A stretch of 64,000 nt of DNA, from NCBI GenBank assembly GCA_036277115.1, contig DASUNM010000021.1, positions 434,001 to 498,000 on the forward strand. Reading direction: 5' to 3'. Shown here one piece after another: positions 1-64,000 of this stretch. The position numbers and the translations under genes were made by a program. Source of the stretch: Pyrinomonadaceae bacterium (GTDB lineage: Bacteria; Acidobacteriota; Blastocatellia; Pyrinomonadales; Pyrinomonadaceae). The first letter of the stretch is position 1, and every line of letters starts with the position of its first letter. The notes under the pieces were generated by a model. That model was not told the origin of the DNA. It was given only the letters and a program-made list of their open reading frames with translations, and ran no database searches.

Positions 1-93
1 GCCGACTCGATCAACCGGGCGCCGGCGGAGGCAGAGAAACCCGTTTCGCCGGTCAGAATTACTCATGCAACTGTCTCGCGCTGTGAAAAATAG
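1..93 (+). CDS. possible 3' end of an upstream gene
   Basis: Frame 1 is open from the left edge to a TAG at 91-93, giving a 30-residue tail with plausible composition (many Ala, Pro, Glu and Val). It would overlap the next gene start by 29 bases in another frame. Frame 3 is also open, to a stop near 84, so the assignment rests only on composition. No function can be proposed. Confidence 0.2.
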   Translation, partial: ADSINRAPAEAEKPVSPVRITHATVSRCEK

Positions 94-922
94 TCGCAAA
101 CCTACGGTTTTCCGCCGGTCCGCTAAATACGCGGCGATGGCGCTATGTATGTGTCTGGGTGCATGCACAGGGACCTCGAGCGATCAGCCGACACCGGAAG
201 CGTCGAAGCAATTCCTAAAACTGCGTGGATACGATTTCGACGAGTCCTCCTTCTTCAGAGCCGCGGCGGCCGGCGATGTCATGGCGATTAACGGTTTTAT
301 CAGCGCCGGCATCAACGTGAACGCGAAGAACGCAGACGGTGATACGGCTCTGACCGCAAGCGCCGCGCGCGGTGATGCCACCATCGTCGAAGCCCTGTTA
401 CGCGGCGGCGCAGATGTGAATGCGCAAGGGCGTAATTCCTGGACTGCGCTCTTGCTTGCGTTGTCAGAAGATCAGGACATTGTCACCGACATCCTGCTTG
501 CGCGACCGAACGTAGATTTCAAAGCTGAAAATCCGGAAGGCATGACGGCCTTGATGCTCGCCGTGTGGCATCAGCGGGAACAAGCCGTGGGGTTGATTCT
601 GAAACGTGGCGGGGATGTGAATCATCAGGACAAGGACGGTGACGCGGCCATGCACGGTGCCGCGCTTTACGGAAACGCACGGATACTTAAACTGCTGCTG
701 GACGGTGGTGCGAATCCGAACGTCAAGAACGCGTTGGGAGGCACGCCCCTAATGTGGGCGGCCGCCTACGGGCACGAGGAGATTGTCAGCGTGCTGCTTA
801 CCCGCGGCGCCGATCCGAAGATTCGCGATGTAGATGGCGTGACGGCGGCGGGTTGGGCCGCGAAGAATAGCCGGGCCAGTATTGAACTTAGGTTGCGCGC
901 CGCGGAAAGAGATAGTCCGTAG
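65..922 (+). CDS. ankyrin-repeat lipoprotein
   Basis: This 285-residue protein has a basic N-region (RRSAK) followed by a short hydrophobic stretch ending in LGAC, a credible lipobox, so it is probably lipidated and attached to an envelope membrane. From about residue 62 it consists of six to seven ankyrin units of about 33 residues, with typical cores such as DGDTALTASAARGD, GGADVNAQ and GGTPLMWAAAYGHEEIV. Ankyrin repeats mediate protein-protein contacts, and the partner is unknown. The ATG at 65 is used because the hydrophobic stretch needs the basic residues before it; an internal Met at residue 25 is a weaker alternative. The final codons and TAG stop (920-922) lie inside the repeat element that follows, so that element may have set the C-terminus. 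Confidence 0.8.
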   Translation: MQLSRAVKNSRKPTVFRRSAKYAAMALCMCLGACTGTSSDQPTPEASKQFLKLRGYDFDESSFFRAAAAGDVMAINGFISAGINVNAKNADGDTALTASAARGDATIVEALLRGGADVNAQGRNSWTALLLALSEDQDIVTDILLARPNVDFKAENPEGMTALMLAVWHQREQAVGLILKRGGDVNHQDKDGDAAMHGAALYGNARILKLLLDGGANPNVKNALGGTPLMWAAAYGHEEIVSVLLTRGADPKIRDVDGVTAAGWAAKNSRASIELRLRAAERDSP

Positions 923-1113
923 TCAGACTTGTCAGTGGTCCGTTGTCAGTAGTCAGTTGGTCTTTTGTGCTTTGTACTTAGTTCTTTGTACTTTGATTCC
1001 TTAACCCAGACCCACTTTCAATTTGAAGGTACTCTGGGATGACACATCAAAGTACAAAGTACAAAGCACAAAGCACCAACGATCGTGCAACGGACAACTG
1101 ACCACTGACAGAC
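915..1113. repeat. concentric double-family heptad-word hairpin
   Basis: The left side is six GTCAGTN/GTCCGTN heptamers (915-958) followed by five TTTGTAC-like heptamers (about 963-996). The right side mirrors them in reverse complement: four CAAAGTA/CAAAGCA heptamers (about 1047-1076) and then ACTGACN/ACGGACA heptamers (about 1090-1113). Between them lies a centre with complementary CCCAGA and TCTGGG. Two unrelated word families are therefore nested as one palindrome. The last base of the element directly precedes the trpG ATG, and the first words contain the stop codon of the ankyrin gene. No other gene is present in this gap. Confidence 0.85.
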
Positions 1114-1677
1114 ATGCTTCTGGTAATCGACAACTACGATTCGTTTACTTACAACCTCGTGCAGTACGTAGGGGAACTGGGCGAGCGGATCGAAGTCCGG
1201 CGCAATGATGAAGTCACTGTCGAGCAGATTGAGGCGATGAAGCCGGATCGCATTCTGATTTCGCCGGGACCGGGAACGCCCTCGGACGCGGGCATCGCGA
1301 TGACGGTGATCGAAAAGTTTGCCGGCAAGCTTCCTATTCTGGGCGTTTGTTTGGGACATCAGGCGATCGGGCAGGTGTTTGGTGGACGAGTGGTGCGTGC
1401 GTCCCGGCAATTCCACGGAAAATCGTCACGAGTGCAGCACGACGGCAAGACGATCTTCGAGGGTTTGGAAAATCCTTTCCCCGCGGGCCGGTACCACTCC
1501 CTGATCGTCGAGCGTGAGACATTCCCGGATGAATTGGAGATTTCTGCGACGACACCAAACGGAACGATCATGGGTTTGCGCCATCGCAGACTAAAGATCG
1601 AAGGCGTTCAGTTTCATCCGGAGTCGATCATGACGACCGAAGGGAAGAAGCTGCTCAAGAACTTTCTGAGTCTTTGA
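1114..1677 (+). CDS. trpG: anthranilate synthase component II (glutamine amidotransferase)
   Basis: This 187-residue class I glutamine amidotransferase supplies ammonia from glutamine to anthranilate synthase component I in tryptophan synthesis. The order is typical: [13 protein letters not shown] at the N-terminus, the oxyanion region SPGPGTP (50-56), nucleophile Cys79 in [10 protein letters not shown], and His168/Glu170 in VQFHPES. The length is that of a stand-alone TrpG/PabA. TrpG and PabA are not separable by sequence alone, but trpD and trpCF follow directly, which favours TrpG; it may serve both pathways. No Shine-Dalgarno sequence precedes the ATG because a heptad-word element runs up to it. 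trpE is not in the window. Confidence 0.93.
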
Positions 1678-1790
1678 GTCTGGGATGCGAAGTCTGGAGT
1701 CTCTCTATTAATGGAAGCGTCGCGACGATGAATCACACAACACCAGCCACGGGACCTCAGACCTCAGACTCCAAACTCAAAAACTTCATT
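1668..1790. repeat. AGTCTGG/CCTCAGA heptad-word inverted repeat
   Basis: The left arm (about 1668-1703) carries GAGTCTT, GAGTCTG and AGTCTGGAGTCT words. The right arm (about 1756-1790) carries ACCTCAG, ACCTCAG, ACTCCAA, ACTCAAA, roughly the reverse complement. The element overlaps the end of trpG and runs into the first codons of trpD, so it is partly translated whichever trpD start is used. Confidence 0.65.
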
Positions 1791-2792
1791 GGGCGGTTAG
1801 TGCGCCGCGAAGATCTTTCGCGCAGTGAAGCGAACGATCTCCTTGAAGCTTTGCTTAACGGCGAGGCTGCCGACGGTCAGATCGCCGCGACGCTGATCGC
1901 GCTCAAGCTCAAAGGCGAGACAGTCGAAGAGCTAGCCGGGCTGGCTGAAGGAATGCGCGCGCGCGCGACGCGAATTCAGTCCCGGCACGAGCGGTTCATT
2001 GATACGGCCGGAACCGGATCGAGTTCAGCCAAGTGTTTTAACGTTTCGACGGCGGCAGCGTTCGTCATTGCGGGTGCAGGGCTACCGGTAGCCAAACACG
2101 GTAATCGCGCGGCGAGCAGCAAATGCGGTAGTGCCGATGTGCTGTCGGCATTGGGCGTCAACGTTTCGGTCGCCCCTGAAATCTCTGAGAGATGTTTGAA
2201 TGAGCTTGGCATCTGTTTCATGTTCGCGCCCCTTTATCATGGCGCCACCGCGCGCGTGGCCGGCATTCGCCGGCAGCTCGGCGTGCAGACGACTTTCAAT
2301 CTGCTTGGCCCGTTGACGAATCCCGCAGGCGCGCCAAGGCAGATTATCGGTGTCTCCAATCGGGACTTCGTCGAACCGATGGCCCGCGCTTTGACTCTTC
2401 TCGGCACCGAACGAGCGTGGGTCGTACATGGAGCGGATAGCCTTGATGAAATAACGCTCGCGGACAAAACGTTTGGTGCGGAGGCGTCCAACGGCAACTC
2501 TCGCACATTCGAGATTGCCCCGGAGGATTTCGGCGTTCAGAGAAGTCCTCTAGATGGATTGGCAGGAGAGGGCGCGGAAGAAAATGCGACGACGATTCGC
2601 GAGATCCTGGGCGGGCAGCGGCGAGACGCGGCCCGAACCCTCGTGATGCTGAATGCGGCGGCTGCCTTGCACGTGGGTGGCTCAGCAGCCGATTTGAAAG
2701 AGGGAATGCGCCTAGCCGAAGACAGTATCGACAGTGGCCGCGCCGTGGGAAAACTGAACGAGCTTGTGCGGACGACCAGCGCGAGCGAGTGA
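1728..2792 (+). CDS. trpD: anthranilate phosphoribosyltransferase
   Basis: TrpD transfers phosphoribosyl from PRPP to anthranilate. The 354-residue form starting at ATG 1728 has the N-terminal helical domain (IGRLVRREDLSRSEANDLLEALL), a PRPP-binding loop of the GTGSSSAKCFNVSTAAAFV variety in place of GTGGDG, the KHGNRAASSKCGSADVL segment, and LLGPLTNPAGAPRQIIGV. A TTG at 1674 would add 18 residues and overlap trpG, but those residues are entirely repeat-derived. Even from 1728 the first 16 or so residues (GPQTSDSKLK) come from the repeat, and homology-like sequence begins only at about residue 18. The stop is 6 bases before trpCF. Confidence 0.93.
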   Translation: MNHTTPATGPQTSDSKLKNFIGRLVRREDLSRSEANDLLEALLNGEAADGQIAATLIALKLKGETVEELAGLAEGMRARATRIQSRHERFIDTAGTGSSSAKCFNVSTAAAFVIAGAGLPVAKHGNRAASSKCGSADVLSALGVNVSVAPEISERCLNELGICFMFAPLYHGATARVAGIRRQLGVQTTFNLLGPLTNPAGAPRQIIGVSNRDFVEPMARALTLLGTERAWVVHGADSLDEITLADKTFGAEASNGNSRTFEIAPEDFGVQRSPLDGLAGEGAEENATTIREILGGQRRDAARTLVMLNAAAALHVGGSAADLKEGMRLAEDSIDSGRAVGKLNELVRTTSASE

Positions 2793-2798
2793 CTGCCG

Positions 2799-4268
2799 AT
2801 GGATTTTCTCTCTGAAATAATTAGCGTAAAGCGCCAACGCGTTAAGGCCGCGAAGGCGCGCATGCCGCTCGAACGGTTGCGCGAGCTTGCCCGACCGTCT
2901 CAGCATCGCCTCATTGCAGCGCTGCAAGATAGAAGCCGGCCCAACCTCATTGCCGAGTTCAAACGGCGATCTCCTTCCAAAGGCCCAATCAAGTCCGCGG
3001 CTGACCCAGCGGCGACAGCCCAGATCTACGAATCCGCAGGCGCGGCGGCTATTTCGGTCCTGACGGAGGAAGATTACTTCGATGGGTCGCTCGATGATCT
3101 GCGGCAGGTTCGGGAAGCCAGCCGCCTGCCAGTGCTGCGCAAGGACTTCATTTTTGACGAATATCAGGTTTACGAATCGGCGGTTGCCGGCGCAGACGCG
3201 TTGTTGCTGATCGTTGCCGCATTGGACGACCAGACACTGAAGCGGCTGCGCGAGGTCGCGGAGGACGAACTGGGAATGGATGCCCTCGTCGAGGTTCACA
3301 CCCGTGATGAACTCGATCGAGCGGTCGCCTGTGGTGCTCACTTGATAGGGGTGAACAATCGTGACCTTGGAACGTTCAACGTTTCGGTTACGACCTCTGG
3401 AAAGTTAGCGCGCTTTGCGCCCGCCGATGCGGTTCTCGTCAGCGAAAGCGGTTTGACGCCTGCTGATGTCCGTGAGCTTCACAAACTGGGCTACAGCGGA
3501 TTTTTGGTTGGCGAGGCTTTGATGCGGGCCGATGATCCGGCGAATGCGATTCGCGATTTTGTCGGCGAATCAGAACCAATCGCAGCGCGTTCGGCGTTTG
3601 TGAAGATTTGCGGCATCACCAATCTGGAAGACGCGCGCGCCGCGATTGAAGCAGGCGCCAACATGCTTGGATTTAATTTCTTCCCCGCAAGCCCGCGGTT
3701 CATCGAAGCCAATGCCGCGCGCGAAATTATCACCGCGCTTCGCGTCGAAACTCGATCAGATTACGAAAGCGTCGTGATGTTCGGCGTGTTTGTGAATGAA
3801 TCGGTCGAGAATGTTCACAGAATTGCCGAACTCAGCGGCTTGGATGGGATCCAGCTCCACGGCGACGAGACGGTTGAGTACTGTGCAGAGTTGAAGCAGC
3901 GTGCCCCGACGCGATTCGCCATTAAGGTAGTCCGTTCGAACGGCACAATCGATTTTCCTGGCCTGAGTTGCTATCCGGTTGATGGGTTCATGCTCGACGC
4001 TTACGACCCAAAGCTGCGCGGCGGCACGGGTCAAACGGCGGACTGGTCCCTGGCGCGTGAGGCCGAACGGCGACTTCCGCGTGTGTTTCTGGCCGGGGGT
4101 CTTTCCCCCGAAAATGTCGCTGAGGCCATTGCCAGAGTTCATCCTTACGCAGTTGACGCCTGCAGTTTGTTGGAGCTTTCGCCCGGTAAGAAAGACCATG
4201 CACGCATGAGGGAGTTTGTCGCCGCCGTCCGAGCGGTTAAACTGCCAGACGAAGTGTCCGCGCAATGA
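2799..4268 (+). CDS. trpCF: bifunctional indole-3-glycerol phosphate synthase / phosphoribosylanthranilate isomerase
   Basis: The 489 residues form two TIM barrels. Residues 1-258 are IGPS (TrpC): [47 protein letters not shown] and LVSESGL. Residues 266-485 are PRAI (TrpF): [47 protein letters not shown] and a C-terminal PGKKD phosphate loop. The enzyme would catalyse Amadori rearrangement of phosphoribosylanthranilate and then ring closure to indole-glycerol phosphate. The usual VDxSSGVE stretch reads VDACSLLE, a mild deviation; known TrpF proteins vary here. It is arranged as an operon with trpG and trpD, and its TGA overlaps the lptB ATG by 4 bases (ATGA), implying translational coupling. 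Confidence 0.95.
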
Positions 4269-5080
4269 AGGAAAGCGTTTTGGCCCAAACCATCGAAGCT
4301 CCGCCATCCACGAAAGCGCAGCCGCGCGCGAATGAGTCTGAACCAAAGACCGTGTCGGCGCACGCGCTGGCCGCGTTCAATTTGCGAAAGTCCTACGGCC
4401 GGCGGCGCGTGGTGGACGATGTCACCCTCCACGTTGAGCCAGGCGAAGTGGTTGGTTTGCTGGGCGCAAATGGCGCGGGGAAGACCACGACGTTTTACAT
4501 GATGGTCGGTCTGGAGACCCCTGAAGACGGCCGCATTTCCTTGAGCGGTGAGGACGTGACGCGTCTGCCGATGTACCTGCGGGCCCGACTGGGCTTGGGA
4601 TACTTACCCCAGGAGCCATCCATCTTTCGAAAACTTTCTGTCGCCGAAAACCTGCTTGCCGTTCTCGAGACCATGGGGCTGCGTCGTCGTGAACAACTAA
4701 AACGGGTAGAGGAGTTGCTTCAGGAATTCGGCATCGAGCATGTACGCAACACGCGGGGCGAATCGCTGTCGGGCGGCGAACGTCGTCGCACTGAGATCGC
4801 GCGCGCGTTAGCCACTGAGCCCCAGTTCATCCTGCTCGACGAGCCATTCGCTGGAATCGATCCCAAGGCAGTAGATGACATTCAAACCGTCATCCTATAT
4901 TTGCGGGATCGCGGCATTGGAATTCTCGTCACGGATCACAATGTCCGTGAGACGCTCGGCGTCACCGATCGCGCCTACATCATGGCTGAAGGAAAAATAT
5001 TTCGCTCTGGAAAGCCGCGGGACTTGACAGAAGATGCCGAGGTTCGAAGACTTTATCTTGGCGAGAAGTTCCGAATGTAA
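4265..5080 (+). CDS. lptB: LPS export system ATP-binding protein
   Basis: This cytoplasmic ABC ATPase powers LptB2FG, which moves lipopolysaccharide from the inner membrane to the outer membrane. Walker A is GANGAGKT (67-74), followed by the Q-loop in [14 protein letters not shown], signature LSGGERRR, Walker [11 protein letters not shown] and H-loop TDHNV. The [14 protein letters not shown] and [10 protein letters not shown] ends are typical of LptB rather than of amino-acid transporters. About 35 extra N-terminal residues precede the ABC core. lptB before rpoN and hpf is a conserved order in Gram-negative bacteria. The physical coupling to trpCF is less usual. Confidence 0.92.
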
Positions 5081-5173
5081 CGTGACGAGTGATTGATGCG
5101 CGATTGCGTTATAATCTCCCCGCGGGATTCCCGCACGCAAGCCCCCGGCAGTTGAAGAGCAGATTCACCGACT

Positions 5174-6775
5174 ATGTCAGTTAGGTTAACCACCAGTCTT
5201 TCGCAACGACTCGTCTTGACGCCACAGTTGCGTCAACGGATCGAGATGCTGCAGATGACTACCATCGAGCTTTCCGATTTGATTCAGCAACAGCTGAATG
5301 AAAATCCGGTGCTCGAAGAGGTGGCCACGCAGGAGGAAGCGCGCGAACTGGCTGAGAAAATCCTCGACCACATGGCCAATGGTGGCGAGCTCGAAAACCT
5401 GCCCGGGCCGAACGTCGAGGCGTCTGCTCCGGAACTGGGATCGCCGTCTTCGAATGGCGACGGCGAAATCGCGTTTTCCGAATCGGGACCCGACGCGCAA
5501 CCTATCGGTGACTTTGAAATGGATGCGGAAGCAGCCACGGCCGAAGGCACGGAAGACACTGCGGTCGAAGGGACGCGCGATCCCTTTGAAGAAGTGGATT
5601 TCGGCCGCGAGTTTCAGGACTACCTCGACCCCGGGTACAAGACCCAGGAATTTGAGTACAAAGAAGACGCGCCAACTTTCGAGCAGTTTCTTACGAAGGC
5701 GCCTTCATTAAGCGAGCACCTTGAATGGCAGCTTCACATGGATTGCGGGGACGGCGCGGTATGCGACGCCGCGGAAGCCGTCATCGGAAATCTCGATGAA
5801 GACGGTCGCCTAAATGCGAGCAACGAAGAGATCGCCGCACAAGGTGGTTGGCCGGAAACGACTGTTGAGCGCGCGCGTCAGCTGGTGATGAGGCTCGATC
5901 CGGTTGGCTGCGGCGCGCGTGATGTGCGCGAGTGTCTGCTGACGCAGCTGGAGGTGCGCGGCGAGACGGAGCGATTGGCCAGTCAATTGATCCGCGACCA
6001 TCTTGAAGCTTTGCAACAGCACAAGCTGCCACACCTGGCGAAACAGATTGGTTTAACCGTCGAAACGCTTGTGGCTGAGCTGGAATTCATTCGCACGCTT
6101 GACCCGTATCCGGGTCGTCGCTATTCGTCGGAAGAGCCGGTTCTGATTTCGCCCGAAATCTACATCGAGAAGCTGGACGAGGGCGGCGATTACATCATCT
6201 ACTTTGCCGATGACGGCAGCCCGCGCCTGCGCATCAGTCCCAGTTATCAACAGATGCTTTCGCAGGGCGACACGACCAAGGAGACGCGCGACTTCATCAA
6301 AGAAAAGATGCGCTCGGCAGTCGATCTGTTGCGAAACATCGAGCACCGCCGCCAGACGATATATCGCGTCGTGGAATCGATCGTGAATCGCCAGCGCGAA
6401 TTTCTCGATAATGGCGTCCAGTACATCAAGCCGATGATGTTGAAAGACATCGCCGAAGACATCGGCATGCACCTTTCGACGGTGTCGCGCGTCGTCAATC
6501 GCAAATACGCCCACACCCCGCAGGGCGTGATCGAACTGCGCCGCTTCTTCACCGAAGGCATGCTGAACGAGGAAGGCGAAGAAGTCTCGACGCGAATTAT
6601 CAAGCTAAAGATCAAAAAATTGATAGAAGAAGAAGACTCTCACAACCCGATTACCGACGATCAAGTGGTAAAGATACTGGTGAAAGACGGAATAAAACTT
6701 TCGCGCAGAACGGTGGCAAAGTACCGGGACCAAATGAGTATTCCCGGGTCGCGCGAGCGTCGCGCAGTTGTTTAA
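5174..6775 (+). CDS. rpoN: RNA polymerase sigma-54 factor
   Basis: This 533-residue sigma-54 directs transcription from -24/-12 promoters and needs AAA+ activators; one candidate is encoded at 15365-16750. The glutamine-rich activator-interacting region is at 1-48 ([21 protein letters not shown]), then an acidic linker rich in Glu and Asp (about 55-165), the core-binding region, a helix-turn-helix at about 419-455 ([18 protein letters not shown]) and the RpoN box [12 protein letters not shown] near 510-521. All segments are present. The 93-base gap upstream contains TATAAT at 5110-5115 but no convincing -35 at 16-18 bases, so a separate promoter is possible but unproven. Confidence 0.96.
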
Positions 6776-6851
6776 TGTGCTGATCGTCGCTTCGCATCGC
6801 TGACCAGAAAACATTCGTCCTGCGCGCCAACAGGAGAGGCAAAAAACCGCA

Positions 6852-7385
6852 ATGAAGTTTGAATATACCGGACGCCATGTGGAAGTCACTCCAGCAATAC
6901 GACGTCATGTTGAAGAGCAATTCAAGAAACTTAACAACGTCTTCAATGGAACCGAGCCGCGCGTACATGTAATTCTCGAAATCGAAAAGAACCGGCAAAT
7001 CGGCGAAATCGTTGTTTACTGGCTCGATCACACGCTCGCAGCCAAAGACACGAACGCCGACATGTACATGGCTTTGAGCCGGGCGATCAACAAGCTCGAG
7101 AAGCAGGCTCTCAAACTCAAGAAACGCATCATTGACCGCAAGCAGCACGCGCGCAAGCGATCTGCGGACGCCCCAAGTCCGGATGGACAGATTGAAGCCG
7201 CGCCGCCCCCGGCTCGCATCATTGCCGCGCGGCGTTACGCGGTGAAACCAATGACGGCTGAAGAGGCCGCTCTCGACTTGTCAGGCCGCCGTGACCAGTT
7301 CGTCGTCTTTCGCGACGCGGACACAGACCGTCTCGGCGTGCTTTACAAGCGTCAGGATGGAAACTTTGGTCTGATCGAGCCGTGA
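6852..7385 (+). CDS. hpf: long-form ribosome hibernation promoting factor
   Basis: At 177 residues this is the long HPF type, which pairs 70S ribosomes into inactive 100S dimers in slow growth. The N-terminal S30AE domain (1-100: MKFEYTGRHVEVTPAIRRHVEEQFKK begins it) is followed by a basic linker rich in Lys and Arg (about 95-115), a Pro/Ala stretch, and the C-terminal dimerisation domain (about 130-177) with RRYAVKPMTAEEAAL and FVVFRDADTDRLGVLYKR. AGGAGAGG at 6832-6839 lies 12 bases before the ATG. It follows rpoN, as in many proteobacteria, and a terminator-like hairpin follows it. Confidence 0.95.
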   Translation: MKFEYTGRHVEVTPAIRRHVEEQFKKLNNVFNGTEPRVHVILEIEKNRQIGEIVVYWLDHTLAAKDTNADMYMALSRAINKLEKQALKLKKRIIDRKQHARKRSADAPSPDGQIEAAPPPARIIAARRYAVKPMTAEEAALDLSGRRDQFVVFRDADTDRLGVLYKRQDGNFGLIEP

Positions 7386-7408
7386 CGGTAATTGAATTTG
7401 ATTACGGC

Positions 7409-7441
7409 AAAGGAGCGGATCACTTTGGTCGCGCTCCTTTT
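7409..7441 (+). terminator. intrinsic terminator after hpf
   Basis: A perfect 9-bp stem AAAGGAGCG / CGCTCCTTT (7409-7417 with 7432-7440) closes a 14-base loop and continues into TTTTCG. It lies 24 bases after the hpf stop and would end or attenuate the lptB-rpoN-hpf transcript before rapZ. Confidence 0.6.
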
Positions 7442-7497
7442 CGTTTGTGCTTGTATTGATGCACAGTCCCAATTACATTGAAGCCGTTCGCGATGTG

Positions 7498-7576
7498 GTG
7501 GCAGAGACTTCAGTCTGTGCTTTCTAACCAAATCAGGGTCAAAGTCGTTGAAATCGCAGACTGAAGTCTGTGCCAC
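7498..7576. repeat. CAGACT-type double palindrome upstream of rapZ
   Basis: Two 22-base arms (7498-7519 and 7555-7576) are reverse complements with two mismatches. Each arm is itself almost palindromic (AGACTTCAGTCT). A second copy of the family lies at 29879-29939. The right arm ends 2 bases before the rapZ ATG, leaving no Shine-Dalgarno sequence. Confidence 0.85.
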
Positions 7577-7578
7577 GT

Positions 7579-8502
7579 ATGGCAGCAAAGCAAAAACCCA
7601 AGACGATTGATGGCACGGCGCCTGACGTCGTCATTATCACAGGGCTCAGCGGTTCGGGCATGAGTTCGGCGACGAACGCGTTTGAAGACCTGGGATACTT
7701 TTGCGTGGACAACATGCCGCTGACGTTGTTGCCCACCTTCGCGCGCCTGGTGCAGTCGCGTGATGATGATCGCGGACGGATTGATCGCGCGGCCCTGGTG
7801 ATCAGCTTTCGGGAAGGCCAGTTCCTCGCGGATTTCGCGACGCAACTGCGCAGCCTTCGCCGGCGCGGCCTGACCGTGTCAGTTCTTTTCTTCGAAGCTT
7901 CGGATCAGATCCTGGCGCGCCGCTTCAGTGAAACGCGGCGGCCCCACCCGGCTGAACGCGGCAAGGGCCTGCACGATGCGATTCGCACTGAACGGACCGC
8001 GATGAAGCGCGTGCGCGCTCTGGCGGATGAAGTGATCGATACGTCCGACTACACGGTTCATTCCCTGCGGAACGTGTTACTCGAGCGATTCCGGCCTTCG
8101 ACAAGTGCGGCGCCAATGCGCGTTCAGGTTTTGAGCTTTGGTCATAAATACGGAGTGCCGCGAGAGATGGAGCTTCTGTTTGATGTGCGGCATCTTCCGA
8201 ATCCGTTCTTCATCTCCACTTTGAAGAACCTGACCGGCGAGGATCCGCGGGTTATTAAGTACCTGAACGCGCAGCCCGAAGTCGAGGACACTGTCGGACG
8301 ATTCATGGATCTGCTGACTTATCTGCTGCCGCAATACAAACGGGAAGGGAAGTCGTATCTGACGGTCGGCATTGGTTGCACGGGCGGGCGTCACCGATCG
8401 GTAATGGTTGCGAATGAGCTGGCATCGCGTCTGCGTAAGGGTGGGTTCGATGCGCAGGCGGTCCATCGCGACGTTCGTCAGGCGGCGCACGCGAAGAGTT
8501 AG
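7579..8502 (+). CDS. rapZ: RapZ-family RNase adapter / P-loop protein with altered Walker A
   Basis: This 307-residue protein is homologous along its length to RapZ/YvcJ, which in Escherichia coli guides RNase E to the sRNA GlmZ to control glucosamine-6-phosphate synthesis. The N-terminal P-loop region reads GLSGSGMSS (22-30), so the invariant Walker A lysine is Met28; the following EDLGYFCVDNMP is canonical. The conserved C-terminal RNA/sugar-phosphate-binding domain is intact, with FGHKYGVPREMELLFDVRHLPNP and IGCTGGRHRSV. The ATG at 7579 is chosen over a GTG at 7570 that lies inside the repeat. The stop is 6 bases before the EIIA gene, the usual PTS neighbourhood. Confidence 0.92.
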   Translation: MAAKQKPKTIDGTAPDVVIITGLSGSGMSSATNAFEDLGYFCVDNMPLTLLPTFARLVQSRDDDRGRIDRAALVISFREGQFLADFATQLRSLRRRGLTVSVLFFEASDQILARRFSETRRPHPAERGKGLHDAIRTERTAMKRVRALADEVIDTSDYTVHSLRNVLLERFRPSTSAAPMRVQVLSFGHKYGVPREMELLFDVRHLPNPFFISTLKNLTGEDPRVIKYLNAQPEVEDTVGRFMDLLTYLLPQYKREGKSYLTVGIGCTGGRHRSVMVANELASRLRKGGFDAQAVHRDVRQAAHAKS

Positions 8503-8508
8503 AGCGAC

Positions 8509-8967
8509 ATGAAAGTTATCGACGGCACAGCGCGTACTGCTCCTCAACCCCTTGTGGGCGGAGTGATTGTTTCACATGCACACCTGGGAAGTGAGTTTCT
8601 CGCCGCGGCAGAAATGATTCTCGGCAAACCGCTGCCGCATATCACTTCAGCGTCGATCGACTGGCATGATGATGTGGATGTCGCGCGTCACGAGCTGGAG
8701 CGCGCGATCGCCCGCGTGTCTCAGGGCAAAGGCGTTTTGCTAATCACCGACATGTTCGGTGGCGCGCCGACCGATGTCGCCTCGATGTTTCTTGATGACC
8801 CCACAGTGGAAGTTATTTCCGGCGTGAACCTGCCGATGGTGCTGAAGCTGGCGCAACAGGAGCCCGGCGGGTCCCTCTTGACCGTCTCGAAAGCCGTCCG
8901 TGACAGCGGTAAGGACGGAATTCAAATGGCCGGTGAACTCCTACCGCGGACCGTCCCTTCCGAATAG
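8509..8967 (+). CDS. PTS mannose-type EIIA domain protein
   Basis: This 152-residue single-domain EIIA of the mannose family (PF03610) has the phosphoacceptor His23 in VSHAHLGSEFL, aligned to His10 of E. coli ManX EIIA, plus LLITDMFGGAPTDVAS and VISGVNLPMVL. Proteins of this size next to rapZ and rpoN usually have a regulatory phosphorelay role rather than sugar uptake, and no EIIB, EIIC or EIID gene is visible. HPr and EI would have to come from elsewhere. The N-terminal 15 residues before the domain are unusual and could be trimmed if another start is used, but no better codon is seen. Confidence 0.88.
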   Translation: MKVIDGTARTAPQPLVGGVIVSHAHLGSEFLAAAEMILGKPLPHITSASIDWHDDVDVARHELERAIARVSQGKGVLLITDMFGGAPTDVASMFLDDPTVEVISGVNLPMVLKLAQQEPGGSLLTVSKAVRDSGKDGIQMAGELLPRTVPSE

Positions 8968-9050
8968 TTCTGCGCTGCCCGCCTGTCCGCGGGAAACTTT
9001 CCCAATTTTCCTGAAACCAGCGGCCTTTAGTCGTTTATCCACATTGATAA

Positions 9051-9068
9051 GCCCGTCGCCCGACGGGC
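9051..9068. other. GC-rich palindrome in the gap before the export gene
   Basis: GCCCGTCG-CC-CGACGGGC forms an 8-bp perfect stem with a 2-base loop. No T-run follows, so it is a weak terminator candidate. It resembles the GCCCGAC-type palindromes at 11461-11540 and 31564-31615. Nothing else was recognised in the 8968-9126 gap apart from the GGAG at 9114-9117 serving the next gene. Confidence 0.4.
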
Positions 9069-9126
9069 GAGCAATTCGGCGTCATTGCCCGACGCCAGCA
9101 GCAAAGTTGATGTGGAGTTGAGTGTC

Positions 9127-10218
9127 ATGATGAAGAACACATCCCTCGTTTTTCTCTTCCTCTTGGTGGCTGTCCCGGCGGCCACTGCGCAAACGCAAAT
9201 CCGAGCGCGCATGACCGGCGCGCCTTCGACAGTTCAGGAAAATCAGAATTCGTCCACCCGGAATCGAACCGTTGCGCCCAATAATACGCCCCTGAATGAC
9301 GCCGGCATGGCGAACCAGCCGAAACCGGCTTGGGGCGATTCAGGTGTCCCGGTGGCTGCTCATCCGACGGTGGTCACGCCGCCACGCCCAACAAACACTC
9401 GCGACATTCCACGCGCCGCGGTGAACCAGCTGGTGAAACCGACGAGCTTGAACGTCGGTAATTCCACGACAGCGCGTCCTGCTCCGGCGACCGCGCCGAC
9501 CTCGACTTATCGAGTTGGGATTGGCGATGTGCTCGACATTCGTCTGTCGAACATGGCGACGCGCGAATCGACACTCTTTACCGTGATGAAGAACGGCGTG
9601 TTGGAGTACCCTTTGCTCGCCAAGCCACTGAATGTCGCCGGTCTGACGCCTGACGAAATCGCGCGCCGGCTGGGCGCAGAGATCAAGGTCATTCAGAACC
9701 CGCGACCATCGGTCAGTGTCCGCGACTATGCAAGTCACTTTGTCTTGATAACCGGCGCCGTGGACAACCCGGGACGCAAGGTAATGCGCCGTGAAGCGAT
9801 GCCACTCTTCACGCTGTTAGCTGAAGCTTTACCGCGTTCCGATGCCGCGACCGTAACAGTTGTCAGAAACGGCCAGGAAACAAGTCTCTCGGTGAATCGT
9901 ACCGACGAGCTGTCGATGCTGGTCATGCCCGGCGATGTTATTCGTGTTTCGCCCGCGTCCGGTCTGTTCGTTTATGTCGGTGGGGAAATAGCGGCCGCCG
10001 GTGAAAAGGAATTGCGTCAGGGGATGACACTGACGCAACTGTTGCTCGCTGCCGGTGGCGTTCGCCAGGATCGTCAATTCACCGCAAAAATATCGCGCCG
10101 CGATGGAAGCGGCTTTCTCAGATCGCAGGACCACAACCTTAAAGCCATCGAACAAGGAAAAGCGGCCGACCCGTTGCTGCAAGCCGGTGACCGAATCGAG
10201 GTCAGGTCAGGTATGTGA
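9127..10218 (+). CDS. polysaccharide export protein (Wza/SLBB type)
   Basis: This is a probable periplasmic or outer-membrane component of capsule/exopolysaccharide secretion. A signal peptide (hydrophobic to about residue 20, cut after ATA) is followed by a Thr/Pro/Asn-rich linker to about residue 130. Next come a Poly_export domain (YRVGIGDVLDIRLSN through TPDEIARRLGAEI) and two SLBB-like folds (VLITGAVDNPGRKVMRREAMPL; FVYVGGEIAAAGEKELRQGMTLTQLLLAAGG). There is no lipobox cysteine, unlike classical Wza. The ATG at 9127 is preferred over an upstream TTG at 9085 because GGAG lies 9 bases before it and it gives a clean signal peptide. A strong terminator follows. No polymerase or glycosyltransferase gene is adjacent. 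Confidence 0.85.
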   Translation: MMKNTSLVFLFLLVAVPAATAQTQIRARMTGAPSTVQENQNSSTRNRTVAPNNTPLNDAGMANQPKPAWGDSGVPVAAHPTVVTPPRPTNTRDIPRAAVNQLVKPTSLNVGNSTTARPAPATAPTSTYRVGIGDVLDIRLSNMATRESTLFTVMKNGVLEYPLLAKPLNVAGLTPDEIARRLGAEIKVIQNPRPSVSVRDYASHFVLITGAVDNPGRKVMRREAMPLFTLLAEALPRSDAATVTVVRNGQETSLSVNRTDELSMLVMPGDVIRVSPASGLFVYVGGEIAAAGEKELRQGMTLTQLLLAAGGVRQDRQFTAKISRRDGSGFLRSQDHNLKAIEQGKAADPLLQAGDRIEVRSGM

Positions 10219-10248
10219 TAATCTCTGCCGCATGAGACGCGGATGACG

Positions 10249-10279
10249 AAGGGCGGTGCGTACGCGTGCCGCCCTTTTT
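10249..10279 (+). terminator. intrinsic terminator after the polysaccharide export gene
   Basis: AGGGCGG and CCGCCCT pair around a TGCGTACGCGTG interior, followed by TTTTTCTTTG. It sits 30 bases after the stop at 10218 and isolates that gene from the next pair. Confidence 0.8.
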
Positions 10280-10299
10280 CTTTGTCTAAATAGCAGAAC

Positions 10300-10749
10300 A
10301 TGAATCTCTTTTCACGTGCGGGCCTGGTTAATTTGCTAATCGGCAAATCGATCGTCGAAGCACTACTGGTCACAACGGTTGCCGCAGGCTTCTATCTTTC
10401 AACGACGAACCCGAGCCTGCGCGGCTGGTTGGATTCTGCAGACGCAAACACGATTTCCGGGTGGGCAGTTGACGATGACAATCCGGGCCGGCGCGTGGAA
10501 GTACAACTCTTCATCGACGATCAATTTATCGAACAACGCACGGCCGCTGAGTTGCGGCCAGACGTCCGCCAAGCAGGACGAGCTACGGATGGCTCGCACG
10601 GTTTCATTTTTAGAACGCCGGCGCTGCCGCCGGGCGAACACGAAGCCCGCGTCTATCTGCTCCATCGCGGCGCCTCGCCGGCGCGGAGAACACTCCAGAT
10701 AATCGGAAAGCCTTTGCGCTTTACAGTCCATTCCGCACCCGTTCAATGA
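10300..10749 (+). CDS. membrane-anchored protein of unknown function with a GWA-type module
   Basis: The 149 residues start with a probable transmembrane segment (about 12-34, LLIGKSIVEALLVTTVAAGF). The remainder is a single predicted extracytoplasmic beta-rich domain with SGWAVDDDNPGRRVEVQLFID and DGSHGFIFRTPALPPGEHEARVY. The GWA...DG.HGF pattern resembles modules attached to glycosyltransferases and surface proteins in other bacteria, but I cannot name a family. Its TGA overlaps the next start by 4 bases (ATGA), so the two proteins are probably co-translated. The upstream terminator at 10249-10279 separates it from the export gene. Confidence 0.65.
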   Translation: MNLFSRAGLVNLLIGKSIVEALLVTTVAAGFYLSTTNPSLRGWLDSADANTISGWAVDDDNPGRRVEVQLFIDDQFIEQRTAAELRPDVRQAGRATDGSHGFIFRTPALPPGEHEARVYLLHRGASPARRTLQIIGKPLRFTVHSAPVQ

Positions 10750-11453
10750 ACGATTCAACCTCACCGCCGGATATTTCGAGCGTGCCTCAAGCGGCGGCGC
10801 TGCCGGATCGGACGCTCGCCATTTGGGAGCTCGCCTCTGTCGCTTCTTCAGTCGTAATTGCGGAATGGATGGCTGCTTCTGCCGCAGGCTTCAGCAAAGC
10901 GGTTATCGCAGTGCCGGTGATCTTTGGGGCTCTGTTGATGTTCGTGTCGCACCGCGTCCGGCGTGAAAGCCTGCGCGACGTCGGCTTTCGATTCGACAAT
11001 TTTTTCCCGGCACTTTATCTGTTGGCGGTGCCGGTCCTCTTGGTGGCCGGTGCCTGCCTGTTAGTTGCGTGGATGACGGGTTCGTCGATTAGTTTCCTGC
11101 GATGGCATCCGAATCGAAATTTGGGGCTCCAGCTCGCAATTGGATTTGCCTGGGCCCTGGCGCAACAATACGTACTCCAGGGCTTCTTCAACCGGCGCGC
11201 AATGATTGCGCTCGGCCGTGGCTGGCTTAGCGTTTCGCTCGTGGCCGTTATCTTTGGTCTGCTGCACCTTCCCAATCCATGGATCACGCTGATTACTTTT
11301 ATCGCAGGCGGAATTTGGGCCGCGGTCTATCAGCGCGCCCCGAACCTCTTTGCTTTGGCTGTCACGCATTCGGTGATGACGTGGTTTATTGTCTCGACAC
11401 TGCCGGCGTCGATGCTTCGGCACTTACGTGTCGGTTTGGGGTATTTCGGCTAG
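10746..11453 (+). CDS. CPBP-type intramembrane protein with QQ in place of the catalytic EE
   Basis: This 235-residue polytopic protein has about seven hydrophobic segments. It has the layout of CPBP/ABI membrane proteases: motif 1 region WALAQQYVLQGFFNRR, motif 2 VIFGLLHLPNP and motif 3 HSVMTW. The family normally has EExxxR in motif 1; here both glutamates are Gln while the arginine and both histidines remain. It may therefore be non-proteolytic or use a different chemistry. It shares an ATGA overlap with the preceding gene, which suggests a functional pair. The substrate is unknown. Confidence 0.75.
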   Translation: MNDSTSPPDISSVPQAAALPDRTLAIWELASVASSVVIAEWMAASAAGFSKAVIAVPVIFGALLMFVSHRVRRESLRDVGFRFDNFFPALYLLAVPVLLVAGACLLVAWMTGSSISFLRWHPNRNLGLQLAIGFAWALAQQYVLQGFFNRRAMIALGRGWLSVSLVAVIFGLLHLPNPWITLITFIAGGIWAAVYQRAPNLFALAVTHSVMTWFIVSTLPASMLRHLRVGLGYFG

Positions 11454-11460
11454 GAAAGAT

Positions 11461-11540
11461 GGGGCATTAGCCCGTCTGTCAGGGAGAGCTCCAACTGTGC
11501 GACTTACTGAGCCCTCCCTGACGGTCGGGCTAGTGCCCCG
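11461..11540. repeat. AGCCCGAC / GTCAGGGAG long inverted repeat
   Basis: Arms of about 31 bases (11461-11491 and 11509-11540) pair with only a few mismatches, including GGGGCAYTAGCCCG and GTCAGGGAG. The loop is about 17 bases. It begins 8 bases after the CPBP gene stop and precedes the RNase P promoter, and could act as a transcript end, though no T-run follows directly. Confidence 0.8.
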
Positions 11541-11595
11541 ACCCCCGCCGTGCGTAACGCTTAGTTTTTTCGTCTGTGCGTGTTGAACAATGGTT

Positions 11596-11604
11596 TGCTA
11601 TAAT
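11596..11604 (+). promoter_or_regulatory. extended -10 promoter of RNase P RNA
   Basis: TGCTATAAT is a perfect extended -10 (TGnTATAAT), ending 15 bases before the first base of the P1 helix. There is no good -35 at 16-18 bases, as is common for extended -10 promoters. Confidence 0.65.
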
Positions 11605-11655
11605 CATCGAGCCTTGCATGAGAGCAGGTCGGGCGGTCGCTGCTTCGGTTTCAAA

Positions 11656-11687
11656 GTCTGATTTCAGATCTAAGATTTGAATCAGAC
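11656..11687. repeat. palindromic insert in RNase P helix P3
   Basis: GTCTGATT (11656-11663) pairs with AATCAGAC (11680-11687) around AGATCT-type words. It lies inside the stem formed by CTTCGGTT and AATCGAAG, which I assign to P3. It lengthens that helix rather than disrupting the core. Confidence 0.75.
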
Positions 11688-11831
11688 GCGAATCGAAGGA
11701 GAGGAAAGTCCGAACACCAGAGGGCAGCGAGCCCGCTAACGGCGGGGCGGCAGCTTCGGATTCAAGAATTCATTCAAGATTCCAAAGCTGACCGACGACA
11801 AGTGCAACAGAAAACAGACCAGCCGGCGGCA

Positions 11832-11861
11832 AGTCAGATTTTGAGATCTCAGATCTGAGTC
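11832..11861. repeat. GATCTSA-word palindrome in RNase P RNA
   Basis: TGAGATCTCA (11842-11851) is a perfect 10-base palindrome flanked by AGATT and AGATCTGAG words. It sits between two conserved core segments, so it is a peripheral hairpin extension. Confidence 0.7.
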
Positions 11862-12001
11862 CGCAGGTGATGGGTGAAACGGTGCGGCCGAAAGGCTAAT
11901 CTCAGGTTTCCGATTTGAGAGAGTAAGAGCGCACCGGCGCGTGTGGTGACATGCGCGGCCAGGCAAACTCCTCGCGGTGCAAGACCAAATAGGGAAGCAT
12001 T

Positions 12002-12033
12002 TGAGATTTCAGATCTCAGATCTGAGATTTCAG
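12002..12033. repeat. GATCTSA heptad-word hairpin in RNase P RNA
   Basis: TCAGATCT and AGATCTGA (12009-12016, 12018-12025) pair perfectly around one base. The outer GAGATT and GATTTC continue the stem imperfectly. Read linearly it is an array of 7-base words: GAGATTT, CAGATCT, CAGATCT, GAGATTT. Confidence 0.8.
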
Positions 12034-12113
12034 TGGGGTTGCCCGCCCAAGGCTTCCGGGTAGGTCGCTGGATCCAATCGGCAACGGTTGGGCTAGAGGA
12101 ATGATCGCCCTTC

Positions 12114-12161
12114 CGCTTTCAGATTTGAGATCTCAGATCTGAAATTTCAAATCTGAAAGCG
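12114..12161. repeat. long GATCTSA-word hairpin near the RNase P 3' end
   Basis: A perfect 15-bp stem (12114-12128 with 12147-12161; CGCTTTCAGATTTGA on the left) encloses GATCTCAGATCTGAAAT. It is the longest of the RNase P inserts and shares its words with the others. Confidence 0.85.
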
Positions 12162-12294
12162 GGAGACAGAATTCGGCTTACAGACTTGCTCTCATTGCAT
12201 CGGCATTTTCCTCGTACTGCTTTGTTTGCTTCTTATCGTCTGAGTGCGGCTATTTCCGAGTTCGATCAGCCTGGAATGAAGGAGCCCCCAACCA

Positions 12295-12537
12295 ATGGCC
12301 AATCGCAAAGGCGTTTTCATCGGAGCTTATGTCCCAAGCGATCTGAAAGAATCCCTGCGGCGCAAAGCCGCCGCAGAGCATCGCACGTTGTCGCAGGAAA
12401 TTACTCGAATCCTGACAGAGGCTGTGCATGGTCGCGGTTTGCCGGCGGGCAGCATCGACAGGCGCGCGCCAAATTCGCCGTCGCGCCGGCGCGCGGTCGA
12501 TCCATATCCGCGCAGGCGAAAAGACGACTTGCCGTGA
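12295..12537 (+). CDS. ribbon-helix-helix DNA-binding protein
   Basis: This 80-residue protein has an Arc/FitA-like ribbon-helix-helix fold at 6-45 (GVFIGAYVPSDLKESLRRKAAA begins it, then RTLSQEITRILTEAV). A basic, Arg/Pro-rich tail (SRRRAVDPYPRRRK) follows. GGAG at 12281-12284 lies 10 bases before the ATG. Such proteins are often antitoxins, but no toxin gene adjoins it: the next gene encodes a zinc-ribbon membrane protein. A stand-alone transcriptional regulator is equally possible. Confidence 0.8.
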   Translation: MANRKGVFIGAYVPSDLKESLRRKAAAEHRTLSQEITRILTEAVHGRGLPAGSIDRRAPNSPSRRRAVDPYPRRRKDDLP

Positions 12538-12583
12538 CTTAGTGCCTTTCGGTTAGTTCCCGTAACGGCGGTAAAAAAATCAA

Positions 12584-12877
12584 TTGAAAATCCTGCTCGT
12601 CGTCGGCGTCCTGCTCGTTCTCGCGTTAGTGCTGTATCGAGTGCTTCGTCCGGTTATCACTATCGCGCGACAATTCCTCAAGACGATTCGGCACTTTCAA
12701 CAAGTCGCCAGCCCGCCCGCCCGGCCAGGCAATGCCGCCGAGAAACTCGTCAAATGCGAAACGTGTGGTGTCTGGACCCCGGAAGGCAGGACATTGAGCA
12801 GCGGCTCGCTCGCTTATTGCTCACGCGAATGTTTGAAGCGTGCCGGCACGTCTCGACGCACGAACACGGCGGCCTAA
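12584..12877 (+). CDS. small membrane-anchored zinc-ribbon protein (PP0621-like)
   Basis: These 97 residues start with a TTG codon: one transmembrane helix (about 3-22, LLVVGVLLVLALVLYRVL), a linker, then a treble-clef-like metal site CETCG...YCSREC (about 58-83) with four cysteines. The arrangement (TM helix plus C-terminal CxxC...CxxxC) resembles PP0621-family proteins of unknown function. Its stop overlaps the convergent MFS gene by 4 bases. Confidence 0.6.
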   Translation: MKILLVVGVLLVLALVLYRVLRPVITIARQFLKTIRHFQQVASPPARPGNAAEKLVKCETCGVWTPEGRTLSSGSLAYCSRECLKRAGTSRRTNTAA

Positions 12878-14259
12878 CTTTGGGTTTCCGCCGCCTCTTC
12901 AGGCAGGAGGTTTCCGGCTTCGTGTATTGCCCGGTCAGTGTCAGTGAAGATCAGAATCAACAGGCCAATCACAAAGAAGACGATTAGAAGGAGAATGGCC
13001 TGGCGATAGGAACCCGTCTGGTTGACTACGATCGTGAACATTCCCATGCCCATCCACGAAGCGCGCTCGGAGATTTCATAAAGTCCGAAAAACGAAGCTT
13101 CGCGTCCCGGCGGAATCATGCGTGAGTACAGGCCGCGTGAAAGGGCTTGCGTGCCTCCCAACACTACGGCGATGAACGCTGCCATCCACCAGGCCTGCGT
13201 CGTGGTCTGCAAAAATCCATAGGCGTAGATGACGACGCCCGACCAGATCACGAGCGAGGCCATGATTGCCTTTTTAGTGCCGATGAAGGCGGCGATACGT
13301 TCGAACAGCAGCGCCCCGAATATGGCCATGAATTGAACCAACAGGAAGATGCCGAGCAGAAATGCCGGGTTGGCCTCCAGGCCGCGCGCGACGAACAATT
13401 CCTGAGCGAGAAAAACACCGGCCATGCCGATGATTGTCTGCACGCCGTCGATAAAAAACAGATAGGCAATCAGGTAACGGAACGTGTGCCGCAGCCGCCG
13501 TAGCTCGCGAAAAGTCTGGCCCAGTTCAGAAAAACCAATCGTTAGGTAGGACTTGCCCGGCGGGAGCCGGCGCGCCGCATTGTGTGATCGCAGCAGGCTA
13601 AATGTCAGTAACGCAAAGCTGCCCCACCAAATACCGGCGGACAGCAGCGAGATGCGGACGGCCGTCGCCTCGGAGATTCCTATCCGCGGAGCGATGACGC
13701 CGATGAAGACTGAGTTCATCGCCAGCAGAAGTCCACCACCGAGATAGCCGAGCGCGAAACCTCGACTCGAAATTTTGTCGCGCCGGTCCTCAGTGCAGAT
13801 TTGTGGGAGGTAAGAGTTGTAGATCACGATGGCCGCGTTGAAGCCCAGCATCGCGATGATGAAGAGCAGTCCACCGAGAAGGTATCTCCCGTTAGCGACG
13901 AAATACATGAGGCATGTCGCTCCTGCGCCCGCATAACAGAAGAAGATCAGGAGACGCTTTTTCAGGCTCGAGTAATCAGCGATCGCCCCCAGCAAGGGCA
14001 GAAGAAAAATCTGCATGAGCACTGCCAACGTAATGCAAAGCGGGTAAAAGGATTTCGCTGAGATGGAAAAGAACGAACCTAAGCTGATCGCGATGCCGTT
14101 CTCGCCAACCGCCTGCTGCACTACATAAGTCAGATATTGTCCGTAAAGCGCTCCCACCACCGTTGTGTAGAAGGCGGAGTTCGCCCAGTCATACATCATC
14201 CAACCGACAATCTCACGCGGATTGTTCTTTTCAAGTAGGGCGCTTTGGGTTTTAGACAT
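12874..14259 (-). CDS. MFS transporter, UMF1 / Atg22-like family
   Basis: This 461-residue polytopic protein has about twelve hydrophobic segments. The N-terminal signature GWMMYDWANSAFYTTVV is characteristic of the UMF1 (Atg22-like) branch of the major facilitator superfamily. The RGLYSRMIPPGREASFFGLYEISERASWMG segment before the last helices is also typical. Substrates of bacterial members are mostly unknown; amino-acid efflux is suggested only by the yeast relative. Its start is 14 bases after the stop of the metalloenzyme gene upstream, so the two are probably co-transcribed. Confidence 0.88.
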   Translation of the reverse strand: MSKTQSALLEKNNPREIVGWMMYDWANSAFYTTVVGALYGQYLTYVVQQAVGENGIAISLGSFFSISAKSFYPLCITLAVLMQIFLLPLLGAIADYSSLKKRLLIFFCYAGAGATCLMYFVANGRYLLGGLLFIIAMLGFNAAIVIYNSYLPQICTEDRRDKISSRGFALGYLGGGLLLAMNSVFIGVIAPRIGISEATAVRISLLSAGIWWGSFALLTFSLLRSHNAARRLPPGKSYLTIGFSELGQTFRELRRLRHTFRYLIAYLFFIDGVQTIIGMAGVFLAQELFVARGLEANPAFLLGIFLLVQFMAIFGALLFERIAAFIGTKKAIMASLVIWSGVVIYAYGFLQTTTQAWWMAAFIAVVLGGTQALSRGLYSRMIPPGREASFFGLYEISERASWMGMGMFTIVVNQTGSYRQAILLLIVFFVIGLLILIFTDTDRAIHEAGNLLPEEAAETQS

Positions 14260-14273
14260 TCGCGGTTGCGCTC

Positions 14274-15257
14274 TTAATCTGGCTTAGCTCCATCTCCGCA
14301 AGCAGAGAGGGGGTTGGGGGGAGAGGTTGGCGGCTGCGCAACCCCACCCCAAGCCCTCCCCGCTTGCGGGGAGGGGCTATCGGTTAACGAGCCCACAATC
14401 GCCGGCGTTATGTCCGCGAGCGAGGTGATGCGTGCCGAAATGCATTCCTTGTTGGCGCCCCAAAAGATTGTCGGGACGGCGTTGAGCGTGTGGCTCTTTG
14501 TCGATAGGTCTTCAATGTTGCCGTGATCGCTCGTCAGGATAATGGTCGTCGTCTGTAAATCCAGTTGTCCAATGAGACGGCGAATCATCCGGGCCAGATT
14601 CTGCAGTACGAGCCTCGCCGAAGTCATGTCCTGAGCGTGGCCGACCTTGTCGGTGATGAAGTATTCGAAAAGTGTAAATCGATGGTCCGCGACGACGGAT
14701 GCGAGAACGTCGGCTGCTTGTTCGGGCGTGCGAGGTTCAACGTCTTCGCCGCGTTCGAGTAGTTGGCCGTTAGTGAAGTCCTGGTACACCGCGCGGCCGG
14801 CCCTCAGGTCATCGACGGTATTGAAACTCAGGCCGGCTGCTTCGACTGCAGCCGTCGTCGCTGAGATCCATCGTGGACGACTCTCGAAGAAACGCCTGGT
14901 ATAAGTGTTTGCGAAAGTAATCGGAGCGACTCCCGCGCGCTTTAGCTGCAAGAAAATCGAATGCTCACGAATTATTTCAAGCAGCGCGGCGTTCGGAAAG
15001 CCCTGCTTGTGGTGGCCTATCGCTGCCGGCGCGTTAATCCCTGTGAGGATCGTCGTTTGACCGGACGCGCTTTGCGGTCGGCCTTCTACGCCTAACCGCG
15101 AGTCGGTCTCAACTAAGACGCCGTCGAACGGAATTCGCGCCTGTTCGTCTTGAAAAATCGCCAACGGCTCAGCATCCGGCAACCCATCGAGCGGGTTGTG
15201 CGGCCCGCGCGTGCCGATGCCGAGTCCGTCAATGAAGAAGAGCAGAACATTTTCCAT
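14274..15257 (-). CDS. iPGM/alkaline-phosphatase-superfamily metalloenzyme
   Basis: This 327-residue predicted two-metal hydrolase or mutase has FFIDGLGIG (first metal Asp, about residues 7-15), SGQTTILTG with a candidate nucleophile Thr, DKVGHAQDM, TSDHGNIEDLS and SHTLNAVPTIFWG. The last two match the metal motifs of cofactor-independent phosphoglycerate mutases and phosphopentomutases, but the protein is shorter than iPGM and the substrate cannot be assigned. The last 33 or so residues (after AIVGSL) are encoded by a GC-rich repeat and are Pro/Gly/Ser-rich, an acquired tail. The start codon lies inside another repeat (ATGGAAAATG word). Confidence 0.75.
   Translation of the reverse strand: MENVLLFFIDGLGIGTRGPHNPLDGLPDAEPLAIFQDEQARIPFDGVLVETDSRLGVEGRPQSASGQTTILTGINAPAAIGHHKQGFPNAALLEIIREHSIFLQLKRAGVAPITFANTYTRRFFESRPRWISATTAAVEAAGLSFNTVDDLRAGRAVYQDFTNGQLLERGEDVEPRTPEQAADVLASVVADHRFTLFEYFITDKVGHAQDMTSARLVLQNLARMIRRLIGQLDLQTTTIILTSDHGNIEDLSTKSHTLNAVPTIFWGANKECISARITSLADITPAIVGSLTDSPSPQAGRAWGGVAQPPTSPPNPLSACGDGAKPD
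14287..14376. repeat. CCCTCCCCGC palindromic repeat in the 3' end of a gene
   Basis: Arms of about 30 bases (14293-14330 and 14338-14370), with GCAAGC/GCTTGC and GGTTGGGG/CCCCAAG, pair imperfectly. Inside lies a perfect hairpin, CCCTCCCCGC-TTG-CGGGGAGGG. It is read through in frame by the metalloenzyme gene and gives its C-terminal tail. A shorter relative is at 29852-29872. Confidence 0.75.
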
Positions 15258-15361
15258 TTGTCATTTCACATTTTCCATTTGCCATTCCCGAATCGCGGGC
15301 ACTCGCGCCCAGCCGATTAGAAATGAGAAAATATTAAATGCCAAATGAGAAATGGAAAATA
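15248..15361. repeat. CATTTNN heptad-word hairpin
   Basis: The left arm (15248-15287) is CATTTTC, CATTTGT, CATTTCA, CATTTTC, CATTTGC. The right arm (15320-15361) mirrors it with GAAATGA, CAAATGA, GAAATGG. The centre contains CCCGAATCGCGGGC. The metalloenzyme ATG (15257, minus) is part of the first word, and the other end lies 3 bases from the stop of the sigma-54 activator gene. A second copy of the family is at 20942-21058. Confidence 0.88.
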
Positions 15362-15364
15362 CTC

Positions 15365-16750
15365 CTATCTTTCTTCTTCCTGAAGAAGTCCCTTGGCCCG
15401 ATACGCATTTAATTTGTTGTGCAGCGTCTTTAAGCTGATGCCGAGCATCTCCGCCGCCCGCGTCTTGTTATTGCCCGTCTTGTCGAGCGTGCGCAGAATC
15501 ATGTGGCGCTCAATTTCATCCAGGGGCGTGCCCACCGGAAACGTAACCGTATCTTCGGACCGTAACCGCTGCCGCTGATCAAACGGATATGGCGTGAAAT
15601 GATGCCGCTCGATTTGTTCACCCGAGCAAATCACGACGGCACGCTCGATGACGTTGCGCAGCTCGCGGACGTTACCGGGCCACGAATGAAATTGTAGAGC
15701 GTCGAGTGCCGCCGGGCTAATGAATCGCGCCGGTCGATCATGTTTGGCGGCCAGCCGCGTCACGAGATGTTGCACCAGAAGCGGCAGATCTTCGAGCCGT
15801 TCAGCCAAACGCGGCAGATGAATCGTGATTACGTTCAAACGGTACAGCAGGTCTTCACGCAGCGTCCGATCACGAACAGCTGTATGCGGGTCGCGGTTGG
15901 TCGCAGCAAGAATGCGAACATCAACCGAGATGTCCTTTCGACTACCAAGCCGATGCAGGACGCGTTCTTCAATCACACGGAGCAGCTTTGCCTGCAGTAG
16001 TGTCGGCATTTCGCCGATTTCATCGAGCAGGAGGGTGCCGGTGTTTGCCAGCTCGAAACAACCGTGTCGCCGCGCCACCGCGCCGGTGAAAGCTCCTTTT
16101 TCGTGGCCGAACAACTCAGACTCCATCAACGTGTCCGGAATGGCCGAGCAGTTTATGGCGAGAAACGGTGCATCGCGCCGCGGACTCAAATTGTGAATTG
16201 TCCGGGCCACCAACTCTTTGCCCGTGCCGGATTCGCCTGTGATCAGCACCGAAGCCGACGACGACGCAACCTGTTCGATCAAGCGATAAACCTGCTGCAT
16301 CGCTTCGGAACTGCCGACCAGTTCTCCGAACGCGCCCCGGTCGCGCAATTCTCGTCTTAGTAACTCGTTTTCGCGTCGTGCTTCAGCGAGTTCCACCGCG
16401 CGCTCGAGCACCGGCGTCAGTTTCTCGACTTCGACTGGCTTGTTGAAATAATGGTAGGCGCCCTCATCCTGAATCGCGCGCAGCGCGGTTTCCACCGAAC
16501 TGGCTTCGCCCGCCACAATTATCGGCGTGTGCGGGTGGTTGACGCGGATTTCGCGCAGGGCCGCGAATGCCTCACCGTCGGTCGGAATGGTGTCGGTGAT
16601 GATTACCGAGGGCGAAAATGTCTCGGCGACTTTGATGCCGGAAGCGTTGTTTGGTTCGGCGAGGACTTCGTAACCAAGCACCTTCAACTGATCGCGCAAA
16701 GCATGCGAAGAGTTTCGGTCGCTGTCGATGATGAGCACGCGGCCTTTCAT
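15365..16750 (-). CDS. NtrC-family sigma-54-dependent response regulator
   Basis: This 461-residue activator has an N-terminal receiver domain (acidic Asp9/Asp11, phosphoacceptor Asp53, Lys104), a AAA+ domain with Walker A GESGTGKE (172-179), intact GAFTGA (219-224) that contacts sigma-54, and a Fis-type C-terminal HTH (NKTRAAEMLGISLKTLHNKL). It should open promoters used by the RpoN encoded at 5174-6775. No sensor kinase gene adjoins it, so its partner is unknown. The ATG at 16750 is preferred over a TTG at 16774 because the receiver fold begins directly with KGRVLIIDSD. Confidence 0.92.
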   Translation of the reverse strand: MKGRVLIIDSDRNSSHALRDQLKVLGYEVLAEPNNASGIKVAETFSPSVIITDTIPTDGEAFAALREIRVNHPHTPIIVAGEASSVETALRAIQDEGAYHYFNKPVEVEKLTPVLERAVELAEARRENELLRRELRDRGAFGELVGSSEAMQQVYRLIEQVASSSASVLITGESGTGKELVARTIHNLSPRRDAPFLAINCSAIPDTLMESELFGHEKGAFTGAVARRHGCFELANTGTLLLDEIGEMPTLLQAKLLRVIEERVLHRLGSRKDISVDVRILAATNRDPHTAVRDRTLREDLLYRLNVITIHLPRLAERLEDLPLLVQHLVTRLAAKHDRPARFISPAALDALQFHSWPGNVRELRNVIERAVVICSGEQIERHHFTPYPFDQRQRLRSEDTVTFPVGTPLDEIERHMILRTLDKTGNNKTRAAEMLGISLKTLHNKLNAYRAKGLLQEEER

Positions 16751-16791
16751 CCGCCTCAGTTTAGCACAGCGCAAATGACGGGCCGTCGAGG

Positions 16792-17568
16792 TTAAACGCC
16801 GAAGTGTTTCGCAAGCGATTCAGTGATTGCGTGCGGTGGTGACTCGTTCGCCTGGGCCGGCTGAGAAATGCCAACGGCTTCGGCTGCGTTAGTGGTGGCA
16901 TCGCCAACAGCGAGCACGAACGTGTTCCTGAAGAGCGGGGCCGGGTGGTTCGTGTCGAGCACGCGCGCCAAGTCGAACACTTCATCAGGGTGGGTGAACA
17001 CGACGGCGTCAACGCTGCCGGTGAGCAGCATGCTTTGCAGACCCGTTAATCGCGTCAACTCATCGTTAGCGACGGTCTGATACGAAGCGACCACGTCCGC
17101 GCGTGCACCAGTGTCTTCAATGGATGCTTTAAGATAGTCGCGGCCTATCGCGGCCTGCGGCAACAGGAAGTTCAGGCGATCCAGGTGATCGAAGCCGCCG
17201 GCGTACGTTGCCAACTGTTCGATAATTGCGGCCGGATTAGTTTCCGTCGGCACCACATCGACATGAACCCGCGCATGTTCAAGGGCGGTGGCGGTCGCTT
17301 CGCTAATTGCGCATACCCGGAGTGTGTCGAGGTCGCCAATTTCCCGTGACTGCTGCTTGATGCGCTCGACAAAGAAGCGAACTGCGTCGGAGTTAGTGAA
17401 GATGATCCAGTCGTAGCCGTAGAGATTCGCGATCGCCTCATCGAGAGCCGCGAAATTCTCAAGAGGCGTTAACCGCAGCTTCGGCCACGTGATGATTTGA
17501 TAACCCGCCGATTCGAGCTGCGGAATCAGATTTGACGCCGGGGCAACGAGCAGAACACGTTCATTCAT
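16792..17568 (-). CDS. hemD: uroporphyrinogen-III synthase
   Basis: This 258-residue protein matches the weakly conserved HemD family, which cyclises hydroxymethylbilane to uroporphyrinogen III in heme and siroheme synthesis. Landmarks are PKLRLTPLEN near residue 30, DWIIFTNSDAVRFF (about 53-66), CAISEATATAL and PTE near 90-107, and VVFTHPDEVFDLARVL followed by VLAVGDATTNAAEAVG. The two-domain length is normal. It ends 41 bases before the response-regulator start and is probably co-transcribed with it. No other hem gene is nearby. Confidence 0.8.
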   Translation of the reverse strand: MNERVLLVAPASNLIPQLESAGYQIITWPKLRLTPLENFAALDEAIANLYGYDWIIFTNSDAVRFFVERIKQQSREIGDLDTLRVCAISEATATALEHARVHVDVVPTETNPAAIIEQLATYAGGFDHLDRLNFLLPQAAIGRDYLKASIEDTGARADVVASYQTVANDELTRLTGLQSMLLTGSVDAVVFTHPDEVFDLARVLDTNHPAPLFRNTFVLAVGDATTNAAEAVGISQPAQANESPPHAITESLAKHFGV

Positions 17569-17615
17569 CGGACATACGAGGGATCGTCAAACACCGCGTG
17601 GTGTGACAGATCTAG

Positions 17616-17644
17616 TTGGATTCGCGCTGAAACGTGTTTACAAT
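17616..17644 (+). promoter_or_regulatory. sigma-70-type promoter of the VWFA gene
   Basis: TTGGAT (17616-17621) and TACAAT (17639-17644) are separated by exactly 17 bases. The predicted start, near 17651, would give a leader of about 40 bases to the ATG at 17693. Confidence 0.5.
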
Positions 17645-17692
17645 ACCGCGTCTCTCCGAATAGTTCGATTCACCGCGGCCGTCTTTTTTCCA

Positions 17693-18988
17693 ATGCAACA
17701 GGCAACTCGAGTTTTGGCCCTGCTGATTAGTCTCGTATTTGTGGGGCAGTCTTTGCTCGCTCAGCCCCAGAAGAAGCCGCCAGTCGCTACTCCGCAAAAA
17801 CCGACCAAGGTCGAGCCGGTCGAAGAGGCTCCCACCGAACAGGATCTGGAGACGGTTAAAGTCGACACCAACCTGGTGACGGTTCCGGTGATTGCCAGTT
17901 CGCGCACCGGAAAGTACATCGCCGATCTGGTCAAAGAGGAATTCAAGATTTCTGAGGACGGCGTCGCCCAGGAAATCGCTTTTCTCGCGACGGTGAACGC
18001 GCCCTTCACTCTGGTGCTGCTTCTGGATACCAGCGGGAGTACCAAAGAGAAGCTGCCGATGATACAGCGTGCGGCAATCGCGTTTGTCGAGCAGCTCGGC
18101 CCAGCCGACAAAGTGAAAGTGATCTCGTTCGACGATTCGGTGAAAGACTGGAATGAGTTCACGTCCGACAAAGCCGTCATTCGCAATGCTATCTCGCAGA
18201 CCACCTCGGGCGAGGGATCGAAGGTCTATGACGCGGTTGAGCGCTCGCTGAATAATCTGCGACCGGTTAGTGGGCGGCGCGCGATCGTCGTTTTCACGGA
18301 TGGTGTTGACTGGCACAGCGACAGGGGCGGGAGTTACGAGGGCACGCTCAAGAACCTGGACGAAAGCGGCGTGATCGTTTATCCGATTCGTTTCGATACC
18401 CGAGCGGAGACCGAAGCGATCGCGCGACGTCAGGCAGGGGAGCAGGGCGGGATCGGATTACCGACCAGCGACGTAATTCGCCAACAGGGCACCACCCCTT
18501 CCACCTTTCCCTCTGAAGATCCTTCCTCGGATCCGAATCGTTCGGCGCAGGGCAAATCGCCGTTGGAAATGATTCTCAGCCGCCCGGTGCGCCGTCCGAT
18601 CCCGACGCAGACGCCGCAAGGATCGCCAACCGATTTCCCCGACGCTTCCGGCCGGCGACCGACAATGGATCCTGGGCCCGCACCAAACAAGCGCCCAACC
18701 CCCGACGACTCGATCAAAGGGATGCTCGACCGGGCGTACTTCATGGCGGACGGGTACTTGAAGGAACTGGCTGAACGTTCGGGTGGACAGGTGCACCGCG
18801 CCGATACTCTCGCGATGCTGCCGCAGGCGTTCGCCGCAATCGCGGCCGAGCTGCGCACGCAGTATTCGCTCGGATATTACCCGACAAACCGTGAGAAGGA
18901 CGGGAAGTACCGCAAGATTCAGGTCAAGACTACTCGCAAAGACGTCGCAATTCGCGCGCGGCCCGGCTATCGCTCGAAGACAAAGTAA
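17693..18988 (+). CDS. secreted VWFA-related protein, acidobacterial TIGR03436 type
   Basis: The 431 residues begin with a signal peptide (RVLALLISLVFVGQSLLAQ). After a Pro/Lys linker comes an N-terminal segment VDTNLVTVPVIA...EEFKISEDGVAQEI, then a von Willebrand A fold with MIDAS DTSGS (about residue 112), FDDSVKDW and VVFTDGVDW. This combination is the VWFA-related acidobacterial domain. A Pro/Ser/Thr-rich insert (about 255-340) precedes a C-terminal part ending SLGYYPTNREKDGKYRKIQV, also typical. Function is unknown; VWA folds bind protein ligands through a metal. The ATG at 17693 is chosen because it opens the signal peptide; an upstream in-frame GTG at 17603 lies before the promoter. 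Confidence 0.9.
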   Translation: MQQATRVLALLISLVFVGQSLLAQPQKKPPVATPQKPTKVEPVEEAPTEQDLETVKVDTNLVTVPVIASSRTGKYIADLVKEEFKISEDGVAQEIAFLATVNAPFTLVLLLDTSGSTKEKLPMIQRAAIAFVEQLGPADKVKVISFDDSVKDWNEFTSDKAVIRNAISQTTSGEGSKVYDAVERSLNNLRPVSGRRAIVVFTDGVDWHSDRGGSYEGTLKNLDESGVIVYPIRFDTRAETEAIARRQAGEQGGIGLPTSDVIRQQGTTPSTFPSEDPSSDPNRSAQGKSPLEMILSRPVRRPIPTQTPQGSPTDFPDASGRRPTMDPGPAPNKRPTPDDSIKGMLDRAYFMADGYLKELAERSGGQVHRADTLAMLPQAFAAIAAELRTQYSLGYYPTNREKDGKYRKIQVKTTRKDVAIRARPGYRSKTK

Positions 18989-19067
18989 TAGACGCCCATG
19001 CGAAGCTCTCATCACTTGTCGCTGACGAATCCCGCGTGTTAGTTTTCCACTCGGTCCAGCGAATTTC

Positions 19068-19676
19068 ATGACAACACCGACCCGTGAAGAAGCGTGGGAA
19101 CTGCTCTGCGAGTACACGAAGGGCGATAGCCTGCGCAAGCATGGCCTGGCGGTCGAGACGGCAATGCGCGCGTGTGCTGGACGCTACGGCGACGCGGACG
19201 CGGACAAAGACGAGTGGGGTCTGGTCGGTTTACTTCACGACTTTGATTACGAAATGTTTCCGTCAGCGGACCAGCATCCATTCACAGGCTCTAACATTCT
19301 GTGCGGCCGCGGTTATCCCGATCGAATAATCAAAGCAATACTCGGTCATGCGACGTACACAGGCGTCCCCCGCGACACGCAGATGGCTAAGGCGCTGTTT
19401 GCGACGGACGAGCTTTGCGGATTTCTGGTCGCATGCGCACTGGTTAGGCCCACTCGCAGTTTGGATGATCTTGAAGTGAAATCGGTAAAGAAGAAACTGA
19501 AAGACAAAGCCTTCGCGCGTTCAGTTAATCGCGATGACATTCATCAAGGTGTAGAGGAACTCGGAGTTACGCTTGATGAGCACATTCAGTTTGTGATTGA
19601 TGCTTTGAAGCCGGTCCAGAAAGAGATTGGGCTGGGACCCCAGGCGACGGTGAGGAGTTCAGTCGGCGAAGGTTAG
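19068..19676 (+). CDS. HD-domain protein
   Basis: This 202-residue protein resembles stand-alone HD-superfamily hydrolases. It has KHGLAVE (first His), LLHDFDYE (HD pair, about residues 55-62) and HPFTGSNILCGRGYP and LGHATYTG with further metal-type histidines. Known HD proteins hydrolyse nucleotides or phosphoesters, and the substrate here is unknown. Its last 18 bases overlap the convergent gene at 19659-19976. Confidence 0.75.
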   Translation: MTTPTREEAWELLCEYTKGDSLRKHGLAVETAMRACAGRYGDADADKDEWGLVGLLHDFDYEMFPSADQHPFTGSNILCGRGYPDRIIKAILGHATYTGVPRDTQMAKALFATDELCGFLVACALVRPTRSLDDLEVKSVKKKLKDKAFARSVNRDDIHQGVEELGVTLDEHIQFVIDALKPVQKEIGLGPQATVRSSVGEG

Positions 19677-19976
19677 AAAACGCTCAAGGGCGATGAATTC
19701 AGCGAAGCAGAACAGCAAGACGAGGATGCCGGTTAAGAAAGCCTGCAGTTTACGTCGGTGAGCGGTATGCCGATAAGCGAAGATACCGCCGAGCACTGCT
19801 ACGAAAAACGGCGGCAGCGACAGTTCGAGATAAAGCCAACGAACTGATTCCGGGCCCAGAGGCGCCGTTGAAAAGAGTTCTGACGCGCCAACTGTCGCAA
19901 GGATGAGCGCGATGGAAAAGCCAACACCGAACATCGACGCAATCAGCGATGTAAGCAAAATCAGCTTGAAACGCAT
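19659..19976 (-). CDS. small membrane protein of unknown function
   Basis: These roughly 105 residues contain three probable transmembrane helices (about 5-28, 48-68 and 80-97, numbered from the ATG) with a short basic loop YRHTAHRRK. No family is recognised. A GTG two codons upstream (19982) is an alternative start. It is convergent with the HD gene and overlaps its 3' end. The next gene, putA, is divergent, with about 40 bases between them. Confidence 0.5.
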   Translation of the reverse strand: MRFKLILLTSLIASMFGVGFSIALILATVGASELFSTAPLGPESVRWLYLELSLPPFFVAVLGGIFAYRHTAHRRKLQAFLTGILVLLFCFAEFIALERFLTFAD

Positions 19977-20017
19977 TATCACCGAAAGAATATCATAGCG
20001 GTTAAGTACCCGGACAA

Positions 20018-20935
20018 ATGCTAACTCGCAGCGCGCTGCTTTACCTCGCCCGTCAGGACAAACTCAAAGATTTCGCCGCGCGTTTCGCGGCGTTCAGAAA
20101 GATCACCGCACGGTTCATCGCCGGCGAAACGGACGACCAAGCCGTGGCCGCGATCAAGGAACTTAACGCGCGCGGATGTTCCGCCTCGTTCGATCACCTG
20201 AACGAATCCGTCGATAGCGTCGCGGAAACCGAAGGCGAAGTGCGTGAGTATCTCAACGTGCTTGCGAAAATCGACGAGTCACATATCAACTCGAACGTCT
20301 CGATCAAGCTGACCCAGTTCGGCCTCGATATCGATCCGGAACTGGCCTATCGCAACGCGCGTGCAGTCGTCGCCGACGCCGCCCGGCGCGGCAACTTTGT
20401 GCGCGTCGATATGGAGAGCTCAGCGGTTACTCAGATTACGATCGATATCTTCAAGCGGCTGCGCAGCGAATTTGGTCTGAATGACGTGGGAATAGTTTTG
20501 CAGTCGTACCTGCGGCGGACCTACGACGACGCGCAGGACTTGTTAAAGATTCCGGCACGTATACGCATCTGCAAAGGCGCCTACAACGAGCCCCCCGAAG
20601 TTGCATTCCCAGACAAGAAGGACGTGGATGAAAATTATGTGCGGGTGATGAAACTTCTGCTCTCCAGCGGCACCTATCATGGAATCGCCACCCACGACCC
20701 GCACATGATTAACGCCACGATTCGCCACGCGCGCGATCAGGGAATCGGCAAGGAAGCTTTCGAGTTTCAGATGCTTTACGGCATCCGCCGCGATTTGCAG
20801 GAGAAACTGGCGCGCGACGGGTATAATATGCGCGTCTATGTGCCATACGGTAAGCACTGGTATCCGTATTTTATGCGCCGGCTCGCGGAACGTCCGGCAA
20901 ATATTTGGTTTGTGATGAAGAACCTTTGGAAGTAG
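20018..20935 (+). CDS. putA: proline dehydrogenase (monofunctional)
   Basis: This 305-residue FAD enzyme oxidises proline to pyrroline-5-carboxylate and passes electrons to the membrane quinone pool. The length is that of the short, single-function PRODH of Gram-positive bacteria, Thermus and related lineages. Diagnostic segments are SIKLTQFGLDID, VRVDMESS, LQSYLRRTYDD, RICKGAYNEP and the FAD/substrate region FQMLYGIRRDLQ followed by RVYVPYGKHWYPYFMRRLAERPAN. The pyrroline-5-carboxylate dehydrogenase is not in the window. Confidence 0.93.
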   Translation: MLTRSALLYLARQDKLKDFAARFAAFRKITARFIAGETDDQAVAAIKELNARGCSASFDHLNESVDSVAETEGEVREYLNVLAKIDESHINSNVSIKLTQFGLDIDPELAYRNARAVVADAARRGNFVRVDMESSAVTQITIDIFKRLRSEFGLNDVGIVLQSYLRRTYDDAQDLLKIPARIRICKGAYNEPPEVAFPDKKDVDENYVRVMKLLLSSGTYHGIATHDPHMINATIRHARDQGIGKEAFEFQMLYGIRRDLQEKLARDGYNMRVYVPYGKHWYPYFMRRLAERPANIWFVMKNLWK

Positions 20936-20941
20936 AAAGAG

Positions 20942-21058
20942 CATTTTCCATTTGGCATTTAACATTTTCCATTCCCGCTGACAGGAGGGACCGGCACCAA
21001 TTCAAGACGCAACTTAAAATGCCAAATGACAAATCAGAAATGACAAATGGAAAATGGT
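20942..21058. repeat. CATTTNN heptad-word hairpin
   Basis: The left arm (20942-20975) is CATTTTC, CATTTGG, CATTTAA, CATTTTC, CATTCCC. The right arm (21015-21058) is the reverse-complement set AAAATG, CCAAATG, ACAAATC, AGAAATG, ACAAATG. It begins 7 bases after the putA stop, and the space between the arms is unrelated to that of the 15248 copy. Confidence 0.88.
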
Positions 21059-21092
21059 CATGCTGTCCTTCGCGACTTCGAGCACTTAACCC

Positions 21093-21584
21093 ATGGAAAA
21101 CTACTTCTGGATTGTTTGGCTGATTCTCGGCGCACTTTTAATCACCGCTGAGATCTTCTCAACTGGATTTGTACTGCTATGGTTTGGTATCGGCGCTTTG
21201 GCCGCGGCGCTGGCTAATCTCGCAGGCGTCACCAGCCTGCCATTGCAGTTCCTGATTTTTGCCGTGGTTTCAATTGGGCTGACTGCTGCATCGCGCACCA
21301 TCTTCGTCAACTACTTTTCGCGTGAGAAGTCCGGCGGCGATCTGAAAAGCGGCGCCGATGCCCTCCCAGGTCAGGTAGGCACGGTCGTTACTTCCAGTCG
21401 CGGCGCGCTGCATGAAGGCGCCGTCAAAGTATTCGGTTCAACCTGGACTGCTTATCCGGCTGACGGTGAAGAGCCGCTTGAAGCCGGCGACCGCGTGCAG
21501 GTCGAGCGGGTCAAGGGTGCTTCGATTTATGTTCGTCGTACTGGGCAGGTGCCCGACTGGCGCGGGAAGGAATTGAAGTCTTAG
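21093..21584 (+). CDS. NfeD-like membrane protein
   Basis: This 163-residue protein belongs to the short NfeD type: two or three transmembrane helices (about 5-75) followed by a C-terminal OB-fold (about 90-150) with GQVGTVVTSSRGALHEGAVKVFG begun at about residue 94 and AGDRVQVERVKGASIYV. Short NfeDs usually pair with an SPFH/flotillin gene and influence membrane organisation, but none is adjacent. It is convergent with the PP2C gene, 9 bases apart. Confidence 0.85.
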   Translation: MENYFWIVWLILGALLITAEIFSTGFVLLWFGIGALAAALANLAGVTSLPLQFLIFAVVSIGLTAASRTIFVNYFSREKSGGDLKSGADALPGQVGTVVTSSRGALHEGAVKVFGSTWTAYPADGEEPLEAGDRVQVERVKGASIYVRRTGQVPDWRGKELKS

Positions 21585-21593
21585 CGACAGGAA

Positions 21594-22526
21594 TCAGAGC
21601 CTGGGCGTGCGATGCTGCGTGTCTATCTCAGTTTCGTCGAGCGTCTTATCGTCATCCATCACCGGCAACTCGATCGTAATCCGGTCTCCGGCTGAGTCTT
21701 GTAAATCTTCCCCTGAAAATTTTGCCAACACAACCGTGATGTTGTCTTCGCCGCCGCGGTCGTTCGCGGCTGCCACCAGGGCATCGCAGGCGGCGGTTAA
21801 GTCGTCACTCGAGTCACTCACGATTTGACGAATCTCTTCATTCCGCAGTTTTCCTGACAGCCCGTCACTGCAAAGCAATAGCACGTCGCCCTGGCGAAGC
21901 TGAATGCGCGCCGTGACAGGCGTCAGCTCAGTCTGGGCGCCCAGGGCCTGAAGAATCACGTTCCGAAACATGTGCGTCTCGGCTTCTTCCTCACTGATTT
22001 GGCCGACGTCCACAAGCTGCTGCACGAGCGACTGATCCTTAGTGGCCAGGCGAATCTGATCGCCGCGCACAACATACGCACGACTGTCACCCACCTGCAC
22101 GAGGTCGAGCATGTCGTGGCGAATAGCGGCGCCGGTTAACGTCGCGCCCATGCCGCTGCAACGGCTGTCCTCGAGACTCTTATAGTGGATCGCGCGGTTG
22201 GCTTGCAGGGTGGCGTGTTTCAGACAATCAACCAGCGACGATTCCGGATCGCAGGCATTACCGTCATTTCCGGTCATTACTTCGCGCACCGAATCGATGG
22301 CCATGCGGCTGGCGACATCGCCGGCCAGCGCACCGCCCATGCCGTCTGATACGACCAGGACCAAACCTTTTTCGCCGACGTCCAGTTGATTCATCTCTGA
22401 CGGGCTGTCTGCGCCATCCGAGCCAGTCCACGCCTGCTGCGTCCCCAGATCGAGAAGCAGAAAATTATCTTCGTTGCCACGGCGCACGCGGCCTACATCG
22501 GATTTGGCGTGTAGCTCTACGAGCAT
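21594..22526 (-). CDS. PP2C-type protein serine/threonine phosphatase
   Basis: This metal-dependent phosphatase of about 310 residues is the bacterial Stp/PrpC type, which reverses Ser/Thr kinase signalling. All main motifs are present: SDVGRVRRGNEDNF, VVSDGMGGALAGDVAS, CSGMGATLTGAAI, VQVGDSRAYVVR, LLLCSDGLSG and DRGGEDNITVVLA. The ATG at 22526 places the first motif at the usual distance. A GTG at 22601 overlaps the stop of the upstream gene (GTGA) and would add 25 residues, so coupled translation from there is possible. No kinase gene is adjacent. Confidence 0.88.
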   Translation of the reverse strand: MLVELHAKSDVGRVRRGNEDNFLLLDLGTQQAWTGSDGADSPSEMNQLDVGEKGLVLVVSDGMGGALAGDVASRMAIDSVREVMTGNDGNACDPESSLVDCLKHATLQANRAIHYKSLEDSRCSGMGATLTGAAIRHDMLDLVQVGDSRAYVVRGDQIRLATKDQSLVQQLVDVGQISEEEAETHMFRNVILQALGAQTELTPVTARIQLRQGDVLLLCSDGLSGKLRNEEIRQIVSDSSDDLTAACDALVAAANDRGGEDNITVVLAKFSGEDLQDSAGDRITIELPVMDDDKTLDETEIDTQHRTPRL

Positions 22527-22597
22527 TTTGAGGAGCGTTAAGGGCGAATTTGAAGCCGGTAATTCGTCAGGGATTTTATATTGTCGCCGCTGTGTTG

Positions 22598-23740
22598 TCA
22601 CCCAACGGAGGCGAGCGCCTGATCCAAATCTGCAATGATGTCGTCAGTGTCTTCGATGCCGACGGAAATTCGCACCAACCCATCGGTAATACCGAGCCGA
22701 TCGCGCGATTCGGCCGTAACCGAGGCGTGCGTCATGGTGGCTGGATGACAAATCAACGTCTCAACGCCGCCGAGACTTTCCGCGAGCGTGCAAAGTTTTG
22801 TAGATTCGAGCACCGTCCGCGCCGCCTCAAGCGATCCGACATCGAACGAAATCATACTGCCGAAGCCCTTCTGTTGGCGCTTGGCCAGCTCGTGCTGTTT
22901 GTGCGACAGCGATCCCGGGTAGTAAATCTTCTGCACCTTCGGATGGTCCTCGAGAAACGCGGCCACTGCGCGTCCGGATTTGTCATGCTGCTCCATGCGC
23001 AGCGCCAGAGTTTTGGTGCCGCGCAAAACCAGCCAGGAATCAAACGGAGAAAGAATCGCGCCGGCGCTGTTCTGGACGAATTGAATCCACGCGGCGTCGT
23101 CTTCGTTATTGAGCACGACCGCGCCTCCGATACCGTCCGAATGGCCATTCAGAAATTTCGTCGTCGAATGAACGACTATATCGACACCGAACTCAATCGG
23201 TCTTTGCAGGTACGGCGACATGAAAGTGTTGTCGCAGACGACGCGTGCTCCCGCGGCATGCGCCACGTCGCTGACTGCTTGCAAATCCGTGATCATCATC
23301 ACCGGATTCGTCGGCGTCTCAATAAACACCATGCGCGTGTTGTCTTTGATGGCGGCTTCGACGTTCGTCACATCCGCGGTGTCCACAAAGTCGAACTCGA
23401 TACAATAGTTCGAAAGAATCTTGCTGAAGAGCCGAAACGTCCCGCCATACGTGTTGTCGGAAACGATTACGTGCTCGTTGGCTTTAATCAGCCGTAGCGT
23501 CGCATCGATGGCGGCCATTCCTGAGGCGAACGCGTAACCGAACTGGGCGCCTTCAAGTGCCGCGATGTTCCGCTCGAGCGCCAGACGCGTCGGATTCGCG
23601 GTGCGCGCGTACTCAAATCCCTTATTTTTGCCGAGGCCGTCCTGCGCGTACGTTGACGTTTGATAGATGGGGACGCTCACCGCTCCCGTAGCGGAGTCTG
23701 GTTCATTGCCGGCGTGAATTGCCGTTGTTGCGAAGCCCAT
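22598..23740 (-). CDS. cystathionine gamma-synthase / gamma-lyase family PLP enzyme
   Basis: This 380-residue Cys/Met-metabolism PLP enzyme has the usual features: YARTANPTRLALE, FASGMAAIDATL, SDNTYGGTFRLF, DNTFMSPYLQRP, the PLP lysine Lys195 in HSTTKFLNGHSDGIGG, and SLGGVETLICHPATMTHAS at the C-terminus. Synthase (methionine synthesis) and lyase (cysteine production) cannot be told apart safely from this. It has its own strong promoter and is followed by the PP2C gene with a possible 4-base overlap. Confidence 0.9.
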   Translation of the reverse strand: MGFATTAIHAGNEPDSATGAVSVPIYQTSTYAQDGLGKNKGFEYARTANPTRLALERNIAALEGAQFGYAFASGMAAIDATLRLIKANEHVIVSDNTYGGTFRLFSKILSNYCIEFDFVDTADVTNVEAAIKDNTRMVFIETPTNPVMMITDLQAVSDVAHAAGARVVCDNTFMSPYLQRPIEFGVDIVVHSTTKFLNGHSDGIGGAVVLNNEDDAAWIQFVQNSAGAILSPFDSWLVLRGTKTLALRMEQHDKSGRAVAAFLEDHPKVQKIYYPGSLSHKQHELAKRQQKGFGSMISFDVGSLEAARTVLESTKLCTLAESLGGVETLICHPATMTHASVTAESRDRLGITDGLVRISVGIEDTDDIIADLDQALASVG

Positions 23741-23787
23741 AGTTGAAGCTCGAAAAGTAGATTTTCGGGAGCTGATTGCGAAAGGCG

Positions 23788-23816
23788 ATAGTATCTTCGC
23801 GCGATCTTAGTGTCAA
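23788..23816 (-). promoter_or_regulatory. sigma-70-type promoter of the cystathionine/PP2C operon
   Basis: On the minus strand TTGACA (23816-23811) and TACTAT (23793-23788) are separated by 17 bases, a near-consensus promoter about 48 bases before the ATG at 23740. Confidence 0.75.
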
Positions 23817-23867
23817 TCGAATGGGCGGTTCGCGCATCCGGTTGCGTAACAAATAGATTTAATTGTC

Positions 23868-23873
23868 TATAAT
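23868..23873 (+). promoter_or_regulatory. candidate -10 element for the PilZ gene
   Basis: A consensus TATAAT lies 48 bases before the PilZ ATG. The best -35-like hexamer (TTGCGT, 23842-23847) is 20 bases away, too far for standard spacing, so the call is tentative. It is divergent from the cystathionine promoter. Confidence 0.35.
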
Positions 23874-23921
23874 CGAGTAGAATCACGCGCGTTAACGCCA
23901 TAAGACTTCGAAGGACAGGCC

Positions 23922-24254
23922 ATGGCCGAAACCGAAGACCCTCAGGAAATTTCGCACGATGATCGACGGCAACACGACCGCTCGCGTTTGATCGTGGACG
24001 TACACTTTGATGGAGCTGAATCAACCGGTGTCGCGAGCACTAAGGACATCAGCCCTGGCGGCCTGTACATGAGCACGCAGACGCGCATTCCGGTCGGGGC
24101 CAGGCTGGCGCTGCGCATACCCATCGGCGGCGATCACGTGATCGTCACCGGAGAGGTCGTTTACAGCAATCCCGGCGAAGGTGTAGGCGTGAAATTCAAC
24201 GAGTTGACAGACGACACGCGTCGCGCGTTGGAGCTTGGGTTACGACCGGCATAG
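23922..24254 (+). CDS. PilZ-domain protein
   Basis: This 110-residue single-domain PilZ protein has the c-di-GMP-binding elements RRQHDRSR (RxxxR-type, about 15-22) and DISPGGLYM (D/NxSxxG, about 42-50), so it probably binds c-di-GMP. The rest follows the family beta-barrel ending in VGVKFNELTDDTRRAL. Its stop is 3 bases before the next gene, so the two are co-transcribed. The output pathway is unknown. Confidence 0.88.
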   Translation: MAETEDPQEISHDDRRQHDRSRLIVDVHFDGAESTGVASTKDISPGGLYMSTQTRIPVGARLALRIPIGGDHVIVTGEVVYSNPGEGVGVKFNELTDDTRRALELGLRPA

Positions 24255-24257
24255 AAC

Positions 24258-24791
24258 ATGGCGGTCGCGATCGATGAACAGCCGCTCGTCTGGGCTGAAA
24301 TTTCGGAAGAGAAGCGCCAGCGCTACCGGGAAAAACTTAGCGGGCTGTACGGTCACGAAGGCGACGAGGGCGCGTATAACGCGCTGACGCGGGACAAACA
24401 TGAGGCGCTCGACCTTCTCTCCGACCGATTGATTGAGACCGACCTATGGCGTCATGTCGGTCGAATCGTCAATGTTTATGGGCGCGGCGGCGTGGGAATG
24501 TACTTCAGCGCCGTGTCCGACCTTGAAACTGACCTGCAGAGCAGGCGACAATTCACGCGATCGTTCGCCAGACATCGTGATAACACCGGCGGCTTTCTGG
24601 AGAAAGGCCGCCCACGCGCGTCGCTGCACTTTCTTTACATCGACCCGCAGGAAGGTGAGCGCGAGTGGCATGTTCACCTCGACTTATATGGCGGATGGGG
24701 ATCGATCCTGACCATGATTCAGCACTTGTATTACGAACGTTTCCGAAAGTTCAGGCCCGATTGGCGCATAATGAAGCAATGGATGAAGTGA
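24258..24791 (+). CDS. conserved-looking protein of unknown function downstream of PilZ
   Basis: This 177-residue soluble protein has no recognised family. It is rich in charged and aromatic residues (SEEKRQRYREKLSGLYG, GRGGVGMYFSAVSDLE, SLHFLYIDPQEGEREWHVHLDLYGGWGS), with no signal peptide or membrane segment. Composition and codon use match neighbours, so it is a genuine gene. Its position 3 bases after the PilZ gene suggests a c-di-GMP-linked role, which is inference only. Confidence 0.6.
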   Translation: MAVAIDEQPLVWAEISEEKRQRYREKLSGLYGHEGDEGAYNALTRDKHEALDLLSDRLIETDLWRHVGRIVNVYGRGGVGMYFSAVSDLETDLQSRRQFTRSFARHRDNTGGFLEKGRPRASLHFLYIDPQEGEREWHVHLDLYGGWGSILTMIQHLYYERFRKFRPDWRIMKQWMK

Positions 24792-24825
24792 CAGTGTAAG
24801 ACGCGGGCGCTGTCCGCAGCGTGGT

Positions 24826-25986
<1,161 letters not shown>

Positions 25987-26114
25987 CGAGATGGACTGAT
26001 CTAAGAACGTCGAGAATCAGCTTGACCAGCGAGGGTATGCCATCTTGTGATCGGCCCTGAGAAAAGGCGATTCTTCCGATCTGGCACTATCTTGATCGCG
26101 AATACTCCAGCCAC

Positions 26115-26750
26115 TTATGCTTTCAATCTCTTCGCGCGTTCAGCTAGGTAGTACTGCCACAACATTCGTGCTGCGACGGAACGGTATGGACGCCATTTTT
26201 CGGCGAGCACGGCAAGTTCACGAAACGTGGGACGCGTCTCAAGCTTCCAAACTCTGCCGACCGCGGTGGCCAGAGCGATATCCCCGTCGGGCCAGATGTC
26301 CGGCCGCTTCAGAGCCATCAGCAGGTAGATGTTCGCCGTCCACGGACCGACGCCCTTGATGCGCAGTAGTGTCGCGTGCGCCTCGTCGTCACTCAACCTA
26401 CCAACGCCTTGCAGGTCGCCGTTCGTGAACGCGTGCGCGACTTGAATGCAGTAGTGAGCCTTTTGCCGGGTCAGGCCGAGCGAGCGCAGATATTGCTCAT
26501 CGCGCGAGATTAACGCGGCAGGAGTAAACGGTTCGATGTTTGTTTTTAAGCGCGCGAAAACAGCGCGCGCTGAGATAAGCGAAACCTGCTGCTCAAGGAC
26601 AATCCGCAGAAGCGTTTCGAAGCCAGGCCGGCGGCCCCACATGGGTGGGACGCCCAGCGTTTTGTAAATGGATCCTAAATGACGATCGCGCGACGCAAGA
26701 ATCTTAGCCGCAGTTACCAGAGTTTCGTTTGTCAGGCGGTCCGGCTTCAA
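26115..26750 (-). CDS. DNA-3-methyladenine glycosylase (HhH-GPD family)
   Basis: This 211-residue base-excision repair enzyme resembles AlkA and yeast MAG. The helix-hairpin-helix LLRIKGVGPWTANIYLL (about 128-144) and catalytic Asp157 in WPDGDIAL are clear, and EQQVSLISARAVF marks the first glycosylase helix. It would remove alkylated purines. The start is TTG at 26750; no in-frame ATG precedes the conserved part. A CTCTGTG-type repeat lies just upstream. The 25987-26114 gap to the convergent YbdK gene shows nothing recognisable. Confidence 0.88.
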   Translation of the reverse strand: MKPDRLTNETLVTAAKILASRDRHLGSIYKTLGVPPMWGRRPGFETLLRIVLEQQVSLISARAVFARLKTNIEPFTPAALISRDEQYLRSLGLTRQKAHYCIQVAHAFTNGDLQGVGRLSDDEAHATLLRIKGVGPWTANIYLLMALKRPDIWPDGDIALATAVGRVWKLETRPTFRELAVLAEKWRPYRSVAARMLWQYYLAERAKRLKA

Positions 26751-26762
26751 TGGTCTCGGTGA

Positions 26763-26845
26763 ATCTCTGAGGTCCTCTGTGCCTCTGTGGTGAAAGAAGG
26801 ATCGTTTACCACAGAGACACAGAGAACCACAGAGGCGCCACAGAG
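26763..26845. repeat. CTCTGTG-word hairpin
   Basis: The left arm (26763-26792) holds CTCTGAG, CCTCTGTG, CCTCTGTG words. The right arm (26807-26845) holds ACCACAGAG, ACACAGAG, ACCACAGAGG, CCACAGAG. Word spacing is 8-10 bases. It fills the gap between the glycosylase and amidotransferase genes and ends 1 base before the stop of the latter. Confidence 0.85.
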
Positions 26846-26846
26846 C

Positions 26847-27779
26847 CTAGCGGTTTTCTAAAGCGAGTCTGAGGAAATTCTCAAAAAGGATCCGGCCGTC
26901 GCGCGATTCATTCGGATGTTCCCAGCGGGTCGGGTTTTTGTGCCAATCCTCGAAAGACTTTTCCAGATGAAACTGAACGGAATAAATCAACTGACCATCA
27001 GAGCGCTTGACCATCATCTGATTGCGACTGAGAACTGAGGTGGCCAGCAACGTAAAGCCTTCGGGAACACCATCGAGTTGCAGTCCGTGGTTCTGCCAGA
27101 CGCGCAGAATGCAGCCCTCGCGAGTGTAGTCGTGCCAGCGGCGCGACTCCGGATTGTCGATGCCCTCGAAGATTGGATCTTCGGGCTCAACAATCCGCAC
27201 ATAACGATACTGGTATTCCGTTACCCGGCCAGTACGTCGCTGTTCCTGTTCCTGCTGATCGAGGGTCAAGACGCGGACACCGAAACTAAGTCCAACAAGT
27301 TGATGCCCACCGCAGATGGCCAGCACCGGCAAACGCGTGGCCGTGATGAAGCTTTTAAACGTGTCGAGAATTTCCGGCTTGTAGTAATCGAAATCGCGGA
27401 GGGTGCCGCTCAGGACGATTGCGTCAGGCTGGAATTCCTTCACGGCTTCCGCGACTTCGCTGACGTGTGCAATTCGCGTGGCCGGCTGTTTGACCAGCCG
27501 CTTGACGTTGGTGACGATGTTTTGCATCGCCAGCGACGCAATCTCGCGCTCGCGCTTTAACTCAGCGCCGATTTCCTTGCCCCATTCGCTGCGCGCGACG
27601 TCAGACACATCGCCTTCATCACGCAGCAGATTGTCGACGACCAGCACCCGCGCCGCATCGATTGTTTGCTCAATCGATTCGTAGCGACAGAACGTTTGCT
27701 GGTTGAAGGGAAAAGGCAGCGTGTGATCGCCGTCTGCCGGCGGCTGTTCCGTTTGGACTTGCTGTAAGTTCGGCTCCAT
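26847..27779 (-). CDS. class I glutamine amidotransferase-like protein
   Basis: This protein of about 310 residues has a C-terminal glutamine amidotransferase fold: nucleophile Cys in LAICGGHQLVG, and the His/Glu pair in VQFHLEKS. The N-terminal 90 or so residues (to NIVTNVKRLVK) belong to no recognised domain. The motifs resemble GMP-synthase-type glutaminase domains, but no synthetase partner is fused or adjacent, so the substrate is unknown. The ATG at 27779 is used rather than a start at 27833 that would overlap the upstream gene. TATAAT on the minus strand just upstream (27800-27795) may be a -10. Confidence 0.75.
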   Translation of the reverse strand: MEPNLQQVQTEQPPADGDHTLPFPFNQQTFCRYESIEQTIDAARVLVVDNLLRDEGDVSDVARSEWGKEIGAELKREREIASLAMQNIVTNVKRLVKQPATRIAHVSEVAEAVKEFQPDAIVLSGTLRDFDYYKPEILDTFKSFITATRLPVLAICGGHQLVGLSFGVRVLTLDQQEQEQRRTGRVTEYQYRYVRIVEPEDPIFEGIDNPESRRWHDYTREGCILRVWQNHGLQLDGVPEGFTLLATSVLSRNQMMVKRSDGQLIYSVQFHLEKSFEDWHKNPTRWEHPNESRDGRILFENFLRLALENR

Positions 27780-27801
27780 AAGAAATCGAAGAGAAATTAT
27801 A

Positions 27802-28293
27802 TCATCGCTGGCGCTGTTTTGTACTTCGGGCAAACTCAGGAGCGCGCGTTCCAGCGCCTGCCTGTGTGATTTCGTCGCGCATTCGCTCGATCAGCAGGCG
27901 CCGCACGCGCGCGCGAAGTGTCTCTGGCCCCTGGCGCGTCGATTCGTCCGCGAGCAGCAGTATGCGATACCAGGAGCTCTCGAGCTCGTCCGCAACGTGA
28001 GAGATCTTCGTAATGTCGTAGGGGATCGCCACGGCTTTGCAGCCGACGCGAGCGAACACGCAAAGATAGCGCGCGGTCGCCAGATCCGGGCAAAGCATTC
28101 GCCGCCGCCCAACTTTCAATTCAATTCCCAACAGAGTGTGATGAATTTGCGGCTCAGCGTTTTTCGCCAGGGCAGGGAATTCGTAAGCGCGGGTGCGCAT
28201 TTTCAGAATCCGATCGCCGTAAATCCGCGGTATCCACGAATCACCCATGGTGTCCTGGATTGCCGAGGCGAGTTCGCTCGCTGAGTTGGACAT
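27802..28293 (-). CDS. protein of unknown function at the end of the nuo operon
   Basis: These 163 residues are soluble and moderately basic, with a central IELKVGRRRMLCPDLATARYLCVFARVGC and an Arg-rich helical C-terminus (RARVRRLLIERMRDEI). No family is recognised. It starts 1 base after the nuoN stop, so it must be transcribed with the complex I genes. Whether it has a role there is unknown. Confidence 0.6.
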   Translation of the reverse strand: MSNSASELASAIQDTMGDSWIPRIYGDRILKMRTRAYEFPALAKNAEPQIHHTLLGIELKVGRRRMLCPDLATARYLCVFARVGCKAVAIPYDITKISHVADELESSWYRILLLADESTRQGPETLRARVRRLLIERMRDEITQAGAGTRAPEFARSTKQRQR

Positions 28294-28294
28294 G

Positions 28295-29842
28295 TTAGCG
28301 AACTACAACCGGGCCCGCCGGCTTGGGGCTGAAGGCGTTAATCACGCGCCCGGGAAATAGACCGAGATAGAACACGCCTAAGATTGTGAGGATCAGCGCG
28401 ACGGCGACGCCTGCCGGAACACGCGGCGGTTCCCAGATCGCGGTCCGTTCCTTAAAGAACATCACGATAATCAAACGCAGATAGTAGTAAGCCGAGATCG
28501 CCGTGTTCAGCACACCCAGCACGACCAGCCAGACATAGCCCTGGTTCACGGCCGCGCTGAACACCATGATCTTGCCCATGAAGCCGGCGGTCAGCGGCAT
28601 TCCCAGCAGACTCAGCAGAAAGATCGAGAGCGAGAACGCGAGCACCGGTGAGCTGAAACCGATGCCGTTGTAGTCTTCGACTTCGTTTCGCTGGTCGCCT
28701 TTGCGGGCGATGAGCGTGACGATCGCGAAGGCGCCCATGTTCATCACCGCGTAGGTGAGCAGGTAGAAGATGACAGCAGTAACGGCCGCGCTTCTCTGTG
28801 CTGGATCAGTTGCCGCTCCGGCCGCGACAAATCCCACCAGCGCGTAGCCGGCATGGGCGATCGACGAGTAAGCCAGCATGCGCTTGACGTTGTTTTGCAC
28901 AATGGCGACGACGTTCCCCATTGTCATAGTCAGCGCGGCCATGATGGCGAGTGCTCCGACCCACGCCGCATGCGCAAAGCCCGCGGTGCTGGCTGCAGCC
29001 GTCACGATGGGAAAGCCGAACAAGAAGACACGCATGAAAGAGGCAAAGCCGGCAGCCTTCGGCCCAGCGGCCATGAACGCCGTGACCGGAGTCGGCGCGC
29101 CTTCATAAACGTCAGGCGTCCACACATGAAATGGCGCAGTCGCGATTTTGAATCCGAAACCGACGATCAGCATCGCAATCCCGGCGAACAGCAGCGGCGG
29201 ATACAACGATTGATCGAGGCGCGTGGCTATTGTGGCGATGTTCGTCGTGCCGGGCAGAGTGTTTGTGGCCGTCGCCCCGTAAATCAAAGCGATCCCGTAC
29301 AACAAGAACGCCGAAGCGAACGAGCCGAGAATGAAGTACTTCAAAGACGATTCATTCGATCGAGTATCGGTGCGCCTGAATCCGGCGAGTACGTAAGTCG
29401 CGATTGAAAGAATCTCGAGACCGAGGAAGACAATTACCAGGTCGCCGGCCGAAGCCATCAGCATCATTCCGGCGGTCGCGAACAGAAGCAGTGCATGAAA
29501 CTCACCGGCCGGCAGGTTTTCCGTCTCGATCCAAATCGTCGCGATCAAGAGAGTGAGGATCGCTACGACGATAAATATCATCGTGAAGCTCAGACGGAAC
29601 TCGTCGAGCACAATCATGCCGTTGAAGGCACTGGCCGTTAGGGGACGCGCCACCCACAACCAAATTGTCGCGGCGGCGGCCGCGAGCATAGCGAGCACCG
29701 ATAACGTGCCGGTGACCAGTCGCTGACGCGGGTTACTGAACGCATCGACGATCATCACGATCACGCCGGCGAGCGCGACGATCAGCTCGGGCAGGATGAG
29801 CGCCAGGTTAACGTCCGGATTAGCGACTTGAAATAGAAGCAT
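28295..29842 (-). CDS. nuoN: NADH-quinone oxidoreductase subunit N
   Basis: This 515-residue antiporter-like membrane subunit of respiratory complex I has about 14 transmembrane helices. Family landmarks are YFILGSFASAFLLYGIALIYG, KIATAPFHVWTPDVYEGAPTPVTAFMA (conserved Lys/His of the proton path) and NVKRMLAYSSIAHAGYALVG. It is the last nuo gene of the operon and is separated from nuoM by two palindromic repeats. Confidence 0.95.
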   Translation of the reverse strand: MLLFQVANPDVNLALILPELIVALAGVIVMIVDAFSNPRQRLVTGTLSVLAMLAAAAATIWLWVARPLTASAFNGMIVLDEFRLSFTMIFIVVAILTLLIATIWIETENLPAGEFHALLLFATAGMMLMASAGDLVIVFLGLEILSIATYVLAGFRRTDTRSNESSLKYFILGSFASAFLLYGIALIYGATATNTLPGTTNIATIATRLDQSLYPPLLFAGIAMLIVGFGFKIATAPFHVWTPDVYEGAPTPVTAFMAAGPKAAGFASFMRVFLFGFPIVTAAASTAGFAHAAWVGALAIMAALTMTMGNVVAIVQNNVKRMLAYSSIAHAGYALVGFVAAGAATDPAQRSAAVTAVIFYLLTYAVMNMGAFAIVTLIARKGDQRNEVEDYNGIGFSSPVLAFSLSIFLLSLLGMPLTAGFMGKIMVFSAAVNQGYVWLVVLGVLNTAISAYYYLRLIIVMFFKERTAIWEPPRVPAGVAVALILTILGVFYLGLFPGRVINAFSPKPAGPVVVR

Positions 29843-29851
29843 TCTTTTACT

Positions 29852-29939
29852 CCCTCTCCCTTTGGGAGAGGGTTGGGCGTGGCACAGACTTTAGTCTGTG
29901 TTTTCGCCGGATGAATTCACAGACTGAAGTCTGTGCCAC
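29852..29939. repeat. two adjacent palindromic repeats between nuoM and nuoN
   Basis: The first, CCCTCTCCC-TTT-GGGAGAGGG (29852-29872), is a perfect 9-bp hairpin related to the repeat at 14287-14376. The second has 22-base arms (29879-29900 and 29918-29939) of the CAGACT family also found at 7498-7576, with one mismatch between the arms; each arm is itself palindromic. The 29940-30000 remainder shows nothing else. Confidence 0.88.
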
Positions 29940-30000
29940 ATGCGCGCCCTCATCCTCTGAAGTAACAGATCGTAAACTGCGTTGACGACGAAAATCATAA

Positions 30001-31557
30001 CTACTTGTGCGCCACCGTCGGCGCAGCTTCCTGCGGTGAAGCTACTCGTTGACGCGCCGCTTCAACGCTCTCGCGCGAACGATTCAAGAACGGTTGCGGA
30101 TAAACTCCCATGAAAAACATTAAAAAGATCAGCGGCAGAATCAATAAGGCTTCGCGCAGATTCAGGTCGTGCAGCTTCGCGTTCTCTTCGCTTGTTTTGG
30201 TGCCGAAAACCACGCGCTGCAACATCCAGAGCATGTAAACCGCCGCCCAAATCACCCCGGTGCCGGCGAGCATCGTCACAATCCATGCGTTCTGCACGGC
30301 GGTGGTCAGCCAGGCGCCAAGCATGATCAGAAATTCACCCACGAAACCGTTCATGAACGGCAAGCCAATCGATGAAAGTGACGCGATGACAAAGAGTGTC
30401 GAGAACCAGGGCATCGGCCGCGCCAGGCCTCCGAAGTCGCTGATCATGCGCGTGTGCCGCCGCTCGTAAATCATGCCGACGAACAAAAACAGCGCGCCGG
30501 TGGAAACACCGTGGTTCAACATCTGATATAAGGCGCCCTGCATCCCCTGCTCAGTAAATGAGAACAAGCCGAGCACGACAAAACCCATGTGACTAACAGA
30601 GGAGTAGGCGACCAGCCGCTTAACATCCGGCTGGACCATCGCCACGAGCGCGCCGTAGATGATGCCAATCACTGCGAGGGTGATCATGAGCCAGGCGAAG
30701 TCACGCGATGCATTTGGGAACAATCCGAAGTTGAAACGGAGCAGTCCGTAGGTGCCCATCTTCAGCAACACGCCCGCAAGAATCACCGAGCCGGCGGTGG
30801 GAGCTTCGGTGTGCGCATCGGGCAGCCAGGTGTGCAGCGGCCACAGCGGCACCTTAATACAAAACGCAAACGCGAACGCCAGGAACAGCCAGAATTCCGC
30901 GCGCGGCGAAATCACTCCGGTGGTTGTGCGGAGCGTTTCCAACAGCACCGTGTAATCAAAAGTACCGATGCCGGTCGCGCGCTGATGAATGAAATACAGC
31001 GCAATGATGCCGACCAACATGAGCAGCGAACCGACCGCCGTGTAAATGAAGAATTTGACGGCCGCGTAGATTCGCCGCTCGCCACCCCAAACGCCAATCA
31101 GGAAAAACATCGGCACGAGCGAAGCTTCAAAGAACAGGTAAAACAGCAGCAGGTCGAGCGACACGAATACGCCGATCATCGCTGATTCGAGCAGCAACAG
31201 GAGCACATAGTACGTTGGCTGATGTTTTGTGACGGAAGTCCAGCTGGAAAGAATTGCGATCGGCATCAGCAACGTCGTCAACAGGACGAGCCAGAGACTG
31301 ATGCCGTCGACTCCGACGTGATAACGCGCTCCGATCGAAGGAATCCACGAATAGTTTTCTTCAAACTGAAAACCGCCGAGCGTGCCGCCTCCGCCTTTCA
31401 GCAAAAGCAGCGAGACGATGAACACCGCCGTCGTGAAGCCGAGGGCAATCCAACGGTGATGCGATTCGCGCGCGCCCGGGGTGAAGCCGTACACAAGCGC
31501 CGTCGCCGCGCCGATGACGGGCAGAAGAATCAAAATTGTCAGCAGGTAACTCTGCAT
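30001..31557 (-). CDS. nuoM: NADH-quinone oxidoreductase subunit M
   Basis: This antiporter-like subunit of complex I, about 518 residues, has about 14 helices. Diagnostic segments are FFEASLVPMFFLIGVWGGERR, KVPLWPLHTWLPDAHTEAPTAGSV and DVKRLVAYSSVSHMGFVVLG. The ATG at 31557 begins a normal MQSYLLTILILLPVIGA helix. The upstream 20 codons in the same frame are repeat-derived and are excluded. Confidence 0.95.
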   Translation of the reverse strand: MQSYLLTILILLPVIGAATALVYGFTPGARESHHRWIALGFTTAVFIVSLLLLKGGGGTLGGFQFEENYSWIPSIGARYHVGVDGISLWLVLLTTLLMPIAILSSWTSVTKHQPTYYVLLLLLESAMIGVFVSLDLLLFYLFFEASLVPMFFLIGVWGGERRIYAAVKFFIYTAVGSLLMLVGIIALYFIHQRATGIGTFDYTVLLETLRTTTGVISPRAEFWLFLAFAFAFCIKVPLWPLHTWLPDAHTEAPTAGSVILAGVLLKMGTYGLLRFNFGLFPNASRDFAWLMITLAVIGIIYGALVAMVQPDVKRLVAYSSVSHMGFVVLGLFSFTEQGMQGALYQMLNHGVSTGALFLFVGMIYERRHTRMISDFGGLARPMPWFSTLFVIASLSSIGLPFMNGFVGEFLIMLGAWLTTAVQNAWIVTMLAGTGVIWAAVYMLWMLQRVVFGTKTSEENAKLHDLNLREALLILPLIFLMFFMGVYPQPFLNRSRESVEAARQRVASPQEAAPTVAHK

Positions 31558-31563
31558 GTTTCT

Positions 31564-31615
31564 GTTTAGCAGCGAGCTACCGCCGCTACTGTCGGGCAGT
31601 AGCCCGACTCTAAAC
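31564..31615. repeat. palindromic repeat between nuoL and nuoM
   Basis: GTTTAG and CTAAAC close the element, and inside is the perfect hairpin GTCGGGC-AGTA-GCCCGAC (31591-31608) with a second AGCGAGCTACCGCCGCTA stretch beside it. The word GTCGGGCTA also occurs in the repeat at 11509-11540, so the two may be related. Confidence 0.7.
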
Positions 31616-31616
31616 A

Positions 31617-33788
31617 CTATCTCGTCAACATTTGCGCGCCTTGATACGCGAAGTAGCCGATGATGATCAGGGCGCCGGTCAGAATGATCGCAGCGTAGCC
31701 GCGCAGGAACCCGAACTGCATGTAACGAAATGTTCGGCCGAGATCGACTATCGAACGACCCAGCGTGTGCAAAACTCCATCAATTACACCGACATCGAAA
31801 ATCTTCCAAAGACCTTCGCGCGAAAGGACATGAATGGGCTTGATAACAGCGCCGTCGTACACTTCGTCTACGTAATACTTGTTCTCGAGCAGCCGCGGCA
31901 TCTGTTGGAGCGGCTTGCGATTAAACATTACCCATCCAATCCCGATGCCGGTCAGCGCGATGAGCACTGAGACAAGAGTGAGCAGCCGTTCCGTGCGAAT
32001 TTCCTCCGGGCTGTGCACTGCGTGTTCTGTTCCATGCGTCGATGCTTCTCGGGCCGGCGTGAATGCAGGTTTACCATCAGTGTGTTCAGGCTCGGGCGAA
32101 AGCCAGTGCACATCCTTCGGCGGCTCGGTGCCGTGCGCGTCGGCAGCCGGAGCCTTGCTGATCACCGGCGCGAGCGTCTCTTCAAAATAGTTCCTCGGAT
32201 GACCGCCAACCATCGAACTGAGCGCGTAGGGAACGCCAACCAACCCCCCAACCGTCGAAAGGATTGCCAGAACGATCAGCGGAATCGTCATCGACTTTGG
32301 CGACTCGTGCGGTTCATGCGCGACCTCGTGACCGTGCTCGCCGTGATGATGGTCTTGACTCTTGTCGCGAAAACGCTCGTTGCTCCAGAAGGTCATCACC
32401 ATCAAACGCGTCATGTAGACGGCGGTGAGCAGCGCCGTCACCGCGCCAATGAACCACAGCGCTTTGTTGAGACCCGGCGGGATGCCAGGGTTATGCCCGC
32501 TCCAAGTCTTCCAAAGGATTTCGTCTTTCGAAAAGAAGCCGGCAAAGATCGGCACGCCGCAAATCGCCAACCAGCCCGCGCACATCGTGATCCAAGTAAC
32601 CGGCATGTACTTGCGCAGCCCACCCATGCGGCGCATGTCCTGCTCGTGATGCATGCCGTGAATGACTGAGCCGGAACCGAGAAACAGTTGCGCTTTAAAG
32701 AAAGCGTGCGTCATTACGTGAAAGATCGCCGCAACAAACGCGCCGACGCCGCACGCGAGAAACATGTAACCGAGCTGTGAAATAGTTGAGTACGCGAGAA
32801 CTTTCTTGATGTCGTTTTGCGCCAACCCGATCGTGGCGGCGAAGAGCGCCGTGGCCGCGCCGATAATCGCGACGATGAACATCGCGGTGGGCGCGTGCGT
32901 GTAAATCGCCGAACAACGGACCACCATGTACACGCCGGCGGTAACCATCGTCGCGGCGTGAATCAGCGCCGACACGGGTGTGGGGCCGGCCATCGCGTCC
33001 GGCAGCCATACGAACAGAGGAATCTGCGCGCTCTTTCCAGTGGCGCCGATGAAGAGAAGTACGGCCACCGAAGTGATGCCGCCGGCGAAAATAATCCGCC
33101 AGCCAAACGGATCCATGGGCATCGCGGCAATAGTCGTCAGCGCGCTGGTTAATCCCGTCTTATCGAAGAAACTAATCGAGGGTGCTCCTGCACCAGACGT
33201 CAGCCAAAAGATCAGCATGACGCCGAGAATGAATCCCCAATCCCCGACGCGGTTGGCAATGAACGCTTTTTTCGCTGCGGGCGCGGCTTCACTCTTGTCG
33301 ATGTAAAAACCGATTAGCAGATACGAGCACAGCCCGACGCCTTCCCAACCGACGAACATCAGGAGGAAATTGTCAGCCAGTATCAGCGTCAGCATCGCGA
33401 ACATGAACAGGTTCAGATACGCGAAGAAGCGGTAATAACCGCGATCACCGTGCATGTAGCCGGTTGCGAAAACGTGAATCAGGAAGCCAACGAAGGTGAT
33501 GAAGAGCGCGTAGATACCACTGAGTCGATCCATCGCCAGGCCGAAGTCGGCCCGGAAGCTGCCGACGTGGATCCACGTGAACAGGTGATCCATGATCGGT
33601 TGCGTTGCGTGGAGCGCGCCGTCTGATTTGAAGGCCAGGAAGAAAGCGATAACCGTCGAAATTCCCACCGCCGCGCAAGCTACGATGCCGATGAATCGTT
33701 CATTGCGCAGACGCCGCCCGACGAGCCAGTTGATGACTGCGCCGGCCAGCGGAGCGAAGATAATTAAACTGAGGAGGTTGTTCTCCAT
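31617..33788 (-). CDS. nuoL: NADH-quinone oxidoreductase subunit L
   Basis: This 723-residue distal antiporter-like subunit of complex I has about 16 helices and the lateral helix region. Landmarks are GWEGVGLCSYLLIGFY, GATGKSAQIPLFVWLPDAMAGPTPVSALIHAATMV begun near residue 245, and NDIKKVLAYSTISQLGYMF. Between about residues 475 and 600 there are two His-rich hydrophilic stretches (DHHHGEHGHEVAHEPHE and a HGTE/EHTDGK region), longer than usual. The ATG at 33788 follows a TTG that the longest reading would use. Confidence 0.95.
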   Translation of the reverse strand: MENNLLSLIIFAPLAGAVINWLVGRRLRNERFIGIVACAAVGISTVIAFFLAFKSDGALHATQPIMDHLFTWIHVGSFRADFGLAMDRLSGIYALFITFVGFLIHVFATGYMHGDRGYYRFFAYLNLFMFAMLTLILADNFLLMFVGWEGVGLCSYLLIGFYIDKSEAAPAAKKAFIANRVGDWGFILGVMLIFWLTSGAGAPSISFFDKTGLTSALTTIAAMPMDPFGWRIIFAGGITSVAVLLFIGATGKSAQIPLFVWLPDAMAGPTPVSALIHAATMVTAGVYMVVRCSAIYTHAPTAMFIVAIIGAATALFAATIGLAQNDIKKVLAYSTISQLGYMFLACGVGAFVAAIFHVMTHAFFKAQLFLGSGSVIHGMHHEQDMRRMGGLRKYMPVTWITMCAGWLAICGVPIFAGFFSKDEILWKTWSGHNPGIPPGLNKALWFIGAVTALLTAVYMTRLMVMTFWSNERFRDKSQDHHHGEHGHEVAHEPHESPKSMTIPLIVLAILSTVGGLVGVPYALSSMVGGHPRNYFEETLAPVISKAPAADAHGTEPPKDVHWLSPEPEHTDGKPAFTPAREASTHGTEHAVHSPEEIRTERLLTLVSVLIALTGIGIGWVMFNRKPLQQMPRLLENKYYVDEVYDGAVIKPIHVLSREGLWKIFDVGVIDGVLHTLGRSIVDLGRTFRYMQFGFLRGYAAIILTGALIIIGYFAYQGAQMLTR

Positions 33789-33796
33789 CAAAAACC

Positions 33797-33887
33797 GTCA
33801 ATAGTCAGTTGTCAGTGGTCAGTTTTAACGAAATCTCAGAGTCACGGCCTTCGAACAACTGACGACTGACAACGGACGACTGACTAC
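33797..33887. repeat. GTCAGTN heptad-word hairpin between nuoK and nuoL
   Basis: The left arm (33797-33824) is GTCAATA, GTCAGTT, GTCAGTG, GTCAGTT. The right arm (33854-33887) is CAACTGA, CGACTGA, CAACGGA, CGACTGA, CTAC. The nuoK stop codon TAG (33886-33884, minus) is formed by the outermost word. Confidence 0.9.
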
Positions 33888-34189
33888 AATCTCAGATTGC
33901 TCGCATCATCGACATCCAACGACTCGCGATTGCGAAAGATGGCGATGATGATTCCCAGACCCACGGCGGCTTCCGCGGCGGCTACCGTCATGACGATAAA
34001 AACGAACAACTGACCTGAGACATCGCGGAAGAAACTCGAAAACGCGACGAAGGTCAGGTTCACGGCATTCAGCATCAGTTCAATACACATGAACATCGAG
34101 ATGACGTTGCGCTTCAGCATGACGCCGACTACGCCGATCGTGAATAGCACGGCCGAAAGCGCGAGATACCATGAAAGCTGTGGTTCCAT
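33884..34189 (-). CDS. nuoK: NADH-quinone oxidoreductase subunit K
   Basis: This 101-residue, three-helix complex I subunit starts at ATG 34189 with [19 protein letters not shown]. The characteristic glutamate segments [16 protein letters not shown] and [14 protein letters not shown] are present. A much longer upstream reading (to 34405) overlaps nuoJ and is not used. The stop lies in the repeat that follows. Confidence 0.95.
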
Positions 34190-34199
34190 TGACTTCGAT

Positions 34200-34865
34200 C
34201 TAAACGTCTTTCTCTTCTGCGTGCGGGACCCCTTCGATGCCCAGGACTCTTTCCACTTCATCAGTCGTGCGTGATTGAATTGGGGTCGGATCGTCACCCG
34301 CCAGGGGATCCAAAATATCCTTCGCCAGCACCTGATGACCCGGCACCACGACGGCTCGCGGTGACAACAACCCGCCCGTGCGCGCGAGCGTGATCGCGCC
34401 GACAATCGCCATCAGAAGCAAAATCGACGTTATCTCAAACGGCAGCAAATAGGTCGTGAACAGCCCGCCGCCGATTGAGGCGGTTTGTCCAATATCCGAA
34501 ACTGTAGCCGCGGGTGTGGCCGGCGATGCCTGGACGAAGTAGATGATGAAGGCCGTCTCGGCAAAGAAGATTGCCGCCAGCATCATGCCAATCGGGACGA
34601 GGGCCCGCATGCGAAGCTTTAACTCTGCGTCTTCCACGTTCAGCAGCATGATCACGAACACGACCAGCACCATGATCGCGCCGGCGTAAACGATGACCTG
34701 GACAGCGGCGATGAAGGGCGCCGACAGCATCACATAGAGACAGGCCAGCGAGATGAAGACACCGATAAGCGAAATGGCGCTGTAAAGCGGATTGCGCTGC
34801 ACGACCATTGAAATCGCGCAACCAATCGCCATGCCGGCAAACAAAATGAAGAGCGCTGCTGTCAT
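34200..34865 (-). CDS. nuoJ: NADH-quinone oxidoreductase subunit J
   Basis: This 221-residue complex I subunit has five helices in its first 160 or so residues. [23 protein letters not shown] begins near residue 25 and [20 protein letters not shown] is the signature broken helix of the E-channel. The hydrophilic C-terminal tail of about 50 residues (from PRAVVVPG) is longer than usual. It lies 10 bases upstream of nuoK. nuoI, normally next to it, is absent: nuoH is directly upstream. Confidence 0.93.
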
Positions 34866-34870
34866 TAATT

Positions 34871-34960
34871 CTTTGTGAACCTCTGTGGTCCTTTGTGTCT
34901 TTGTGGTTAAAAAGCAGGCTCTACGACAAAGACACAGAGATACACAGAGTCGGCACGGAG
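34871..34960. repeat. CTTTGTG/CTCTGTG-word hairpin between nuoH and nuoJ
   Basis: The left arm (34871-34908) is CTTTGTG, CCTCTGTG, CCTTTGTG, TCTTTGTGG. The right arm (34925-34960) is GACAAAG, ACACAGAG, TACACAGAG. Word spacing is 8-10. It occupies the place where nuoI would be expected and contains no trace of it. Confidence 0.85.
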
Positions 34961-34962
34961 GC

Positions 34963-36036
34963 TTACCCCCACCAACCGTTCGAAGTCTTCAGATATTGGC
35001 CCACATAATCGAACACCCCGAGCCACTGCACCGTCGCCGTCAGGATGATGTTGATGATTGCGGCCGGGACCAGGTATTTCCAACCGAAGGCCATCAACTG
35101 ATCAAAACGAAAGCGCGGCAAAGTTCCGCGCAGCCAAATATAGAGAAACAGGAACAGGATCACTTTACCGAAGAAGTAGAAAACGCCGAGCCACGGCACT
35201 TGCTGAACGAATGGACCGTTCCAACCGCCGAGGAAAAGCGTCGTCGCCAGCATCGACACGGTGAACATGTTGACGTATTCGGCGAGGAAGAAGAGCGCGA
35301 ACTTCATCGCGCTGTATTCAGTATGAAAGCCGGCGACTAATTCAGTCTCCGCCTCAGGCAAATCAAAAGGTACGCGGTTCGTCTCAGCAATCGCCGCGAT
35401 TAAGTAAATGATGAAGCCGAGCGGCTGCACCCAGAACATGTTCCATCCGGTAATGCCCAGGTGCCCGGCTTGCTGCTCGACAATGCTGTAAAGATCGAGT
35501 GTGCCGGATTGCAGAATTACGCCAATAAGTCCCAGGCCCAGCGCCAGTTCGTACGAAATCATCTGCGCCGCCGAACGCAGGCCGCCCATCAGGCTGTACT
35601 TGTTATTCGACGACCAGCCGGCGAGCGCAATTCCGTAGACACCCACCGACGTGACACCCAGCACGTAGAGCAGGGCGACGTCGAACCTCGCGATCACGAG
35701 GCGAATAGGGCCCAGAACCGGAAGATTGACTTCGGGCCCGAACGGATAAACGACCATCGTCATCAGCGCTGCAACGGTGGCGATGATCGGCGCCAGGAAA
35801 TAAATGAAGCGGGTCGATTTGTCGGGGACGATGTCTTCTTTGAAGATGAACTTTATGAGGTCAGCGAGTGGTTGCAGAAATCCGCCGGGCCCGACGCGGT
35901 TAGGACCGAGACGGCCTTGAATAAATCCAAGCACGCGCCGCTCAGCCAGCACCGTGTAAGCCACCATCGTCATTACGACGAAGAAGGCGATCAGGATGCC
36001 CACCATTAGCAGTGCGACGTGTTTTAAATCTGCCAT
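34963..36036 (-). CDS. nuoH: NADH-quinone oxidoreductase subunit H
   Basis: This 357-residue membrane subunit at the quinone-site junction of complex I has eight helices. Signature segments are ERRVLGFIQGRLGPNRVGP, YSLMGGLRSAAQMISYEL and the quinone-cavity loop AETNRVPFDLPEAETELVAGFHTEYSAMKFA, begun near residue 213, with its conserved acidic residues. Start and length are normal. Confidence 0.96.
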   Translation of the reverse strand: MADLKHVALLMVGILIAFFVVMTMVAYTVLAERRVLGFIQGRLGPNRVGPGGFLQPLADLIKFIFKEDIVPDKSTRFIYFLAPIIATVAALMTMVVYPFGPEVNLPVLGPIRLVIARFDVALLYVLGVTSVGVYGIALAGWSSNNKYSLMGGLRSAAQMISYELALGLGLIGVILQSGTLDLYSIVEQQAGHLGITGWNMFWVQPLGFIIYLIAAIAETNRVPFDLPEAETELVAGFHTEYSAMKFALFFLAEYVNMFTVSMLATTLFLGGWNGPFVQQVPWLGVFYFFGKVILFLFLYIWLRGTLPRFRFDQLMAFGWKYLVPAAIINIILTATVQWLGVFDYVGQYLKTSNGWWG

Positions 36037-36044
36037 TCGAGATT

Positions 36045-36156
36045 AGTACTTCGTACTTTGAGCTTTGGCTTTGTTGTCCGGACCCAAAAGCTTAGTTCGC
36101 ACAAAGCGAACCTCTTTGAACAGACATCAAAGTACAAAGCACGAAATACAAAGTAC
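36045..36156. repeat. AAAGTAC heptad-word hairpin between nuoG and nuoH
   Basis: The left arm (36045-36078) is AGTACTT, CGTACTT, TGAGCTT, TGGCTTT. The right arm (36125-36156) is CATCAAA, GTACAAA, GCACGAA, ATACAAA, GTAC. It is the same family as the inner pair of the 915-1113 element. It ends 5 bases before the nuoG stop. Confidence 0.88.
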
Positions 36157-36161
36157 GGTCG

Positions 36162-38432
36162 TTAGGCGACGGCTCGTTTACCCAATTTCCCATCGACCGT
36201 TATCTGATACAACGGTGAAACCAACACACTCTCGGGTTTGGGGTTACCGGCCGCCAGCAAATGAAACTGCGGCACCTTTTCGGTCAGCGTTCCAAGCTTG
36301 AAGAGCTCGTGGCCAACTTCGGGCGTCAGCTGCTCTTTGTTTGCCGTTTCATCCATCGCTTCGACTGCGGCGCGGATCGTTGAGAAATCGTTTGATAGTT
36401 CGCGCTGTGCCGCAATCGCGTGTTTCACCTGAACCGGGTTACTTTCATCCTTCAACAACGGATAACGCAGACCTGAATATGAAGGCACGCGCTCTCCGAT
36501 TTCCCGGAACACTGCGCTGGCCGACATTTCAAAACCGAAGTCCACGCCGAGTTCTCTGGCCAACTGCGCCGCAATCAGCCAATCGGCTTTCGATTGATGA
36601 AGGGGTTCGATGGCTTTCCGCACGCGTTGCACGAATCCGTCATTGTTGGTAAACGTGCCGTCAACTTCGGCATATGAAGCAGCAGGGAAAACGACGTCGG
36701 CGTATTCGCCCGCCGCGGTCAGGAACAATTCCGAGAGGACGATGAATTCGCAATTCGGAATAAGACCCGCGTCGCCCGCGACGTTCGTCAAAGGCGTGCC
36801 CGCCAGAATCATGGCGCGAAGCGATTCGCTACGAAGCAATTCAACGCCCTCTTTGCCATCCCTCATCATGTCGAGCGCGCCGACGCTGTTGTTGTAGAGC
36901 GGCAGCGGATGCAGCAGCACACGGCGGTCTTCGCCACCTAACGTGTACGGCATTTGTGCAACGACAGCCTGGGAGGCGCCGCTGAGTTCGGCGCCAAACA
37001 TAATGATCACGTCGCCCTGTGTATCGGTAATCGCTTTGCGTGCGGCTTCGATCTCGGCGGCGTCGACATCCATCTTGCGGCTTGCCAGGAGCTCATCGCT
37101 TGCGTTCGCCAATGCGAGCACGGCTGCGTCTTCACTGCCGGGGCGAAGGTGAATGAATTGCGAGGCCTGTTCGCGCAAACGTATGCGGACGCTGTTGATG
37201 AGAATTAATTGCGCGCCGCCGTTGCGGACCGCCTGGCGAATCTGTTTTCCGGTAAGCGGCTGTAACTCTTCCGGCTCGCCGCCAATCAACACGATCGTCT
37301 TCGCATAACGAATGTCGCGATGTGTAGCCAGTGGTCCGCCCAGATTGTCGAAGAACGGCTTTAACGAAAAGGCATCAGAGATTCCGTAATTCTCAGTTCC
37401 GATGGCTTCCGTGGCCAACTTGCGCAGCGAATAGAGCGCTTCATTCGTCAGCCGCGGACTGCCAAGCACGCCGATCGAATTAGCGCCGTGCGTTTGCTTG
37501 ATTTCGCTGAGGCGCCGGACTGCGAAGCTCAACGCTTCATCCCAGGTTGCGGGAATCAGCTTTCCGCCTTTCTGGTGGCGAATCAGCGGCGTGCGAATGC
37601 GTTCGCTATGATCGATGAAGGGGTGTCCGAAGCGGCCTTTGATGCAGAGGAACTCGCCGTTTAATCCGTTCACGTAACGATCGCGCGCGACGACGCGGAG
37701 CACCTCGGTCCCGCGCGAGCCGATCGACAACTGACAGCCATCCGAGCAGAAGTTGCATGTCGAAACGTTTTGATTGAGTTCCCACGGCCGCGCCTGATGC
37801 CGATAGGTTCCGTCCAGCAGGGTGCCCGTGGGACAAACTTCAATGCAGTTGCCGCACTGTGAACAATTCAGCCAGCCGCCATAAGTGCCGATAACCGTGT
37901 GCGCGCCGCGATTGCCGGCTTCGATCGCCTGCTCGCCCATCCACTCGTCACACACGCGCGTGCAGCGTTTGCAAAGAATGCACCGCTGCGGATCGTTCGC
38001 CACCATCGGCGAAAGATATTTTTCCGGATGATAATTTTTCTGTTCGGTGAAGCGCTCTTCCAGGTTTCCCCAGTCAAAAGTCTGCTCCTGTAGCTCGCAT
38101 TCGCCACCGCGATCGCACACCGGGCAATCGAGCGGATGGTTCGCGAGCAGAAACTCGAGCATCGAGCGTTGGGCTTTCTGAATCTCTTCGCTCTGGGTGG
38201 TGACAACCATGCCATCGGTGCAGATGATCGTGCAGGAGGTTTGCAGCTTCGGCATCTTCTCGATGCGCACCAGACACATGCGACACGACGCCTGGAGAGC
38301 GAGATCCGCGTAATAGCAGAACGACGGAATATCGAACCGGTTGTCGCGGCAGACGTCGATCAGGCGTGCGCCTTTCGCGACCTGAAAGTCCGCGCCGTTG
38401 ATAGTGACCTTTATTGAGTCTGATTGATCCAT
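36162..38432 (-). CDS. nuoG: NADH-quinone oxidoreductase subunit G
   Basis: This 756-residue Fe-S subunit of the complex I peripheral arm has an N-terminal [2Fe-2S] ferredoxin-like domain (CYYADLALQASCRMC), a HxxxCxxCxxxxxC [4Fe-4S] site (HPLDCPVCDRGGEC), a ferredoxin-type CILCKRC...CSQCGNCIEVCP pair, and a full molybdopterin-oxidoreductase-like C-terminal region (from about residue 218). The ATG (38432-38430) lies inside a CATTGGRT-word repeat. It belongs to the operon between nuoF and nuoH. Confidence 0.95.
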   Translation of the reverse strand: MDQSDSIKVTINGADFQVAKGARLIDVCRDNRFDIPSFCYYADLALQASCRMCLVRIEKMPKLQTSCTIICTDGMVVTTQSEEIQKAQRSMLEFLLANHPLDCPVCDRGGECELQEQTFDWGNLEERFTEQKNYHPEKYLSPMVANDPQRCILCKRCTRVCDEWMGEQAIEAGNRGAHTVIGTYGGWLNCSQCGNCIEVCPTGTLLDGTYRHQARPWELNQNVSTCNFCSDGCQLSIGSRGTEVLRVVARDRYVNGLNGEFLCIKGRFGHPFIDHSERIRTPLIRHQKGGKLIPATWDEALSFAVRRLSEIKQTHGANSIGVLGSPRLTNEALYSLRKLATEAIGTENYGISDAFSLKPFFDNLGGPLATHRDIRYAKTIVLIGGEPEELQPLTGKQIRQAVRNGGAQLILINSVRIRLREQASQFIHLRPGSEDAAVLALANASDELLASRKMDVDAAEIEAARKAITDTQGDVIIMFGAELSGASQAVVAQMPYTLGGEDRRVLLHPLPLYNNSVGALDMMRDGKEGVELLRSESLRAMILAGTPLTNVAGDAGLIPNCEFIVLSELFLTAAGEYADVVFPAASYAEVDGTFTNNDGFVQRVRKAIEPLHQSKADWLIAAQLARELGVDFGFEMSASAVFREIGERVPSYSGLRYPLLKDESNPVQVKHAIAAQRELSNDFSTIRAAVEAMDETANKEQLTPEVGHELFKLGTLTEKVPQFHLLAAGNPKPESVLVSPLYQITVDGKLGKRAVA

Positions 38433-38483
38433 TGGGTCATTGGATCATTGATTCAATGAATCAATGAACAAATGAATCAATTC
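38430..38483. repeat. TCATTGGA 8-base-word hairpin between nuoF and nuoG
   Basis: Words CATTGGGT, CATTGGAT, CATTGATT, then CAATGAAT, CAATGAAC, AAATGAATC meet at a perfect central palindrome, ATTGATTCAATGAATCAAT. The nuoG ATG and the nuoF TGA (38479-38477) both lie inside it, so this repeat is the entire junction. Confidence 0.85.
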
Positions 38484-39757
38484 TTTAAAATGTGCTTCTC
38501 AAAATCTTCGGGAAACCTCTTGATCGCCGACTGTATCGGCCAGGCGGCAGCATCGCCGAGCGGGCAGAACGATTTGCCCTCGATGTTGTCGCAAAGATCC
38601 AGAAACAACTGGATATCGCCGTCGCGGCCGCCGCCGTTTTCAATCCGTTTGAAAATCTTCACCAGCCAATCGGTGCCTTCGCGACACGGTGTGCACCAGC
38701 CGCACGATTCGTGTTTGTAAAACTCAGTCAGGTTCTTCGTCGATTCAAACACATCGACCGTTTCGTCCATCACGATGAAACCGCCTGAGCCGACCATGGA
38801 GCCGCCCGCGACCAGCCCTTCGTAATCCATGCGCACGTCTTTCCCGATAATCTGATCGGCACGCATGATGTAAACGGATGAGCCGCCGGGAATCACGGCC
38901 TTCAACTGTTTGCCATTAGAAATTCCGCCACAGTCTTCCATGATGAACTTTTCCATGTCGTCATAGCCCATCGGCAATTCGTATACGCCGGGCCGATTGA
39001 CGTGACCGGATACCGACCAGAGCTTCGTGCCGCCACTCTTTTCCGTGCCGAGCTTCTGATAGGCCTCGCCGCCCATCGTGATGATGTCCGGCACGGCCGT
39101 GAGCGTCTCGACGTTGTTCACCACCGTGGGTGATGCGTACAAGCCAGAGACCGCAGGGAAGGGAGGTTTCATCCGCGGATGCCCCCGATATCCTTCGAGC
39201 GAACTGAGCAGCGCCGTCTCTTCACCACAAATGTAAGCGCCCGCGCCGGTGTGCGTGTAGATTTCGCTGGAGAAGTTCGTGCCGAGAATGTTTTGCCCGA
39301 GCAATCCCGCCGCCCGCGCTTCGTCCAACGCCACATCCATGATGTCGATCAGGTACTTGTATTCGCCACGTGTGTAGATGTAGTTCGTCTTTGCGCCGAG
39401 CGCGTACGCCGCGATCAGCATGCCCTCAATCAACATGTGCGGATCGCGTTCCATCAGATAGCGATCCTTGAACGTGCCGGGCTCAGATTCATCGGCATTG
39501 CAGACGACGTACTTGGGCTTCGGTGAATCTTTCGGAACGAAACTCCACTTCATGCCCGTCGGAAATCCAGCGCCACCCCGGCCGCGCAACTGCGACTTCT
39601 TAACCTCGTTGATGACGTCGTCCGGCGACATGGAATCGAGGGCTTTCTTGAGCGCTTCATAGCCGCCGTTCGCACGATACACGTCGAGCGAATGCGAGTT
39701 CTCGAGATGAACTCGCCGCAGCTGAAGAGGTTCACATCCGATGGCGCCGATAAACAT
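38477..39757 (-). CDS. nuoF: NADH-quinone oxidoreductase subunit F
   Basis: This 426-residue NADH- and FMN-binding subunit of complex I has the NADH/FMN loops [14 protein letters not shown] and [31 protein letters not shown], and the [4Fe-4S] site [12 protein letters not shown] with the distal Cys in KSFCPLGD. The length and order are normal. It acts with NuoE and NuoG as the electron-input module. Confidence 0.96.
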
Positions 39758-39763
39758 GCTTTT

Positions 39764-39824
39764 GTCAGTTGTCAGTAGTCAGTAGTCCGTCGCTACAACT
39801 GACGACGGACAACTGACTACTGAC
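39764..39824. repeat. GTCAGTN heptad-word hairpin between nuoE and nuoF
   Basis: Left: GTCAGTT, GTCAGTA, GTCAGTA, GTCCGTC (39764-39791). Right: CAACTGA, CGACGGA, CAACTGA, CTACTGA, C (39796-39824). The arms pair almost perfectly with a 4-base loop. It ends 4 bases before the nuoE stop. Confidence 0.92.
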
Positions 39825-39828
39825 ATTC

Positions 39829-40359
39829 TCAGGGCAATGAATCGAGAATCTGATCAACCTTCTCAGTCGTTAGGTTCTCGTGAAAGTCAAAATTCACCTG
39901 GAACATAGGGGCCGTGCCGCACGAGCCGAGGCACTCAACCAAAGACAATGAAAACTTTCCATCCGCCGTCGTCTCACCGGGTTTGATGCCCAGCTTTTGC
40001 GAACACTGTTCGGTAATCTTGTCCGCGCCAAGCAGCTTGCACGAGAGTGTCTTGCAAACCTGAATGTGGTACTGGCCGATTGGCTTCGTGTGCAGCATCG
40101 AATAGAAGGTCGCAACTTCCCAGATGTCCGTGATGCGCAGACTGAGCCGATTCGCCAGGTAGGAAACGCCCGGGCCATCCAGATAGCCGCGCTCGCGCTG
40201 GACGATAAACATGATGGGCAGAATCGCGGAACGTTTCGATGGATACTTCGCCAGATGCCAATCAATTTCCGCTTCCACTTCCGGCGAAAACACCGCCATC
40301 TCGCCGGACATTTTCACCGGTTGATAGAGTGGCTGAATGTTAACTAGCTCGGTCGTCAT
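39829..40359 (-). CDS. nuoE: NADH-quinone oxidoreductase subunit E
   Basis: This 176-residue thioredoxin-like [2Fe-2S] subunit of complex I carries its four ligands in VCKTLSC (Cx4C) and CLGSC (Cx3C). The N-terminal helical part KRSAILPIMFIVQRERGYL is typical. It lies between nuoD and nuoF in the operon, each side separated by a heptad-word repeat. Confidence 0.95.
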   Translation of the reverse strand: MTTELVNIQPLYQPVKMSGEMAVFSPEVEAEIDWHLAKYPSKRSAILPIMFIVQRERGYLDGPGVSYLANRLSLRITDIWEVATFYSMLHTKPIGQYHIQVCKTLSCKLLGADKITEQCSQKLGIKPGETTADGKFSLSLVECLGSCGTAPMFQVNFDFHENLTTEKVDQILDSLP

Positions 40360-40368
40360 CGCTTAACA

Positions 40369-40422
40369 GTTTCGAGTTCAGAGTCTCGAGTTCGGGTTAT
40401 GAATTAACTCGAAACCCGAAAC
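40369..40422. repeat. GTTTCGA heptad-word hairpin between nuoD and nuoE
   Basis: Left: GTTTCGA, GTTCAGA, GTCTCGA, GTTCGGG, TT (40369-40398). Right: AACTCGA, AACCCGA, AAC (40406-40422). The nuoD stop TAG (40424-40422, minus) begins where the right arm ends. Confidence 0.85.
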
Positions 40423-41639
40423 TATCGGTCAATTTCGCCCAGAACAATATCCAACGATCCGATGATCGCCACGATGTCCGCGATCATCGCGCCGCGCGCC
40501 ATGTGCGGTAGCGCCGACAAATTCACGAAGCTCGGTCCGCGGAAATGCACGCGCGCAGGTTTCGGCCCACCGGTCGATTTAATGTAAACGCCGAGCTCGC
40601 CTTTCGACGCTTCAATCGGGTGATAGACCTCACCCGGCGGCACATCCACGCCTTCGGCGACTAAAAGGAAGTGGTGAATCAGCGCATCCATGTGCCGCTT
40701 CATCGCTTCGCGATCGGGCAGCACCACCTTTGGCGCGTCGGCTTTCACGGGTCCGGGTTTCAGGCGCGCCAAAGCCTGCTGAACGATCTTGTGTGACTCG
40801 CGCATCTCGCGCATGCGCACCAGATAACGAGCCCAGACGTCGCCATCGTGCTCCACCGGAATTTCGAAATCGTATTTTTCATAGCCGGTGTACGGATTAG
40901 CGCGACGAACATCCAACGCCACGCCGCTGCCGCGTAGAATCGGGCCTGACAAGCCCCAGTCAGTCGCATCTTCCGCCGAGATGTACCCGATGCCCTGCGT
41001 TCGTTTCTGAAAAATCCGATTGCCGGTGACCAGCGTGTTGAATTCGTCCAACGCGTTCGGAAGATCGGCCTGGAACTGCTGGACGCGCCGGTCAAAGCCG
41101 GCAGGCAAGTCCATCATCAAACCACCGACGCGAAAATATGACGGTGTCAGGCGCCCTCCGGAAGCGGCCTCGATCAAATTCATGATCTTTTCGCGTTCGC
41201 GGAAGCAGTAGAAGAAAACCGTCATCGCGCCGAGATCGAGGGCGTGCGTCGCGAGCCAGACGAGGTGCGAAGCGATACGCTGAAGTTCACACATCATCAC
41301 GCGAATCACCTGGGCACGCTCCGGGATCTCGATTTGCAGAAGCTTCTCGATCGCCATCACGTACGCGAGGTTGTTGCCGAGCGGATTCAGATAATCCATC
41401 CGGTCCGTAATGACGATGCCTTGCTGGTATTTGCGATATTCGAACAGCTTCTCCATGCCGGTGTGGAGATAGCCGATGTCCGGCGTGGCTTTGACTACAC
41501 TTTCGCCGTCCAGCACCAGTTCAAGGCGCAGCACACCGTGCGTCGAGGGGTGCTGAGGCCCCATCGAGATCGTCATCTGCGAGTCGAGCGGACGATCAAC
41601 GACCTCGAACTGCGGCGGAATGTTGGCGACTGCGCTCAT
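40422..41639 (-). CDS. nuoD: NADH-quinone oxidoreductase subunit D
   Basis: This complex I 49-kDa-type subunit of about 405 residues forms the quinone-reduction site with NuoB. Landmarks are GPQHPSTHGVLRLEL, DIGYLHTGMEKL, TDRMDYLNP and GEVYHPIEASKGELGVYI. It is not fused to NuoC, unlike in enterobacteria. The ATG at 41639 is used; the reading from 41678 would add 13 repeat-encoded residues. Confidence 0.96.
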   Translation of the reverse strand: MSAVANIPPQFEVVDRPLDSQMTISMGPQHPSTHGVLRLELVLDGESVVKATPDIGYLHTGMEKLFEYRKYQQGIVITDRMDYLNPLGNNLAYVMAIEKLLQIEIPERAQVIRVMMCELQRIASHLVWLATHALDLGAMTVFFYCFREREKIMNLIEAASGGRLTPSYFRVGGLMMDLPAGFDRRVQQFQADLPNALDEFNTLVTGNRIFQKRTQGIGYISAEDATDWGLSGPILRGSGVALDVRRANPYTGYEKYDFEIPVEHDGDVWARYLVRMREMRESHKIVQQALARLKPGPVKADAPKVVLPDREAMKRHMDALIHHFLLVAEGVDVPPGEVYHPIEASKGELGVYIKSTGGPKPARVHFRGPSFVNLSALPHMARGAMIADIVAIIGSLDIVLGEIDR

Positions 41640-41643
41640 TGCG

Positions 41644-41719
41644 GTTTCAGGTTTCAAGTTACAAGTTCCAAGTTGCAAGTTCGCGAGAGTAACTTGACCT
41701 GAAACTTGGAACTTGAAAC
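41644..41719. repeat. GTTTCAA heptad-word hairpin between nuoC and nuoD
   Basis: Left: GTTTCAG, GTTTCAA, GTTACAA, GTTCCAA, GTTGCAA, GTT (41644-41681). Right: AACTTGA, CCTGAAA, CTTGGAA, CTTGAAA, C (41691-41719). The nuoC stop TAG (41721-41719) overlaps the last base. Confidence 0.92.
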
Positions 41720-42258
41720 TAAGTCAGCGAATACGGTTCATATCCTCGCAACGGAAAATCCTTGCGCAGCGCGTGCCCCTGCCAATCTTCAGGCAGCAGG
41801 ATGCGCCGCAAGTCCGGATGTCCGTCAAAAACTACTCCGAACAAGTCGTAAGTTTCACGTTCGTGCCAGTTGGCAGTGCGCCAGACGCCGGTGACCGTCG
41901 CTACGTGCGGATCTTCTTCATGCAACACTACCTTCAAACGCAGCCGGTGATACCGAGTGGTCGAGAATAAGTGGTAGTTCACTTCGAAGCGCGGCTCTTC
42001 TTCGGGCCCGCGGTCGAACCCACACAAATCGGTCAACAGATCGAAGTCGAGACCCGGCGTAGTCTTCAGGAGACTACAAGCTTCGATTATGTGCTCACGC
42101 GGCACGATGACGGTGGTCTCGCCCAGGGCGTTGATGATTTCGCCCACCCATTCGGGATGATCGCGTTGCAACGCCTCCGCAATCTGCGACGGCGTCTGAT
42201 TCTGGTTGGGTTCTGAAGTTTGCGTGTGGGGGTGTTCTGGCTGCTGCAGTTCAGACAT
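41719..42258 (-). CDS. nuoC: NADH-quinone oxidoreductase subunit C
   Basis: This 179-residue complex I 30-kDa subunit ends with the family signature GVWRTANWHERETYDLFGVVFDGHPDLRRIL begun near residue 125, then DWQGHALRKDFPLRGYEP. The first 30 or so residues are a polar Gln/Pro/Thr-rich tail. It starts 24 bases after nuoB and, unlike most nuo junctions here, that gap has no repeat. Confidence 0.95.
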   Translation of the reverse strand: MSELQQPEHPHTQTSEPNQNQTPSQIAEALQRDHPEWVGEIINALGETTVIVPREHIIEACSLLKTTPGLDFDLLTDLCGFDRGPEEEPRFEVNYHLFSTTRYHRLRLKVVLHEEDPHVATVTGVWRTANWHERETYDLFGVVFDGHPDLRRILLPEDWQGHALRKDFPLRGYEPYSLT

Positions 42259-42282
42259 TTACGTTTGACCTTTGCGCAAGCT

Positions 42283-42912
42283 CTAAAACGACCGGCGCTT
42301 CTCGTGTGTCGAAGCGATTGTGTACGGTTGGGGCTGAATTCTTTCGGGCTGATCTAAAGTCGATCCGTCGGTGACGGGCAGCGTTCCGGGGGTGATCGCT
42401 TCGCGCGCTTCGTCTTCCTGAGCGTCGCGACGATCGCGCACCGACTCTTTCATCACTTTTTCCTGGAGCATGATCACCGCATGAATCAACATCTCAGGCC
42501 GCGGGGGACAACCGGGGATGTAAACGTCAACCGGCACAACCTTATCTACGCCCTGGACGATCGCGTAGTTGTCGAAGACGCCGCCCGACGTCGCGCACGC
42601 GCCCATCGAAATGACCCACTTTGGCTCAGGCATTTGATCGTAAATTCGGCGCAGCACCGGGGCCATCTTTCGGGAAACGCGCCCGGAAACGATCATTACA
42701 TCCGCTTGTCTGGGCGAGGCGCGAAAGACTTCCGCGCCAAAGCGGGCCAGGTCGTTCCGCGAGCTCGTGACGTTCATCATCTCGATCGCACAGCAGGCCA
42801 GGCCGAAAGTCGCCGGCCAGAGCGAAGACTTGCGCGCCCAGTTGATCAGCGAATCGAGGCGCGTGGTCAGTACCTCAGGCAGCGCTTCGGCTATGACATT
42901 TTCGAGTCCCAT
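42283..42912 (-). CDS. nuoB: NADH-quinone oxidoreductase subunit B
   Basis: This 209-residue PSST-type subunit carries the terminal [4Fe-4S] cluster N2: [11 protein letters not shown] (two adjacent Cys), [10 protein letters not shown] and PGCPPRPE. The C-terminal 45 or so residues (from [14 protein letters not shown]) are a hydrophilic extension. It works with NuoD at quinone reduction. Confidence 0.96.
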
Positions 42913-42923
42913 AACTAAATCCA

Positions 42924-43001
42924 GGTTTCGAGTTTCGAGTTTCGGGTTTCGAGTTAAGCCGCTTTCGACGAACTTGAAACTTGAAACTTGGAACGTGAAA
43001 C
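42924..43001. repeat. GTTTCGA heptad-word hairpin overlapping the end of nuoA
   Basis: Left: GTTTCGA, GTTTCGA, GTTTCGG, GTTTCGA, GTT (42924-42954). Right: AACTTGA, AACTTGA, AACTTGG, AACGTGA, AAC (42971-43001). The right arm and centre are translated as the NuoA C-terminus, and the TAA (42956-42954) lies at the inner edge of the left arm. Confidence 0.92.
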
Positions 43002-43436
43002 AGCGGCATCTAATAAGCGAGCTTCCGCTTCAGCCTCGCGGCGCGCGCGCTCGCCCCAATCAAGCGCGCCCTTCTTGATCACATAAACCAAACCCGCCGC
43101 AAGCAGCGTGATAAAAATGATCATCTCGAAGAAAATCAGATTAGCCAGTCCGTACTGTGGCGATGAGAGCGTGCGGAACACCACCGCCCATGGAATCAGA
43201 AAGATGACTTCAATATCGAACAGGATGAAGATCATCGCGATCAGGTAGAACTTAACCGAAAAGCGTTCACGGGCTGAGCCGACCGGGTCTTTGCCGCATT
43301 CATAGGGCATCAATTTTGTGCGCGTGCGCTTGCGCTGCCCGACAAGCTGCGACAGCCCCACCATCGTCACCGCGAAACCGGCGGCGACGACGAACATGAG
43401 AAGCACGGGTAAGTAGTCAGCTAGATTGAAACTCAT
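42954..43436 (-). CDS. nuoA: NADH-quinone oxidoreductase subunit A
   Basis: This 160-residue, three-helix complex I subunit is first in the operon. It has the signature [43 protein letters not shown], begun near residue 44. The family usually ends about 25-40 residues earlier. The last 15 residues ([12 protein letters not shown] region) are encoded by the heptad-word repeat and so are an acquired tail. Confidence 0.95.
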
Positions 43437-43441
43437 GACGC

Positions 43442-43542
43442 GTGCTAAGAGCTAAGTGGCCAAGCGCAAGGTGCTAAGCGCAAAGTACTGAGAAGCAGAC
43501 CGAAGGTTTTCACACTTTGCCCTTCGCTCTTGGCGCTTTGCC
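43442..43542. repeat. GCGCAAA/GCTAAG heptad-word inverted repeat in the nuo leader
   Basis: Left words: GTGCTAA, GAGCTAA, GCGCAAG, GTGCTAA, GCGCAAA, GTACTGA (43442-43496). Right words: CACTTTG, CCCTTCG, CTCTTGG, CGCTTTG (43511-43542). Pairing is weaker than at the other loci. It lies between the nuo promoter and the nuoA ATG and would form a hairpin in the 5' leader. Confidence 0.7.
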
Positions 43543-43575
43543 GCCCGACTGCTTGAGAATCATTGTACAAGCCTC

Positions 43576-43604
43576 ATCCTAATGCTGCGTCAGAGGGGTG
43601 TCAA
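43576..43604 (-). promoter_or_regulatory. sigma-70-type promoter of the nuo operon
   Basis: On the minus strand TTGACA (43604-43599) and TAGGAT (43581-43576) are spaced by 17 bases. Transcription from about 43569 would give a 5' leader of about 130 bases containing the GCGCAAA repeat. No other strong candidate is present before nuoA. Confidence 0.7.
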
Positions 43605-43745
43605 GCGATCAATCTGCCGTAATCTCAAGTTTGAAATCGCGATCATTAACCGATGATTGACCGTCCAAAAATCGCTGTGCTACCGTCCGATTGATGTTAG
43701 ATACGAATGCATCCCAAGCGACGAACCTGAACTACTGACCATCGA

Positions 43746-44477
43746 GTGATTACCGGCTACAACACAGACGTCGAGCACAATGGTGTCGTCTATCACGTGC
43801 AAACCGAAGACAAGGGTTTGCGCACGCCGGTGATTCTGTCGCTCGTTTACACGGGTGGTGCGATTCTCGCCAGTAAGCGTGCTCCCTACGATGATCTGAT
43901 CGCCAGCGGATTTGAAGAGAAGGTTTTGGTTGAGCGACTGGAACGCCAGCACAAGCTGATTTGTGCTGCGGTGCACGCGGGCCGAATTGAAGAGTTAAAG
44001 CGGATGGGTGAGCGCGCGCCCATTTCACCTGAAGTACCAGTTGGGGCGCCCACCCCGCCGCTTAAGATGGGCGAAGAGGTGGCTAAGCGCATCGCGCCTG
44101 AGAGCACTCCGGCGCTTGAGGCACCCGCCGTCGTTCCATTAGAGCGTTTTTCGATTTCCGAGGAAGCTGAGGATGCCCTAACGGTTAGTCTATTGGACGA
44201 AAAGCAACTGCGCCCGGGCGAGTCCGTCACTCTGCGTATTGAAGTAACGAAGCGAACAGAATCAGGGAGAGCACCGGCGGCAAAAGCAAACATAACCATG
44301 AAGGTCCTGGGCAGCAGCTTTCAACCGTCATCGACCTATTCAACGACAGATAGTGCAGGTCGCTCGGCGATTTCGGTCACGTTGCCTAATTTCAAAACCG
44401 GCCGGGCCGCGATTCTAATTCGCGCCGAAGCTGACGGCGAAGTTGCTGAGCTGCGCCGCATCATTCATCCCGCCTAA
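43746..44477 (+). CDS. protein of unknown function with a C-terminal Ig-like region
   Basis: The 243 residues start at GTG 43746. The N-terminal 65 residues (ITGYNTDVEHNGVVYHVQTEDKG and LVYTGGAILASKR) form a compact beta-rich domain. A Pro/Glu-rich linker (about 85-140) leads to a C-terminal part with PGESVTLRIEV and TTDSAGRSAISVTLP that looks like a bacterial Ig-like fold. There is no signal peptide. No family is named. It is divergent from nuo and 13 bases before thiS. Confidence 0.6.
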   Translation: MITGYNTDVEHNGVVYHVQTEDKGLRTPVILSLVYTGGAILASKRAPYDDLIASGFEEKVLVERLERQHKLICAAVHAGRIEELKRMGERAPISPEVPVGAPTPPLKMGEEVAKRIAPESTPALEAPAVVPLERFSISEEAEDALTVSLLDEKQLRPGESVTLRIEVTKRTESGRAPAAKANITMKVLGSSFQPSSTYSTTDSAGRSAISVTLPNFKTGRAAILIRAEADGEVAELRRIIHPA

Positions 44478-44490
44478 CTGTCGAACCCAC

Positions 44491-44709
44491 GTGCGTATTC
44501 AAATCAATGGCGAGCCGCGCGAATTTCCACAGGACTCTCGGTCGCTTAACGAACTGATCGATACGTTGGCGCTACCACCGCAGCGAATTGCGGTGGAAGT
44601 CAACAAGACGATTGTGCGACGAAGCGATTGGCCTACGACCACGGTGAAAGACGGAGATCAGATCGAAATTGTTCATTTCGTCGGGGGCGGATGCACAGAC
44701 AGGATCTAA
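44491..44709 (+). CDS. thiS: ThiS-like sulfur carrier protein with an extended C-terminus
   Basis: The 72 residues start at GTG 44491. The beta-grasp pattern is clear: IQINGEPREF, SLNELIDTL, AVEVNKTIVRRSDW, DGDQIEIVHFVGGG. ThiS carries sulfur as a C-terminal thiocarboxylate for thiazole synthesis by ThiG, encoded at 45541. The protein should end at Gly-Gly, but here GCTDRI follows, so the tail would have to be removed before adenylation, or the function differs. It is close to the preceding gene and could share its transcript. Confidence 0.75.
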   Translation: MRIQINGEPREFPQDSRSLNELIDTLALPPQRIAVEVNKTIVRRSDWPTTTVKDGDQIEIVHFVGGGCTDRI

Positions 44710-44784
44710 TCAGTTGTTAGGCGCGCCTGCGGAAGAGATAAGAAAATAACCGGGATCGTGTACATGCCGTTGTTAGAGGCGGCC

Positions 44785-45326
44785 TTATCTGTTACGCACG
44801 ACCACTGTGCCTGCGACAAGGTCATGAATACTTTGCTTGCGGCGCGTCAGGATCACGCTCGCCAAATACACCATCATCAGCAAGCTAACCAGAATGAAAC
44901 CGGGGCGGAACCCCGGGTTCGGCTCGCCCGCCATCGGCACAGGTAAAAACATCACCGCATGATTAACCTCAAACGGGATAAGCTTTACAACCGTCCGCAA
45001 TAAGGCACGCCCGAAGCTGATGCGCTCACCATTCAAGCGTGTGACGCGCAAGCCCAACACTTCATGCCGATGGTCGCCTGCCGCGCGCTGCTCTCAAAGA
45101 GTGAGTAATACAGCCACAGAGGGAATGAAATGACCGTGAAAACATACGCCCATAAGAGCCAGCCGTTCTGCATCCAGTCAAAGCCAACTGTGAGATAAAT
45201 CACCAAGCCGACAATTGAACCGAGCAGCAGACCGAAAGCAACAAAAAGCAGCACTGCATCAACAGCATATGCCCCGAGACGCCGAATAACGCCCGCATAT
45301 GAATTTTGGACGACAGGACTGCTCAT
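44785..45326 (-). pseudogene. RDD-family membrane protein, frameshifted
   Basis: The two halves of an RDD protein are in different frames. The 5' part (45326 down to about 45066) has RRLGAYAVDAVLLFVAFGLL and SSARQATIGMK. The 3' part (from about 45068 to 44785) continues exactly with LGLRVTRLNGERISFGRALLRTVVK and two more hydrophobic segments. The family reads ...IGMKxLGLRV..., so one base is missing in AAGTGTTGG near 45066-45070. There is no classical slippery heptamer, so a real frameshift mutation or a sequence error is likelier than programmed frameshifting. Confidence 0.75.
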
Positions 45327-45399
45327 GCTGAGAATTTGCCGCAGTGTATAAGTGCAATTCCCATTCAGCAAGAGAATCGGTCCGATGCGAACCATCAAT

Positions 45400-45429
45400 A
45401 AATAGACGGGCTAGAAATAGACGGGCTAG
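45400..45429. repeat. 15-base tandem duplication
   Basis: AAATAGACGGGCTAG occurs twice without interruption (45400-45414 and 45415-45429), upstream of both the RDD pseudogene and thiG. ACGGGCTA also resembles the half-words of the 11461-11540 repeat. Confidence 0.85.
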
Positions 45430-45540
45430 CCGAAAGTCCATACCCGAAGACGAGAAGCACGTCATTACTGTCGCAGTTTTCTATTTCAGCTTCGGGCGGT
45501 GTAAAGTCGTCAGTAGCTTCAAGGAAGGGAATTAGCCTTA

Positions 45541-46332
45541 ATGTCGTCACCCGCTCGCGCAATAACCGATCAATTAAAAGTAGCAGGGAAGGCGTTCAAC
45601 TCGCGTCTGATTATCGGGACGGGAAAGTACCGCAGCTTCGACGAAATGAAAGCGGCGCACCGCGCTTCGGGCGCAGAGATGGTTACGGTCGCCGTGCGCC
45701 GCGTGCCACTCGATCACAGCAGCGAATCGTTTTTGGATCATCTGGATCCGGCTTTGCAGATTCTGCCGAACACGGCCGGCTGTTACTCAGCAGAGGAAGC
45801 GGTGCGCACGGCGCGGCTGGCGCGGGAAGCGCTGGAGACTGAGTGGATCAAATTGGAAGTCATCGGCGATCAAACGACGTTGTTCCCCGATAACGAACAG
45901 ACGATCGAAGCCGCTCGAATCCTGGTGAAAGAGGGATTTATTGTTCTGCCGTACTTCACCGATGATTTGATTGTGGCGAAGAAGCTACTCGATGCCGGGT
46001 GCGCAGCGGTGATGCCGTTGGCGGCACCGATTGGATCAGGCCTCGGCATTCAAAATCCTACCAACTTGCGCATCATGCGCGAACAACTGCCTGATGCGAC
46101 GATCATCGTCGATGCCGGCGTCGGCACTGCCAGCGATGCGACCATTGCCATGGAGCTCGGCGCGGACGCGGTTTTGATGAACACGGCCATTGCGGAGGCC
46201 GAGGACTCAGCGAAGATGGCTGAGGCGATGAAGCTGGCGATCGAAGCGGGCAGGCTCGCCTTTCTCTCCGGCCGAATGAGCCGCCGGCTGTACGCCAGCG
46301 CGTCGAGCCCAATCAGCGGTGTGGTTCGTTAA
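45541..46332 (+). CDS. thiG: thiazole synthase
   Basis: This 263-residue TIM-barrel enzyme condenses deoxyxylulose phosphate, dehydroglycine and ThiS thiocarboxylate into the thiazole phosphate of thiamine. Diagnostic features are [28 protein letters not shown], the Schiff-base lysine Lys104 in [25 protein letters not shown] and [27 protein letters not shown] lies about 10 bases before the ATG. thiS is 830 bases upstream with the RDD pseudogene between them. Other thi genes are absent. Confidence 0.95.
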
Positions 46333-46541
46333 AACAGACGTCATCTCTAAATCACGTTTGTTGTTCCGGCACATGCCGGTTCAGCCGGCGTCTCTCTGAT
46401 TGAGTTTGGCTTCTAAACTGGAACGGTCACCCAACTCGTCCTCAGTCTTTCAGAAATTTTTAGCTTGCGGTCGTGCTCCAATAGTAGTAAACGGAGCGGA
46501 CGGAAAACCTTCCATACAAGCATAGTCGACCGGAGAAAACA

Positions 46542-48110
46542 ATGGCCCCCTCAAACTCTCAACTGAACCGGATCAATCACATCGTCACCTTGATGATGGA
46601 GAACCGCTCGTTCGACAACGTGCTGGGCTGGCTGTACGACCCGGCTAACAAACCGCCGTTTGACAAGCCGCCGCGCGAACAAACCTTCGACGGAGTATCG
46701 GGCAAGGACTTGTGGAATCCGACGCCCAGCGGGGGCAAGGCCTACGTGGGCAAGGGCACGGTGATGACGGATCCTTATCCTGATCCATTCGAACCCTACG
46801 CTGAAGTTTACGGACAGATGTACGGCCACAACCCACCGCCGGACGAAATTCCCAATCCGACGACTTCACCCGAGATGAACGGTTTTGTAATCAATTACGC
46901 CAATGCAATCAAAGCTGCGGGCGCGCCGCAGAAGGGTTGCGGTCGCTTGCTGTCATGGCTGTTTCGCGGTAACACACCGATGGACTTTGATCCGGGCATC
47001 ATCATGAACTGCTTCACGCCCGCGAGCCTGCCCGTGATTAACGGACTCGCGAACGCTTATGCGGTATGCGACCAGTGGTTCAGCTCAGTGCCGACACAGA
47101 CTTTTCCGAATCGATCTTTCGTGCACGCGGCTACTTCTTCGGGTTACGTGACGAACGGTTGGAAGACAGGCCCACACCCCTGGGACATTGCCTATCTGCT
47201 CAACAAGACAAAGACGATCTATAACGCGTTGTCAGAGGCTAATTTCGATTGGCGGGTATATCACGGCGGACCTCTACTGCTCTGTAATGCGCTGATAACT
47301 CAGGAACGGCTTTGGGAATACTTGCCGCTCGATCACTTCTTTCCCTTCAAACAGTTTCTCGAAGACGCAAAGAAACCGGGAGGCCTGCCGGCCTACACGT
47401 TCATCGAGCCAAACATGCTGTGCAGTCGAAAGTATGGACCTGAGAATGACATGCATCCGGCGTTTGCGGTCACAGCCACTGGAGCAGCCACGAATGTGCT
47501 GTACGGCGACGAGCTGATCTACACGATTTACGAAGCGCTGCGCAACAGTCCTGACTGGGAGAGCACCCTGTTCATTATCACTTTCGATGAGCATGGAGGC
47601 ACCTACGACCACGTGCCGACACCACTGCCGTGGACGTGCTCTCCGGATGGCAAAGTAATTCCGTATGGCCAGCCGGGCGGCAGTGGATTTCTTTTCAATC
47701 GATTTGGCGTGCGGGTGCCGGCCGTCGTCGTCTCGCCGCTGATCGAAGCTGGAACGATTTGCCATACTCAGTTCGATCACACTTCGATTATCAAGACGGT
47801 CGCTAACCGTTGGCTGCCGGGGAAGCACCTAAACGAGCGCGACAAAGCGGCAAACGATCTCAGCGAGCTTTTGACGCTGTCGTCTCCGCGCCAGGACGCT
47901 CCCGACATCAAGCCAAACTCACCGCCGCCATTTAATGGATGCGGCGCACATCCTTTGTCGCATCTGCATGCCGATATGCTGGGCGCTGCCGCTCAATTTG
48001 TGGCGGCCACCAGTGGACGGAAAATCCAGCTGGAGGCTTTGAAGACCACAGATGACGTGGTGACGGAACTAGACGCTCATGAAGCGGCGGTGCGAGCGCA
48101 TCTTTCCTAG
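46542..48110 (+). CDS. phosphoesterase family protein (phospholipase C / acid phosphatase AcpA type)
   Basis: This 522-residue member of PF04185 has IVTLMMENRSFDNVLGWL at residues 13-30, SSVPTQTFPNRSFVHAATSSG and FDEHGGTYDHVPTP, the metal and nucleophile regions of the family. Secreted relatives hydrolyse phospholipids or phosphomonoesters. Here no signal peptide precedes the domain, so it is either cytoplasmic or exported by another route. CGGAGAA lies just before the ATG. The 209-base gap upstream holds only a CCGGCA-CA-TGCCGG hairpin (near 46367-46380). Confidence 0.85.
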   Translation: MAPSNSQLNRINHIVTLMMENRSFDNVLGWLYDPANKPPFDKPPREQTFDGVSGKDLWNPTPSGGKAYVGKGTVMTDPYPDPFEPYAEVYGQMYGHNPPPDEIPNPTTSPEMNGFVINYANAIKAAGAPQKGCGRLLSWLFRGNTPMDFDPGIIMNCFTPASLPVINGLANAYAVCDQWFSSVPTQTFPNRSFVHAATSSGYVTNGWKTGPHPWDIAYLLNKTKTIYNALSEANFDWRVYHGGPLLLCNALITQERLWEYLPLDHFFPFKQFLEDAKKPGGLPAYTFIEPNMLCSRKYGPENDMHPAFAVTATGAATNVLYGDELIYTIYEALRNSPDWESTLFIITFDEHGGTYDHVPTPLPWTCSPDGKVIPYGQPGGSGFLFNRFGVRVPAVVVSPLIEAGTICHTQFDHTSIIKTVANRWLPGKHLNERDKAANDLSELLTLSSPRQDAPDIKPNSPPPFNGCGAHPLSHLHADMLGAAAQFVAATSGRKIQLEALKTTDDVVTELDAHEAAVRAHLS

Positions 48111-48140
48111 CCTCCACCAACTAATCCGTGTCCGGCATTG

Positions 48141-49844
48141 TTATGGCTTGCTAGAGTTTACCCGCGGTGCCACCTTCGTTGGTGGCGCCGTCGGCTTTGG
48201 TTTTGAGGCGTCCTTTTTTATAACGCCCTGGATCGTTTGCAGTCTGGCCATTAGCTGTACCGGTTTAGGTTGAATCTTTTTGGCTTGGGTCAGGCCGAGA
48301 TTCAAATCCAGCATACCAACCACGACGAACGCTTTTTCAAACTCTGGCTCATCGAGCAGGCTAATAGGATCATTGAGTTGGGCCATGGCCGATTCAGCGA
48401 GAGATTTAGACGCACTCTCTTCGGCCGGGGGACCGAGAGAGTTAATCGTACTGACAGCGCTTTTGAGAAAATCCAGGGCGTCATGGGTCGCACCTGATTT
48501 AGCCAATTGAGACGTAAAAGACAGCAGCGCCCGCAAGTGCAATCCGTTTCGGTCGGTTTGCGGAATCAACAATCGAGCCTCGTCGATGATTACCCGCGAC
48601 ACGTCAGCGTCTCGTTTGGATTTGGCAGTTTTGATAGCGTCCATGTACATCAAAAGACGAGCGGTTGGATCTTCCAGCTTTCGAATTGCCGTCACTGCTT
48701 CCATTAACTCGCCTCTCGCCAAGAAAGCTCTCGCTTCGCTCTTGATTAGCAATTGTGCGTAGATGCTCCGCTTATCACTCTCCTTGACGCGCTCCAGCTC
48801 AGCACGCCCCGCGGCAAAGTCGCCGTTCGACAACGCGAAGAAAAATCTTTGTTCGGGGTCTTCGGACGTAAAGCTGCCGCTTAGTTTTGCGAGCGTGTAT
48901 TGCGGAAGACGGGGCATGTTGGCGGGAACTTGCGGCGCTAACCGGTTCGCAATCGCTGTTAATTCAGGTGCCAGGGATGGCTGAAGTCGTGGTGCTAGTG
49001 CGGCCAGGATCGCCGCCACCTCGGCTTGGTAGGCGCCCCGAAACTGTAAGTGACGTTGGGTGTAACGCTGATCCTTTAGCAGTGCTTCGGGCGACTCGTT
49101 GAGTGAGGCGCGTAATATGTCGTAACCGCCAGAGAAATATCTATATTGCAGAGATAGCCTGGAAGATTCGGCGTCCAGTGAGGGTGCCGGCCCTTCAGGA
49201 AAAACATAAGCGCCTAACATGTGCAACCCCGGCAACGACGACAACGTTGGTTGAGTTGTCAGGGCATCTACCGCTTGTGTCGCGACATAGTCGCCAAGCA
49301 AGAAGTCCCTTTCGCGCAACCGAATTAGAGCGCCAAGCGTCGCGGGCGTAACTGCCTGCGAAAGGGATTGTTGAAGGACCGATGCTGCGGATGGGGGATC
49401 GACGTCCATTAAGGCGGAGGCGAGCCTGCCGGGTACTTCTGATTCATCGTCAAAACCCGGTAAAGAAGATCCGCTCTGCCCCTGCCCTTCAGACATGAGT
49501 CGCCTCGCTACCTTTGCGTTGCGGGAATACAGTGATTTAAGGATTATTAACTTAGCCTGTGACCGATCAAAACCCTTACCCCTTTGCTCATTCGAGAATT
49601 TCCACAAATCCAGAAGCATCTTTTCCGCTCGTGGGGGATCCGAATAGAAAAGGAGCATGGCCGCGCGTGCCGTTATACTAACGACTGCGTTTTCATTCGT
49701 GACACTTTTTGCTTCTGTAACAATCGCCTCGAGCTCCTGAGCGACAGAGCTTGGATTCTCGTTCGGAAGCTCGGCGGCTTGTTGAGCCAAAAGCGGGATC
49801 GGACTAAGCAGCAAACTGACGACAATGAACCATCGTGGCAACAT
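48141..49844 (-). CDS. secreted alpha-helical repeat-like protein of unknown function
   Basis: These 567 residues follow a clear signal peptide (MLPRWFIVVSLLLSPIPLLAQ). The mature protein is almost entirely Ala/Leu-rich amphipathic helix, with TPR-like pairs (NGDFAAGRAELERV, ARGELMEAVTAIRKLEDPTARLLMYMDA), ending in a Lys/Pro-rich tail. No enzyme motif is visible. AAGGAG 7 bases before the ATG at 49844 fixes the start; an in-frame upstream reading to 49904 is discarded. It follows the cysteine-rich gene on the same strand and may be co-expressed. Confidence 0.7.
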   Translation of the reverse strand: MLPRWFIVVSLLLSPIPLLAQQAAELPNENPSSVAQELEAIVTEAKSVTNENAVVSITARAAMLLFYSDPPRAEKMLLDLWKFSNEQRGKGFDRSQAKLIILKSLYSRNAKVARRLMSEGQGQSGSSLPGFDDESEVPGRLASALMDVDPPSAASVLQQSLSQAVTPATLGALIRLRERDFLLGDYVATQAVDALTTQPTLSSLPGLHMLGAYVFPEGPAPSLDAESSRLSLQYRYFSGGYDILRASLNESPEALLKDQRYTQRHLQFRGAYQAEVAAILAALAPRLQPSLAPELTAIANRLAPQVPANMPRLPQYTLAKLSGSFTSEDPEQRFFFALSNGDFAAGRAELERVKESDKRSIYAQLLIKSEARAFLARGELMEAVTAIRKLEDPTARLLMYMDAIKTAKSKRDADVSRVIIDEARLLIPQTDRNGLHLRALLSFTSQLAKSGATHDALDFLKSAVSTINSLGPPAEESASKSLAESAMAQLNDPISLLDEPEFEKAFVVVGMLDLNLGLTQAKKIQPKPVQLMARLQTIQGVIKKDASKPKPTAPPTKVAPRVNSSKP

Positions 49845-49867
49845 GTGATGCTCCTTCTGTGGGATTG

Positions 49868-49897
49868 AGGGGCAGCGATCTACGAGGTCGTGCCCCT
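49868..49897. other. hairpin between the cysteine-rich gene and the helical-protein gene
   Basis: AGGGGCA and TGCCCCT form a perfect 7-bp stem with a 16-base loop, 24 bases before the ATG at 49844. There is no T-run. It could be a processing or attenuation structure in the leader. Confidence 0.35.
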
Positions 49898-49919
49898 TAG
49901 GCAAAACTGTTTGTTACGC

Positions 49920-50465
49920 TCAAATCGACGAAGCGCTTCCCGGTGATCTAACCAGGTACTTCGGTTGTCGCTTGGACGGAATCGCTCGATTCCTGGATTC
50001 GGGTCCTTCAGCAGCGCGAAAGACGTTGCGCCAAACACAGTACTGTACGCAACCGAGGACGACCCATTCGTGGGCGCCGAGGCAAAATGCACAACCAGGG
50101 GCGTTTCCGCCCAAACAGACAGTTCCACACGCTAATGCGGTCGGCCAGCCGACGTAACGAGCGACGCAACTTTGAAAGCATGATCCGGAAAACTCTGTAT
50201 CCTGGGTAGCGGCAGTGCAGCCACACTTTCGCACCGCTGATTTGATCAGTTTCTCGAACTCGCGCTTCGACAACGAATTAGTGCGAATCCGACGTCCAGT
50301 TTCCGTTGAAGTCAGCCGGTGCGCTTTCTTATAGACAGCGCTGTTGTTTTGCGCATGTGCGCCACGCTGAAGCCGCAATTGATCCTTGGCTTGGGTGTCG
50401 AACGTGCTCGTTAATACGGAAATTGAAAGAACGGCAATTCCAAACAGTAGGCGGCGTAATGTCAT
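49920..50465 (-). CDS. secreted ten-cysteine protein, possible bacteriocin-like precursor
   Basis: The 181 residues have a signal peptide (cut about residue 26, after TQA), a basic propeptide-like region, then a compact domain at 81-143 with ten cysteines in pairs (81/83, 96/100, 113/117, 125/128, 139/143) separated by Gly/Ala/hydrophobic stretches. A charged tail follows. The layout (leader, spacer, cysteine-rich hydrophobic core) resembles halocin-C8-type and other disulfide-rich peptide precursors, but similarity is only in pattern. The adjacent 86-residue membrane protein could be an immunity partner. Alternative: a structural secreted protein. Confidence 0.55.
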   Translation of the reverse strand: MTLRRLLFGIAVLSISVLTSTFDTQAKDQLRLQRGAHAQNNSAVYKKAHRLTSTETGRRIRTNSLSKREFEKLIKSAVRKCGCTAATQDTEFSGSCFQSCVARYVGWPTALACGTVCLGGNAPGCAFCLGAHEWVVLGCVQYCVWRNVFRAAEGPESRNRAIPSKRQPKYLVRSPGSASSI

Positions 50466-50487
50466 GGGAACCTCCAGAGTTTTGTTG

Positions 50488-50748
50488 TTAGAACATGTGC
50501 GGCTGAAGTCTGACGAGGAGCCACGTGACGAAGGCCAATGTCGTTACGATCAAGAGCCACCGGCCAAATTTCATCCTGGACTTTGGAGGGAACCAATAGG
50601 CTAGTATCAGCCAAACGAACATGCTCAAAGCCCACGATAACGGCTTAGGCAACCAGGTAACTGCAATGCCCGTCGTTATCGACGCGGGAACGTATGCGAT
50701 CGCCACTCTGATGGCGAAAAGGCCTCCTGGATCCTCTTTACTCATCAT
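50488..50748 (-). CDS. small three-helix membrane protein
   Basis: These 86 residues contain probable transmembrane helices at about 10-30, 36-52 and 63-79, with basic KSRMKFGR between the last two. No family is recognised. It ends 22 bases before the cysteine-rich secreted protein gene on the same strand. Small membrane proteins next to disulfide-rich secreted peptides are often immunity proteins, but nothing in its own sequence proves this. Confidence 0.5.
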   Translation of the reverse strand: MMSKEDPGGLFAIRVAIAYVPASITTGIAVTWLPKPLSWALSMFVWLILAYWFPPKSRMKFGRWLLIVTTLAFVTWLLVRLQPHMF

Positions 50749-50849
50749 CTGATTTCAGCGCGGCGCCGTTCTACCAAAACGCGTAATCGCCGTCATGCAA
50801 CTGAGTGAATCTCGATATCAACCTAATCCAATCGTGAGCTGAAGCATTC

Positions 50850-51536
50850 CTACGAAAGCGCAATCGGCCGCAGCGCCTCCGGCTCTCTAACAATGATCCA
50901 GCCTTTACTTCTCGTGATGACATTCTCCTGCTCCAGTGTATTCAGCAGCCGGCAAAGGTACGTCGGCGTAATGGAAAGCAGGTCTGCGATCTCGTAATGC
51001 TTCAGCGGCAATTGGAGCTTCGATGTCGTTTCCGATGGTTGGCCGCTTGTGTGCGGCCCGAGCCGTTCGCAGAATTGCCAAAGCAGTTGCTCCAAACGTT
51101 GGCGTGCGGGCAGACATGTGAGCTGCGAGATGCGCGCAACATGATCAAGAATGTCGTCGCTAAGAATCTCTCTGACGCGAGCCGCGAGGCCGCTATCGGT
51201 ATCTAATAGCGAAACAAAATTTCGGGCACCCCACCTGGTCAGGGTGCAATGCGTGACCGTGACGGCCGCAAACGGGTGCGGTTTTTCGCTGATCGCCGCC
51301 GCCGAGCCCACCAACGATCCGGGGAATCTCAGGTCCAGTAGAATCTCCTGGCCATTCGCTTCACTCCGCGTGAACTTCACGATACCTGTTTGGACGAGAT
51401 AGACATTGGCTGGATAGGCACCCTGGCTGAAGAGTTCAACGGCTGGTGGGTAAGTGTGTGAGTCGCTGCCTAGCGCAGCGCTGCCAAGCTCGCCGCCTGC
51501 CGATCGAGAATCGTGGGAGAAGTTCGACATCATCAT
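50850..51536 (-). CDS. Crp/Fnr-family transcriptional regulator
   Basis: The 228 residues comprise a cyclic-nucleotide-binding-like beta-barrel (about 30-115: LFSQGAYPANVYLVQTGIVKF, ILLDLRFPGSLVG), a dimer helix and a Crp-type winged HTH (about 178-215: KHYEIADLLSITPTYLCRLLNTLEQENVI). The Fnr cysteine cluster and the cAMP-contacting RxS motif are not evident, so the signal is unknown. It is about 100 bases upstream of the small membrane and cysteine-rich genes on the same strand and may regulate them. The 51537-51720 gap upstream shows nothing recognisable. Confidence 0.85.
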   Translation of the reverse strand: MMMSNFSHDSRSAGGELGSAALGSDSHTYPPAVELFSQGAYPANVYLVQTGIVKFTRSEANGQEILLDLRFPGSLVGSAAAISEKPHPFAAVTVTHCTLTRWGARNFVSLLDTDSGLAARVREILSDDILDHVARISQLTCLPARQRLEQLLWQFCERLGPHTSGQPSETTSKLQLPLKHYEIADLLSITPTYLCRLLNTLEQENVITRSKGWIIVREPEALRPIALS

Positions 51537-51720
51537 GCACCAACGGGACGCTTCCAGCGACTTTGGGAAGCGATAAGCGAGGATTCCGGGCGCGTAATCT
51601 AGCAGCGTTTTCGACTAGCGGCAACAAGATTTTCCTGCCGCGTTTCTTATGCCTTAGCGGGCTTGGGATAAGGCGGCCTGTACAGAAGAATTACATGAGG
51701 AATGTGGATCCATCTTAGGG

Positions 51721-51734
51721 ACACACGCGTGTGT
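51721..51734. other. perfect 14-base palindrome at the end of the giant gene
   Basis: ACACACGCGTGTGT is fully self-complementary and its last base is the final base of the giant-gene stop codon TAA. There is no T-run, so it is not a classical terminator. Confidence 0.4.
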
Positions 51735-54700
51735 TAGGGGCACGGGGCAAGAGTCGTCGCTGAATTGCGGGCGACGGGCGGTGTAGTCGGATTGCTGAAG
51801 TCAGTGGAGTTGTTGTTGATATCGGTGCAGCTTACCGTTCTAATCGCTGAGCGAGCGTTTGAGTTTGTACCTGACATCGCAATTGGGGCTGTCTCGGAGC
51901 AGTTGGCCGTGGTGCCATAGCCCAGAAAGTCGACAATCGTCGCGCCAAAGGGACAACCACTTCCAGTCAGCGCAGTTGTGCCCAGCACTAAAGCAACCTT
52001 GCCGGCGGTCGCTGACATGGCAATCGAGCCAGTAGCGTCAGGTGTAGGCAATGCGACTCCGTTCGCTCCGCCTGAAGCCTGCTGAATAAGGAAGTATTGG
52101 CCCGGAGCGATTGTTCCGGAAGTAATATCGGTCTTGTTGGTGGTGAAGTTACTCGTGGCTGCAGCGTATTGGACCGAATAGTTCGTCGCTGAAAAATCGA
52201 CGGTCGTTGTCCCGCGGTTAAAGATCTCGATGAAGTCATTTGTGTACGTGGCGCTCGCATTCCCACCACCACCATAGACCTGGCTAATAGCAAGTTGAGG
52301 CTGTTTGACGGTGGTTGTCTGAATCGCCGACTCGTTCCCGGGATTCGATTCGGTGGTGCTCGAGCTTACCGAAGCCGTGTTGGTTATGATCGTCCCGTCC
52401 GCGACCGCGGTGCCTACACGCACAACGAGAGTAAAGACTGCCGAGCCCACACCGAAGGTGGCGTTGGTACAGCTAATCGCGCCTGTTCCACCAACCGCTG
52501 GGACCGTTCCGCAGGTCCAGCCGACTGGCGCCGAGATTGATCGGAAAGTAGTGTTTGTCGGAACTGTATCTGAGAGTTGCGTGTTGCTAGCCACGGCCGG
52601 CCCGCCATTTGTGACAGTGATGGTGTAAGTGATGTCGTTCCCAATTGCTACGGGGTCGAGCGCATCAGTCTTGGTAACAGAGAGATCAGTCGTACTAGTG
52701 GCAGCATCATCATTCGTAATCGTCCCCAGACCCTGCGCGTCAGTAACCGTTGCTCCGGTGACACCGGTTAAATTTACGAAGAAGGTTTCGTTGGGCTCGA
52801 TATCGGTGTCGCCGTTAACGGTGACGCTAATGGTGGTGGACGTGCCATTCTGCGCAATGCTGCCACTGCCATTGATGATGGCCACGTAATCGCTGCCCGC
52901 GTTAGCGGGATCCGTGGTGCCGTCGGCGGTGTTAATTGTGAAGCTGACGCCGCCGGGCGGTGCGGGTGATGTCAGACTGACAGTGAAGTTGAAAGTGGTC
53001 GTGCCGCTGTTGGTCTCAGCCTGCGTAACGTTATTGATTGAAAGCGCCGGTGTGTCCACTCCCGCAGTAATGCTAAAGTCATCGACCGCCAGTCCATCGT
53101 CTGCACCGGAAGCATTGAAATCTGTCCAACGTATCCAGAATGTCGCTCCCGGCGCAATCGAGAGCCCGGTGATAGTGTTCGTGATCGCCGTACGGTTAGC
53201 GGCGTTGTTGCCGTCTTTGGCGCCTGCTGTGGTTGTGTTCGGCGTCGTGAAGTCGAGCGCGTTAACGTCGGTCCATGTTCCCGTCGTCAGGCTGGTGGCG
53301 TTCGTACTGTATTGGAAGTCGAGTTGGTCGGTGCGGCTGGCGGTGCCTAATCTCCATTGTTCGCCGGTGTAGCTAATCTGAAGCGAATTCAAAGTAGCTC
53401 CGGTGTCGTTGCGATAAAAGGCGCCGATGGTTGGCACGAGAGTGCCGGTCTGGAGTCCGCCCAGCGCGCGTTCGGTCGATGTGCCCGTCCCGTAGCTGTA
53501 GGTATCGCCGGTGGTACTGCCGCCGTCGTTGGCTGTGTAAGTGCTGTTTGCGCTCGTGCCGCTCTCGGCTCGCGGCCACGCCGGCGGTGTGGTGGCGGAA
53601 ACACCGCTCTGGGCCAGCACGTCGAAGTTCTCTGAGTAAGCAGTATTCACGGCGGCGATGCTGAACGGATCGTCAAGAAAGATAATGCCGAGTGCCTGAC
53701 TGTCGCTGATGGTCGCGCCGGATGCGCCGGACAGGTTCACCAGAAACATCTCATCGCCTTCGGGGTTCACATCGCCGTGGATCGTCACGGTGAAAGTCTC
53801 TGCGGTATCGCCGGAGACGAAGTTAAGCGTGCCACTTGCCGTGTCGTAGTCGGTGTTAGCGACCGTCGCGCTCGAATCCGCGGTGGCGTAGTTAACACTT
53901 ACGGTTGACTGTGACGTGCCGGTGAGCGTGACCGTGAAGGTCATGAGCGACGTGCCGGCGTTACCCTCCGTTATGATGGCGTCGGCGATTGCCAGCGACG
54001 GTTGCGTGTCGTCATTGGTGATCGTGCCGAGGCCTTGTCCGTCGGACACCGTAGCGCCCGTCACGCCCGTTATGTTCACAAAGAAGGTCTCGTTCGACTC
54101 GAAGACCGTATCGCCATTCACCGTGACGTCAACAGTAGTTGAGGTGTTTCCCTCCGCAATGCTGCCGCTGCCATTGACGATGGCGACATAGTCGCTCCCG
54201 GCCGTGGCTGGGTCGGTGGTACCGTCGGCCGTATTAACGGTGAAGCTAACGCCGCCGGCAAGTGCGGGCGCGGAAAGGCTGACTGTGAAAGTGAACGTGG
54301 TCGTGCCCGCGTTTGTTTCGACTTGGGTGACGTCGCCGATCGAAAGCGTAGGCGGCGCATCGTCGTTCTGAATAGTTCCCAGCCCTTGCCCGTCCAAAAC
54401 CGTGGCGCCTGAGACATTCGAGACATTTACGAAGAACGTTTCAACGCCTTCGTCGGCCGTGTCGCCGTTGACGGTGACGTCAAAGGTGTAGGACGAGCCG
54501 CCCTGAGCTATGGTTTGTGCCGTGAGAGAGCGAAGTTGATAGTCGTTGTCTTCAGTAGCGGGATTATCATCCTGCGCGGTCCCGTCAGCCGTCGCAATAT
54601 CAAAGCTCACTGTCGCGGGCGCAGGCGCCGATAGACTCACCGTGAAGGTGAAAGTGGTTGTGCCGCTGTTAGTTTCAGCCTGCGATACGTCGTTGATTGA

Positions 54701-57700
54701 AAGCGTCGGCAAATCGTCATGCTGGATAGTGCCGAGACCCTGTCCGTCGCTGACCGTCGCACCGAGCACGTTCGTAATATTGACAAAGAACGTTTCATCG
54801 GGCTCTACTGCGACATCGCCATTTACAGTGACGCTGAACGTGTAAGTCGTCTGTCCGGCGGGAATGATCTGATTCGTCGACGTCTTCGCAACGTAGTCGT
54901 TGTCTTCGGTCGCGGGCGTATCGTCTTGCGCAGTACCGTCGGCCGTGGCGATGTCGAAAGTCACGTCCGTTCCCTGTGCCGGCGCTGAGAGACTCACCGT
55001 GAATGTAGCTATTGCGGTCCCGCTGTTTCCTTCGGCAACCGTAACGTCGGTGATGGTGAGATTCGGTGTCGCTCCGCCGGTGCAGCTGTTCGCAGGCGAG
55101 CTTGAATTGCGCGGGAATGGGGCCGAGACTAAGAAGTCTGCGGCGTTGTCATTAGTGTCCTGACAGCCACCAAGTTTTCTGACATCTGCGGTCGTGTTGC
55201 TGTGCGCAGGGGCTGGAGCAGAATTCTCCGCACAATCTGCCCCTCCATAACCGACAAGATCGACGATAGAGGGCGCGAACGGACAACCGCCGCCGGTTAG
55301 CGCGGTCGAATTGTTCACCAACGCAATCTTGCCGCCGCTTGTCGCCAGGTTGGATGTGCCGGTCGCATCCGGCGTCGGCAAATCGGCTCCAATCGTTGGG
55401 CTCGTCGGCGATTCCTTCACGAGGAAATATTTGCCAGGGGCGATCAGGCAGGGACCAAGCGGACACAACTGAGTAACTGACCAACTCGTACCCGTGGCGG
55501 AAGCTTGCTGCACTGACCAGCCAGCAAGATCCACGGTTGTCGTGCCGCGATTGAATATCTCGATATAGTCGTTCTTGAAGGTCGCTCCAGAATTGTTTCC
55601 TCCGCCGTAAACCTGACTTATCACTAAATTCGCCGTGTCGTCATTCTTAATTGTGCCAGTCCCGAATCCCGGTGGCGCTATCCCGGCGCCACCGGTCGAA
55701 TTCGACAGATTGACTCTGAAGGTCTCGTCCGGCTCAACCAGCATATCGCCATTGATCGTGACGTTAATCGGCTTGCTGGTCTCGCCCGGCGCGAAGCTGA
55801 GCTGGCCGCTGGTCGCTACATAATCCGAGCTGTCGGATGCAGTCACGTTTGCGGTCGTGTAATCGACAGTAACTGTATTGCTGCTCGTCGGCGTCAACGT
55901 GACGGTGAACGTGACCACTGACGTGCCGCTGTCGCCCTCGGCAATGTTAACCAGGTCGTCGATGAACAGAGTTGGCGTCGGCGGCGCGGCATCGTCGTTC
56001 GTGATCGTGCCCTGGCCCTGCGCATCAGAAATGCTCGCATTCGTAGGAATCGAAAGGTTTACAAAGAAAGTTTCGTTCGGCTCAAAAGTCCCATCGCCGT
56101 TGACTAACACCGTGATTGATTCCGCCGTATCTCCGGGAACGAAAGTCAGTAAACCGCTGTTGGACTGATAGTCGCTCGCCGAACTTGCCGTGTTGTCCGC
56201 GGTCGCAAAATTAACGGTGACCGTCTGACCACTGGCCGTCGACAGCGTGACCGTAAAAGTGAACGCCGTGGTGCCGCTGTCTCCCTCGGCAATCGACAAA
56301 TCATTAATCGAGAGCGAAGGCGCCGGATCGTTGTCGCTGATGGTGCCCTGGCCCTGGCTGTCGAGCAGCACGGCATTGGTCGCCCCGGAAAGATTTACAA
56401 AGAAGTTTTCACTCGCTTCATCGAGCGTATCGCCGTTGACCAGCACCGTAATCGTCTGGGTTAAGTCACCGGGATTGAACGTCAGCATTCCGCTGTTTGT
56501 TTGATAGTCGTTTCCGGCGAGCGTTGCAGTGCCGTCAGCCGTCACAAAATTGACGGTGACAGTCTGGGCGCTGGCGGATGAGAGCGAAACCGTAAACGTC
56601 GCATTCACGGTCCCGACATTTCCTTCCGTCACGGTGACATCGTTAATCGTGATCTCAGGCTGGCAGTTACCTGCGGGTGAACTGCTATTGCGCGGATTGG
56701 GTGACGCTACGAAGAAGTCTGCGCCATTCTCGTTCGTATCAACACAGCCGCCGGCTTTTCTGAAGTCGGCAGTCGTGTTCGACGGCGCGGCAGCGGGGGC
56801 AGCTCCTTCATAGCAATGGCCCGTGGTCGTTGGGCTGTTGCCATAGCCGACAAAATCAACAATGGTTGAGTTGTTCGGATTGAACGGCGTCGCGAGATCA
56901 TCTCCGGGGCAGGCCGCGGCCGGCAGAGCCGCAGTGCCAGCGACCAGCGCAACCTTTCCGGCTGTATTGCCCATCGCAATCGTGCCGATCGCGTCGGGCG
57001 CTGGCAGCGCTACTCCATTAGTCGTGCCGCCGCCTTCCTGCACCAAATAGTATTTCCCGGGCGCGATGCTGCCGCTGGTTAGATTGGTCTGGCTTCCGAA
57101 GTTGGAACCGACGGCCGCATATTGAATTGAATGGGGCGTGACGGCGAAATCGACCGTGGTCGTGCCGCGATTGTAGATTTCGACGAAGTCATTCCGGAAC
57201 GGTGCGCCTGCATTGTTTCCGCCGCCGTAAACCTGCGAGATGACCAGACCTGACGCGTCATCATTCTGAATCGTGCCCAATCCCTGACCATCCGCGACGC
57301 CCGCGTTGGCGGAAACGTTCGAGATGTTAACGAAGAATTCCTCGTTTGACTCGACCGTAGTGTCACCATTCACAGTGACATCGAAGGTGTAGTTGAACTG
57401 GCCGGATGGAATGCTCTGTGAAGTCAGACTGCGCGCCACGTAATCGCTGTTGGCGACGGTCGCGGAACTATCCTGCGTCGCAATGTCGAAAGTAATGCCT
57501 TCCGGTGGCGCCGGAAGATTTGAGCTCACCGTGAAAGTGAATGTCGTCGTGCCGGCGTTGCCTTCTTCTCTCGTAACGTCGTTCACGGTCAACAGCGGAA
57601 TATCATCGGTGACAATCGTCCCGGTTCCCTGAGCATCGGTGACGCTCGCGCCCGAGACGTTGCTGACATTCACGAAGAACACTTCCGTCGGCTCCATGGA

Positions 57701-60700
57701 TACATCGCCGTTGACAGTGACCTTGAACTGATAAGTCTGCAGGCCCGGCGGAATGGATTGCGCCGTCAGCGACTGACCGGCGTAATCGTTGTTCGCTACT
57801 GTCGCCGTATTGTCCTGCGTCGCGATGTCGAAGGTAACCGGTGCAACCGACGTGGTAGACAAGCTAACTGTGAAAGTAAATATCGTCGTCCCGGCATTTC
57901 CTTCGTTCTGGCTGACGTCGTTGATGCTTAAGGCCGGACCGCTGACCGTGAGAGCAGCGGGCGTACTGCTGGCAGTATTCGAACCGTTCGTTGCCGACGC
58001 GGTAATGTTGGCAATTCCCGGATTCTGCCCCTTCACGGTAGCGGTTGCGACACCGGTCATGAAGTTCAGCGACACGGATTCGACGAATGCTACGTTTGTA
58101 TTGTCCGAGATGAAATCGATTGGAACGCCAGTCATCACTCGACCGAATTGATCGAAAGCCTGCGCGGTGAATTGCTGAGTCTGGCCTACGCCAATCGTTG
58201 CGGACGGCGGCGAGATCGTGACCGTCGTCAGAATCCCCGGGCAATTTCCAAACGGCGTGCCGTCGGTCCTCAGCCCCGGCGAGTATCTTCCGCTCGCGCC
58301 TACCGCCGCGGTGTGCTGAACGTACGCGCCGGTAATGTCGGGCGATCGCGTCAGCGATTGGTTGTTGTCGCCATCGCGTCCGGTGCTGCCTCCATAGCTG
58401 AATTCTGTAATCAGGTTTCCGGACGCGTCGCGAACCAGAATCGTCACGCCTGAGTTGGTGAGCGACAAACCGGCGGTCGTCGTGGCCTTCACAACCTGCG
58501 CACAACCAAAGACCGCGTCCGAAGAATTGAAGCTGCCGCCGCCAAACACGACGATCGCTTCGCCCGGGGGCAGGGAAGTGCCCGAAGCGAAAGTAAAGCG
58601 CGTGGTTTCTGTAGTGCTGCCAGTGGCCCGCGTGCGAATCGTCCATCCGCCTAAACTAATTACTTCTCCCGAAGTGCCGTTGACGAGTTCGACGAATTCA
58701 TCATCGGTGCCGTCGCGCACGCCGTCGTGATTCGCATCGCCGGCTATCCCCTCAGGCGGATCGGCCAGGACTTCGTTGATCACGACATTGCGTGTCGAGT
58801 CGCCCAGGAACCTTACCGTCACCGGATTGCTGTCGCGTCCATCAGCCTGAATGAACAAGGTGACGTTGCCTGCGCCGCGCAAATCCGCGGGCACGCGCAC
58901 GACAACTTCATCGAGCCCTGGCATTTCCGGTGACTCAATCACGGCTTCCGGCGTGACGACTCGGCCGCCAATGTTGACCGTTCGAACAACTCCTTTGCGG
59001 ACGCCGGTCGAAAAGATCGATAGGCGCAGGTTTCCGCCGCTCGGATCAAAGGGCCCTTCAGCCTGCGTCTCAGTATTAAGAATCTGCCCTTCGCCGACGC
59101 CGTCGCCGGTCTTGGTGAAGATGCCGGGCGCGGCGACTAAAACCGGCACCGTTCCTTTTGAAGCAAAGCCGTCCGCATTCGTGACAACTACTTCGGCGTT
59201 GCCAATCTCAGTCTGGTCCGGTACGAGGAAGTGAACGCGCGTGGGCGAGACGAAGAATATCTGCGCCGCGCGGCCATTGACCGTCACGGTGGTCCCGCCC
59301 ACGTTAGTCGGAAATTCTCCGTTGGGTTGCTTCTGCGACTGCTGCGTGGTGTTGGCGAGCACAGTGCCGAACGCAGCGGCGATGCTGTTTGGCGCCACCG
59401 CTTTGATGGGTGATGGCTCATGGCCGAGTGATGCCTGATTCAGGATCGAGGTCAGCGCGCCGAACGGGGGCCGTGCTACTAAACCAGTCGCATAAATTTC
59501 AGATTTGTTTTCCAGGCCGGCTGTCACGGTGCCGGAAAGAGCACGCGGAAAATTGAACACGACCGTCGATCCGTCATCGTTGAGGGACGAGACAACCTCA
59601 CAAGCCGCGTTGCTACCATCAAAGCAATCCGCGTCGCTGTCCACGACGTTTGTGATGCGAGCGAATGTGCCCGTCGGTGTGTCGTAAGTGTAAAGCTCTA
59701 CGCTTGCGTCTGAGTTGCTGAATCCGGTCAGTGCGCGACGCGTGGCGAAAGCGATGCGCAAGCCGTCGCCGCTGATCGTCGGGTGGAGCGGCACTTCAGT
59801 CACGCGCGTGCCGAGCGTTGTTACCTGCCGGTTAACATTGCCAATGCGCCCGTCGTAATAAAAGACCTGCGTCGAATTCGCGGCCGTCTCTGCGGAGTAG
59901 GCGACGCGCGCGCCGTCGTCGCTGATGGCCCGGCCGTAGGTCATCGCGAGCCGCGTAACATTCAACGAAAGTACTGTCTGAGCCGCGCTTGTCCGATTTA
60001 TTCTGAGCAGGTCGCGATTCGTGCTCGCCGTCGCGCCCAGATCGCGGATGCACGCGATGGCTGAGCCGTCGCCGCTAATCTTTGCGTCACTGAAACCAAC
60101 AATGCCCGTCGAGTTCGTCAGTTGCGTGAACGCGGCGGCGGTTGAATCGAAGACAAAGACCTCGAGATTTCCGTCGCCGTTTTGTGAAGTCAGATTTCGG
60201 TTTGACGAGAACGCGACGAACCGGCCGTCGTCAGACATCGAAGGTTGAAAGTTGCCTTCCGTGACTCGATTCGCCGGATTGCCCGGTGTGGTGTTGGTGA
60301 CCTGAACGAGATTAGAGCCGTTGAAAAGAAAGATCTCTGAGTTTCCATCAGCGTTCGTTCCCAGCGGGTCGTCTTTTGAAGCGAAAGCGACCCGCGATCC
60401 GTCTTGCGAAACGCCCGGGGCGACCGCGCGCGTCCTACCCATCTGAAAGAATGTGGGCGGATCGACCGAGATGTTTGCGCGAATCGCGCGAAAGTGGTTC
60501 GTGCCACCCGCTCCAGCGACGTCTTCAGTCGATTCAAAACCGATAATTCGTCCATCGCCGCTAATCGACGGATTAATGCTGATGCCTTCATCGGTGGTAT
60601 TGGTGATGCGTCGGAGAGAGGACTGTGTTTCGGCCGAGCGCAGGCACACAAAACCGATGGCCACCGCGGCGGCCAAAGCGAAGAAGACAATGCGCGGGCG

Positions 60701-60709
60701 AGACGTCAC
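51734..60709 (-). CDS. giant secreted Calx-beta / lamin-tail surface protein
   Basis: This 2991-residue protein starts at GTG 60709 with a signal peptide (IVFFALAAAVAIGFVCL). Domains in order: TolB/PD40-like beta-propeller repeats (about 35-410; SGDGRIIGFES, SDDGRFVAFSS); a TIGR03437-type acidobacterial module (about 415-640; NGRAAQIFFVSPTRVHFLVP); a lamin-tail domain (about 640-790); a Big2-like Ig fold (about 810-900); then ten Calx-beta units (NDVxxxEGNAGTTxFTFTVSLS...NDDA) interrupted by two further lamin-tail domains (VISQVYGGGNN...EIFNRGTTTVDL), an ENFD-type jelly-roll segment, a DUF11 repeat and a final lamin-tail. Calx-beta folds bind calcium and lamin-tail domains are common in secreted matrix proteins, so adhesion or matrix roles are likely. 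There is no sorting anchor at the C-terminus. Confidence 0.92.
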   Translation of the reverse strand: MTSRPRIVFFALAAAVAIGFVCLRSAETQSSLRRITNTTDEGISINPSISGDGRIIGFESTEDVAGAGGTNHFRAIRANISVDPPTFFQMGRTRAVAPGVSQDGSRVAFASKDDPLGTNADGNSEIFLFNGSNLVQVTNTTPGNPANRVTEGNFQPSMSDDGRFVAFSSNRNLTSQNGDGNLEVFVFDSTAAAFTQLTNSTGIVGFSDAKISGDGSAIACIRDLGATASTNRDLLRINRTSAAQTVLSLNVTRLAMTYGRAISDDGARVAYSAETAANSTQVFYYDGRIGNVNRQVTTLGTRVTEVPLHPTISGDGLRIAFATRRALTGFSNSDASVELYTYDTPTGTFARITNVVDSDADCFDGSNAACEVVSSLNDDGSTVVFNFPRALSGTVTAGLENKSEIYATGLVARPPFGALTSILNQASLGHEPSPIKAVAPNSIAAAFGTVLANTTQQSQKQPNGEFPTNVGGTTVTVNGRAAQIFFVSPTRVHFLVPDQTEIGNAEVVVTNADGFASKGTVPVLVAAPGIFTKTGDGVGEGQILNTETQAEGPFDPSGGNLRLSIFSTGVRKGVVRTVNIGGRVVTPEAVIESPEMPGLDEVVVRVPADLRGAGNVTLFIQADGRDSNPVTVRFLGDSTRNVVINEVLADPPEGIAGDANHDGVRDGTDDEFVELVNGTSGEVISLGGWTIRTRATGSTTETTRFTFASGTSLPPGEAIVVFGGGSFNSSDAVFGCAQVVKATTTAGLSLTNSGVTILVRDASGNLITEFSYGGSTGRDGDNNQSLTRSPDITGAYVQHTAAVGASGRYSPGLRTDGTPFGNCPGILTTVTISPPSATIGVGQTQQFTAQAFDQFGRVMTGVPIDFISDNTNVAFVESVSLNFMTGVATATVKGQNPGIANITASATNGSNTASSTPAALTVSGPALSINDVSQNEGNAGTTIFTFTVSLSTTSVAPVTFDIATQDNTATVANNDYAGQSLTAQSIPPGLQTYQFKVTVNGDVSMEPTEVFFVNVSNVSGASVTDAQGTGTIVTDDIPLLTVNDVTREEGNAGTTTFTFTVSSNLPAPPEGITFDIATQDSSATVANSDYVARSLTSQSIPSGQFNYTFDVTVNGDTTVESNEEFFVNISNVSANAGVADGQGLGTIQNDDASGLVISQVYGGGNNAGAPFRNDFVEIYNRGTTTVDFAVTPHSIQYAAVGSNFGSQTNLTSGSIAPGKYYLVQEGGGTTNGVALPAPDAIGTIAMGNTAGKVALVAGTAALPAAACPGDDLATPFNPNNSTIVDFVGYGNSPTTTGHCYEGAAPAAAPSNTTADFRKAGGCVDTNENGADFFVASPNPRNSSSPAGNCQPEITINDVTVTEGNVGTVNATFTVSLSSASAQTVTVNFVTADGTATLAGNDYQTNSGMLTFNPGDLTQTITVLVNGDTLDEASENFFVNLSGATNAVLLDSQGQGTISDNDPAPSLSINDLSIAEGDSGTTAFTFTVTLSTASGQTVTVNFATADNTASSASDYQSNSGLLTFVPGDTAESITVLVNGDGTFEPNETFFVNLSIPTNASISDAQGQGTITNDDAAPPTPTLFIDDLVNIAEGDSGTSVVTFTVTLTPTSSNTVTVDYTTANVTASDSSDYVATSGQLSFAPGETSKPINVTINGDMLVEPDETFRVNLSNSTGGAGIAPPGFGTGTIKNDDTANLVISQVYGGGNNSGATFKNDYIEIFNRGTTTVDLAGWSVQQASATGTSWSVTQLCPLGPCLIAPGKYFLVKESPTSPTIGADLPTPDATGTSNLATSGGKIALVNNSTALTGGGCPFAPSIVDLVGYGGADCAENSAPAPAHSNTTADVRKLGGCQDTNDNAADFLVSAPFPRNSSSPANSCTGGATPNLTITDVTVAEGNSGTAIATFTVSLSAPAQGTDVTFDIATADGTAQDDTPATEDNDYVAKTSTNQIIPAGQTTYTFSVTVNGDVAVEPDETFFVNITNVLGATVSDGQGLGTIQHDDLPTLSINDVSQAETNSGTTTFTFTVSLSAPAPATVSFDIATADGTAQDDNPATEDNDYQLRSLTAQTIAQGGSSYTFDVTVNGDTADEGVETFFVNVSNVSGATVLDGQGLGTIQNDDAPPTLSIGDVTQVETNAGTTTFTFTVSLSAPALAGGVSFTVNTADGTTDPATAGSDYVAIVNGSGSIAEGNTSTTVDVTVNGDTVFESNETFFVNITGVTGATVSDGQGLGTITNDDTQPSLAIADAIITEGNAGTSLMTFTVTLTGTSQSTVSVNYATADSSATVANTDYDTASGTLNFVSGDTAETFTVTIHGDVNPEGDEMFLVNLSGASGATISDSQALGIIFLDDPFSIAAVNTAYSENFDVLAQSGVSATTPPAWPRAESGTSANSTYTANDGGSTTGDTYSYGTGTSTERALGGLQTGTLVPTIGAFYRNDTGATLNSLQISYTGEQWRLGTASRTDQLDFQYSTNATSLTTGTWTDVNALDFTTPNTTTAGAKDGNNAANRTAITNTITGLSIAPGATFWIRWTDFNASGADDGLAVDDFSITAGVDTPALSINNVTQAETNSGTTTFNFTVSLTSPAPPGGVSFTINTADGTTDPANAGSDYVAIINGSGSIAQNGTSTTISVTVNGDTDIEPNETFFVNLTGVTGATVTDAQGLGTITNDDAATSTTDLSVTKTDALDPVAIGNDITYTITVTNGGPAVASNTQLSDTVPTNTTFRSISAPVGWTCGTVPAVGGTGAISCTNATFGVGSAVFTLVVRVGTAVADGTIITNTASVSSSTTESNPGNESAIQTTTVKQPQLAISQVYGGGGNASATYTNDFIEIFNRGTTTVDFSATNYSVQYAAATSNFTTNKTDITSGTIAPGQYFLIQQASGGANGVALPTPDATGSIAMSATAGKVALVLGTTALTGSGCPFGATIVDFLGYGTTANCSETAPIAMSGTNSNARSAIRTVSCTDINNNSTDFSNPTTPPVARNSATTLAPCP

Positions 60710-60734
60710 AAGCTGAGTGGGTAAGAGCGCTGGA

Positions 60735-60762
60735 ATTCTATACGTTTTTCACCCGATTACAA
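60735..60762 (-). promoter_or_regulatory. candidate promoter of the giant gene
   Basis: On the minus strand TTGTAA (60762-60757) and TAGAAT (60740-60735) are 16 bases apart, ending 25 bases before the GTG start. Both hexamers are two mismatches or fewer from consensus. Confidence 0.4.
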
Positions 60763-60858
60763 TGCAATATGGTTAAAGGCGCCGGGCTCAGGTGACGCGG
60801 CTTTGCGCGCTGAGTTAGGATGCTTATCGTCTTCGAATATTCGGCTACGGGGAGACTC

Positions 60859-61752
60859 ATGAGAATTGCCATCGCAGGCGCAAGCGGCCTTGTTGGTTCG
60901 ACGCTGATTCCGGAACTTGAAAGCGACGGTCACGAGATCGTTCGTCTGGTTCGCAGTACGCCGAAAGCGGGCGAGATCGAATGGCATCCGAACCAGGACG
61001 AGATCAATCCGGCGACCCTCGATGGTTTTGAGGCGATCATTAATCTCGCCGGCGAGAGCATCGCCGAGGGCCGTTGGACTGACGAGAAGAAGAAAAGGAT
61101 TCGCGACAGCCGCGTTAATGGCACCCACTTGATAAGCGAAGCGATCGCCAAGCTGGCGACGAAACCGCGGGTTTTTCTGTGCGCATCAGCGACTGGAATT
61201 TACGGTGACCGCGGCGATGAGACTCTTGACGAGCAGAGCGAATCCGGCGGCGGCTTTCTCGCTGGTGTCTGTCGCGAATGGGAAAAGGCGTCGGAACCCG
61301 CAAGCAACGCGGGTGTGCGCGTCGTTAACCTGCGTTTCGGCCCCATCCTCGCGCGCGCCGGTGGCATGCTCGAGAAGATGCTGACGCCTTTTAAGATGGG
61401 CCTTGGCGGCAAAATCGGCTCCGGCAAGCAGTACATAAGTTGGGTCGCGATCGATGATGTGGTCGCAGCGATAAAGTTAGCGCTGAATGATGAGTCGATC
61501 CGCGGCCCTTTGAACATCGTCTCGCCGAAGCCGGTCACGAATGAGCGATTCACGCGCGCGCTGGGCGAAGCGCTGTCACGCCCAACCGTCATGTCGATGC
61601 CTGCATTCGCGGCGCGACTCGCGTTTGGCGAAATGGCAGACGAGATGTTGCTCGTAAGCCAGCACGTAGTTCCGAAAAGGCTTACGGCAGCCGGCTTTCA
61701 GTTTGTATATCCAACTCTTCAGAACGCTCTCCATCACTATCTCAATGCGTAA
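60859..61752 (+). CDS. TIGR01777-family NAD(P)-dependent epimerase-like protein
   Basis: This 297-residue extended short-chain dehydrogenase/reductase is of the YfcH/SulA type. The N-terminal dinucleotide motif is IAGASGLVGSTL, followed by NLAGESIAEGRWT, ASATGIYGDRGDE (catalytic Tyr region), NLRFGPILARAGGMLEKMLTPF and ISWVAIDDVV. Biochemical function is unknown for most members. GGGGAG (60850-60854 region) precedes the ATG at 60859; the reading from 60820 adds 13 residues before the Rossmann fold and is rejected. It is convergent with the next gene, 8 bases apart. Confidence 0.9.
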   Translation: MRIAIAGASGLVGSTLIPELESDGHEIVRLVRSTPKAGEIEWHPNQDEINPATLDGFEAIINLAGESIAEGRWTDEKKKRIRDSRVNGTHLISEAIAKLATKPRVFLCASATGIYGDRGDETLDEQSESGGGFLAGVCREWEKASEPASNAGVRVVNLRFGPILARAGGMLEKMLTPFKMGLGGKIGSGKQYISWVAIDDVVAAIKLALNDESIRGPLNIVSPKPVTNERFTRALGEALSRPTVMSMPAFAARLAFGEMADEMLLVSQHVVPKRLTAAGFQFVYPTLQNALHHYLNA

Positions 61753-61760
61753 TTGGGTGG

Positions 61761-62966
61761 CTAACCACCGCCCTGGTCGATATTTTTCTTAACCAGACGG
61801 TTCAGCGTGTCCGGGACGAGTCTCTCTGCGAACCCGGCGAGGAACGACCACAAGATTAGCAACGCATACGCGATCCCGCTCGACGGTCCCGTGTCTTTGA
61901 GAAAGTCTTTTATATGTAAGACGCCAGTTCGCGGCCCTGTAGACGATGCCGCCGGTTGCACGGTTGTACTCACTTCCGCTGCGGGTGAGCTGGAAGCCTG
62001 AGACTGCGCCGCATCCGGGGCTTGCGTGGTGGTCGAGGTCGAAGGTGATGATGACGCAGTAATCGGGGGGCGCGTTGCGGGTGGTGCTGAAGAAGTCGCT
62101 GTCGTCGGCGGTTTCGATGACGTGACGATCGTTGGAAAGACCGCGCCGTCCAGCACCTTACCGGCAAACAGCACGAACAATAGAAAAGCAAAGATTCCGC
62201 CGTACAGCGGCGAGAGCATAATTCCTCGCCAGCCGCTGTTTAGCGCTGCCAGGTTGAAAAGTGCATCTCCATCGCTCGGCGCGGATTGAATCCGCTGCAA
62301 CATGCTGACACAGCCGCCTACGATTCCGGCAAGTATCACTGTCAGAACTGTAATTACGACGGCTGAATACCTGTCCAGGGCGGGGACACCAAGATTAAGT
62401 GCCAAGGCGATTGCGATCACCGTACACACGATCGCCGTGATGAGTACAGCCTTTCTGGTCAGTTCGTCCCGGAGTCCTTCTCGGAGCGGAAGCAAGGCTG
62501 AATAAAGATAGAACTGGCCCAACAAATATCTAATATCAGCCCGCAGGTCGCGTTCAATCTGCTGACTGATGGCCGCATTGTCCATGTCGACGGCGCCCAG
62601 ATCCACGGGCCGCGAGGCGAGGTACGCGTCATATTCTCTCTGCCCCGCGACACTCCGATAGCGGGCGCGGGCGTCGTAAGCCTTGCGGATCAAGCTTTCA
62701 GCGGGCCGGAGCTCTACCAGCAGCAGATCGAATGTGTAGATGTCGCTCCAGGTCAGTTGTTGCTGCACTCGCTTCTCAGCTATCCCCTCGAGGTGATTCA
62801 GCGCGCCGTAATCCTTGATAGACGGTTTGAGCGCTAGATATTCGCCGTGTAGGTGATCGAAGAATAGCCAGGCATGAGGCGCTACGGGTCTATTCATCGC
62901 GTGCTCGTTTCGCGTTTCGCGCCCCATTACATTTTGTTCAGGCTTTTGAGTGCTTGGGTCTTCCAT
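61761..62966 (-). CDS. multi-pass membrane protein of unknown function
   Basis: These roughly 400 residues have a soluble N-terminal part (about 30-165) with many charged helices (PSIKDYGALNHLEGIAEKRV). Four probable transmembrane helices follow (about 172-192, 200-222, 250-272, 365-385). Between the third and fourth lies a Thr/Ser/Pro/Ala-rich low-complexity linker (about 275-345) that is probably extracytoplasmic. The C-terminus LWSFLAGFAERLVPDTLNRLV resembles the end of other bacterial membrane proteins of unknown role. The ATG at 62966 is used; a GTG at 63002 is possible. Confidence 0.6.
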   Translation of the reverse strand: MEDPSTQKPEQNVMGRETRNEHAMNRPVAPHAWLFFDHLHGEYLALKPSIKDYGALNHLEGIAEKRVQQQLTWSDIYTFDLLLVELRPAESLIRKAYDARARYRSVAGQREYDAYLASRPVDLGAVDMDNAAISQQIERDLRADIRYLLGQFYLYSALLPLREGLRDELTRKAVLITAIVCTVIAIALALNLGVPALDRYSAVVITVLTVILAGIVGGCVSMLQRIQSAPSDGDALFNLAALNSGWRGIMLSPLYGGIFAFLLFVLFAGKVLDGAVFPTIVTSSKPPTTATSSAPPATRPPITASSSPSTSTTTQAPDAAQSQASSSPAAEVSTTVQPAASSTGPRTGVLHIKDFLKDTGPSSGIAYALLILWSFLAGFAERLVPDTLNRLVKKNIDQGGG

Positions 62967-63089
62967 GGAAGTTTGGTCTTTCACGGTGCTTTGGGCCCAC
63001 ACAGAAACTAGACGGCGAATCGGAATGATTTTCTACGGATTCTTACAGTCCGGCGTAGTAATATTGCCCAGCCTTTTCAGGAGGTTCCG

Positions 63090-64000
63090 ATGAGACGAGC
63101 CTTCATGTTCGCGGTTTGCGCGCTGCTTAGCTCTTATTCGGCCATCACGGTTTGGTGTCGGAAGCCCGCCGCCGCTGATCTCATTCTATACAACGGTGTA
63201 ATTTGGACGGTCGACGATACGAACTCGACGGCGCAGGCGGTCGCTATTCGTGACGGTAAGTATGTCGCCGTCGGTTTGAACAAAGACGCGTTCAGGTATC
63301 GTGGCCAGCGGACCCAGGTCATCGATTTGCGCGGACGGTTTGTTACACCTGGCTTTAACGACAATCACGTTCACTTCGCTTCGGCGGCACAATTTCTCGA
63401 ATTCAATATCATGGCGGTCTCGACGCAGGACCAGTTTGTCGCGCGCGTCAAAGACGTGACCACGGCTTTGCCCAAAGGCGAGTGGATCGTCGGTGGTTTC
63501 TGGGGCGCCTACGATCAATGGACGGTGGGCAGCGCCGGCAGTCAGAAGCGCGAACCGTTTGCGCCTGACATGAAATTGATCGAAAGCCTCACCGCCGGCT
63601 ATCCAATGTTCATTCGCAAGTTTGATGACAGTCAGTTCGCCGCGAATCGTGCTGCCTTACGTGCCGCCGGAATTGATCCGGAAAATCCGAGCGCGCCGGA
63701 CGTCGAGTTTCTGAAAGATGGACAAGGCCGCTTCACCGGACACATGCGCGGAAAAGGCGTCACGCGCCTTTTTGCTTCGGCTGTCCCGCGGACATTCTCG
63801 CGCGCCCGCAGGATTCAGCAAACTAAGAACGCGCTCGCTGAGATTTCTAAGTTTGGAGTCACGAACGTCAGCGACATGTCTGATGACACACAGCTCGATA
63901 TCTATCGCGAGCTGCACAGCAGGGGCGAGCTGACCGTCCGCGTGCATTTTCGCCCCGGCCTCGATCGTTGGAAAGAAATGTCAGAGAAGGGAATCAAGGT
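63090..64000 (+). CDS. amidohydrolase 3 / YtcJ-like metal-dependent hydrolase (5' part)
   Basis: The gene runs off the right edge after about 303 residues. A hydrophobic N-terminus (about 5-21) suggests export. Then come DLILYNGVIWTVDDTNSTAQA, DGKYVAVG, VIDLRGRFVTPGFNDNHVHF (the HxH metal site of the amidohydrolase fold), GGFWGAYDQW and VSDMSDD. This matches the YtcJ-like Amidohydro_3 branch, whose members act on diverse amides, with formamide-type activity in some. GGAGG at 63080-63084 lies 5 bases before the ATG. The remaining metal ligands lie beyond the window. Confidence 0.85.
   Translation, partial: MRRAFMFAVCALLSSYSAITVWCRKPAAADLILYNGVIWTVDDTNSTAQAVAIRDGKYVAVGLNKDAFRYRGQRTQVIDLRGRFVTPGFNDNHVHFASAAQFLEFNIMAVSTQDQFVARVKDVTTALPKGEWIVGGFWGAYDQWTVGSAGSQKREPFAPDMKLIESLTAGYPMFIRKFDDSQFAANRAALRAAGIDPENPSAPDVEFLKDGQGRFTGHMRGKGVTRLFASAVPRTFSRARRIQQTKNALAEISKFGVTNVSDMSDDTQLDIYRELHSRGELTVRVHFRPGLDRWKEMSEKGIK

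Follow-up and report, generated by a model that had tools for sequence, protein, structure and literature searches.

The stretch of DNA analysed here (the window, 64 kb in length) comes from a soil acidobacterium in or near the genus UBA11740 of GTDB (Acidobacteriota, Pyrinomonadaceae) and contains rnpB, the gene for RNase P RNA. Positions 11621-12196 match the class A family RF00010 with 253.3 bits and an E value of 2.4e-81, the family cut-off being 100 bits; the match covers model positions 1-367 and is complete at both ends. All the core segments (GAGGAAAGUCCG, ACAGAAA, GGCAAAC, CAAAUAGG and ACAGAAUUCGGCUUA) are present in the conserved order, with high posterior probability in the RF00010 alignment, and the gene is found once in the 4.85 Mb assembly (100% complete, 0.12% contamination). 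An RNase P RNA of 574 bases, with its core in order, had been placed at 11620-12193 in the initial annotation, and both the identity and the size (576 nt by the RF00010 match) agree closely with our results. A consensus scan of the surroundings of rnpB revealed neither a standard -35/-10 promoter pair nor an intrinsic terminator; a probable -10 element is given in Table 1, together with the outer limits of the gene.

The genes for the protein subunit, rnpA, were detected in all seven genomes of the genus and a HARP-type protein RNase P (PF08745) in none of them, thus the RNA is probably essential. On the strength of its complete core, we consider this rnpB to encode a normal, functioning RNase P RNA of class A, predicted to cleave pre-tRNA, whose variable outer helices are enlarged. 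Its 576 nt compare with about 440 nt in related families, a gain of about one third, and the RNAs across the genus range from 510 to 624 nt. Genes of this size could be missed by annotators or assigned wrong bounds.

Heptad inserts in the outer helices

Relative to the Rfam consensus, the additional sequence is confined to P3, P9, P12, P13, P16/17 (J16/17) and P19. All of these are variable peripheral helices and the core is complete, as expected from the proposal that inserts occur only where additional length is tolerated. The word from which the inserts are built is a degenerate tandem heptad, RATYTSA; words of seven bases had been recognized before, although their earlier description as GATCTSA fits them less well. 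Since the reverse complement, TSARATY, is the same repeat in a shifted phase, any tandem RATYTSA array is nearly self-complementary, and each such array forms a hairpin alone.

Table 1. Coordinates of rnpB, its probable -10 element and its enlarged helices; fold z compares the stability of the folded insert with that of shuffles
Feature	Position	Strand	Remarks	Fold z
TATAAT, probable -10 element of rnpB	11599..11604	+	also 5' of rnpB in relatives	
rnpB, class A	11611..12200	+	outer limits by inspection of P1; P1 pairing reaches ~11613 and ~12199	
P3 extension	11651..11688	+	insert vs RF00010; apical words GATTTCA GATC..GATTTGA	-5.25
P9 extension	11746..11797	+	41 nt vs 6 in RF00010	-3.89
P12 extension TCAGATTTTGAGATCTCAGATCTGA	11833..11862	+	insert vs RF00010	-2.6 (moderate)
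P13 side hairpin	11896..11922 (approx.)	+	words AATCTCA..GATTTGA	-1.79 (weak alone)
P16/17 side hairpin	12002..12034	+	P16 5' strand to P17; 31-nt insert	-4.07
P19 extension	12110..12167	+	five consecutive words; stem ~25 pairs	-8.53

The word hairpins reported initially at 11656-11687, 11832-11861, 12002-12033 and 12114-12161 correspond to the inserts in P3, P12, P16/17 and P19, that in P13 having been overlooked. The related stem noticed near 11751-11790 is the P9 extension, a looser heptad variant of the ATTCAAG/ATTCCAA type (ATTCAAG...ATTCAAGATTCCAA) without a single exact RATYTSA word. Thus, up to six variable outer helices carry inserts, P9 only in this looser form. The P16/17 hairpin is composed of four consecutive words, GATTTCA GATCTCA GATCTGA GATTTCA. 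When folded, the inserts in P3, P9, P16/17 and P19 were far more stable than their shuffles, and the P13 insert is on its own unconvincing in this species; in L032 and L034 P13 is clearly a word hairpin.

Filled and empty helices among relatives

The rnpB genes of about 60 related genomes were cut at conserved anchors and compared helix by helix. (In five genomes, G007, G010, G025, G035 and G036, the rnpB match was absent or partial under fast filters, which may reflect larger inserts or missing contigs.) RATYTSA words occur in rnpB of all seven members of the genus, which form one clade in the rpoB tree (98/99), but the helices that carry them differ. Every one of the seven has words in P3 and P12, those in P12 of L033 being eroded. 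The P12 palindrome is nearly identical in L032, L034, L035 and L024, indicating that it was inherited. Words occupy P13 in L001, L032, L034 and L035, the helix being short in L033 and L036. On the 5' side of P16/17 they occur in L001 and L032, with L034, L035 and L024 empty there. P19 contains them in L001, L033, L034, L035 and L036 and is short in L032, L024 and L041. In L036 and L041 words lie on the 3' side of P16/17, in an additional hairpin that is also present, but of unrelated sequence, in other genera.

The sharpest contrasts are those between the closest relatives. G001 and G003 (L032 and L034) are sisters in the rpoB tree (97/98), and their states are reciprocal: P16/17 filled and P19 short in the former, P16/17 empty and P19 filled in the latter. 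L041 and L090, very alike elsewhere, also show opposite states at P17 and P19. Not every such difference need be a separate gain. The P19 word helix could be ancestral and then lost in L032 and L024, and the P16/17 inserts of L001 and L032, which are of equal length, could represent one gain followed by several losses. Outside the family, words were found in P3 (G056, G044) and in P3, P12 and P17 (G057); the rnpB genes of most relatives are devoid of them.

Pairing of the inserts as RNA

G-U and A-C oppositions were counted in the best stem of each insert, found with a score that penalizes both equally. They should be equally frequent, composition allowed for, if the DNA palindrome alone mattered. 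In the stems of 52 rnpB inserts we found 87 G-U and 24 A-C (expected ratio 1.3, p 2e-6), counts that come from related genomes and hence are non-independent; for inserts of the genus only, the numbers were 49 and 12. In contrast, 42 arrays outside rnpB, 17 from this genome and 25 from G014, G020 and G034, gave 31 G-U against 40 A-C (Fisher p 2.9e-6 relative to the rnpB inserts). The excess of G-U over A-C in rnpB, absent from the outside arrays, shows that selection acts on the rnpB inserts as RNA and keeps them as paired helices.

Matching of G and C at the S position was considered as further proof of selection on the RNA, and was abandoned because the effect shrank with a wider control. The initial difference (89% in rnpB, 47% in other arrays, p 6e-6) was obtained with three long pure tandem arrays in the control; when these were removed and arrays of other genomes added, p rose to 0.015, and to 0.075 when P12 was also left out.

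Conserved pairing would fit retention of the inserts and their cutting alike. It is possible, though we find it doubtful, that the inserts resemble the intervening sequences (IVS) of 23S rRNA, with RNase III cutting the long hairpins and leaving a fragmented but functional RNA. P19 is long enough for this, both here and in L036, L088, L090 and L100 (31-38 paired columns), and rRNA intervening sequences provide a known parallel (PMC4990558, PMC6191907). Most of the other inserts, however, comprise 10-16 pairs, which is short for RNase III. Such cutting is compatible with the explanation that we prefer and set out below. In both cases, additional sequence lies in variable helices of an essential RNA and is present or absent between relatives, but 23S rRNA IVS (e.g. 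in Coxiella) are larger, in many cases contain an ORF, and are cut out by RNase III (PMC4990558), as the longest rnpB inserts might be.

Dispersal and origin of the arrays

Within the window, runs of two or more consecutive RATYTSA words are confined to rnpB, so intergenic arrays of exactly this class lie beyond it. Genome-wide, overlapping three-word matches number 84 on the forward and 82 on the reverse strand, the reversed control pattern giving 0. At least 19 arrays outside rnpB could be placed among the matches listed in this genome; the majority are intergenic, and several lie no more than 4-6 bases from a stop codon, as after the genes for a PDZ protein, an SLT protein and TatC (L121, L132, L133). 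A few touch gene ends, e.g. the C-terminal tail of an RsfS gene (L118). Two of the 21 arrays of at least three words, again among the matches listed, fall within a single gene of 576 bases, rnpB, which is a strong concentration. Long pure runs outside rnpB include one of nine GATCTCA units. RATYTSA arrays are also present in 37 of 60 relatives. The reversed pattern is almost absent, and the word is common to Pyrinomonadaceae and a few other acidobacteria.

The content of words in rnpB correlates with the number of arrays in the genome (Spearman 0.64 over 49 genomes, kinship uncorrected). Load alone does not fill rnpB, since G020 and G034, which have the most arrays of all, possess almost word-free rnpB genes. 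As a comparison structured RNA, tmRNA of the genus contained no RATYTSA array; rRNA, considered as a second one, was dropped, just a partial 23S being available in one relative. The earlier suggestion that a word class of intergenic regions had entered rnpB is thus sustained in part, by the genome-wide dispersal of the same class, the filled and empty helices of close relatives and the correlation above.

Periodicity of seven bases is not restricted to this word. Tandem Repeats Finder reported 28 rows for the window, 22 of them with a period of 7, 14 or 21 and with diverse units (GTCAGTA, CAAAGTA, CATTTGC, AAATGAC, GTTTCGA, GTTACAA and others). Identity at lag 7 was 0.44 in word helices, and eight of the window's heptad regions gave 0.52. 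Many of the window's repeats form long hairpins in which inverted tandem arrays of heptads make up the arms, as at 905-1085, 15240-15370, 20930-21065, 38420-38485, 39755-39835 and 42915-43010; their words (CAAAGTA, CATTTGC, AAATGAC, ATTGATY, GTCAGTA and GTTTCGA) share the period and not the sequence. A long inverted repeat of the CTCTGTG/CACAGAG type lies at 26765-26834, and a nearly perfect stem, GTGGCACAGACT..AGTCTGTGCCAC, at 29879-29939.

The explanation that we favor, with a probability of roughly 0.7, is that the outer helices of rnpB have repeatedly gained, lost and re-lengthened RATYTSA arrays, that these arrays grow in 7-base steps, and that their pairing as RNA is kept. Arrays would arise and lengthen by replication slippage or by fold-back copying of hairpins, seven bases per step, in a process acting genome-wide on many words. 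New arrays in coding sequence would mostly be lost. Those in rnpB that form a clean fold on the end or flank of a peripheral helix would spare the catalytic core and so survive, and their base pairing would be maintained, since an insert that misfolded would damage an RNA the cell needs. More speculatively, these genomes may possess a mechanism indifferent to sequence, for instance the fold-back copying of hairpins, that produces DNA hairpins with arms growing by seven bases per step. Its action would be recorded in rnpB, where arrays are kept only if they fold well as RNA too; RNase P RNA would then pass through cycles of growth and trimming and might be fragmented at its longest hairpins. 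We offer this extended scheme only tentatively.

A different source of the arrays might be a small mobile palindromic element of the REP or MITE kind, perhaps moved by a RAYT transposase and inserted several times in rnpB. The dispersal of arrays among relatives agrees with such an origin, as do nine Y1_Tnp/RAYT matches in this genome, a weak correlation of RAYT and array counts (rho 0.37, p 0.03, 36 genomes, kinship uncorrected) and the position of some arrays (L123, L131) between the arms of another REP-like hairpin. However, the arrays have no constant ends and no GTAG/CGTC-type tag, they vary in length, and no target duplication was seen in the filled and empty pairs. The correlation has clear exceptions: where RAYT matches number 13 and 16, array matches number zero or one, and one genome without RAYT has five; the case for RAYT as the driver of the arrays is accordingly weak. 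Long pure tandem runs, such as that of nine GATCTCA units, resemble the products of slippage. Moreover, the window is full of period-7 arrays built from many other words, hence slippage in 7-base steps is a better fit than transposition. Such an element is thus an unlikely source, and of the initially supposed invasion the occurrence of the same word in dispersed arrays remains, without the moving element. We prefer local growth in 7-base steps, slippage itself being what we infer from the period alone.

The short dispersed palindromes between genes are shared with REP/RAYT elements (PMC3733652), from which the RATYTSA arrays differ in having no tag, fixed ends or fixed length; nor does their number clearly follow that of RAYT. 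Just 5' of rnpB, at 11462-11540, lies a REP-like inverted repeat, agcccgtctgtcaggga...ccctgacggtcgggct; the hairpin enclosing the arrays of L123 and L131 is like this one.

The possibility that the helices had merely been long since early in the lineage, with AT-rich palindromic words as the end-state of drift in such stems, must be weighed helix by helix. Indeed, many relatives have P9 and P12 of the same length built from unrelated sequence without heptads, which is the observation that had been named in advance as contradicting repeat insertion. For these two helices the expansions may be old, with the words arriving later. P13, P16/17 and P19, on the other hand, uphold repeat insertion, as they pass from short to long within the genus and between sisters, and their long forms are nearly always word-built. 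Long word-free helices of relatives have no hidden heptad period (lag-7 identity 0.26), and the same words, unlike their reversed pattern, form arrays outside rnpB. Early expansion is thus disfavored for P13, P16/17 and P19, and as a general account it appears quite improbable. A sequence-specific role of the heptads, e.g. as sites for RNA- or DNA-binding proteins recruited to rnpB, would accord with the spread of one degenerate word over the family and beyond, but is most improbable, given that each of the P13, P16/17 and P19 inserts is unconserved even between sisters and that rnpB of most relatives is without the word.

The presence of heptad arrays within rnpB has a precedent. Short tandemly repeated repetitive (STRR) sequences are reportedly present in rnpB of heterocyst-forming cyanobacteria. 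These are heptanucleotide tandem repeats, found also elsewhere in the genome, that lengthen a peripheral helix; they differ between close strains, are reportedly dispensable for in vitro activity and apparently entered independently. The acidobacterial inserts resemble them in the tandem unit of seven bases, the copies elsewhere in the genome, the peripheral location and the variability between close relatives. The RATYTSA inserts may not be needed for catalysis, as sisters do without them at a given helix. In cyanobacteria a single helix, P12, is affected and the repeats are not known to be self-complementary, whereas here up to six helices are involved and the heptad is its own complement. 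Heptad repeats in rnpB are already known; the present case is a richer one of that kind, with a self-complementary word, many helices at once and filled and empty states in close relatives. The literature searched contained nothing that links RNase P to repeats of Blastocatellia or to palindromic elements of Rickettsia.

Degenerate heptads in intergenic arrays have also been described as GGGAATC in Xanthomonas and GGGGAYT in Nostoc; those of Xanthomonas often occur as inverted pairs, potentially forming stem-loops, and the heptad arrays differ in length and sequence between close species (PMC4692102). The same source, in the part considered here, regards bacteria as rich in heptameric repeats and proposes polymerase slippage at seven bases (PMC4692102). 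Common descent of RATYTSA with the cyanobacterial repeats is unlikely, the Nostoc heptad being a different word. Besides, the Xanthomonas and Nostoc heptads are G-rich, discussed as G-quadruplexes and, in that part of the source, not placed in structural RNA (PMC4692102), while RATYTSA is AT-rich and palindromic.

RNase P RNA of this genus thus provides a second case of heptads lodged in this molecule, richer than the first and far from it in phylogeny, and 7-base periodicity of repeats genome-wide is indicated in Pyrinomonadaceae. The helix-by-helix differences between sisters make it possible to ask by what route repeats get into an essential RNA, which of its helices can bear added length, and whether an insert is then seen by selection as RNA; to judge from the G-U and A-C counts, the answer to the last is that it does. 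Heptads next to rnpB were also encountered. G034 (L177), where three-word matches number about 90, has a RATYTSA array, TCAAATCTCAGATCTGAAATC, directly 3' of its almost word-free rnpB, and in a genome of another acidobacterial family, G325 (L167), heptad runs border the gene on both sides (agagttaagagttaag and agagttcagagttcag), the RNA itself being without RATYTSA words.

Follow-up and report, generated by a model that had tools for sequence, protein, structure and literature searches.

A 2991-residue mosaic protein of Pyrinomonadaceae: constant head of propeller and TIGR03437, variable tail of Ig-like and lamin-tail units

The window analysed here is a stretch of 64,000 nucleotides from a Pyrinomonadaceae bacterium (contig DASUNM010000021.1, positions 434,001 to 498,000). 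Its minus strand carries a gene of 2991 codons with a GTG start and an intact frame (51734-60709), hereafter the window gene, and all domains named below lie on that strand. The protein begins with a hydrophobic, signal-peptide-like stretch, read from the sequence by eye (residues 1-31; 60617-60709). This is followed by a PD40-type beta propeller matched by Pfam, with a weak likeness to TolB (residues about 30-410; 59480-60622), and by a TIGR03437 (Soli_cterm) module with a TIG-like part, found by profile (residues 415-637; 58799-59467). Next come a first lamin-tail domain of divergent type, LTD1, which is 22-33% identical to the other LTDs (residues 638-822; 58244-58798), and a bacterial Ig-like domain of the Big_1/Big_2 type in Pfam (residues 828-924; 57938-58228). 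The remainder is built mostly from Calx-beta domains (CB1 to CB10) and LTDs, assigned by profiles and trees. CB1 (residues 925-1036; 57602-57937) and CB2 (residues 1038-1151; 57257-57598), both of class B, precede LTD2 (residues 1154-1349; 56663-57250). Three class A domains, CB3 (residues 1351-1461; 56327-56659), CB4 (residues 1464-1573; 55991-56320) and CB5 (residues 1579-1691; 55637-55975), precede LTD3 (residues 1695-1878; 55076-55627). The last block contains the class B domains CB6 (residues 1882-1999; 54713-55066), CB7 (residues 2001-2117; 54359-54709) and CB8 (residues 2120-2234; 54008-54352), then CB9, which falls outside class B (residues 2237-2347; 53669-54001), and an unnamed domain of about 206 residues that we label JR (residues 2348-2553; 53051-53668). 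CB10, the class B sister of CB8 (residues 2554-2668; 52706-53050), a DUF11 domain matched by Pfam (residues 2672-2800; 52310-52696) and LTD4 (residues 2804-2991; 51737-52300) complete the protein.

A first-pass annotation had described the gene as a mosaic of a PD40 propeller, TIGR03437, Ig-like, ten Calx-beta and four lamin-tail modules with repeated Calx-beta plus LTD blocks. Profile searches recovered every one of these modules, and the blocks are present in the resulting domain order; DUF11 and JR had been absent from that description. In Pfam, Calx-beta (PF03160) matched ten stretches with 332.9 bits together, every single one scoring between 28.1 and 73.5 against a cut-off of 27, and LTD (PF00932) matched four with 167.8 bits together (42.1 to 62.2 per unit against a cut-off of 34.3). 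DUF11 reached 58.5 bits at residues 2675-2798. TIGR03437 scored 103.2 bits against a cut-off of 29.05 (58814-59401) and 99 bits in another scan, and was missing from one full-length scan of the protein. The Ig-like domain scored just below the cut-off for Big_1 (31.4 against 34.9 bits) and above that for Big_2 (25.4 against 22.8).

The host genome (4.85 Mb in 30 contigs) contains 33 Calx-beta matches spread over several genes. On the same contig, some 90 kb away, a protein of 4041 aa is encoded (L027, 198-12323) that has six Calx-beta matches; its C-terminal end resembles that of a protein encoded by a 3152-codon frame on contig C24. Four other Calx-beta proteins of this genome (L028, L029, L032 and L033) have in common a C-terminal stretch around FWL.KLN.F.GD...AEMVKAFI.S.EYR.RFG, which is putatively DUF4214-like and which the window gene lacks. 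Downstream of the window gene and on the same strand, an ORF encodes a Cys-rich protein of 181 aa with a hydrophobic N-terminus (49920-50465, minus strand); no homologue was found in the orthologue loci searched. On the other side, the start of an SDR ORF (60820-60858, plus strand) lies about 13 residues upstream of where its homologues begin to align, so the true start may be later and the divergent promoter region wider, as judged from this alignment. The window also contains a class A RNase P RNA (11621-12196, plus strand; 253 bits).

A profile made from the ten window Calx-beta domains and searched against the PDB retrieved the calcium-binding domains (CBDs) of NCX1 and CALX, with a best value of 1.7e-18. 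We modelled the CB7-CB8 tandem (mean pLDDT 84.8), whose interdomain angle is not reliable at a pTM of 0.60; the model matched CBD12 as well as single CBDs. The best solved relatives of a modelled single domain were NCX/CALX CBDs (Z 14.1, 1.8 A over 105 residues), and the first structure from outside the Calx-beta family followed at Z 8.7. The Calx-beta domains, of which only CB7 and CB8 were modelled, are predicted to have the NCX calcium-binding-domain fold.

In the NCX1 CBD1, as described in an excerpt of PMC3386913, Ca2 is associated with E385 and E451, Ca3 with E385, D447, I449, E451, D498 and D500, and Ca4 with E385, D446, D447, D499 and D500; in the mutant form of this domain, Ca1 is replaced by K454, which bridges D421 and E451. 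The same excerpt presents R532 as the interdomain linchpin of NCX1 and calcium as stiffening the tandem domains. In the window protein, the places of E385, D421, D447, E451, E454 and D500 are acidic in 10/10 domains and that of D499 in 9/10, E385 and D498-D500 being matched by position because the HMMER alignment stretch does not reach them. The D446 place is G in all ten domains, and the D498 place is mostly N (acidic in 1/10). Across 53 Calx-beta domains taken from orthologues and other proteins, most of the ligand positions hardly vary. Since seven of the nine NCX1 acidic ligands are kept in at least nine of the ten domains, calcium binding by the window Calx-beta domains is plausible. No R532-like arginine was found in the matching loop of the ten-domain alignment, where the loop place was counted by hand. 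Caution is suggested by the Calx-beta domain of integrin beta4, for which the title of a cited work reports cation-independent stability.

The head of the protein (residues 1-633) had a match in 43 of 60 relatives, many of the weaker matches covering the TIGR03437 part only. It was present in all six other genomes of the host genus at 66-69% identity, with differing frame lengths. Among named records, a head 56% identical was found in a Pyrinomonadaceae MAG and a partial head 78% identical in a gp4 acidobacterial MAG. From the 43 relatives with a match, the 15 best-scoring loci were examined, shorter or weaker pieces (e.g. G019, G020, G031, G007 and G035) being excluded. The SDR gene that neighbours the window gene recurs in 9/15 of these loci and ThiG in 6/15, with contig ends restricting the remaining ones. 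At least one of the two genes adjoins the head in 12/15 loci, which argues that the head locus was inherited in place. Carriage by a mobile element was considered and set aside; matches of the head in plasmids are confined to distant propellers (3 records).

The tails behind this head vary. Six of them reach a contig end (L068, L070, L075, L076, L077 and L082) and are incomplete, as are three that change frame (L072, L073 and L079), and the class letters that follow lean on the window, because the class profiles were built from its own domains. With A and B for the Calx-beta classes and L and Ln for two LTD types, the window tail reads 'BB-L AAA-L BBBA-JR-B-DUF11-L' and that of L069 'BB-L AAA-L BBB-L AAA-L'. 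L069 and L074 each have four Calx-beta units, with B and A blocks mainly alternating; L070 has no A block. Outside the genus, L077, L078 and L080 contain only Big-type Ig and Ln units, as in the L078 string 'i-Ln ii-Ln ii-Ln ii-Ln ii', where i is a Big-type Ig. The common repeat of these tails is one to three Ig-like domains and a closing LTD. By profile assignment, the Ig type in this repeat is Big-type outside the genus and one of two Calx-beta classes within it. After the last LTD, the L069 and L071 frames have an extension SCS.SYSSM in common; the window protein and L074 end in LAPCP.

Internal repetition of the window protein is far beyond chance. In domain-against-domain comparisons, Calx-beta pairs are 40-79% identical and LTD2-4 49-59%. 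The longest exact repeat inside the gene is only 15 nt, which rules out an expansion or assembly artefact from near-identical repeats. The cores quoted by the first-pass annotation for three LTDs, VISQVYGGG and IFNRGTTTVD, are real with small differences: LTD2 has VISQVYGGG/IYNRGTTTVD, LTD3 VISQVYGGG/IFNRGTTTVD and LTD4 AISQVYGGG/IFNRGTTTVD. These cores had been read as a sign of internal duplication. Counted over all 60 LTD units, VISQVYGGG occurs in 13/34 units from other proteins, and also in Deinococcus and Hymenobacter; being a consensus common to LTDs of this type, it alone proves no duplication. GTTTVD is more specific, with 16/26 units in tails of the window gene and its orthologues against 1/34 elsewhere. 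The label 'animal-like' attached to the Calx-beta and LTD folds is misleading, as Calx-beta was found in 37/199 genomes sampled from the phylum, and 4/14 control genomes have an LTD match above the cut-off; a borrowing from animals was set aside.

Whether the repeats arose by recent duplication of Calx-beta plus LTD blocks within the window gene was assessed with per-domain trees. Such an origin would fit the high similarity of some units: CB8 and CB10, the closest pair, are sisters at 79% protein identity and CB6/CB7 are 70% identical. It would also fit the GTTTVD distribution, as well as a 14-row LTD tree set comprising two window units and 12 orthologue-tail units, with none from other proteins. 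In the 45-row LTD tree, however, for which 15 of the 60 units were dropped as divergent, partial or duplicate, LTD2, LTD3 and LTD4 fall in three separate places, and forcing them into one clade was rejected (AU p 0.00067). The partners of LTD2 are the first tail LTDs of L068, L069, L072 and L074 (support 100/94; up to 77% identity), those of LTD4 are unit 3 in L068 and unit 4 in L074 (95/90), and LTD3 falls with units of L069, L072 and L074 (99/95). The positions of these LTD3 partners are not constant, which suggests that some shuffling of units happened. The Calx-beta tree, built by a quick method from 74 rows and 113 columns, resolved few forks. It recovered class B (CB1, 2, 6, 7, 8 and 10) with an SH-aLRT of 99, and placed six of the ten domains, CB1-CB6, with orthologue domains, mostly from the same position, several of these groups having support under 95. 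CB7, CB8 and CB10 form a window-only group (support 90; CB8+CB10 99), and CB9 pairs weakly (85) with a Calx-beta domain from another gene of the host genome. The codon positions 1, 2 and 3 of CB8 and CB10 are identical at 0.84, 0.90 and 0.42; with only 42% of third positions in agreement, even this pair appears to be old and under constraint. The outcome that the first-pass annotation had named as refuting its reading is thus largely observed: most units are nearer to units of other proteins than to their neighbours, whereas CB7, CB8 and CB10 lie together. Because those other proteins are orthologues, internal duplication is not denied but made older, and most Calx-beta and LTD duplications appear to predate the host genus. 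For most units these trees contradict a recent origin, which we consider very improbable.

JR gave no match in Pfam or NCBIfam. It was found in 18/247 sampled genomes of the phylum but in only 1/7 genomes of the host genus, the window's own, where it is present in a single copy. A local JR profile recovered the domain in 18/20 loci (L115-L134), which encode varied proteins, always within the first 140 residues of the frame and mostly behind a hydrophobic stretch; in L115, L116, L118, L132 and the overlapping pair L124/L134, Calx-beta directly follows. The window JR begins far from the N-terminus, at residue 2348. Since JR is N-terminal elsewhere and none of the other six genomes in the genus has it, the domain seems to have been imported into the window chain, as far as its distribution indicates. 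The fold predicted from the single JR sequence (mean pLDDT 46.5) was too poor for a fold search.

Bacterial tandem-LTD, Calx-beta and TIGR03437 proteins are known kinds, and the window protein belongs with modular giant extracellular proteins. It resembles the NCX1/CALX CBD12 in fold, in its short-linker tandems and in most acidic calcium ligands. In contrast to CBD12, it has ten Calx-beta domains with LTDs intervening, all in a single chain that is probably extracytoplasmic; D446 and D498 are replaced, and no R532-like linchpin was seen. With ExeM/NucH nucleases and tandem bacterial LTD proteins, the latter already reported in a section of PMC6085458, it has in common an LTD type with an ISQVYGGGGN core at about 50% identity; however, its LTDs close Ig-like units, whereas those of ExeM/NucH are N-terminal, and it has no nuclease. 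Like fibrillar and RTX-type adhesins, it is a long chain of beta-sandwich repeats that calcium may stiffen, but its repeats are strongly diverged, and general Pfam and NCBIfam scans of the protein matched no RTX repeats, VWA or LapA-like retention module. LapA carries one Calx-beta domain, the deletion of which left adhesion on a hydrophobic surface unaffected, according to an excerpt of PMC10574481, and MpAFP has Ca-dependent Ig-like repeats (excerpt of PMC4083281). As in the TIGR03437 proteins of Acidobacteriota, the window module is well matched (103 bits), although here it follows a propeller close to the N-terminus, whereas that family is named for its C-terminal place. In the literature searched, which left most subscription journals outside, neither the constant-head/variable-tail pattern nor an Ig swap within a unit was found, and no paper turned up on Calx-beta with a lamin tail domain, on Pyrinomonadaceae with Calx-beta or on TIGR03437.

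We propose, with a probability of about one half, that the window protein is a large secreted fibrous protein, probably associated with the surface or matrix. Its head (propeller, TIGR03437 and usually an LTD) would be vertically inherited, and its tail of repeated units, in each of which an LTD closes a run of one to three Ig-like beta-sandwiches, would gain, lose and swap units between species. The protein would be exported via a putative signal peptide. The two secretin genes of the host genome make a secretin-dependent exit possible; the TIGR04183 sorting domain, the T9SS tail family, had no match in the whole host genome. The absence of an anchor claimed earlier agrees with our scans, in which no anchoring or sorting domain of Pfam or NCBIfam was matched in the protein. 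Of its 22 Cys, 15 lie inside LTDs, consistent with an oxidising compartment. Beta-sandwiches strung together by short linkers point to a long rod, and the tail would form such an extended rod, with the number of units setting its length. By analogy with the NCX tandem domains, calcium at the Calx-beta sites would stiffen it. The LTDs could act as joints or binding sites, and the head, the LTDs or both would bind polymers or partner cells in adhesion or matrix formation.

A periplasmic or inner-membrane-anchored scaffold, in which the N-terminal hydrophobic stretch would be an uncleaved anchor, is a less likely reading. The expected cleavage-site region of the window protein, RSAETQSS, is not textbook, and the propeller is weakly TolB-like; but orthologues have more ordinary sites (e.g. 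SGRAQ), the TolB likeness amounts to 30 bits against a cut-off of 343, and the roughly 17 domains that follow the head in tandem would, if extended, exceed the width of the periplasm. The frame changes in three orthologue tails and the wide tail variation might instead indicate that the giant gene is decaying and its functionless tail drifting. This is hardly to be expected, since the frame changes sit in many-contig draft genomes, where errors are likely, whereas all 2991 codons of the window gene stand in one unbroken frame with a coding-type third-position GC (0.67 against 0.54 and 0.53), and the calcium ligand positions are largely conserved. Equally remote is an action of the LTDs and propeller on nucleic acid, or in an extracellular nuclease-like system as ExeM/NucH. 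When the CB5-LTD3 stretch is compared with plasmids, several of the top matches are annotated as ExeM/NucH endonucleases, yet Pfam and NCBIfam found no nuclease domain in the window protein. An excerpt of PMC6085458, which repeats an earlier suggestion of a membrane-directing role for the LTD of ExeM, also gives this LTD as dispensable for extracellular DNA degradation.

Within the proposal of a secreted fibrous protein, the parts established here are architecture, orthology, conserved place and tail variation, together with the antiquity of the duplications, and the constant head is the best candidate for a specific task. More tentatively, and with odds clearly against it, the gene might represent an unnamed Pyrinomonadaceae surface family defined by the constant propeller-TIGR03437 head and a combinatorial tail of [1-3 Ig-like] + LTD units. 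In such a family the Ig type would be swapped (Big-type, Calx-beta class A or B) and the LTD joint kept, giving calcium-independent and calcium-tunable rods on one plan, and modules of foreign origin would be taken up mid-chain, for instance JR, which is N-terminal elsewhere. In most giant repeat proteins, homogenised or misassembled repeats make the sequence difficult to interpret. The window family, with old diverged repeats, a fixed head and place and differing tails, makes the gain, loss and swap of units traceable by position, and it provides a natural comparison, within one protein family, between Ig spacers that carry calcium-type sites and spacers that lack them.
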